A stretch of 35,423 nucleotides of DNA, from NCBI GenBank assembly GCA_001873295.1, contig MNYW01000152.1, forward strand, positions 1 to 35,423. Direction: 5' to 3'. Both the position numbers and the translations under genes were made by a program. Below, one piece after another: positions 1 to 35,423 of this stretch. A model generated the notes under the pieces. That model ran no database searches. It was not told the origin of the DNA and saw nothing but the letters and a program-made list of their open reading frames with translations. The DNA is from Nitrospirae bacterium CG2_30_70_394 (GTDB lineage: Bacteria; CG2-30-53-67; CG2-30-70-394). Each line of letters opens with the position of its first letter. Within the stretch, counting starts at the first letter, position 1.

Positions 1-1
1 C

Positions 2-196
2 CTGGCCGAGGCGACCCTCACCCTCCCCCATCCGCGGATGCTGGAGCGCCACTTCGTCCTCGTCCCACTCCTCCAGCTTCTGCCCCACGGCCGCCATCCG
101 GTGAGCGGCGAGCCCTTTGCGGCCGCCCTCGCCCGGTTGCCCGGCGATGGCGGCGTCCGGCCGTTGCTTCCCTTGGCCGCGGAGGTGGTCCGATGA
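2..196 (+). CDS. folK: FolK (HPPK) C-terminal fragment, truncated by window start
   Basis: Frame +2 reads LAEATLTLPHPRMLERHFVLVPLLQLLP...EVVR*; the PHPR..ER.FVL.PL motif is typical of the HPPK C-terminus; stop overlaps the next ATG (ATGA). Confidence 0.75.
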   Translation: MAEATLTLPHPRMLERHFVLVPLLQLLPHGRHPVSGEPFAAALARLPGDGGVRPLLPLAAEVVR

Positions 197-831
197 AACG
201 GTACTTGGTGGTGGAAGGGCCCATCGGGGTGGGCAAGACGACCCTGGCGCGCAAGCTCGCTGATGCTCGCAACGCCCGCTTTATTGGCGAGCGCCTCGAC
301 GAAAACCCGCTCCTCGAGAGGTTCTACGAGGATCCCGCGGGCCACGCCTTCCAGACCCAGCTCTTCTTCCTCGCCTCGCGCTTTCGCCAGCAGCACCTCC
401 TGCGCCACCGCGACCTCCCCGAGGGGCCGTGTGTCTGCGACTACCTCCTCGCCAAGGATCGCCTCTTCGCCCACCTCAACCTCACCGGCGAGGAGCGCGA
501 CCTGTACGACCAGCTCTACGCCCTGCTCGCGCCGCAGGTGGTGCGCCCGGACCTGGTGGTCTACCTCCAGGCGACCACCGACGAGCTGCTCCATCGCATC
601 CAAGCGCGCGGGGTCGCCTACGAGCAGGGGATGGAACGCGCCTACCTCGACCAGGTGAACGAGGCGTACAAGCAGTACTTCTTCGACTACGCTTCGACGC
701 CGCTGTTGGTGATCAACACCACCGACATCAACTTCGTCGACCACCCCGACGACTTCGACGACATCCTCCGCCACATCGAGGAGTGCCCAAGCTCCACCCT
801 TTACTACCAGCCCCCGAGCTCACGCAGGTAG
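193..831 (+). CDS. Deoxynucleoside kinase (deoxyadenosine/deoxyguanosine kinase family)
   Basis: MKRYLVVEGPIGVGKTTLARKLA P-loop, CDYLLAKDRLFA and VVYLQATTDELLHRI motifs. Confidence 0.9.
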   Translation: MKRYLVVEGPIGVGKTTLARKLADARNARFIGERLDENPLLERFYEDPAGHAFQTQLFFLASRFRQQHLLRHRDLPEGPCVCDYLLAKDRLFAHLNLTGEERDLYDQLYALLAPQVVRPDLVVYLQATTDELLHRIQARGVAYEQGMERAYLDQVNEAYKQYFFDYASTPLLVINTTDINFVDHPDDFDDILRHIEECPSSTLYYQPPSSRR

Positions 832-1002
832 GCGGCGGCGCGGGCAGGCCGCGGCGGCCTGGGCGGAGGGAGGGCCGCCGGGCGGCGGAGTCGGGGCGGC
901 GGCGGAATCCCACGGGCGCAAGGGCTGGGCGGAGGGGCTCCTCGCGGGGGGGGGAGTGGGGCAAGGGCGGGTGCGCACCCCCACGGTGGCCCGCGTTGCC
1001 CG

Positions 1003-1767
1003 CTAACCGAACCGGCCGGTGATGTACTCGTCGGTCTCTTTGCGGCGCGGGTTCTGGAAGAGCTGGTCGGTGGGGCCGACCTCGATGAGGCGGCCGAGGT
1101 ACATGAAGGCGGTTTGGTCGGAGACCCTGGACGCCTGCTGCATGTTGTGGGTGACGATGACCACCGTGTACCGGCCGCGGAGCTGGTCGATGAGCTCTTC
1201 GATCTTTGCCGTGGCGATGGGATCCAGCGCCGAGCACGGTTCGTCCATGAGCAAGACCTCGGGCTCCACGGCGATCGCTCGGGCGATGCACAGGCGCTGC
1301 TGCTGGCCGCCGGAGAGGGCCGTGCCCGGTTCGGTGAGCTTGTCCGCTACCTCGTCCCAGAGGGCGGCCGCGCGCAGGGCCGCCTCGATTCGGTCGGCGA
1401 GCTCGGTGCGGCTGATCCGTCCCTGCAGGCGCAGGCCGTAGGCGACGTTGTCGGCGATCGACATGGGGAAGGGGGTGGGCTTTTGGAAGATCATCCCGAC
1501 CCGCTGGCGCAGGGTGAGGGCGGGGACCGCCGGGTCGAGGAGGTTGACGCCGTCCATCAGGACCTCGCCCTCGGCGCGGTGGCCGGGGTAGAGGTCGAAC
1601 ATCCGGTTGTAGCAGCGCAGGTGGGTCGACTTGCCGCAGCCGGACGGGCCGATGAAGGCGGTGACCTGGCCTGCAAGGATATCGAGGGTGTTGTCCTCCA
1701 GCGCCCGGTGGTCGCCGTAGTAGAAAGAGAGACCGCGCACCGCGATCTTGACCGCCGGCTTGTTCAT
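1003..1767 (-). CDS. pstB: Phosphate ABC transporter ATP-binding protein PstB
   Basis: Walker [10 protein letters not shown], signature [33 protein letters not shown] overlap with pstA. Confidence 0.95.
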
Positions 1768-2606
1768 CACCCCCTCCCGTCGCGCAGGAGGAGGCGGGCG
1801 GTGATCGAGGCGGCGAGGACCGCGCCGGTGATCAGCAGCGCCGCACCCCAGGCGAGGCTCCGCCAGTCGTCGTAGGGCGACATGGCGTAGTTGAACAGGG
1901 TGACCGTGAGGTTGGCGGTGGGCTTGGCGAGCGAGCGCGTCCAATACGGCGAGTTGAGGGCGGTGAACAAAAGCGGCGCGGTCTCGCCGGCGACCCGGGC
2001 GGTCGCCAGCAGGATGCCGGTGATGAGCCCCGAGCGGGCGGCGCGGAAGAGGATCTCCACGGTCAGCCGCCACTGCGGCGAGCCGATGGCGAGGGCCGCC
2101 TCGCGCAGGGCGGTGGGCACCAGACCGAGCATCTCCTCGGTGGTCCGGGTGATGACCGGCACCATGAGGATGGCGAGCGACACCGCCCCGGCGTAGCCGG
2201 AAAAGTGGCCGAAGGGTTTCACTAGCAGGAGGTAGACGAAGACGCCGACGACGATCGACGGGGCGGAGACCAGGCAGTTGTTGACCAGTCGCACCGCCCC
2301 CGCCAGCCGCCCGCGCCCCACCTCGGCGAGGTAGGTACCGCAGGCGAGCCCCATGGGGATGGCGATCGCCGCGGCCAGCAGGGTCATCGCCAGGGTGCCG
2401 ACCAGCGCGTTCGCCAGCCCTCCGCCCGCCATCCCAGGCGGTGGGGGCAGCTTGGTGAAGAAGTCCCAGTTCAGGGCCATCGCCCCCTGGCGCGCCACGT
2501 CGGTGAGAATCCACAGGAGCATGGTGAGGCCGAGGGCGGCGGCGCCGCTGGCCAGCACCATCACCGCCCGGTTGGTGAGGCGGCGGCGGGTGAGGGGGTC
2601 GATCAT
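1767..2606 (-). CDS. pstA: Phosphate ABC transporter permease PstA
   Basis: Multi-TM protein, [29 protein letters not shown] permease motif; adjacent to pstB and pstC. Confidence 0.93.
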
Positions 2607-3583
2607 CTCCCCCCCTGGCCGCGCTCCAGCCGGCGCAGCCAGAGCTGGAGCGCGCCGAGGATGAAAAAGGTGATGACGAACAGGATGAGGCCGAGCTCGA
2701 TGAGGGCGGCGAAATAGAGGTCGCCGTCCGCCTCGGTGAACTCGTTGGCCAGGGTCGAGGCGATGGAGTTGCCGGGGGCGAAGAGGGAGGCGGAGAGGCG
2801 GTGGGCGTTGCCGATCACGAAGGTGACCGCCATGGTCTCGCCGATCGCCCGGCCGAGGCCGAGGATCCCCGCGGCAAATAGCCCCTGGCGGCCATAGGGG
2901 AGCATCACGTCGCGCACCACCTCCCACGGCGTCGCCCCCATGCCGTAGGCGGATTCCTTGAGGGCCTGTGGCACCATCGCGAGCACGTCGCGGCTCACCG
3001 AGGCGATAAACGGGAGGATCATCAGGCCGAGGACTAGGCCGGCGGTGAGCATGCCGATCCCCATGGGTGGGCCGGCGACCAGGCGGCCCACGAGGGGCAG
3101 GCGGCCGGCGGTCGCCTGCAGCGCCGGCTGGACGTGGTCGGCCATGAGCGGGGCGAGGACGAACAGCCCCCACATGCCGTAGACGATGGAGGGGATCGCC
3201 GCGAGCAGCTCGATCGCCATGGCGAAGGGGGAGCGCAGAGGCGCCGGACAGATCTCCTCCAGAAAGAGGGCGACGCCGAGGGCCACCGGCAGGGCGACGG
3301 CGAGGGCGATGGCGGTGGAGAGCAGGGTGGAAACGATCGCGGTCAGGGCGCCGAACTGCGCGGTGACCGGGTTCCACGCGCTGCTGATCAGAAAGCGCCA
3401 GCCGAAGGCGTCGATCGACGGGCGCGCCGCCAGGGTGAGGAGGAGCCCCATCGCCAGCGCCAGGCCGAGGAGGCCGCAGGCGGCCGCCCGGGTGGTGGCG
3501 CGAAAGAGGCGATCACCCTGCCAGTAGGGGCGCGGCGATCGGGGAGGCGCGCCGGCCAATGCGGCCGGTGGGGTGGCGGACAT
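2603..3583 (-). CDS. pstC: Phosphate ABC transporter permease PstC
   Basis: [41 protein letters not shown] and [16 protein letters not shown] motifs; ATG start at 3583 (TTG at 3589 possible). Confidence 0.93.
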
Positions 3584-3967
3584 TTCCAAGTGGGCCTAGG
3601 AGTCTGTGGGAGGTGGTCGATCGGCTGGAACGGTCAAGGGTGCGCGCGCCCAAACGAGGGTGCGGCTCCCGGAACAAGCCGGCCGCAAAGGAGCGCGCAT
3701 CGAGCAGCTGGGTGGTTGAGCGCCGGGGAGACGGAGGTCACGAAGGTCACCGCGGACTACCTTAGAAATCATCTCCGGTGGCTCCGTCGCCTCGGAAGTG
3801 CAAGCCACCTTCCAGGCTAAGCCGGCGTGACCGGATGGGGTGGACCGCACCCTCCGGCCCAGGATTCGCGCCCCTTTCCGTTCCTTCGCGTTCATTCGTG
3901 GCGCAATCGCAAAACCATCTTCCCATACCGTTCCTTAGCAAGACCGCCCGCAAGCCGACCAACTCCA

Positions 3968-5011
3968 TTAGCGCGCAGGCCACACGGCCTGGCCGTTGGC
4001 GTCGCGGAGCTGGCTGCGCCACGTCCCCTCCACCTGCTCCACCACCGCCGCGGGCATCGGCACGTAGTCGAGGGCGAGGGCCTGGTCGCCGCCGTTGTGG
4101 TACGCCCACGCGAAGAAGGAGAGGATCGCCCGGGCGCGTTCCGGCTGCTCCTGAACCGTGTGCATGAGGATGAAGGAGGCGCCGGTGATCGGCCACGACC
4201 CCGCGCCCGGCTGGTCGGTGAGGACGACGTAGTAGTGGTCGGCGTGGGCCCAGTCCGCGTTCGCCGCCGCCTGTTGGAAAGAGTTGGCGGTGGGGGCGAC
4301 GAACTGGCCGTCGCGGTTTTTCAGCAGGCCGTAGGTCATGTGGTTTTGCAGGGCGTAGGCGTACTCCACGTAGCCGATCGCGCCGTTGACCCGCCCGACG
4401 AAGGCGGCCACCCCCTCGTTGCCCTTGCCGCCGAGCCCCACCGGCCAACTCACCGCCTTGTCGTTACCCACCTGCTTCGCCCACTCCGCGCTGACCTTGG
4501 CCAAATAGTGGGTGAAGATCCAGGTGGTGCCCGAGCCGTCGGCGCGGTGGACCACGGTGATCTCCTGGTCCGGCAGGGCGAGGTCGGGGTTGATGGCGGT
4601 GAGGCGCGGGTCGTTCCAGCGCTTCACCTCCCCGAGGAAGATCGCCGCCAGGGTGGCACCGTCGAGCTTGAGCTGGCCGGCCTCGACCCCCTGCAGGTGG
4701 ACCACCGGGACCACCCCGCCCATCACCATGGGGAACTGGAGCAGGCCGTGGTTGGCAAGCTCCGCCGGGGTGAGCGGCGCGTCGGAGGCACCGAAGTCGA
4801 TGGTGCGCGCCACGATCTGCTTCACCCCGCCGCCGGAGCCGATCGACTGGTAGTTGAGCTGCACGCCGGTCGCGGCCGCGTAGTCGTGCGCCCAGCGGCC
4901 ATAGATCGGGTAGGGGAAGGTGGCGCCGGCGCCGGTGATCGTGGTCGCCGCGGGCAGGGCGGCGGGCGCCAGGGTGGCGAGGGTGGCGAGGGCGACGAAC
5001 AGGTTGCGCAT
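3968..5011 (-). CDS. pstS: Phosphate ABC transporter substrate-binding protein PstS
   Basis: Signal peptide MRNLFVALATLATLAPAALPA, GAGATFPYPIYGRW, SIGSGGGVKQI, HRADGSGTTWIFT motifs. Confidence 0.95.
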   Translation of the reverse strand: MRNLFVALATLATLAPAALPAATTITGAGATFPYPIYGRWAHDYAAATGVQLNYQSIGSGGGVKQIVARTIDFGASDAPLTPAELANHGLLQFPMVMGGVVPVVHLQGVEAGQLKLDGATLAAIFLGEVKRWNDPRLTAINPDLALPDQEITVVHRADGSGTTWIFTHYLAKVSAEWAKQVGNDKAVSWPVGLGGKGNEGVAAFVGRVNGAIGYVEYAYALQNHMTYGLLKNRDGQFVAPTANSFQQAAANADWAHADHYYVVLTDQPGAGSWPITGASFILMHTVQEQPERARAILSFFAWAYHNGGDQALALDYVPMPAAVVEQVEGTWRSQLRDANGQAVWPAR

Positions 5012-5084
5012 GGTCTCTCCGGGTTGAGGTTCTCTTGGGTTGCGAGAAGGCTCGCCTTTCGCCATGGCGACCCGGTGGCGCCTG

Positions 5085-5101
5085 CGTCACAACCGTGTCA
5101 C
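5085..5101. promoter_or_regulatory. Possible Pho-box-like direct repeat upstream of pstS
   Basis: CGTCAC-aaccg-TGTCAC, two half-sites at 11-bp period, 74 bp upstream of the pstS start. Confidence 0.35.
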
Positions 5102-5174
5102 GCCGCCCGGGGGCCAGAGCCGGCGGCGGCGGGTGGCACAACACGCGGCACCCCCCTCGGCCACGCGCCGCCGC

Positions 5175-5447
5175 TCAGCCGCTCACCAAGACCCACACCC
5201 CGACGGCGATGAAGGCCACGCCGGCGATCGACGAGACGAGCTTCGGGTCGAGCCAGCGGCCGAGGAGCTGGCCGGCAAAGACCGCGATCGTGCAGCTGGC
5301 GACCAAGGCGAGGGCGGCGCCGAGAAAGACGGTGAACCGCCCGTTGCCCGGCTGGCTGGCGTAAAGCAGCGTCGCCACCTGGGTCTTGTCGGCGATCTCC
5401 GCCAGAAAGACGGTGGCAAAGACGGTGGCGAGGAGCTTGAGGTCCAT
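5175..5447 (-). CDS. GDT1/TMEM165 (UPF0016) family protein, single-repeat form
   Basis: MDLKLLATVFATVFLAEIADKTQVATLLYA; one E-x-A-D-K-T motif; 90 aa. Confidence 0.85.
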   Translation of the reverse strand: MDLKLLATVFATVFLAEIADKTQVATLLYASQPGNGRFTVFLGAALALVASCTIAVFAGQLLGRWLDPKLVSSIAGVAFIAVGVWVLVSG

Positions 5448-5568
5448 GGGGGGCCGGGGGAGGAGGGGGCGGCTGGGAGGTCGAGCGGACCGGGTCTTGA
5501 TTTACGCGGAGGAGGCGGGGGTTCGCCAGCAAGCGCCATCTCTCGGCCGGGGTCCGCTGGCCCTCGAT

Positions 5569-6840
5569 CTACGCGCGGAGCTGGCCGCTGCCTTGGATGG
5601 TGTACTTGGCGGTGGTGAGCTCTTCGAGCCCCATGGGGCCGCGGGCGTGGAGCTTGTTGGTAGAGATGCCGATCTCCGCGCCGAGGCCGAACTCGAAGCC
5701 GTCGGTGAAGCGGGTGGAGGCGTTGACGTAGACCGCCGCCGCGTCCACCTCGCGCAGGAAGCGGCGGGCGCGGTCGTAGTCGCGGGTGAGGATCGCCTCC
5801 GAGTGGCGCGAGCCGTGGGCGGCGATGTGCGCCAGTGCCTCATCCAGCGAGTCCACGATCCGCACCGAGCAGTCGAGGGAGAGCCACTCGGTGTCCCAGT
5901 CCGCGGGCTGCGCGGCGACAAGCAGCTCGCCCATCACCGGCGCGAGCAGGGTGCAACTGCGCTTGCAGCCGTGCAGACGGATGGCCGCGGTGCGCGCCGC
6001 CGGCGCGAAGCGCGCGAAGAAGGGCTCGGCGATGGCGACGTGGACGAGCAGGGTCTCGGTGGCGTTGCAGGTGGCGGGCCGCTGCGCCTTGGCGTTGAGG
6101 GCCACCCGCGCGGCCATCTCCAGATCGACGTAGCGATCGACATAGGTGTGGCACAGCCCCTTGTCGTGCTTGATCACCGGGATGGTGGAGGTCTCGGTGA
6201 CGAAGCGGATCAGCCCCGCGCCGCCGCGCGGGATGATCAGATCGACGCGGTCGTCCATCTTCAGCAGGCGCGCCACCAAAGCGCGGTCCGGGTCGTCGAC
6301 GAAGGTGACTGCCGCCGCCGGTAGCCCGGCCGCCGCCACCGCCGAAGCGAGGATGCGGGCGATGGCGCGGTTTGAGTGGATCGCTTCGGAGCCGCCGCGC
6401 AGGACCACCGCGTTGCCCGCCTTGAGGCAGAGGCCAGCGGCGTCGGCGGTGACGTTGGGGCGCGATTCGTAGATGATCCCCACCACCCCAATGGGGACGC
6501 GCACCCGGGCGATCTCCAGGCCGTTGGGGCGGACCGTGTGGTGGCTGATGGAGCCCACCGGGTCGGGGAGGGCGACGATCTGCCGGAGCCCCTCCGCCAT
6601 CTGGTCGATGCGGCCGCCGGTGAGCGCGAGGCGGTCGAGGAGCGGAGCGCTCAGCCCCGCCCGCTTCCCCGCGTCGAGGTCGAGGCGGTTGGCCTCCAGC
6701 AAGCCCTCACGGTCCGCCTCCAGCCCCGCGGCCATCCGGGTGAGGGCGTCGTCTTTCACCGCGGTCGGGGCAAAGGCGAGCAGGCGTGCGCTCGCGGCGG
6801 CGGCGGTGACCGCCGCGTCGAGGTCAAAGGGTGGGGTCAT
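5569..6840 (-). CDS. proA: Glutamate-5-semialdehyde dehydrogenase (gamma-glutamyl phosphate reductase)
   Basis: VRVPIGVVGIIYESRPNVTADAAGLCLKAGNAVVLRGGSEA; ATG at 6840 (ORF track entry is over-extended). Confidence 0.95.
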   Translation of the reverse strand: MTPPFDLDAAVTAAAASARLLAFAPTAVKDDALTRMAAGLEADREGLLEANRLDLDAGKRAGLSAPLLDRLALTGGRIDQMAEGLRQIVALPDPVGSISHHTVRPNGLEIARVRVPIGVVGIIYESRPNVTADAAGLCLKAGNAVVLRGGSEAIHSNRAIARILASAVAAAGLPAAAVTFVDDPDRALVARLLKMDDRVDLIIPRGGAGLIRFVTETSTIPVIKHDKGLCHTYVDRYVDLEMAARVALNAKAQRPATCNATETLLVHVAIAEPFFARFAPAARTAAIRLHGCKRSCTLLAPVMGELLVAAQPADWDTEWLSLDCSVRIVDSLDEALAHIAAHGSRHSEAILTRDYDRARRFLREVDAAAVYVNASTRFTDGFEFGLGAEIGISTNKLHARGPMGLEELTTAKYTIQGSGQLRA

Positions 6841-6987
6841 GGGCTCTCCCGGAAGGGGTGGATCCGCGGGCGATTGTCGCCCAAAGGCGGGCGGGGCGCG
6901 ACCGGCCTCTCGCCTTGGGCGCGAGCGCGGCGTAGCGGCCGACCGGGGGCGGGTGACTGATCCGGCCGCCCTCCGTACCCTGCACCC

Positions 6988-8634
6988 ATGGACCTCGAAC
7001 CCCTTCGCCGCCACTTCGCCGGCCACCGTCCGCTCCTGCTCATCGTCCTCGACGGCTGGGGGATCGGCGCGCACCTTGAGTACGACGCGATCGCCCAGGC
7101 CGCCACCCCGGTGATGGATCGCCTGTGGGCGCAGTATCCGCACACGACCCTGATGACCTGCGGCTTCCACGTCGGCCTGCCGGGCCAGCGCGACCTCGGC
7201 GGCAGCGAGGTGGGCCACCTCACCATGGGGGCTGGAAGGATCCTCGATCAGGGGCCGACGCGGATCGTCAAGGCGATCGAGGATGGCTCGTTCTTCGCCA
7301 GCGAGGTCCTTGGCGAGATCATCGAGTGCGGCCGCGGCGGCCACACCGTGCACCTCTTGGGGTTGCTCTCCGACGGCAACATCCACTCGCACATCGCTCA
7401 CTTCGAGGTGGTGATCCGCCACGCGGACCGTTCGGGGGTGGCGCGCTTGCGCCTCCACGCCCTCCTCGATGGCCGTGACGTGGGGATCCAGTCGGCCCTC
7501 GACTACACGGCGCGCATCGAGGCCCTGTTTGGAAAGATCAACGCCAAGGGGGGCCGCGACTATCGCATCGCCTCGGGCGGCGGTCGTGAGCAGATCACCA
7601 TGGACCGTGACACCACCTGGCCGAAGGTGGCGGCGGGGTGGGCGTGTCACGCCCTCGGCGAGAGCCCGAACCGCTTCCCCTCCATCGCGGCGGCGATCCG
7701 CGCCTTCCGCGCGGCCACGCCGGCGATCATCGACCAGGACCTTCCCGGCTTCGTGATCGTCGACCCGGCGGGGCGCGCGGTGGGGCCGGTGGCGGATGGC
7801 GACGCGGTGCTGTGCATGAACTTCCGCGCCGACCGAGCGGTGGAGATCAGCCAGGCCTTCGAGCTCGACGACTTCTCCGGCTTCGACCGTGGCCGGCGGC
7901 CTGCCTGCCTGTACGCCGGGATGATGGTCTACGACGAGGACCACAACCTGCCGCGCAAGGTGGTGATGGGGCCGGCGCGGGTCGAGCGGCCCCTGGGCGA
8001 GCGGCTTGTCGAGTGGGGGCTTTCCCAGTTCCGCCTCGCCGAGACCCAGAAGTACCCGCACGTCACCTTCTTCTTCAACGGCGGCCGGCATGAACCCCTG
8101 GCGCCGGCGCGCGAGTCGTACGTCCTCATCGAGTCGGACAAGATCGACTCCTTCGCCAACGCCCCGGCGATGAAGGCGGTGGAGATCGCGGAGAGCGCCG
8201 AGAGGCTCGTCGCCGAAGGCCGGTTTGATTTCGGAATCCTCAACTTCGCGAACACCGACATGGTGGGCCATACGGGCGACTTCGCCGCGGCGAAGGTGGC
8301 GGCCACGGCGGTGGACACGGCGCTGGGGCGGGTCCTCGCGGCGGTGGAGCGGGCGGGTGGCGTGGCGTTGGTCCTTGCCGACCACGGCAACGCCGACGAG
8401 ATGGTGATCATCAACAAGCGCGGCGCGGCGGAGATCTCCACCAAACACTCCCTCAACCCGGTGCCGTGCATCTGTTTCGATCCGCAAGCCGAGCGTCCCT
8501 ACCACCTGCGCCAACCCGAGGGCGAGGAGGTGGCGGGGAGCACCCCGGGGCTTGGCCACGTGGCCGCCACCTGCTGTGTGATGCTCGGCCGGCCGGTCCC
8601 CGAGGGGTGGCTGCCGCCGCTGTTCGTGGAGTGA
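6988..8634 (+). CDS. gpmI: 2,3-bisphosphoglycerate-independent phosphoglycerate mutase
   Basis: LIVLDGWGIG, GGSEVGHLTMGAGRI, HALLDGRDV, NFRADRAVEI, VLADHGNADEM motifs. Confidence 0.93.
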   Translation: MDLEPLRRHFAGHRPLLLIVLDGWGIGAHLEYDAIAQAATPVMDRLWAQYPHTTLMTCGFHVGLPGQRDLGGSEVGHLTMGAGRILDQGPTRIVKAIEDGSFFASEVLGEIIECGRGGHTVHLLGLLSDGNIHSHIAHFEVVIRHADRSGVARLRLHALLDGRDVGIQSALDYTARIEALFGKINAKGGRDYRIASGGGREQITMDRDTTWPKVAAGWACHALGESPNRFPSIAAAIRAFRAATPAIIDQDLPGFVIVDPAGRAVGPVADGDAVLCMNFRADRAVEISQAFELDDFSGFDRGRRPACLYAGMMVYDEDHNLPRKVVMGPARVERPLGERLVEWGLSQFRLAETQKYPHVTFFFNGGRHEPLAPARESYVLIESDKIDSFANAPAMKAVEIAESAERLVAEGRFDFGILNFANTDMVGHTGDFAAAKVAATAVDTALGRVLAAVERAGGVALVLADHGNADEMVIINKRGAAEISTKHSLNPVPCICFDPQAERPYHLRQPEGEEVAGSTPGLGHVAATCCVMLGRPVPEGWLPPLFVE

Positions 8635-8822
8635 GGGAGAGGGGTGGCGGCTTTAGTTTTCAACCCCGTCCCCCAGAGGCGCGGCGGGCGCAGAGGAGCG
8701 GCGGTGGTGGCTGGACATCGCGGTCAAGCGAAGAGCCACACCTCCATGCCACCCGCCATGGCGGATCGCGGTTGGCACCGCGCGTCGCGCGCCCTCCTTT
8801 CGTCGACCCACCTCCGTCTCTG

Positions 8823-8921
8823 CTCCTCGGTGTTGCAATCGTGATGCGTACTTCGGCATTGCATACGGCGAGCGTTGCCCGCTGAGTCGCTTCTCCTCGG
8901 TGTTGCAATCGTGATGCGTAC
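8823..8921 (+). repeat. Direct repeat of a 29-nt translation-initiation segment (copies 8823-8851 and 8893-8921)
   Basis: CTCCTCGGTGTTGCAATCGTGATGCGTAC is identical in both copies, 70 bp apart; the second contains the start codon of the heptosyltransferase gene. Confidence 0.95.
8844..8885 (+). other. Possible 13-residue leader ORF (MRTSALHTASVAR*)
   Basis: Starts in the first copy of the duplicated initiation segment and ends 28 nt before the heptosyltransferase ATG. Confidence 0.35.
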
Positions 8922-10026
8922 CCAGGCTGACAAGGCGGAGCGGATCGCCGTCCGCCTGCCCAACTGGGTGGGCGACATCGTCCTCGCCACCCCCTTCTAC
9001 CGCGCCTTGCGCGCCGCCTATCCCGCGGCGCGGATCACCGCGGTCGGGCTCGGCGCCACCCTCGGGATCGTCGCGGACTCGCCCTGGTTCGATGCCTTTC
9101 TGCCGCTCCCGCCGCGCCGCGCGCAACGGCGGCCCGCCTCCTTCTGGCGCGCGGCAATGGCGCTGCGCCAAGCGCGTTTCGACACCGGCTACCTGCTCAC
9201 CAACTCGCTCTCCTCCGCGGCGCTCTTTTGGCTCGGCCGGGTGGGGCGGCGGATCGGCTACGCCCGCGATGGCCGGCGCTTGCTGCTCACCGACCCGTTG
9301 CCCGTGCCGCGCCCCGCCACTCCCGGCGGGGTGGTGGGGATCAAGGAGTACTACCTCAATCTCGCCCGCGGTGTTGGCCTGACCGTGACGGAGACGCGCG
9401 TCGAGCTCTTCCTCGGCAACGATGATCGCGCCTTCGCGGCGCGGTTCTACGCCGAGCGCGGGGTGGGCGACGGCGACTTCGTGGTCGGGATGAACCCGGG
9501 TGCCGCCTACGGCGCGGCCAAGTGTTGGCGCGCCGACTACTACGCCGCCACCGCCGATACCCTCGTGCGCGAGCAGGGCGCGCGGGTGGTCCTCTTCTCC
9601 GGCCCAGGCGAGGAGCGGATCGTCGAGGAGATCACCCGCCTCATGCACAGCACGCCGCTCACCGTGATCGGCGCCGGGGTCACCCTGCAAAACCTCAAGG
9701 GGCTCATCGCCCGTTGCGATCTGTTTGTGGGCAACGACTCGGGGCCGATCCAGTACGCGATCGCCTTCGACCTGCCGGTGGTCACCATCTTTGGCTCCAC
9801 CCCGGTGGAGTACGCGGCCACCGACTATCCGCGCGTGCGCCAGCTCTGCGCCCACGTGGCGTGCGCGCCGTGCAACCACCGCACCTGCCCGATCGACCAC
9901 CGGTGCATGAGCGCGGTCACCCCGGAGTGGGTGATCCGCGAGGCGGAGGCGTTGCTCGGCGGGGAATCAGAGCGCTCCCCCAACGGGCGGGGCGCGCGCC
10001 GGCAAAGACCCAGCCTGCGCCCTTGA
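8914..10026 (+). CDS. Lipopolysaccharide heptosyltransferase (RfaF/WaaF-like, GT9)
   Basis: IAVRLPNWVGDIVLATPFYRALR, GMNPGAAYGAAKCW, VGNDSGPIQYAIAFDLPVVTIFGST motifs. Confidence 0.9.
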   Translation: MRTQADKAERIAVRLPNWVGDIVLATPFYRALRAAYPAARITAVGLGATLGIVADSPWFDAFLPLPPRRAQRRPASFWRAAMALRQARFDTGYLLTNSLSSAALFWLGRVGRRIGYARDGRRLLLTDPLPVPRPATPGGVVGIKEYYLNLARGVGLTVTETRVELFLGNDDRAFAARFYAERGVGDGDFVVGMNPGAAYGAAKCWRADYYAATADTLVREQGARVVLFSGPGEERIVEEITRLMHSTPLTVIGAGVTLQNLKGLIARCDLFVGNDSGPIQYAIAFDLPVVTIFGSTPVEYAATDYPRVRQLCAHVACAPCNHRTCPIDHRCMSAVTPEWVIREAEALLGGESERSPNGRGARRQRPSLRP

Positions 10027-10035
10027 GCACTTTCC

Positions 10036-10094
10036 CCGATTAGGGTGAAAGAAACATTTCGTTTTTTATTCTTGCCACCACCGGCCGATCTTCC
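10036..10094. promoter_or_regulatory. Putative operator/promoter block, copy A, upstream of the kamA-like gene
   Basis: CCGATTAGGGTGAAAGAAACATTTCGTTTTTT...CCGATCTTCC aligns without gaps to 19327-19385. Confidence 0.7.
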
Positions 10095-10168
10095 CGCCAT
10101 CGACGAACGGCCCACGCGGGAGACCAAGCCACCCGCACTGAGGGGCTAGGGGTTGACTTCCAAACATG

Positions 10169-10264
10169 CCTCATTCAAAAGGCGCGGCATCTGCCAAGCC
10201 ACGGGAAAGAGGACCTCGGAACGAAACTCGTAGCCCCATCACTTTGCCCTCACTTTGAATGAGG
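10169..10264 (+). promoter_or_regulatory. Long inverted repeat in the kamA-like 5' region overlapping the RBS
   Basis: CCTCATTCAAA (10169-10179) is the perfect reverse complement of TTTGAATGAGG (10254-10264), whose GAGG lies in the purine-rich RBS before ATG 10275. Confidence 0.5.
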
Positions 10265-10274
10265 AGAAGGAGCC

Positions 10275-11678
10275 ATGGACGCAGCCAAGCAGACCCCCTT
10301 CGAAGCCGACGACGACCGCCCTCCGAATCCCACCACCGGAGACTGCGCGTCTCCGGGCCCCCTCGTCGCCACCCTTCCCCCGCCGTCCCTCTCCTCTCCC
10401 CTCGAGTTCGACCTCTCCCCGCTCGCCGCGGCCTCCCGCCACGGCATGCTCCCCCTGACCACTCACTCCCTGCCTCTGTGGGGGAGTGCTGCCTGGTCTT
10501 CCTGGCGCGCCCAGCTCCGGGCGCGGCTCCGCGATGTGGACAGCCTCGCCCGCGCCCTCGGCGCAAGCGACCTGTTGGCGGACACCGGTGCGGCGGTGCG
10601 CCGTTTCCCCATGGCGATCACGCCGTACTACGCCTCGCTGATCCGCCGCTTCGACGAGTCCGACCCGATCTTCGCCATGGCGGTCCCGCACGGCGGAGAG
10701 GTGGTCGATCCGCCCTTCCTCTCCGACGACCCGCTGGAGGAGGAGCACGACTCGCCGGTGCCGAACCTGGTCCACCGGTATCGCGATCGGGCGCTGTTGC
10801 TGGTCACCTCGACCTGCGCCATGTACTGCCGCCACTGCACGCGCAAGCGGGTCGCCGGTCAGCAGGAGTCGGCGATCACCGACGCCGAGCTCGCGGTCGC
10901 GGTGGGCTACCTCCGCGACCATCCGGAGATCCACGACGTGATCCTCTCCGGCGGTGATCCCCTCACCCTGCCCACTGAGCGTCTGGAGCAGATTCTCCAG
11001 GCAGTGCGCGCGGTGGAGACGATCGACGTGATCCGCATCGGCAGCCGTACCCCGGTGACCATGCCCATGCGGATCACCCACAGGCTGGTGACGATGTTGC
11101 GCCGCTACTCGCCGATCTGGATCAACACCCACTTCAACCATCCCGTCGAGCTCACCCCCGAGTCCATGGAAGCGTGCGGCCGGATCGTCGACGCGGGCAT
11201 GCCCCTCGGCAACCAGTCGGTTCTCCTGCACGGGGTGAACGACGACGCGCAGGTGCTGGAGAAGCTCTTCCGCGGCCTGGTGCGCAACCGGGTGCGGCCG
11301 TACTACCTCTTCCAGTGCGACCTGGTGCGCGGCGTGGAGCGGTTTCGCACGCCGCTCTCCAAGGGGATCGAGATCATGGAGTACCTGCGCGGCCGGGTGA
11401 GCGGCATCGCCATCCCGACCTTCGTGGTCGATGCCCCCGGCGGGGGCGGCAAGATCCCCCTGCTGCCCAACTACATCGTCTCCATGAGCCCGACCCACAC
11501 GGTGCTGCGCAACTTCGAGGGCCGGATGGTGAGCTACCCGGAGCCGATGGAGCGTCACGATTCCACCCCCGCCGCCGCCCCGCACGCGGGGGTGGCGACG
11601 GTCTTCGAGCTGTGCCGCGGCACCGCCACCACCCTCGGGCCGGACGACCACGGCGGCTGTACGGCGCACGGCGGGTGA
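10275..11678 (+). CDS. Radical SAM lysine 2,3-aminomutase family (KamA-like)
   Basis: CAMYCRHCTRKRV (CxxxCxxC), DVILSGGDPLTL, NTHFNHPVELTPE, GMPLGNQSVLLHGVND motifs; RBS GAGGAGAAGGAG before ATG. Confidence 0.92.
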   Translation: MDAAKQTPFEADDDRPPNPTTGDCASPGPLVATLPPPSLSSPLEFDLSPLAAASRHGMLPLTTHSLPLWGSAAWSSWRAQLRARLRDVDSLARALGASDLLADTGAAVRRFPMAITPYYASLIRRFDESDPIFAMAVPHGGEVVDPPFLSDDPLEEEHDSPVPNLVHRYRDRALLLVTSTCAMYCRHCTRKRVAGQQESAITDAELAVAVGYLRDHPEIHDVILSGGDPLTLPTERLEQILQAVRAVETIDVIRIGSRTPVTMPMRITHRLVTMLRRYSPIWINTHFNHPVELTPESMEACGRIVDAGMPLGNQSVLLHGVNDDAQVLEKLFRGLVRNRVRPYYLFQCDLVRGVERFRTPLSKGIEIMEYLRGRVSGIAIPTFVVDAPGGGGKIPLLPNYIVSMSPTHTVLRNFEGRMVSYPEPMERHDSTPAAAPHAGVATVFELCRGTATTLGPDDHGGCTAHGG

Positions 11679-11704
11679 GCCAGGCGAGCCGCCTGCGAGG
11701 TGAG

Positions 11705-11738
11705 CGACACGACGCCCGGTTCGCCGGGCGCCGTGTCG
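11705..11738 (+). other. Strong hairpin with TTCG loop between the kamA-like and ATP-grasp genes
   Basis: CGACACG-a-CGCCCGG-TTCG-CCGGGCG-c-CGTGTCG; 7+7 bp with one mismatch; no following T-tract. Confidence 0.7.
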
Positions 11739-11769
11739 CGGCGGCGCGAACCCTCGCGATGGAGCGGTT

Positions 11770-12768
11770 ATGGGACTGAGGATTGGTCTGGTCTACGACC
11801 TGCGCGCCGCGTATCGCGACCAAGGGCTCTCCGAGGAGGCGCTGGCGGAGTTTGACAGCGAGGCGACCGTCGATGCCCTCGACGCGGCGCTGCGTGGCCT
11901 CGGCCACACCCCCGACCGGATTGGCCACGGTCGCGAGCTCGCCCGCCGGCTGGTCGCCGGGGAGCGGTGGGACCTCGTCTTCACCATTGCCGAGGGGGTG
12001 GCCGGGAGGTCGCGCGAGGCGCAGGTGCCGGCGTTGCTGGAGATGTTCGCGGTTCCCTACACCTTCTCCGATCCCCTGACCTGCGCCGCCACCCTCGACA
12101 AGGGGGTGGCCAAAAGGCTGGCAGCGGCGGCGGGGGTGGCCACCGCGCGCTTCGCGGTGGTGGGCGCGGTGGCGGAGCTTGACGCGCTGGAGCTCACCTA
12201 TCCCCTCTTTGCCAAGCCCCTCGCCGAGGGGACCGGCAAGGGGGTGGACGGCGACAGCCACGTCACCACCCCGGCGGCGTTGCGGCCGGTGGTGGCGCGG
12301 CTGCTCGCGCGCTACCGCCAGCCGGTTTTGGTGGAGGAGTACCTGCCCGGGCGCGAGTTCACCACCTCGCTCCTCGGCACCAGTGCAGACGCCCGCGTCC
12401 TCGGCACCCTGGAGGTTCTCCTCCGGGAGGGGGCACCGCACGGCGACTACACCTTTGCGGTGAAGGAGGAGAGTGAGCAGTACGTGGACTACCTGCCGTT
12501 GCGCGACCCGCTGCTGCGCGGCCCGGTGGAGGCGCTCGCCCTGTTGGCCTACCGCGCCCTTGAGTGTCGCGACGCAGGAAGGGTGGACGTCCGCCTCGAT
12601 GGCCAGGGGCGGCCCTGCTTCTTGGAGGTCAACCCCCTGCCCGGTCTCCACCCGAGCCATTCGGATCTGCCGATGACCGCCATTGCCTACGGCATGGGCT
12701 ATGGCGAGCTGATCGGGGCGATCGTCGCGAGCGCCTGCCGTCGCTATGGGATCCGCCATGGGGCGTGA
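11770..12768 (+). CDS. ATP-grasp ligase, D-alanine-D-alanine-ligase-like
   Basis: IAEGVAGRSREAQVPALLEMFAVPYTFSDPLTCAATLDKGVAK, FLEVNPLPGL motifs. Confidence 0.88.
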   Translation: MGLRIGLVYDLRAAYRDQGLSEEALAEFDSEATVDALDAALRGLGHTPDRIGHGRELARRLVAGERWDLVFTIAEGVAGRSREAQVPALLEMFAVPYTFSDPLTCAATLDKGVAKRLAAAAGVATARFAVVGAVAELDALELTYPLFAKPLAEGTGKGVDGDSHVTTPAALRPVVARLLARYRQPVLVEEYLPGREFTTSLLGTSADARVLGTLEVLLREGAPHGDYTFAVKEESEQYVDYLPLRDPLLRGPVEALALLAYRALECRDAGRVDVRLDGQGRPCFLEVNPLPGLHPSHSDLPMTAIAYGMGYGELIGAIVASACRRYGIRHGA

Positions 12769-14290
12769 GCCGGAGGTCCTGCTTCTCTACAACGAGCCAG
12801 TTGTGGGTGGATTGGCGAGCGAGGCGGGGGTGCTGGCGGAGGTGGCGGCGGTGCGCGCCGGCCTGGAGCTCCTTGGCCTTCCCTATCGCGAGGCCGGGGT
12901 GCGGACCCTGGAGGAGGCCCTCGCCACCGTGGCGGTGGGCGGCGAGGGGGTGGTCTTCAATCTGGTGGAGGGGTTTGCGACCGGCGGCGAGGATGCGGCG
13001 CAGGTGGTCGCGGTGGCGGCCGGCCTCGGCCGCGGCTGCACCGGCAACACCACCGCCTGCCTCGCCCTCACTTTGGATAAGGTGCGCACCAAGGGCGTGC
13101 TGCGCGAGTACGGGGTACCGGTCCCCGACGGGGTGGTGGTCGCCATGGGTGAGGCGGTCCCGCCGCTACCGGCCGGGGTCGGCCCGTGGATCGTGAAGCC
13201 GGTGGCGACGGATGCGAGCGAGGGGATCGACGCGGAGCGCTCGGTGGTCCGCACCGCGGGACCGGAGCTGGCGGCGGCGGTGGCGCGGGTCCACCGCGAC
13301 TTTCGCCAGGCGGCGCTGGTAGAGCGGCTGGCCGGCAGCCGCGAGCTGAACGTCTCGCTGCTGGAACGCGGCGGGGGTGTGGAGGTCCTGCCGTTGGCGG
13401 AGATCGACTTCTCCGCCTTCGGCCCCGAGCGGCCGCGGATTGTCGACTACGCGGCGAAGTGGGACGTGAACGCCTTCAGCTACCACCACACCCCGCGCCT
13501 GCTGCCCGCGCCTTTGGATGCGGCGCTTGCCGAGCGGGTGCGGAAGGTGGCGCGGGCGGCGTGGCAGGCGGTGGGATGTCAGGACTACGCGCGGGTCGAT
13601 CTGCGCCTCAGCGACGCCGGCGACCTCTTCGTGCTGGAGGTGAACGCCAACCCGGATCTTTCGCCGGACGCCGGCTTCGTTGCCGCCCTGGGTGCAGCGG
13701 GGCTGGCGATGGCGGATTTCGTCGCTGCCGTGGTGGACAACGCGCGCCGCAGGCGGCCGGTTGCGGTCCCACCCCCGGTGGAGGCCGCCGCGTCCGGAGC
13801 GGGTGGGGTGGCGGTTCGCCCCCTGGAGCGGGGTGACCGGGACGCGGTCTTGGAGGTGGTGCGGCGGGCGGCGGTCTTTCGCCTCGATGAGCAAGAGATC
13901 GCCCGCGAGGTTCTCGACGACACGCTCGCGCGCGGCGCGGCGGCGGGCTACTACGGCCTGGTCGCCCGCCTCGCTGGCCGCATCGTCGGGTGGGCCTCCT
14001 ACGGTCCGATTCCATGCACCGTGGGCGCCTACGATCTCTACTGGGTGGTGGTGGACAAGGCGGCGCGGCGGCAGCGAGTCGCCTCGACGCTCATCGCCGA
14101 GGTGGAGCGCCAAGTGGGCGCCCTGGGCGGCCGGCTGATCGCCATCGAGACCTCCAGCCGCCCGGCCTACACCGCGGCGCGCGCCCTCTACGGGCGGTGC
14201 GGCTACGCGGATGCGGCGCGGGTGGCGGAGCTCTACGGGCCAGGCGACGACAAGTGTGTCTTCGTGAAGCACCTCCCCGCCGGCCGGTGA
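12758..14290 (+). CDS. ATP-grasp ligase (Ddl-like) fused to C-terminal GNAT acetyltransferase domain
   Basis: N-terminal FNLVEGF...TLDKVRTK...VLEVNANPDLS; C-terminal VRPLERGDRDAVLEVV...YDLYWVVVDKAARRQRVASTLIAEVE...ARALYGRCGY. Confidence 0.88.
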   Translation: MGREPEVLLLYNEPVVGGLASEAGVLAEVAAVRAGLELLGLPYREAGVRTLEEALATVAVGGEGVVFNLVEGFATGGEDAAQVVAVAAGLGRGCTGNTTACLALTLDKVRTKGVLREYGVPVPDGVVVAMGEAVPPLPAGVGPWIVKPVATDASEGIDAERSVVRTAGPELAAAVARVHRDFRQAALVERLAGSRELNVSLLERGGGVEVLPLAEIDFSAFGPERPRIVDYAAKWDVNAFSYHHTPRLLPAPLDAALAERVRKVARAAWQAVGCQDYARVDLRLSDAGDLFVLEVNANPDLSPDAGFVAALGAAGLAMADFVAAVVDNARRRRPVAVPPPVEAAASGAGGVAVRPLERGDRDAVLEVVRRAAVFRLDEQEIAREVLDDTLARGAAAGYYGLVARLAGRIVGWASYGPIPCTVGAYDLYWVVVDKAARRQRVASTLIAEVERQVGALGGRLIAIETSSRPAYTAARALYGRCGYADAARVAELYGPGDDKCVFVKHLPAGR

Positions 14291-14294
14291 TGCG

Positions 14295-15500
14295 GTGGTC
14301 GCGGTCGCGGTCTTTGTCGCCTGCTACGCCGGTCTGATCCTCGGCCGGGTGCCGGGGTTGCAGCTCGATCGCACCGGCATGGCCTTGCTCGCCGCCTTGG
14401 TGCTGGTGGCGACCGGGGTGGTGGGGGAGCAAGAGGCGGTGGCGGCGGTGGACCTGCCCACCATCGAGCTGCTGTTTGCCCTGATGGTGGTCTCCGCCCA
14501 GCTCCGCGCCGGCGGCTTCTACACCCGCGTGGCGAGCCGCCTGGCCACGGTGGCGCTGCCGCCGCCCCTCCTGCTGGGGCTGGTCCTGGCGGCGATGGGC
14601 GGGCTGGCGGCGGTGTTCAGCAACGACATCGTCTGTCTCGCCGCCACCCCGGTGCTGATCGCGGCGTGTGGCCGGCTCCACCTCGATCCCATCCCCTTCC
14701 TCCTTGGCCTCGCCTGCGCAACGAACGTCGGCTCGGCGCTGACGTTGATCGGCAATCCGCAGAACATGCTCATCGGCGAGGCCCTGCACCTTTCGTTCGC
14801 GGGCTATCTCGCGGTCGCCTGGCTCCCCACCCTCCTCGGCCTGGTGGCGACCTGGGGGGTGATCGGGTTCCAGTTCCGCGGCCGCTGGCAGGCGACGGTG
14901 GCGCCGCTGGCGGTGGAGGGTCTGCCCCAGTTTGACCGGTCGCGCTCCGCCAAGGGGGTGGCGATCGCCGTCGTGCTCTTGCTCTGCTTCCTGTGGGCGC
15001 CGTGGCCGCGCGCTCTCTGCGCCCTGGCCGGCGCGGCGCTGATCCTCACCAGCCGGCGGCTCGGCTCGCGAGTGGTCCTCGGCTTGGTGGACTGGCAGCT
15101 CCTCCTCCTCTTTCTCGGCCTGTTCGTGGTCAACCACGCTCTGCAGGCCACCGGCCTGCCGGCGCAGATGGTGGCGGCCGCCGCCGCCCATGGCCTCGAC
15201 CTCACCCACCCGGCGGCGCTGTTTGTGGCGGTGGTGGCGCTCTCCAACGCCGTCTCCAACGTCCCGGCGGTGATGCTCCTCCTGCCCCTCGCCAGCCACC
15301 CCCTGGCCGGGCCGCTCCTCGCCCTCGGCTCCACCCTGGCGGGCAACCTGCTGCTGGTGGGGAGCATCGCCAACCTGATCGTCGCCGACCTCGCGGGCCG
15401 CCACGGGGTGGTGATCGACTGGCGGTGCCACGCCCGCACCGGGGTGCCGGTCACCGTCGCCACCCTGGCGGTGGCCGCCCTCTGCCTGGGGTTCGAGTGA
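14295..15500 (+). CDS. ArsB/SLC13/CitMHS-type ion transporter family membrane protein
   Basis: Multi-TM; GLAAVFSNDIVCLAATPVLI and NVGSALTLIGNPQNMLIGE; NAVSNVPAVMLLLPLA repeat motif; alternative start at GTG 14295. Confidence 0.85.
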   Translation: MVAVAVFVACYAGLILGRVPGLQLDRTGMALLAALVLVATGVVGEQEAVAAVDLPTIELLFALMVVSAQLRAGGFYTRVASRLATVALPPPLLLGLVLAAMGGLAAVFSNDIVCLAATPVLIAACGRLHLDPIPFLLGLACATNVGSALTLIGNPQNMLIGEALHLSFAGYLAVAWLPTLLGLVATWGVIGFQFRGRWQATVAPLAVEGLPQFDRSRSAKGVAIAVVLLLCFLWAPWPRALCALAGAALILTSRRLGSRVVLGLVDWQLLLLFLGLFVVNHALQATGLPAQMVAAAAAHGLDLTHPAALFVAVVALSNAVSNVPAVMLLLPLASHPLAGPLLALGSTLAGNLLLVGSIANLIVADLAGRHGVVIDWRCHARTGVPVTVATLAVAALCLGFE

Positions 15501-15749
15501 GGCGCGGCGCGCGGGCGCATCTGGCGGGGGCGACCGGCGCTGGCAAAAAAAATGTTGCGTGGCGCCGGGCGGCGCCTTACCGTCCCGCGCCTTGGTTGGT
15601 ACGGCGCGTTCGGTGGATCAGGAACGTTGTTTTTCGGCTTCGCGTAGGGCGTTTGACTCAAGGCCATCGGGCCGGCAGCGGCGGGTGCCACCGTTTGGAG
15701 TTTTGTTCAACCACCGAGGAAGACTCGGTCCCTTGGGAGGGCCAATGCG

Positions 15750-16190
15750 TTGCAAAGGGGAAAACATCTACTGATCGATTGCCAGGGCGTCTCCCGGGAT
15801 GTGTGTCTCGATGACCGGGGAATGCTCCGCGCAATGGCGGTGGCGGCCGAGCGTGCCGGTGCCACGGTGGTCTCCCAGGTCCGGTACCACTTCGGCCACA
15901 ACTCGCCACCCGGCTTTACCGCGGTGGTCCTCTTGGACGAGAGCCATTGCACCGCGCACACCTACGCGGACCTTGGCCTCATCGCCCTCGACGTCTTTAC
16001 CTGCGGCTCCACCGAGCCCCGGGATGTCCTCGCGTACCTGCGCGAGGAGGTCGACCTCGGCGAGGTGACCATCCGCGAGGTCGGGCGCTTCCCGCTTGAA
16101 CCCGGGATGGAGGGCCACGGTGCGGTGCTCGCCGCGGTGGCCAACGAGTTGGCGGTGGCGACGCCCGGGGATGGGCCGCGCTTGGCATGA
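15750..16190 (+). CDS. speD: S-adenosylmethionine decarboxylase proenzyme
   Basis: GKHLLIDCQG, VVLLDESHCTAHTYADLGLIALDVFTCG (ESH pyruvoyl-forming site); TTG start with upstream GGAGG. Confidence 0.88.
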   Translation: MQRGKHLLIDCQGVSRDVCLDDRGMLRAMAVAAERAGATVVSQVRYHFGHNSPPGFTAVVLLDESHCTAHTYADLGLIALDVFTCGSTEPRDVLAYLREEVDLGEVTIREVGRFPLEPGMEGHGAVLAAVANELAVATPGDGPRLA

Positions 16191-17281
16191 GTGAGCGCGG
16201 TCTCCACGACGGCCGTCACGACGGCCTCGTGCCGCTGGAGAGCCTCGATCTCGCGGGGGTGGACTCCTTCGCCGCCCTGCTGCGCGCGATGGCGAAGACC
16301 GCCTTTGGCGGTCGCCAACTCGGCGAGGCGCTGGAGATCCTCCTCACCATGGCGCGCGACCCGGCGTGCCGGGTGGTCCTCACCCTCTCCGGGGCGATGA
16401 CCGTGGCGAAGCAGGGGCGGATCCTCTGCGACCTGATCGATCGCGGCGTGGTCCATGCGGTGATCGCCACCGGCGCCTTGATCGCCCACGGCCTTACCGA
16501 GTCGATCGGCCTCACCCACTACCGTCACGACCCGGACCACTCGGACACCCTGCTCTTTCAGCAGGGGTATAACCGGATCTACGACACCCTGGAGATGGAG
16601 TCCAACCTCAACGAGGTGGAGCGGCTGCTGGCCTCGATCCTCGCCAGCGTGCAGGCGGAGACGGGCGGGTGGTCGTCGGCGCGGTTGTGCCGGGCGATCG
16701 GGGCGCGGCTGGTGGAGCTCGATCAGGGGCCCGGGGTTTTGAAGAGCGCCTTCGAGCAGGGGGTGCCGGTCTTCATCCCCGCCTTCACCGACAGCGAGAT
16801 CGGGCTCGACGTCTCCACCTGGGCAATGGCCGCGGCCCTCCGCCAGGCAGGGCGCGATCCGGCCACAGTGACTTCCCCCGCCGAGCTCTTCCAGGCGATC
16901 CCGCCCTTCAACCCCTTTCTCGACCTCCAGGAGTACGCCCGCCTCGCCTGCGCCGCCGAGCGCCTCGGTATCTTCACCATCGGCGGCGGGGTGCCGCGCA
17001 ACTGGGCGCAGCAGGTGGGGCCGTACGTGGACATCACCCGCAACCGTCTGGGCACGCCGGTCACCCCACCGCGATTCCAGTACGGGGTGCGCATCTGCCC
17101 GGAGCCGGTGCACTGGGGTGGCCTGTCGGGGTGCACCTACTCGGAGGGGGTGAGCTGGGGCAAGTTCGCACCCCACGCGGAGGGGGGGCGGTACGCGGAG
17201 GTGTACAGCGACGCCACCCTCTGCCTCCCGCTCCTGGCGAAGGCCCTCTTCGAGGAGCTCGACGCCTCCCCCCGGCAGTGA
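16187..17281 (+). CDS. Deoxyhypusine-synthase-like protein (bacterial DHS-like/SpeY type)
   Basis: VLTLSGAMTVAKQG, GALIAHGLTESIG, IGGGVPRNWAQQ, YSEGVSWGKF (DHS active-site Lys context); ATGA overlap with speD. Confidence 0.9.
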   Translation: MSERGLHDGRHDGLVPLESLDLAGVDSFAALLRAMAKTAFGGRQLGEALEILLTMARDPACRVVLTLSGAMTVAKQGRILCDLIDRGVVHAVIATGALIAHGLTESIGLTHYRHDPDHSDTLLFQQGYNRIYDTLEMESNLNEVERLLASILASVQAETGGWSSARLCRAIGARLVELDQGPGVLKSAFEQGVPVFIPAFTDSEIGLDVSTWAMAAALRQAGRDPATVTSPAELFQAIPPFNPFLDLQEYARLACAAERLGIFTIGGGVPRNWAQQVGPYVDITRNRLGTPVTPPRFQYGVRICPEPVHWGGLSGCTYSEGVSWGKFAPHAEGGRYAEVYSDATLCLPLLAKALFEELDASPRQ

Positions 17282-18171
17282 GCCTCCCCCCCTTCCTCGA
17301 CCTGCCCGAGGCGGCGGCGGAGATGGCGGATTGCCTGCTCCTGCCCCTGCCGTACGAGGCGACCGTCTCCTATGGCGGGGGTACCGCCCGGGCGCCGGCG
17401 GCGATCTGGCGCGCCTCTTGCCAAGTGGAGGTGTGGGACGAGGAGATCGGGTTCGACCTCGGCCGCCTGCGCTACCACACCGCAGACGCCGTGGTGCCGG
17501 TGGCGGGTGAGACGCCGCCTGCCTACCTCGCGCGGGTCGAGGTGGCGGCCCGCACCCTGCACCCCCACCGCGGCCTGGTGGTGGGGGTGGGGGGGGAGCA
17601 CGGCCTCACCCCGGCGCTGGTGGCGGCGGCGCGGCCCGGCGGTCTGGTCGGGGTGACCGTGGTGCAGCTCGACGCCCACGCCGACCTGCGCGCCACCTAC
17701 GGCGGCTGGGCCGAGTCGCATGCCTGCGCCATGCACCGCCTGGTGGAGGCGGGGGCGGAGGTGGTCGCCATCGGCATCCGCTCGGCAAGCGCGGAGGAAG
17801 CGGCGTACGGCCGGGCGTGTGGCCGGGTCACCACCTACGGGGCGCAGGAGCTTGCCGAGGAGGCGGGGGTGGAGGCGCGCCTGCTGGATCACCTCGGCTC
17901 CCTCACCGGCGCGGTCTACCTCACCCTCGACATCGACGGCCTGGAGGTCCACCTCTGCCCGGCCACCGGCACGCCGCAACCGGGCGGCCTCGGTTGGTGG
18001 CAAACCCTGCGTTACCTCCGCCGCCTTCTGGTCAACAACCGCGCGATCCACCTGCTCGGCGCGGATTTGGTGGAGACGGTCCCGGCCGCCGGCGGGGCAG
18101 TGAATGAGATGGTCGCCGCCCGCCTCCTCGCCAAGGTGATCGCCTACCACGGGGCGGCGCGGGAGCAATGA
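17278..18171 (+). CDS. Agmatinase/arginase-family ureohydrolase
   Basis: VGGEHGLT, VQLDAHADLRATYGGWAESHA, LTLDIDGLEVHLCPATGTPQPGGL motifs; GTG start overlaps DHS-like stop. Confidence 0.88.
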   Translation: MSLPPFLDLPEAAAEMADCLLLPLPYEATVSYGGGTARAPAAIWRASCQVEVWDEEIGFDLGRLRYHTADAVVPVAGETPPAYLARVEVAARTLHPHRGLVVGVGGEHGLTPALVAAARPGGLVGVTVVQLDAHADLRATYGGWAESHACAMHRLVEAGAEVVAIGIRSASAEEAAYGRACGRVTTYGAQELAEEAGVEARLLDHLGSLTGAVYLTLDIDGLEVHLCPATGTPQPGGLGWWQTLRYLRRLLVNNRAIHLLGADLVETVPAAGGAVNEMVAARLLAKVIAYHGAAREQ

Positions 18172-18451
18172 GGTGGGCGGCCGACCGAGGGGCGGGTTGG
18201 ACGGTACCGTGGAGCGGCGGCGCAGAAGCGGCGCGCGGAGCCCGTCGGAATTTGTCGCCATCGACGGCGATGAAGCGAAGCGGGGCGACGAAGCGAAGCG
18301 AGGTACCGACCCGAAGCGGCGCGAAGCGGGCCTCATGGCGGGTGGCCGAGCCCAACGTCGTCCTACGATCGGGTCCCGATCTGGTGCGCCCCTAGGTTGC
18401 CGATCGTCACGCTCGCCAAGGTCGGACCGGCGCATGGCTCCGGGCGGCGGT

Positions 18452-19309
18452 TCAGGTGCGGCGGGCCACGGTCTCTTCCAGGTGGGCTACCGCCTTGCTG
18501 AGGTAGTCGTCGTTTGCCCGCTGCGCCAGGCGTAGGGCGTAGACCGGGCGGGGGATCTCGGGGGCATCCGCCACGCGGTAGAGGCGCCGCTTCTCCAGGG
18601 AGGGCCGCACCATCGGCTCGGGGAAATAGGCCGCGCCGCCGGCGAGGAGGATGTGGTCAAGCGCGACCCTTCCCACCGAGGTGCGCACATGGCTCGTGTG
18701 GTCGCCGGGGAAGTGTTGCAGGTGGATGGAGCTGAAGGTCGGGCTCCAATCGATGAAGACGTACCCCTCGGCCATCGCGTCCTCCACCCGCTGCCGGCGA
18801 CGGCTGGAGACCATCACCATGGGGAGGGTGGCCAACTCCACGGCGAGGATCTGCGGCCGGCTGGGGGTCTCGAAGACCACTACCAGGTCAAGCTGTCCCT
18901 CGATGATCCGGTGGAGAAGATCTTCGGTGGAGGAGATGTCGGCACGGATGACCAGCTCGGGGACCGCTTCGCGAAAGCTCGCCAGCCAATGCATCAAGTA
19001 GATGGTCCACAGGCTGTCGATTGACCCCACCGACAGGAGCGCCCCGCTCTCCGAGGGTAAGACCACCTCTTGGCAGCACCGATTCCAGCCGTCGAGGAGA
19101 GTCTCCGCGTGGCGTACCAGACGCTGGCCGGCGACGGTGAGGGCCGCTCCCTGTTTCGACCGCTGAAAGAGGCGCGTTCCCATCTCCTCCTCCAAGAGGC
19201 GGATGCGCGCGCTCACCGCCGACTGGGTGACGCACAGGCGCGAGGCGGCGACCCGAAACCGTCCCGTCTGGGCGACTTGGAGGAAGGTGCGGAGCAGCTC
19301 GGTATCCAT
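18452..19309 (-). CDS. LysR-family transcriptional regulator (HdfR-like)
   Basis: MDTELLRTFLQVAQTGRFRVAASRLCVTQSAVSARIRLLEEEMGTRLFQR HTH; upstream starts to 19324 possible. Confidence 0.93.
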   Translation of the reverse strand: MDTELLRTFLQVAQTGRFRVAASRLCVTQSAVSARIRLLEEEMGTRLFQRSKQGAALTVAGQRLVRHAETLLDGWNRCCQEVVLPSESGALLSVGSIDSLWTIYLMHWLASFREAVPELVIRADISSTEDLLHRIIEGQLDLVVVFETPSRPQILAVELATLPMVMVSSRRRQRVEDAMAEGYVFIDWSPTFSSIHLQHFPGDHTSHVRTSVGRVALDHILLAGGAAYFPEPMVRPSLEKRRLYRVADAPEIPRPVYALRLAQRANDDYLSKAVAHLEETVARRT

Positions 19310-19326
19310 GGCGGTGACCATCATTG

Positions 19327-19385
19327 CCGATCATGGTGAAAAAAACATTTTGCTTTTTCGGCTCGCACCCAGAGTCCGATCTTCC
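19327..19385. promoter_or_regulatory. Putative operator/promoter block, copy B, between lysR and the acidic-protein gene
   Basis: CCGATCATGGTGAAAAAAACATTTTGCTTTTT...CCGATCTTCC; ungapped match to 10036-10094. Confidence 0.7.
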
Positions 19386-19449
19386 AACTCTAAGGCTTTA
19401 CCTTTCGCCCACCGTGGCGAAATTTCCAACCCCTAGCCGGAGTAGAGAG

Positions 19450-19647
19450 ATGGGACGCACCAAGAGGCACGATGACGACGAATGGGGAGGCAGCGACCAC
19501 GACATGAAGTCCCGTTCGGCGTACGGCGACTCGTTTGACAGTGACGACGCGGACGATGACGATCTGTCTACTGGTGACGTGTGGCGCGAAGAGGATGAGC
19601 TGAAGGAATGGGGTGATGACCCCTTTTCTGAGTACCGCGACAACTAA
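19450..19647 (+). CDS. Small highly acidic protein of unknown function (65 aa)
   Basis: MGRTKRHDDDEWGGSDHDMKSRSAYGDSFDSDDADDDDLSTGDVWREEDELKEWGDDPFSEYRDN; divergent from lysR. Confidence 0.65.
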   Translation: MGRTKRHDDDEWGGSDHDMKSRSAYGDSFDSDDADDDDLSTGDVWREEDELKEWGDDPFSEYRDN

Positions 19648-19693
19648 CAACATTCACCGCCAACGGTGAAATCTGCAAGAGGAGGGCCGGCGG

Positions 19694-20020
19694 ATGAAGT
19701 GGATCACATACCTGGCGATGACCGCCTTCGTCATGGCTGGCGGGTGGGCGGAAAGGGCGCTTGCCGTGACCACCAGCGGGACGCACGAGCAGGTGCTGAC
19801 CGAGGTGGTGCAGACCACCGCGGGTGGCGCGGCCGCCGGTCAGGCGGATGAGGGTGACCAGGAGTGGGGACAACCCGAGGCTGAGCCGGATCTGGCAAAC
19901 CCGGACGAGGATCTCGACGTGCCGTCGCCCGACGAGCCGGAAGAGGGTGAAGATCCGCCCGCGGACAACCCGGATGCAGTACCGCCTGCCGAGGGTCAGA
20001 GTGGCGCCGGCCAGCTCTGA
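19694..20020 (+). CDS. Secreted acidic, Pro/Glu/Asp-rich protein of unknown function
   Basis: N-terminal signal-like MKWITYLAMTAFVMAGGWAERALA; acidic C-terminal region; AGAGGAGG RBS; followed by terminator. Confidence 0.7.
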   Translation: MKWITYLAMTAFVMAGGWAERALAVTTSGTHEQVLTEVVQTTAGGAAAGQADEGDQEWGQPEAEPDLANPDEDLDVPSPDEPEEGEDPPADNPDAVPPAEGQSGAGQL

Positions 20021-20049
20021 TCGGTGAGCGACCGCCTGTTGCGGTGCTG

Positions 20050-20083
20050 GGGGCCCGGAGGCGCTGACCTCCGGGCCCCTTTT
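20050..20083 (+). terminator. Rho-independent terminator
   Basis: GGGGCCCGGAGG-cgctga-CCTCCGGGCCCC-TTTT, 12-bp perfect stem. Confidence 0.93.
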
Positions 20084-20290
20084 GTTGGTGGCCGGTGGCT
20101 CGGGCGTTCAGGCGCCGGCGTTGGCCACGGGGTGGCTGATGGTCCGCCCCGTCCGCGGGGTGAGGTGCGGCGGGGTGCTCAGTCGACCTACCCCCCGTGC
20201 TGGCGGATCGGCTCGCCGTGGGGGCGGCCGAACCCCCTGGGGAGAGAGGGGGGTGACGACTGCCAGGTGGGACATGTTCTGCCTTGGGGG

Positions 20291-21175
20291 TTAGTCGCCG
20301 AGGGCGGCGGTGGTGACCGCCGCGGCGGCCATGGTCGCCGCGGCCACGACCGCAACCCACTCGCCACCCTGCCGGGCTACGAGCCAGGCGGCGACCGGCG
20401 CACCAGCGAGGAAAGCGACGGGGATGAGTGCCAGGTCGGCGTAGAAGTGGGCGGTGGTGGCGAAGGCCGCGAACAGCGGCGCGGCCACCGCGGTCGCCGC
20501 GGCGACGGACACCCCGCCGCGCGCGAGCCCTGCGGCCGAGGCGCCGCCGCGGTCGCGGTTCGTCGCCGGGGTGACGGACCGCGCACCGCGCGCGAGCAGC
20601 CTTGCCGCGGCAGCGCCGCCGAGGGCGGCGGCGAGGCAGCCGGCGAGCTGGGCGAGGGAGGCGGAGTGGGCGAGGAGGATGGCGATCGACAGGCTGGTGG
20701 CCGAAGTGATCAACAGGAGGGCGAGGGGGAGGGTGGCCATCACCCGTCCGGCGCCGGCAAGGGCCGCCCACGCGCCGGTGGCGAGGGCCACCCCCGCCGC
20801 TACCCGCGCCCCCCCCGCCACCGGGCCCCACGCGGCGAGGAGGGGGCGAAGGAAGAAGACGGTGGCCACCAGCAGCAAGAGGCAGCGCAGGGGCCAGCGC
20901 CCGCCGCGTCTCTCCCGGCCGACCCCTTCGGCCACCGCCAGGGCCGCCGCTGCCAGGGCGAGGGTGGGGAACCCCTGGCTCGCCTCCACCGGCGGCCAGG
21001 GCGGTAGGCCAAAAAGCGCGGTGTGGCCGGCGCCGTAGGCGAGGGCCACCGCCACCGGCGCCGCCCACTCCGCCGCGTCCTTGCGCCGTTGCGCCACCGC
21101 GCTCGCGGCGAGGACTCCCGCCGCGGCGACCAGCGCCGGGACCAGGGTGGTGAGGAGGGCGAGTTTCAGGAACAT
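20291..21175 (-). CDS. Hypothetical multi-pass membrane protein
   Basis: Long hydrophobic Ala/Leu-rich ORF MFLKLALLTTLVPALVAAAGVLAASAVAQRRK; no recognised family. Confidence 0.6.
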   Translation of the reverse strand: MFLKLALLTTLVPALVAAAGVLAASAVAQRRKDAAEWAAPVAVALAYGAGHTALFGLPPWPPVEASQGFPTLALAAAALAVAEGVGRERRGGRWPLRCLLLLVATVFFLRPLLAAWGPVAGGARVAAGVALATGAWAALAGAGRVMATLPLALLLITSATSLSIAILLAHSASLAQLAGCLAAALGGAAAARLLARGARSVTPATNRDRGGASAAGLARGGVSVAAATAVAAPLFAAFATTAHFYADLALIPVAFLAGAPVAAWLVARQGGEWVAVVAAATMAAAAVTTAALGD

Positions 21176-21191
21176 GGCGGCCGGCGCGCGG

Positions 21192-21773
21192 CTACTGGCG
21201 AATCCCCTCCACCGCCAGGATCAGCTCGACCGTCTCGCCCACCGGGCCGACCATGAAGTCCATCCCGTAGTCGGTGCGCTTCAGGCTCACCCGCCCCTCG
21301 TAGCCGGAGCGGTAGCCGCCCCACGGATCCTTGCCCTCGCCCACGTGGTCCATGGGGAGGGTGATCTCCCGGGTGACCCCGTGCAGGGTGAGGTCGCCGG
21401 TGACTTGCAGGTGGCCGTCCGCACCCCGCGCAAACCGCTTGCCCACGAAGCGGATCACCGGGAAGGCCTTGCTGTTGAAAAAATCGGGGCTGTTCAGGTG
21501 GGCGTCGCGCTTCGCGTCCTGGGTGGCGATGGAGTCGGCGCGGATGGTCAGCTCCACCGCTGACTTCGCGAGGTCGCCCTCGTCCACGCTGAAGGTCCCG
21601 TCCACCTGGGTGAAGCGGCCATAGGAGTAGGAGAGGCCGAGGTGCTGGACGCGGAAGAGCACAAAGGTGTGGACCGGGTCGACCTGATAGCGGTCGGCGG
21701 CCGCGGCCCCCAACGAAGAGAGGAGGGAGGCGACGAGGGCGGCGGTCGGGGCGAGGCGGCGGACGGTGTGCAT
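21192..21773 (-). CDS. YceI family periplasmic protein
   Basis: YQVDPVHTFVLFRVQHLGLSYSYGRFTQVDGTF and VTGDLTLHGVTREITL motifs; signal peptide. Confidence 0.93.
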   Translation of the reverse strand: MHTVRRLAPTAALVASLLSSLGAAAADRYQVDPVHTFVLFRVQHLGLSYSYGRFTQVDGTFSVDEGDLAKSAVELTIRADSIATQDAKRDAHLNSPDFFNSKAFPVIRFVGKRFARGADGHLQVTGDLTLHGVTREITLPMDHVGEGKDPWGGYRSGYEGRVSLKRTDYGMDFMVGPVGETVELILAVEGIRQ

Positions 21774-21809
21774 TAGGGGCTCCTTGGGGCGGTGCGAACC
21801 GGAGGGGTC

Positions 21810-22046
21810 TTACAGCTTCTTGTGGCTGCCGTCGCAAAACGGCGGCGTCTGGGTGTGCTTGCACAGGCAGAGCCACACCTTGTCGCGGCTCGCCACGGTG
21901 AACTCCAGCGGGCTGATCCCGCTCCCCTGGTGCGCGCCGTCGCAGTACGGCTGCGTCTTCGAGTGGCCGCAGGCGCACCAGGCGTAGGTGCCCGGGTCGA
22001 GCTCCACGACAGCGGGCTTCTTGGCGGCAATGACAGGTTCGGACAC
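21810..22046 (-). CDS. Tandem CDGSH iron-sulfur protein
   Basis: Two motifs CACGHSKTQPYCDGAH and CLCKHTQTPPFCDGSH; GTG start with AGGAGG upstream. Confidence 0.93.
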   Translation of the reverse strand: MSEPVIAAKKPAVVELDPGTYAWCACGHSKTQPYCDGAHQGSGISPLEFTVASRDKVWLCLCKHTQTPPFCDGSHKKL

Positions 22047-22208
22047 GGGGACCTCCTCGGGAAGGGGAAATGTGGCTAGGGTGAGGACCACCCTGCCAAA
22101 GGTGGGGGTGAAGGTAGGGGGGGCCGGCGAACAAACCAAATGGCGATCCGGTGTGGCGCCCGCGCCGCCTGTGGCACCGTACCGCCACCTCGCCCCCTTC
22201 CGCCTTTC

Positions 22209-23243
22209 ATGCGCGTCTTGATCGTCAAGCTCTCTGCCCTCGGCGACGTGGTCCACGCCCTGCCGGCGGTGCGTCTGCTCCAGGCGTACCGGCCCGGGGT
22301 TCACCTCACCTGGGTGGTGGAACAACGGGTGGCGGGGATCCTCGAGGGCCAGGGGATCGACGCGGTGGTGCCCATCGACACCCGCCGCCTCCGCGCCGAT
22401 CTGCGCGCCGGCCGGCTCGGGGAGGTGGCGGCAGCGGTGGGCGAGTTGCGCCACCGCCTCGCCACCCCCTTCGACCTCATCCTCGACCTCCAGGGGAACA
22501 CCAAGAGCGGGGTGGTGGCGCGCCTGGCCCGCGGTCGCCGGCGGGTCGGGTTGCCGCGGCGGCTGTGTCGCGAGTGGCTGAATACCTGGTTGATCGCTGA
22601 GCAGGCCCCGGGGGTCGCGGACCATGTGGTGGACCAGGCGGGTGGCGTCGTCGCCCACGCCTTAGGGATCGCATGGGAGGGGGTCGCGCCGCCCTACCTG
22701 CGCACCTCGGGGGTCGCCGCGGCGGGCCCGCCGCGGGTGGCGCTGATCAACGGCGCCTCCTGGGAGACCAAGCTGTGGCCGGTGGCCAGCTTCGTCGCCT
22801 TGGGCCAGTGGCTCGCGGCGCGGGGGTTCGCGGTGGTTGTGCCGTGGGGCGACGAGCGCGAGCACCACCGTGCCGTGGCGATCGCCAGCGAGATCGGCCC
22901 CGCCGCGGTGGTGCCACCGCGCGGCAGCCTCGCGGAGCTGGCCGCGCTGCTTGCCACCTGTCGCCTGGCGGTGGGCGGCGACACCGGCCCCACCCACATC
23001 GCCTGGGCGGTGGGGACCCCCACCGTCTCCCTCTACGGCCCCAACCCCGCGGTGCGCAACGGCCCGCGCGGCCCCACCCACCGCCGGCTCCAGGCGCCGG
23101 TGGAGTGCTCGCCGTGCTGGGGCAAACGGTGCCCGACGAACAACTTCATCTGCATGGCGTCGATCACCGTGGAGGCGGTGGTGGCCGCCGCCGCCGACCT
23201 ACTGGACTCCGCGCCCCCCCCGCGCCCAGGCGATTCGCCCTGA
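22209..23243 (+). CDS. waaC: Lipopolysaccharide heptosyltransferase I-like (GT9)
   Basis: MRVLIVKLSALGDVVHALPAVRLL, LDLQGNTKSG, VGGDTGPTHIAWAVGTPTVSLYGPNPAVRNGP. Confidence 0.9.
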   Translation: MRVLIVKLSALGDVVHALPAVRLLQAYRPGVHLTWVVEQRVAGILEGQGIDAVVPIDTRRLRADLRAGRLGEVAAAVGELRHRLATPFDLILDLQGNTKSGVVARLARGRRRVGLPRRLCREWLNTWLIAEQAPGVADHVVDQAGGVVAHALGIAWEGVAPPYLRTSGVAAAGPPRVALINGASWETKLWPVASFVALGQWLAARGFAVVVPWGDEREHHRAVAIASEIGPAAVVPPRGSLAELAALLATCRLAVGGDTGPTHIAWAVGTPTVSLYGPNPAVRNGPRGPTHRRLQAPVECSPCWGKRCPTNNFICMASITVEAVVAAAADLLDSAPPPRPGDSP

Positions 23244-23349
23244 AGGGTGGGGGGGAGTTGGCTGCGGACGCCGGGTGGCCGACCGCGTGCGCTCCGGCGC
23301 GCGGTCCAGCGCCGCCAAGAACGGTGGCTGGGCGCCCTGCCGCATCGAT

Positions 23350-23403
23350 CGCCATCGCAGTCGAACTCGCCATCGCAATCGAACCCGCCATCGGGACCTG
23401 TCG
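23350..23403. repeat. Short tandem repeat, about 18-bp unit, 2.5 copies
   Basis: CGCCATCGCAGTCGAACT / CGCCATCGCAATCGAACC / CGCCATCGGG... Confidence 0.7.
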
Positions 23404-23423
23404 ATCCGATTTCGATCCCCTTC

Positions 23424-24584
23424 CTACCTTCTACCTCCTACCGCTGGGGCGGGCAGCCCCAGGGGGTGGGCGGCGGCCATCGGCCGGCCCACCGCAAACG
23501 GGGTGAGGTCGACCGGTGGTGTACCGCCGGCGACCCGCGCCGCCACCACCTCGGCGGTGGCGGCGGCGAGGACGATGCCGTTGCGATAGTGGCCGGTGGC
23601 GAGGGTGAGGTTGGTGATCCCCGGCGCCGGGCCGAGAAAGGGGAGGCCGTCGGGGGTGCCCGGCCGGAGCCCCGCCCACTGGCGCTCGACTTCCGCGCAG
23701 TCGAGGGCGGGGAGGAGGCGGACCGCGCCGTTGGCGAGAGAGCGCATCGCCCACAGGGTGGGGCTCTTGTCGAAACCCATCCGCTCCAGGGTGGCGCCCA
23801 CGAGGATGCGGCCATCGGCGCGCGGGACCACATACGCGCTCGCGTGCTTGACGATTCGCTGCACGGTCCCTGGCGGGGCGCGTAGCAAGAGGATCTGCCC
23901 CTTCACCGGCACTACCTCCAGGGTGAGGCCGAGGGCAGCGGCCACCGTCTGGCTCCAGGCGCCCGCGGCGAGGACGAAGTGGCCGGCGGCGAGCTCCCCG
24001 GCCACGGTGGTGGCGGCGGTGATTCGCCTGCCCGACCGGCGAAAGCCGGTCACCTCGCGATGGTCGAGAAGGGTGACCCCGAGCGCCGCGCACCCCTGGC
24101 GCGCCGCGGCGGCGAGGCGCGGGTTGCGGATCTGTCCCACCTCCGGCCACCAGATCGCGCCGGTGCACGTGGTGCCAAGGGCCGGCTCCACCGCCCGCGC
24201 CACCTGTTCGTCGAGGTGGTCGCAGCGCCAGCCCCAGCGCGCCGACCACGCCAGGGGCTCGGTGAGATCGCCCTCTTGCTCGGCCGCGAGCTGGGGGATG
24301 AGGAGGCCGCAGCGGCGGTGCTCCGGATCGACGGTGCCGAGTGCCAGCAGCTCCGGGATGAGGGTGGCGTAGCGGGCGAGGGACCGATTCACCAGCGCCG
24401 AGAGGCAGTCCGGGTAGCGCCACGGGAACATCGGCGACAGGATCCCCGCGCCCGCCCACGACGCCTCCTGGCCGAGGTCGCCACGCTCCACCACCGCCAC
24501 CCGCGCCCCGCCACGGGCGAGCTCGTAGCCACACAGGCAGCCGATCACGCCGCCGCCGATCACCAGACAGTCCGGGAGGGCCAT
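23424..24584 (-). CDS. FAD-dependent glycine oxidase/ThiO-like amino acid oxidase
   Basis: CLVIGGGVIGCLCGYELARGGARVAVVERGDLGQEASWAGAGILSPM, GLRPGTPDGLPFLG, ATGHYRNGIVLA motifs. Confidence 0.88.
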   Translation of the reverse strand: MALPDCLVIGGGVIGCLCGYELARGGARVAVVERGDLGQEASWAGAGILSPMFPWRYPDCLSALVNRSLARYATLIPELLALGTVDPEHRRCGLLIPQLAAEQEGDLTEPLAWSARWGWRCDHLDEQVARAVEPALGTTCTGAIWWPEVGQIRNPRLAAAARQGCAALGVTLLDHREVTGFRRSGRRITAATTVAGELAAGHFVLAAGAWSQTVAAALGLTLEVVPVKGQILLLRAPPGTVQRIVKHASAYVVPRADGRILVGATLERMGFDKSPTLWAMRSLANGAVRLLPALDCAEVERQWAGLRPGTPDGLPFLGPAPGITNLTLATGHYRNGIVLAAATAEVVAARVAGGTPPVDLTPFAVGRPMAAAHPLGLPAPAVGGRR

Positions 24585-24912
24585 CCGCGGAGTATGGGCA
24601 ACGGGTGGCGGCTGGGCAGCCGGGGCGGGGCGGTGGAGGCGAGCGGACCGGCGGGCTCGATCCGGTCGGTGGAGGAGTCGGGGTGGCTCTCCCCACCGCC
24701 GGCGGCCGCGTGGCCGGCCCCAAGGCGGCTCGCCCCGGAGGGTTGAAAGTGCGCCGAGACGATGGACCACCGTACGGGGCGGCGCCGATCGTGCTGGCCG
24801 CCACGGTCCGTGTGCCCGGCGGCCTCCCCTCGGCTGTGGGGGAGGTGGCGGGTGGCGAGGGTGCGGGCGGGCCGCGTTGTCCGCCTCCGGGGGGAGCGGC
24901 TACGCTCGGCGC

Positions 24913-25010
24913 GGGAGTGGATGTGGCCTGGTGGCCGCCGCGGTCTTCAAAACCGTTGAGGGGCCGCGCGAGCGGTCCTTGGTGGGTTCGATCCCCATGC
25001 ACTCCCGCCA
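24913..25010 (+). tRNA. selC: tRNA-Sec (anticodon TCA, 24947-24949), CCA encoded
   Basis: CGGTcttTCAaaACCG-type anticodon arm (cggtcttcaaaaccg), long variable arm GGGGCCGCGCGAGCGGTCC, T arm GTGGG-TTCGATC-CCCAT, acceptor GGGAGTG/CACTCCC, GCCA end; D-arm sequence CCTGGTGG like selC. Confidence 0.93.
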
Positions 25011-25106
25011 GCCCACCCCGCCTTCCCATGCACGACCTGCCGGGGTGCACGCCACCCAGCCGCACCCCGGCGTCCAGCGCCGCACGCCGCCCCGCGCCGC
25101 ACGCCG

Positions 25107-25140
25107 CCCCGCGAAGGCTGGCGCCCCGCGAAGGCTGGCG
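25107..25140. repeat. Perfect 17-bp tandem duplication
   Basis: CCCCGCGAAGGCTGGCG twice, 25107-25123 and 25124-25140. Confidence 0.9.
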
Positions 25141-25178
25141 TCTTGACCCACCCGGTCGCCGCCCGCCAGCCTCCGCCG

Positions 25179-26006
25179 ATGGACGATGACCACTACGAGC
25201 TCCTCGACTCGGGCGAGGGCGAGCGGCTGGAGCGGTTTGGGGAGGTGGTCCTGGCGCGCAAGCAGGCGACCGCCCTGTGGTGGAGGTCGCTCCCCGCGGA
25301 GGCGTGGGCCGCGGCCCACGGCCGCCACATCGGTAGCGGCGAGAGCGAGGGCCGGTGGGAGTTCGCGCGCCCGGTGCCCGAGGAGTGGTGGGTCAGCCAC
25401 GGCGGCCTGCGGATGGTGCTGCGCCCCAACCCGTTCGGCCACCTCGGCCTCTTTCCGGAGCAGGCGGCGAACTGGCAGTGGTTGCGCGACCAGCTCCGCC
25501 CCGGCGACCGCCTCCTCAACCTCTTCGCCTACACCGGTGGTGCCTCCCTGGCCGCGGCCCAGGCCGGCGCCCAGGTGACCCATCTGGACGCGGTGCGTGG
25601 GGTGGTGAGCTGGGCGGCGGAGAACGCCGCCGCGGCCAAGATCGAGACGATCCGCTGGATCGTCGACGACGCCCTCAAGTTCGCCGAGCGCGAGGGCCGG
25701 CGCGCAAGCCGGTACGAGGCGATCATCCTCGACCCGCCCACCTTCGGCCGCGGTCCGAAGGGGCAGGTGTGGAAGTTGGAGCGCGACCTGGTGCGTCTCC
25801 TCGCCGCCTGTCGCGCCCTGCTGGCGGACCCCCCCCGGCTGCTCCTCCTCTCCGCCCACACCCCGGGGATCACCCCCGCGGTGCTGGCCAACCTTGTCGC
25901 CGGCGCGACCCCGCCGGGCGGGCAGGTCGAGGCGGGTGAGATGGTGATCGACGGCCCCCGGCCGTTACCGAGTGGCGCCTTCGCGCGGGCCACCTGGCCG
26001 GGCTGA
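25179..26006 (+). CDS. Class I SAM-dependent methyltransferase (RlmI-like)
   Basis: FGHLGLFPEQAANWQWLRD, LLNLFAYTGGASLAAAQAGAQVTHLDA, AIILDPPTFGRGPKGQVWKLE motifs; upstream TTG 25143 also possible. Confidence 0.9.
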   Translation: MDDDHYELLDSGEGERLERFGEVVLARKQATALWWRSLPAEAWAAAHGRHIGSGESEGRWEFARPVPEEWWVSHGGLRMVLRPNPFGHLGLFPEQAANWQWLRDQLRPGDRLLNLFAYTGGASLAAAQAGAQVTHLDAVRGVVSWAAENAAAAKIETIRWIVDDALKFAEREGRRASRYEAIILDPPTFGRGPKGQVWKLERDLVRLLAACRALLADPPRLLLLSAHTPGITPAVLANLVAGATPPGGQVEAGEMVIDGPRPLPSGAFARATWPG

Positions 26007-26007
26007 G

Positions 26008-26258
26008 GTGGGCGCCCCGCCCGCGCCCGTCTCCTCGGATTTACATCGAGGCCCGACTCGATCAGCTCGTGGGCGCCCCGCCCGCGCCCGTCTCCTCGCC
26101 CGCAGCTCACACCCCCGAGGGTCGCGAGGGGGTGGCAACGCGCCGTGGTGCCGGCCCCTCCGGGAGGCCGTCGACCAATGGGCGAAGCCCCCCACAGGTA
26201 GGACGTGGCAACGCGCCGTGGTTCCGGCCCCTCCGGGAGGCGCCGATTCCCATCGGCG
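26008..26258. repeat. Intergenic tandem-duplicated sequences plus hairpin
   Basis: 30-nt exact repeat 26008-26037/26069-26098; 38-nt repeat with one mismatch 26132-26169/26205-26242; hairpin CGCCGAT-tccc-ATCGGCG at 26241-26258. Confidence 0.85.
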
Positions 26259-26318
26259 ATTCCGGTCCGAGGGGGAGGCCGCGCCCAGGGCGCGCGGGTC
26301 GGCGGTGGGGCAGCCGGG

Positions 26319-26933
26319 TTAGTAGCCGGCCAGGCGCAGGAACTCGGCGCGCGTCGTCTCCGAGTCGCGGAAGTCGCCGAGCATGCACGAGGTGACGGTG
26401 GTGGAGTTTTGCTTCTGGACGCCGCGCATCACCATGCACAGGTGGGTGGCGTCCATGATCACTCCCACCCCCTTCGGCTGGAGGAGGTCGGCGATCAGGT
26501 GGGCGATCTGGGTGACCAGCCGCTCTTGGACCTGCAGGCGGCGCGAGTAGATCTCCACGATCCGCGCCAGCTTGGAGAGGCCGACGATCTTGCCGCCGGG
26601 GATGTAGGCGACGTGGCAGCGGCCAAAGAAGGGGAGCAGGTGGTGCTCGCACAGGGAGAAGAAGTCGATGTCCTTGACGATCACCATCTCGTCGTAGGCG
26701 TCGGTGAAGATCGCCTCGTTGAGGACCTGCACCGGGTCTTCCTCGTACCCCTTGGTGAGGAAGCGGAGCGACTCCGCCACCCGCGCCGGCGTCTTCACCA
26801 GCCCCTCGCGCTCCGGGTCCTCGCCCACCGCGGCGAGGATCGCGCGCACCGGCTCGGCCATGTCCACCGGCGTGCTGCCGCGGGCGGCGGTGTAGGAGGC
26901 GGCGATCTCGATGGGGTGGCTGGCGGGGGGCAT
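26319..26933 (-). CDS. folE: GTP cyclohydrolase I
   Basis: [54 protein letters not shown]-type motifs. Confidence 0.95.
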
Positions 26934-27035
26934 GGCTTCCTCCGGGCGCAAGGCGCATCTGGCGTGGGCAGGGGTGGCAGGTAGACTGGGGCGGACGGTA
27001 GGGAAGGGCGGGGGTGTAACCAAGGGCGGACGGCG

Positions 27036-27509
27036 ATGGCTTGGGTCTGGGCAGGGGTTCACGGGCTGCATGTGGCGGTGGCCGCCCTGTGGGTGGGGAC
27101 GCTGGCGGCAGCCCTCCTACCGCCCGGTCGCCTGGCGTGCTGCAGCGGTCGCGCGGCGTTGGGGAGCGCCTTGCGGGTCCGGGCGGCGGTGGGGTGGGGG
27201 TCGCTCACCGCCGTGACGATCAGCGGCCTCGCCCTCGCCCCGGTCACCGTTCCGGCGGCGCGGTTTCGCCTCGCCTTCGGTCCCTGGTTCGCCGCCAAGC
27301 TGGCGGTGGTGGCGCTGCTGCTGTTCGTCTACGTGATCCTCTACTTCCGCCACCACCTGGCACTGCGGGCGCTGGTGCGCGCGGGCGCCGATCTAGAGGC
27401 CACCGGGGAGGCCGGGTACCATCTGCGCCGGATGAACCTCTACACCGGCGCCATGCTGGTGCTCGCGGTCGCCGCCATCTTTCTCATTGAGCTTGCCGAG
27501 TACGCCTGA
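27036..27509 (+). CDS. CopD-like membrane protein
   Basis: [35 protein letters not shown]; 4-TM pattern. Confidence 0.65.
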
Positions 27510-27513
27510 GCCC

Positions 27514-28068
27514 ATGTCCATCAAATCCGACCGCTGGATCACCGCGATGGCCCGCGACCACGGCCTCATCGACCCCTTCGAGGAGGGGCAGGTACGCCAC
27601 GGCGTCGTCTCCTACGGCGTCTCCTCCTACGGCTACGACACCCGCGTCGGGGACGAGTTCAAGATCTTCACCAACGTGAACTCCTCGATCGTCGACCCGA
27701 AGGCGTTCGACCCCGCCTCGTTTGTCGACATCAAAACCGACGTCTGCATCGTCCCCCCCAACTCCTTCGCCCTCGCCCACACGGTGGAGTATTTCCGCAT
27801 CCCGCGGAACGTCCTGGCGATCTGCTTGGGAAAATCCACCTACGCCCGCTGCGGCATTATCGTGAATGTCACCCCGTTCGAGCCGGGCTGGGAGGGGTTG
27901 GTGACCATCGAGATCTCCAACACCACGCCGTTGCCGGCGAAGATTTACGCCAACGAGGGGATCGCCCAAGTTCTCTTCTTCGAGGCGGATGAGGCGTGCC
28001 TCGTCTCCTATGCCGACCGCCACGGTAAGTACCAGGGGCAGACCGGCGTCACCCTGCCGCGGATCTGA
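27514..28068 (+). CDS. dcd: dCTP deaminase
   Basis: [43 protein letters not shown] motifs. Confidence 0.95.
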
Positions 28069-28120
28069 AATCCGCGCCTCCCCTCCAGCCCCACTCCCGC
28101 CTTCCCACCCCGAGGAGCCC

Positions 28121-28465
28121 ATGTCCGAGATCATCTTCTTCAACCGCTCTTGAAGCGGCTGCCGGCCGGCAAGGGAGTTTCTCTTGCGCAACCAGGTGGC
28201 CTACACCAACCACGATGTCCGTCTCCACCCGGTGGGGCCGGAGGACGCCCTGCTCTACCTGCGCCGGGCGGCCGCTTTGTTCGTGAAACGCGGCGCGGTG
28301 GTGGCGGAGCTGCCGGCGGGTGGGGCGGGGCTCACCGACGGCGGCCTGCTCGCCGCCTTCCTCGGCCGGTCTGGCGCCCTGCGGGCGCCCACCCTTCTCA
28401 CCGGAGTTGGGCTGATCGCCGGCTGGGACGAGACGGTCTACCGCCACCTCTTGGGGCTGTCATGA
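28121..28465 (+). CDS. Selenocysteine-containing ArsC/Spx-like thioredoxin-fold protein (UGA Sec codon at 28151-28153)
   Basis: ATG-initiated frame MSEIIFFNRSU(SGC)RPAREFLLRNQVAYTNHDVRL...FLGRSGALRAPTLLTGVGLIAGWDETVYRHLLGLS* is continuous except one UGA; U aligns with the first Cys of CxxCRKAR in Spx-type proteins; GAGGAG RBS; SECIS-like hairpin at 28169-28187; selC at 24913. Confidence 0.9.
28169..28187 (+). promoter_or_regulatory. Putative bacterial SECIS element
   Basis: GCAAGGG-AGUUU-CUCUUGC: 7-bp stem (one G-U), 5-nt apical loop with G at position 2, loop starts 22 nt after the UGA. Confidence 0.8.
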
Positions 28466-28562
28466 ACCGCGTGGCGCCCCGCGGCTGGCCGGCGGATCGG
28501 ATCGCCGTCGCCCCTTAGGTGGCGCGGCGCGCGGGCAGTGGCGTCCCGGGTGGCGCCGTGGC

Positions 28563-30845
28563 ATGAGAGTCGCCGCCATGGACGCTTCCCTTCCCATCGT
28601 TGCCCGCCGGGTGACCGTCACCGGACGGGTCCAGGGGGTGGGCTTTCGCCCCTTCCTCTACCGCCTCGCCCACGCCTGCAAAGTCGGCGGCTGGGTGCGC
28701 AACGACGCGGGGCGGGTGGAGGTGCACGTCGAGGGGGAAGAGGCGGCGGTGGTGCGCTTCCTCGGGGCGATCGTGGCTTCGGCGCCGCCTTTGGCGCGGC
28801 CGGTGGTGGCGGGGGTGGTGGCGGTTTTGCCGGCGGGGTGCGGCGAGTTTCGCATCGTGGCCTCGCTTCCCGGAGTGGCGCGCGAGGCCCACGTGGTGCC
28901 CGATCAGTTCTGCTGCGCTGACTGTCTGGCGGAGATCGCCGACCCCGCCGCGCGCCGTTACCGCTACCCGTTCATCAACTGCACCCAGTGCGGGCCGCGC
29001 TACACGATCATCGCCCGCCTGCCCTACGACCGGCCGAACACCGCCATGGCGCGCTTCCCGCTGTGTCCCGAGTGTCGCGCCGAGTACGAGGATCCTTTGG
29101 ATCGCCGCTTCGATGCCCAGCCCCTCGCCTGCCCGGTGTGCGGCCCGCACCTTGCCTTCACCGGCTACAGTGGGCCGCCGATCGCGGACACCACCGCGGC
29201 TTTGGCGAAGACCGCCGCGGCGATTCGGCACGGCGCGATCGTGGCGGTGCGCGGCATCGGCGGTTACCACCTCCTCTGCGACGCCTACAACGACGCGGCG
29301 ATCGCCCGCCTGCGGGCGCGCAAGCCGAGGCCGGACAAGCCGCTGGCGGTGATGGTCGAGCAACGCGGCGGCGACGGTCTCGACGGGGTGCGCGAGATTG
29401 GCTCGCCCAGCGTGGCGGAGGCGGCCTGCCTGCTCGACCCCATGCGCCCGATCTGCCTAGTGGCGAAGGGCGGCAGCGCGCCCCTGCCGGAGGCGATCGC
29501 CCCGGGGCTTGGGGAGATCGGGGTGATGCTCCCCTACTCGCCCCTCCACCACCTCCTGTTGGCGGAGGTCGGTACGCCGGTGGTGGCCACCTCGGGCAAC
29601 GTCGCCGGGGAGCCGGTCCTCACCGAGGTGGCGGAGGCGGAGGGAAGGCTGCACCACGTGGCCGACTGGTTCCTCCACCACAACCGGCCAATCTTGCGCC
29701 CGGCGGACGATCCGGTCGTGCGCGTCATCGCCGGGGCACCGCAGTGGTTGCGCCTCGGGCGCGGCTGTAGTCCGGCCGAGCTGGCTTTGCCGGTGGGGGT
29801 GGCGCTCCCGCTGCTGGCGGTGGGCGGCCAGGAGAAGAACACGATCTGTCTGGCGTGGGACGACCGCGCGGTGGTCTCGCCCCACATCGGCGATCTGGAA
29901 ACGGTGCGTGGGTTGGCGGTCTTCGAGCAGGTGGCGCGGGATCTGCAACAGCTCTACGGGGTGGAGGCGCGCTGGCTCGCCTCGGATGCCCACCCGCGCT
30001 ACACCGCCACGCGCTGGGCGCGGGAGCGGGGAATGGAGGTGGTGGCGGTCTACCACCACCACGCCCACGCCAGCGCCCTGGCCGGGGAGCACGGGGTGGC
30101 GGGGGAGATCCTCTGCTTCACCTGGGACGGCACCGGCCTCGGTCCCGACCGCACGGCTTGGGGGGGCGAGGCGCTCCTCGGCCGGCCGGGCGCTTGGCGG
30201 CGGGTCGCGTCGTGGCGCCCGTTCAAGATCGCCGGCGGGGATCGCGCCGGGCGCGAGCCGTGGCGGGCGGCGGCGGCGGTGTGCTGGGAGGCGGGGGTCG
30301 GCTGGTCGGAGCTGCCGGGCGACCCGGACTTTCTCCACCAGGCCTGGGCGCGGGGGGTGAATTGCTTCACCACCACCGCGGCCGGCCGTCTCTTCGACGC
30401 GGCCGCGGCACTCACCGGCCTCGGTGGCTTTGCTACCTACGAAGGGCAGGGGCCGATGCGGTTGGAGGCGGCGGCGGGCGGCGCGGCGGGGGATCCCCTG
30501 GCCCTGCCCCTGGTCCGCGACGCGGCCGGCGTCTGGCGCACCGACTGGGCAGGGCTGCTGCCCATGCTCCTCGACCGCCAGCTTACCGTGGCGGAGCGCG
30601 CCGGCCGCTTCCACGCCAGCCTCGCCGCGGCGATCGTCGCCCAGGCCAGGGCGGTGCGGGCAGCGAGCGGGGTGGCGGTGGTGGGGCTCACCGGCGGCTG
30701 CTTCCAGAACCGTCTGCTGACCGAGCAGGCGCAGGCCGGCCTCGCCGCCGCCGGTTTCCACGTCCTGCTGGCTAGCCGCGTACCCGCCAACGACGCGGGG
30801 CTCTCCTACGGCCAGGCGGTGGAGGCGGCGGCGCGCGCGGGGTGA
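28563..30845 (+). CDS. hypF: Carbamoyltransferase HypF ([NiFe] hydrogenase maturation)
   Basis: Acylphosphatase domain GRVQGVGFRPF, CADCLAEI..CTQCGPRYTII, CPVCGPHL zinc motifs, YHHHAHASALAGEHG. Confidence 0.96.
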   Translation: MRVAAMDASLPIVARRVTVTGRVQGVGFRPFLYRLAHACKVGGWVRNDAGRVEVHVEGEEAAVVRFLGAIVASAPPLARPVVAGVVAVLPAGCGEFRIVASLPGVAREAHVVPDQFCCADCLAEIADPAARRYRYPFINCTQCGPRYTIIARLPYDRPNTAMARFPLCPECRAEYEDPLDRRFDAQPLACPVCGPHLAFTGYSGPPIADTTAALAKTAAAIRHGAIVAVRGIGGYHLLCDAYNDAAIARLRARKPRPDKPLAVMVEQRGGDGLDGVREIGSPSVAEAACLLDPMRPICLVAKGGSAPLPEAIAPGLGEIGVMLPYSPLHHLLLAEVGTPVVATSGNVAGEPVLTEVAEAEGRLHHVADWFLHHNRPILRPADDPVVRVIAGAPQWLRLGRGCSPAELALPVGVALPLLAVGGQEKNTICLAWDDRAVVSPHIGDLETVRGLAVFEQVARDLQQLYGVEARWLASDAHPRYTATRWARERGMEVVAVYHHHAHASALAGEHGVAGEILCFTWDGTGLGPDRTAWGGEALLGRPGAWRRVASWRPFKIAGGDRAGREPWRAAAAVCWEAGVGWSELPGDPDFLHQAWARGVNCFTTTAAGRLFDAAAALTGLGGFATYEGQGPMRLEAAAGGAAGDPLALPLVRDAAGVWRTDWAGLLPMLLDRQLTVAERAGRFHASLAAAIVAQARAVRAASGVAVVGLTGGCFQNRLLTEQAQAGLAAAGFHVLLASRVPANDAGLSYGQAVEAAARAG

Positions 30846-31014
30846 GGCGCGTCGTGGCGCGGGTGGGGTGGCCGGCCAGGCGCAGGGGTGTTGGCCAAGA
30901 GGCGTCGCCGTGGGCCGCGCACCTCGAGGGCTGCTCCCCCTCCGCTCCACCGCCAGCGCGATCACTCCCGGTTTGCGGGAGAGCGCCGCGACTCCGGGGG
31001 TGGCGACTCGGTCC

Positions 31015-31860
31015 TTAGAAGCTTTTGACCAGCGACCCCACCAGGAGGTACCAGCCGTCCACGAGGACGAAGAGGAGAAGCTTGAAGGGGAGCGAGATGA
31101 GGACCGGCGGCAGCATCATCATCCCCATGGAGAGGAGCACCGAGGCGACCACCATGTCGAGGATGAGGAAGGGGATGTAGATCAGAAAGCCGATCTCGAA
31201 GGCGGTGCGGAGCTCGGAGATGACGAAGGCGGGGATGAGCGCCGAGGTGGGGACGTCGTTGACCGTCGCCGGTTTGTGGTCCTGGGCGAAGGAGACAAAG
31301 AGGGCGAGGTCCTTCTCCCGGGTCTGCTTGAGCATGAAGTGGCGCAGGGGCGCCAGGGCGCGGCTGAAGGCCTCGGGCTGGTCGATCTGTTGCGCCAGGT
31401 AGGGGGTGATCGCGTCGGTCTGGATCTGGTTCCAGGTCGGCATCATCACGAAGGCGGAGAGGAAGAGGGCGAGGCCGATCACCACCTGGTTGGGCGGCAT
31501 CGACTGGGTGCCGAGGGCCTGACGGAAGAAGGAGAGGACGATGACGATGCGGGTGAACGAGGTGACCATCACCAAGATCGCCGGCGCCAGGGTCAGCACC
31601 GTGAGCAGGGCCAGGATCTTCAGGCCGGTGGAGAGGGCCGCGGGGTTGTCGGCGCCGGGCAGGGCGATGGTCATGGTCGGGCCGGCGGCGGGCGCGCTCT
31701 GTCCCCACGCGGGCAAAGCCACGAGCACGGTGGCGCCGAGCAGCGCGATGAGCCAAGCGCGCGACCGCGCGCGGGCGGCGAGGCGCTGGAAGGCGGCGGG
31801 CGCGCCCCGCCCGTCGCGTACCTGATCGACGGCGCCCCAAGCGGTGGCCCAGCGGCTCAT
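31015..31860 (-). CDS. fliP: Flagellar export apparatus protein FliP
   Basis: [75 protein letters not shown]. Confidence 0.97.
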
Positions 31861-32390
31861 CGCGCCTCCCGCGCGGACGCGCTGGCGAGAACGTGGTCGA
31901 AGCGGCCGCCCTCGCCCACCTCACCCCCAGGCGCCCCGAGCTTGCAGAGGAGGGAGAGGCCGTGGGGTGACGACCCCACCAAGACACGCTCGCCCTCCAC
32001 CTCCACCACGGTCAGGGTGGCGCGGTTGGGGAGGCCACGGCTGGCGATGATCTGGATCGGGTGGCGATGGCCGCCGGCGGGGATCCGGCCAAGCCAGCGG
32101 CGCGCCACCACCGAGGTGGCGAGCACCAGGGCGACCACCAGCGCCAGGGCCGCGACCGAGCGCAGGGCCGTGGTCCCGAGGGAGGGCGGCGCCGCGCCGG
32201 CGGCGGCGACCGCCGGGGCGAGGACGACGAGGGCGAAGAGGGGGAGGGTGCGCAGGGCGGCGGACCCACGCCCACGGCGTGCACGCCAGAGAGCGTCGTG
32301 CCAACACCGCGTGGCTGGCGACGGGTGTTCGGCGCTGGCGCGTGCGGCGCGCGTCTGCGGGTCGGGGGGCGGGTTGCGGGCGGCCATCAT
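31857..32390 (-). CDS. fliO: Flagellar biosynthetic protein FliO
   Basis: Single TM then [40 protein letters not shown]; between fliN and fliP. Confidence 0.88.
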
Positions 32391-32791
32391 CCCCCCTTGG
32401 CGCCGGTGATCCGGTCACGCGGGTTGACCACGTCGGTGACCCGGACGCCGATCTTGTCGTCGACCACCACCACCTCGCCGCGGGCGATGAGACGGCCGTT
32501 GGCGCGGATGTCGAGGGGCTCGCCGGCGAGCTTGTCGAGCTCGACGATGGAGCCATCGACGAGCTGGAGGAGCTCGTGGATCGCCATGTGGGCGCTGCCG
32601 AGCTCCACGGAGAGCTCGATGGGGATGTCGAGGAGCATCTCCAGGGCCGGGTCGATCTCCGCGGCGAGGTCGGCCGAGAGGTCCGCGGAGGAGGCCCAGG
32701 CGGCGGACGCCTCGGGGGAGTCCTGGTTCGACTCGGCGATCACCCGGTCGGCGAGCTGCTCGGGGGAGAGGGAGGGGTTCTTGTCAGCCAT
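32387..32791 (-). CDS. fliN: Flagellar motor switch protein FliN
   Basis: [43 protein letters not shown]. Confidence 0.95.
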
Positions 32792-33983
32792 GGTAGGCCT
32801 CGCGTTTCAGGGGCTTGAGGATCTGCACCGCCCGGGAGCCGTGGTAGGTGCCGGAGACCCCGAGGTACTTCGGGATCCCCTCCAACAGCGCCACCACCGG
32901 CTCTGTGGGGCGGCGGTTGAGGGGGAGGACATCGCCGACCTTGAGGGCGCGCACGGTGCGCATCGGCACCCGCAGGTTGGCTAGCCGGGCGGTGAAGGTG
33001 ACCGGCAGCTCCCGCGTCGCCGTGGTCAGCCGCCGGCGGAAGAGGGTGCGGAGTTCGTCGCCCTCCTCGCTGTGCACCTCGTCGTGGAGCGCGCCGATCG
33101 GGTCGAGGGCAGGGTACGGGACGCACAGGGTGATCTCGTCGCCGTCCCCGACTCCGAGGTCGACCTCCCAGTGCATGATCATGCAGGTCTCGGCGGGTGG
33201 CATGATGGCGGCGAACTGGGGGTGGGTCTCCATGCTCTGCCAGGTGAAGGTGACCGGGGCGGTCTCTTTCCAGGCGTCGCCGATCGCCCCGAGGATCTCG
33301 CGCGCCAGGGCCGAGGCGGTGCGGATCTCGATGCGGGTGAAGTCGCGGCGGTTGAGCTTGACCGTCTCGCTCGGCTTGCCGCCGAACAGGAGGTCGATCA
33401 TCCGGTAGACGGTGCGCGACTCCATCAGCAGGCAGCAGGGGGCGGCACCGGGGTTCATGGTGATGCAGGAGATCGCCGCGGGCGGCTCGGGGGCGTGGAT
33501 GAAACGGCCGAACTCGCGCACCTGAATGGGCAGGGAGCGGCCACGCACCTGGAAGGAGAGGCGGCGGCTGAGGTGGTCATTGATCCCGGGGACGGCACGC
33601 TCGGCGATGAGGTCGAGGACCGGCATCGGGCGCAGGCCGCACGCCTCGGGGTGGGCGAGGTCGTAGGGGCGGATGTGCACCCCGCCGCCGCCCATCACCG
33701 TGACCTCCTCCGCGTCGTCGAGGCCGCGCAGGAGGGCGTCGACCTCGTCGCTCTCCAACACCCGGCGCGGGTTGGTCTCGGCGCCGGGTTCGGCCGTGGC
33801 CACGCTGGGTGGGGAGTCCGCGGCGTCGCCGCTGGCAGGGGTCGCGGTCGCCGCCGCGGGGGTCGCCTCCGCCGCCACCTCGGGCGGGGTCGCCGCCGGG
33901 GTCGCCGCCGCCGCGGGGGTCACCGTTTCCGGTGGCGCCGTGGCTGGGCTCTCCGCCTCCTCAGGGGTGGGGTCATCTGCCAT
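32784..33983 (-). CDS. fliM: Flagellar motor switch protein FliM with N-terminal Ala/Pro/Thr-rich extension
   Basis: [13 protein letters not shown] motif, [39 protein letters not shown]; about 75 residues precede the canonical N-terminal motif. Confidence 0.95.
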
Positions 33984-34021
33984 GGTGGATTCCTCGGGCG
34001 CAGGGGGGGCGCGCGGGCGGG

Positions 34022-34582
34022 CTACTGGACGACGAATTCCTCGAAGTAGATCCGCTTGATGAAGCCGGTGGTGAGCAGGCCGTTGATCCGGGTCAGCAGG
34101 GCGTCGCGCAGGGCGAGCTTGCCCTCCACCGTGGAGACGTCTTGGAACGACTTGGACGACAGCATGAGGAGGATGGCGTCGCGGAGCTGCGGCAGGCGCG
34201 CCTTGATCTCCTCCTGCACCGCCTCCTTGTTCAGCTCGAAGGACATTTTCACCTTCAGGTAGCGCTTGCCCTTCGACTGCTCGAGGTTGACCACCATCGG
34301 CTCGAGCTCGAATAGGCTGCCGATGAACGTCTCCGCCTTCTTCTCGCCCTCGGCCGCACCCGGCGCCTTCGCCTCGCCGCCCGCCTCAGCGGCGGGTGGC
34401 GCGGGCTTCACCATGGCGGCGATCTGTCCTTTGAGGAGGAAGTAGCTGATCCCGGCGCCGCCGAGCAGCAGCACCACCCCGACGCCGGCGGCGAGGAGGA
34501 TGATCCCCAGCTTGCCGCCCTTCTTCGGGCTCGCTTCGGTGGCCGCCGGTTCCTGTTCCTTTTCGATCTTTGCCTTCGCCAT
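34022..34582 (-). CDS. fliL: Flagellar basal body-associated protein FliL
   Basis: Single TM, VVNLEQSKGKRYLKVKMSFEL, LLTRINGLLTTGFIKRIYFEEFVVQ. Confidence 0.93.
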   Translation of the reverse strand: MAKAKIEKEQEPAATEASPKKGGKLGIILLAAGVGVVLLLGGAGISYFLLKGQIAAMVKPAPPAAEAGGEAKAPGAAEGEKKAETFIGSLFELEPMVVNLEQSKGKRYLKVKMSFELNKEAVQEEIKARLPQLRDAILLMLSSKSFQDVSTVEGKLALRDALLTRINGLLTTGFIKRIYFEEFVVQ

Positions 34583-34614
34583 GGTGGGTTCCTCCGCGTG
34601 GGGTGGTTGGGGGG

Positions 34615-35349
34615 TTAGAAGATGTCTTTGGCCGGCCGCTCAAGGTGCAGGCGCAGCTCGACCCGCCGGTTGTACGAGCCGACCTCGGCCGGCCGGCCGG
34701 TGACCCGCGGTCGGGCGCTGCCGTAGCCGGTCACCGACAGGGCGGCCGGGTTGATCCCGCCCGCCTCCAGGGCGGTAGCCACCGCCACCGCGCGGGCGAG
34801 GGAGAGGTCCCAGTTGTCGCGATAGCTCCACGAGCGGGAGAGGGTGCCATCGGTGTGGCCCTCCACCGAGACCACGATCCCCGGCCGTTGGAGGAGGGGG
34901 ATAAGGGTGCGCACGGTCTGCGCACCGCGGTCCGATAGGCGGCCGTTGCCGACGCCGAACAGGAGATCGCCCGGCAAGGTAAGGGAGAGGCCGCGACCCT
35001 CCTCGCGGACCTCGATGGTCTCCGCAAGGCCAAGGTCGGTGATGCCATCCGTGACCGCCTCCAGGGCGCCGCCATCGGTTGCGGCGGCGGCGATCGGCGC
35101 ATCCGTGACCTCCTGGCCGCCACCGGCGGCCGGGGCGCCGCTCTCGGAAGCAAGGTTTATCAGCGCGCTGCCGCCGTCACCGGTGGCGTCGCTGGTTGAC
35201 CCGACCATCTGCTTCAGCCTCCCCCCATCGAGGGAGGACATGGCGAGGTTGAGGACGAAGAAGGTGAGCAGGAGGGTGATGAGGTCGGAGAAGGTGATCA
35301 TCCACCGCTGGCCGTCGATCATCTCCGCGGCGGGTTTAGCCCGGGCCAT
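34615..35349 (-). CDS. motB: MotB-like flagellar motor protein (OmpA domain)
   Basis: WMITFSDLITLLLTFFVLNLAMSSLD plug/TM, VEGHTDGTLSRSWSYRDNWDLSLARAVAVATAL OmpA motif. Confidence 0.92.
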   Translation of the reverse strand: MARAKPAAEMIDGQRWMITFSDLITLLLTFFVLNLAMSSLDGGRLKQMVGSTSDATGDGGSALINLASESGAPAAGGGQEVTDAPIAAAATDGGALEAVTDGITDLGLAETIEVREEGRGLSLTLPGDLLFGVGNGRLSDRGAQTVRTLIPLLQRPGIVVSVEGHTDGTLSRSWSYRDNWDLSLARAVAVATALEAGGINPAALSVTGYGSARPRVTGRPAEVGSYNRRVELRLHLERPAKDIF

Positions 35350-35422
35350 GGTTGCCCCCCTGTACCCACCGCTCGGCGCCGACGAAGACGATCTCCACCC
35401 GCCGGTTCTTGGTTTGCCCCGC
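35336..35422 (-). CDS. C-terminal fragment of a second OmpA/MotB-like protein, truncated by window end
   Basis: Reverse-strand frame AGQTKNRRVEIVFVGAERWVQGGNHGPG* overlapping the motB start; NRRVEIVF is typical of OmpA-domain ends. Confidence 0.75.
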   Translation of the reverse strand, partial: AGQTKNRRVEIVFVGAERWVQGGNHGPG

Positions 35423-35423
35423 G

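Follow-up and report, generated by a model that had tools for sequence, protein, structure and literature searches.

Described ArsC-like selenoproteins and the present locus

A 2006 study described ArsC-like selenoproteins (PMC1794560), and a UxxC "Arsenate reductase 2" was reported in 2008 (PMC2398784). A 2022 review describes an arsenate reductase-like UxxC family (PMC9312934), and a 2026 review gives NF041106 by name as an arsenate reductase-like protein with UxxC (PMC13188914). Judged by its description, ArsC 2 (cd03032) of the Global Ocean Sampling is likewise an ArsC/Spx-type protein with UxxC (PMC2398784). The caution in the original prediction that ArsC-family selenoproteins may be known already was well placed, as they are catalogued (PMC2398784, PMC13188914). 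The gene described here appears to encode a distant member of this known family, and what seems to be new is a deep branch missed by the current model. An earlier sighting of the branch under another name is possible. The understanding of selenocysteine insertion is unchanged by the finding.

The gene lies in a window of 35,423 nucleotides (the whole stretch of DNA that was analysed) from Nitrospirae bacterium CG2_30_70_394. We hold with high confidence that it encodes a 114-residue selenoprotein of the ArsC/Spx fold, most likely a small oxidoreductase, whose Sec11 is directed by SelB and a hairpin. The features are as follows.

24913..25010, plus strand: selC, tRNA-Sec with a UCA anticodon (ARAGORN; Rfam RF01852, 73.5 bits; the neighbourhood in G007, a second genome of the genus, is alike)
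27514..28068, plus strand: dcd, dCTP deaminase, upstream neighbour (TIGR02274, 174 bits; order kept in G007)
28112..28117, plus strand: GAGGAG, separated from the ATG by 3 nt, a possible ribosome-binding site (sequence reading; GAGGAG upstream of the orthologue too)
28121..28465, plus strand: predicted ArsC/Spx-like selenoprotein coding sequence (frame; orthologue differences by codon position 17/12/36, mostly third)
28151..28153, plus strand: in-frame UGA, putative selenocysteine codon, residue 11, in U-x-x-C (the same-genus orthologue and about 70 extracted homologues share the TGA; homologue L005 has Cys instead)
28160..28162, plus strand: Cys14 codon, for the putative resolving residue of U-x-x-C (conservation of 90% or more in alignments A2 and A5)
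28169..28187, plus strand: bacterial SECIS hairpin with an 8-bp stem and a GUU apical loop at 28177-28179 (homologue covariation; agreement with the published bSECIS model)
28563..30845, plus strand: hypF, carbamoyltransferase, downstream neighbour (TIGR00143, 685 bits; order kept in G007)

Sequence and translation agree on the frame originally proposed, which runs from the ATG at 28121 to the terminator TGA at 28463-28465 and is interrupted by one internal TGA (28151-28153) at codon 11. The product, 114 amino acids with U at residue 11 and Cys at residue 14, reads MSEIIFFNRSUSGCRPAREFLLRNQVAYTNHDVRLHPVGPEDALLYLRRAAALFVKRGAVVAELPAGGAGLTDGGLLAAFLGRSGALRAPTLLTGVGLIAGWDETVYRHLLGLS. Two further claims also held: the ORF list misses the N terminus and redox motif, giving just 28184..28465 from an internal TTG, a frame without the first strand, U11, and C14, and selC is located about 3.1 kb away. 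The UxxC motif is selective, being found at 2/127 of the TGAs in the window that have at least 100 open codons after them. A real coding gene has been shortened by ORF calling and, as shown below, missed by the cut-off of the NCBIfam model.

Conservation of the reading frame and its hairpin

In G007 (isolate Dive96_bin1.162), the second genome of the genus, contig JAJRSX010000005.1 carries an orthologue that is 76-78% identical to the window gene and likewise has TGA as codon 11. There, too, dcd and hypF flank the gene and selC is nearby. The worry that the TGA is a sequencing error is ruled out by its presence in both genomes. Over codons 1-28, the two genes differ at 1/84 nt, and synonymously, while later codons vary freely. 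Among degenerate identical codons, synonymous change affects 1/26 in this stretch, compared with 21/55 among the later codons (Fisher p 0.001) and 285/1004 across four genes nearby (p 0.003). Frame 26205-26984 was excluded from the controls because its substitution pattern is not that of a coding frame. Since some control windows in the neighbouring genes are equally conserved (7/1189), the conservation of codons 1-28 is supportive, not conclusive.

These data bear on a simpler reading, in which the locus is an ordinary short ORF from TTG 28184, or a pseudogene, and the TGA either a genuine stop codon or an error of sequencing. The standard ORF listing contains that frame alone, and the GC-rich window harbours many long spurious ORFs, both as this reading would have it. 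Against it stand the near identity of codons 1-28 with the TGA included, compared with far more change beyond them, the TGA and N-terminal homology kept across phyla, and the loss from the shortened frame of the first strand and both residues of the motif. We give this reading very little credence; the UGA is very probably read as selenocysteine.

The 30 nt before the UGA (28121-28150) are identical in both genomes, at synonymous sites too (0/9, p 0.07, the stretch being too short to reach significance). The downstream hairpin does not explain this unchanged stretch. Separately, dcd of the second genome (L002:4423-5960) carries an in-frame intein (PF14890, 7.5e-13) with an HNH-like insert between GKSTYAR and CGIIVNV; the window dcd (27514-28068) is without an insert.

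The published bSECIS model describes a loop of 3-9 nt with G in its first two positions, 16-37 nt from the UGA, on a stem of 4-16 bp with an MFE of -7.5 or below (PMC13188914). The window hairpin, with arms GCAAGGGA (28169-28176) and UCUCUUGC (28180-28187) around the loop GUU (28177-28179), falls within these ranges: the loop G is nt +24 counted from the UGA, the stem has 8 bp, and the energy is -10.3 to -10.9 kcal/mol. Once the closing A-U is opened, the loop reads AGUUU. The original prediction was accurate as to the place and range of this SECIS-like hairpin, which in a single window sequence is nevertheless weak evidence alone. Its stability shows no excess over dinucleotide shuffles (z -0.28), and hairpins of -10.3 kcal/mol or below occur at 39% of 500 TGAs sampled in the window. 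Judging the hairpin by energy only was rejected, as an acceptable one (-7.5 kcal/mol or below) is found at 59% of these TGAs in the GC-rich window and shuffles fold equally well. Because such hairpins are common by chance in the window, the case rests on comparison.

Of 45 TGA-bearing sequences, nearly all have a best hairpin whose loop starts at +23 or +24, with a mean z of -1.7 relative to synonymous recodings (25 each), an indication only as the sequences are related. Among 23-24 homologues, 77-84% of cells are paired, and changes on both sides are seen in 7/8 pairs in two ungapped alignments. These alignments have covariation scores of 0.46 and 0.55, compared with 0.20 and 0.21 when shuffled, and 0/500 shuffles reach such values, a comparison uncorrected for relatedness. 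The scores also exceed those of every slid register, a control that corrects for relatedness, with the structure derived from the same sequences. The case stands well above chance through the orthologue, the covariation of the hairpin throughout the family, and the Sec machinery. As we picture it, SelB with Sec-tRNA would bind the hairpin at 28169-28187, its GUU loop beginning 24 nt past the UGA at 28151-28153, and the ribosome would insert selenocysteine at residue 11 and continue to the terminal UGA.

Relatives and selenocysteine machinery

The best NCBIfam match of the window protein is NF041106 (ArsC_rel_Se_1, "ArsC family (seleno)protein"), with an E value of 3e-14 and 53.3 bits against a cut-off of 85. 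When 386 sampled genomes were searched with this model, 16 sequences scored above the cut-off, 15 with TGA and 1 with Cys (L005, in genome G142). Matches were present in 69/85 genomes of the phylum of G323, nearly all with TGA, and in 65/95 genomes of the phylum of G361, including closer relatives that are 35-37% identical over the full length. The latter make up a second subfamily, UPTC...AREFLS (L091-L098, L100, L109-L120, L126, and L127); five relatives from the same phylum were left out of the set, L099, L122, and L123 because extraction yielded no match and L121 and L124 because the frame extracted was wrong. All 20/20 UPTC members used in the tree carry TGA. Homologues extend upstream of the TGA, and the site holds TGA or, once, Cys; unrelated residues at this position, which the original prediction had named as a warning sign, did not appear.

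In a tree of 56 sequences, the NF041106-type proteins, the UPTC-type proteins, and the window pair form one group each, and a split (100/100) separates all three from Cys-type ArsC/Spx/YffB proteins. The NF041106 clade (support 89/97) excludes the window protein, which also falls outside the UPTC clade and forms a separate branch. Its profile scores are 80 bits for UPTC versus 58 bits for NF041106. The window protein shares with NF041106 proteins the position of UxxC, homology along the full length, an LRAP motif, and a hairpin at +24 nt; it differs in its low bit score, in an identity of 21-32%, and in its clade. With the best UPTC members it shares, besides their full-length identity, the AREFL core, VK.G, and the same hairpin type (GCGAGGGA-GUU-UCUCUCGC), whereas these proteins have RVPV and VRG[YF] in place of its RAPT and AGW. 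The UXX-star/Uxx_star glutaredoxin-like selenoproteins (NF041212 and NF041114) resemble it in that U opens the redox motif of a glutaredoxin-type N terminus, but the match covers the N-terminal part alone (E 0.003) and the models are about 70 positions long.

All 13/13 scanned UPTC members match NF041106 (best E about 1e-15), presumably well short of its cut-off, as with one member at 50.7 bits. The gap into which the window gene falls also takes in at least 20 more TGA-bearing relatives from another phylum; these would be recovered by a profile that draws on both groups. The window and UPTC proteins may be two undescribed, unmodelled selenoprotein subfamilies, sisters of NF041106 with a substrate of their own, a suggestion to which we assign slightly under an even chance. 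Every extracted window and UPTC member has TGA and none has Cys, which would suggest that selenocysteine is needed for function. No NCBIfam model covers UPTC...AREFLS above its cut-off, and several genomes have two family members. One UPTC-type relative (G038, L029:1471-1839) has U-x-x-S in place of U-x-x-C.

An objection foreseen at the outset, that the genome might lack the sel genes, fell away: selA (529 bits), selB (330 bits), selD (353 bits), and selC (73.5 bits) are all present, as they are in the seven other genomes of the same small phylum. A search of the six class genomes outside the genus found no ArsC/Spx-like selenoprotein gene. selB was above cut-off in 26/27 tested genomes with a TGA-bearing homologue, the lone genome with none above cut-off being a draft in 280 contigs (G477). 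It was absent from G142, which has the Cys form, and present in 2/6 genomes whose match is a Cys-type ArsC/Spx relative. Reading of TGA as Trp was rejected, as the selA and selB frames are without TGA and the homologous position holds TGA or Cys. The selD of the window genome (L055, G000:C146:6607-7530) also contains an in-frame TGA (SNCAG-U-ASK).

Predicted fold and function

An AlphaFold model built from 31 sequences (pLDDT 96, pTM 0.89) and a structure search support the ArsC/Spx-type thioredoxin fold proposed from the sequence. The best PDB matches by Foldseek are Spx (3l78, 6ghb, and 1z3e), with E 5e-5, followed by the ArsC-related 3gkx and YffB (1rw1), all at moderate TM-scores of 0.55-0.63; a profile search also finds arsenate reductases and glutaredoxins. 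In the model, U11 and C14 are placed where the first helix (H14-23) begins, as is the redox pair of thioredoxin-fold redox enzymes. Sec11 and Cys14 would likewise form such a pair, passing from selenol and thiol to a selenenylsulfide. The protein is most likely a small thiol/selenol-disulfide oxidoreductase acting with some partner, its function probably that of a selenol/thiol-disulfide reductase.

Spx and YffB are the best matches among solved structures in both fold and sequence, with Spx the nearest, and the UxxC of the window protein takes the place of the Spx CxxC. This likeness could point to a regulator that senses redox state as Spx does, with the alpha C-terminal domain of RNA polymerase as its binding target. 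Set against that are Cys instead of Sec in Spx and YffB, an identity of 16-21%, a TM-score of about 0.6, and a TIGR01617 score of 19.5 bits where the cut-off is 75; a selenocysteine switch would also make an unusual regulator. We consider a regulatory role of this kind unlikely.

A selenocysteine-dependent arsenate reductase of the glutaredoxin-linked ArsC type is similarly improbable, and the protein is probably not a classical arsenate reductase. There is a distant relation to ArsC, and similar proteins are called arsenate reductase or arsenate reductase-like in the literature, but the Pfam ArsC score is 13.1 bits against a gathering cut-off of 24, and TIGR00014 gave no match to the window protein at E 0.001. 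In plasmid R773 ArsC, an Arg beside the cis-Pro helps bind arsenate. From alignment A2, the position of this Arg appears to be taken by Ala89 (LRAP) in the window protein, which we take to be a replacement. Among the scanned neighbours, in the window or in relatives, no ars operon was found. Gene neighbours scanned from 12 relatives had no common theme and no conserved partner hinting at the substrate of the putative oxidoreductase.

Elsewhere in the window, a deoxyhypusine-synthase-like gene (16187-17281) scores below every specific cut-off. Two adjacent D-Ala-D-Ala-ligase-like (ATP-grasp) genes, both below curated cut-offs, occupy 11770-14290, and a KamA-family radical SAM gene (10275-11678) adjoins this pair.
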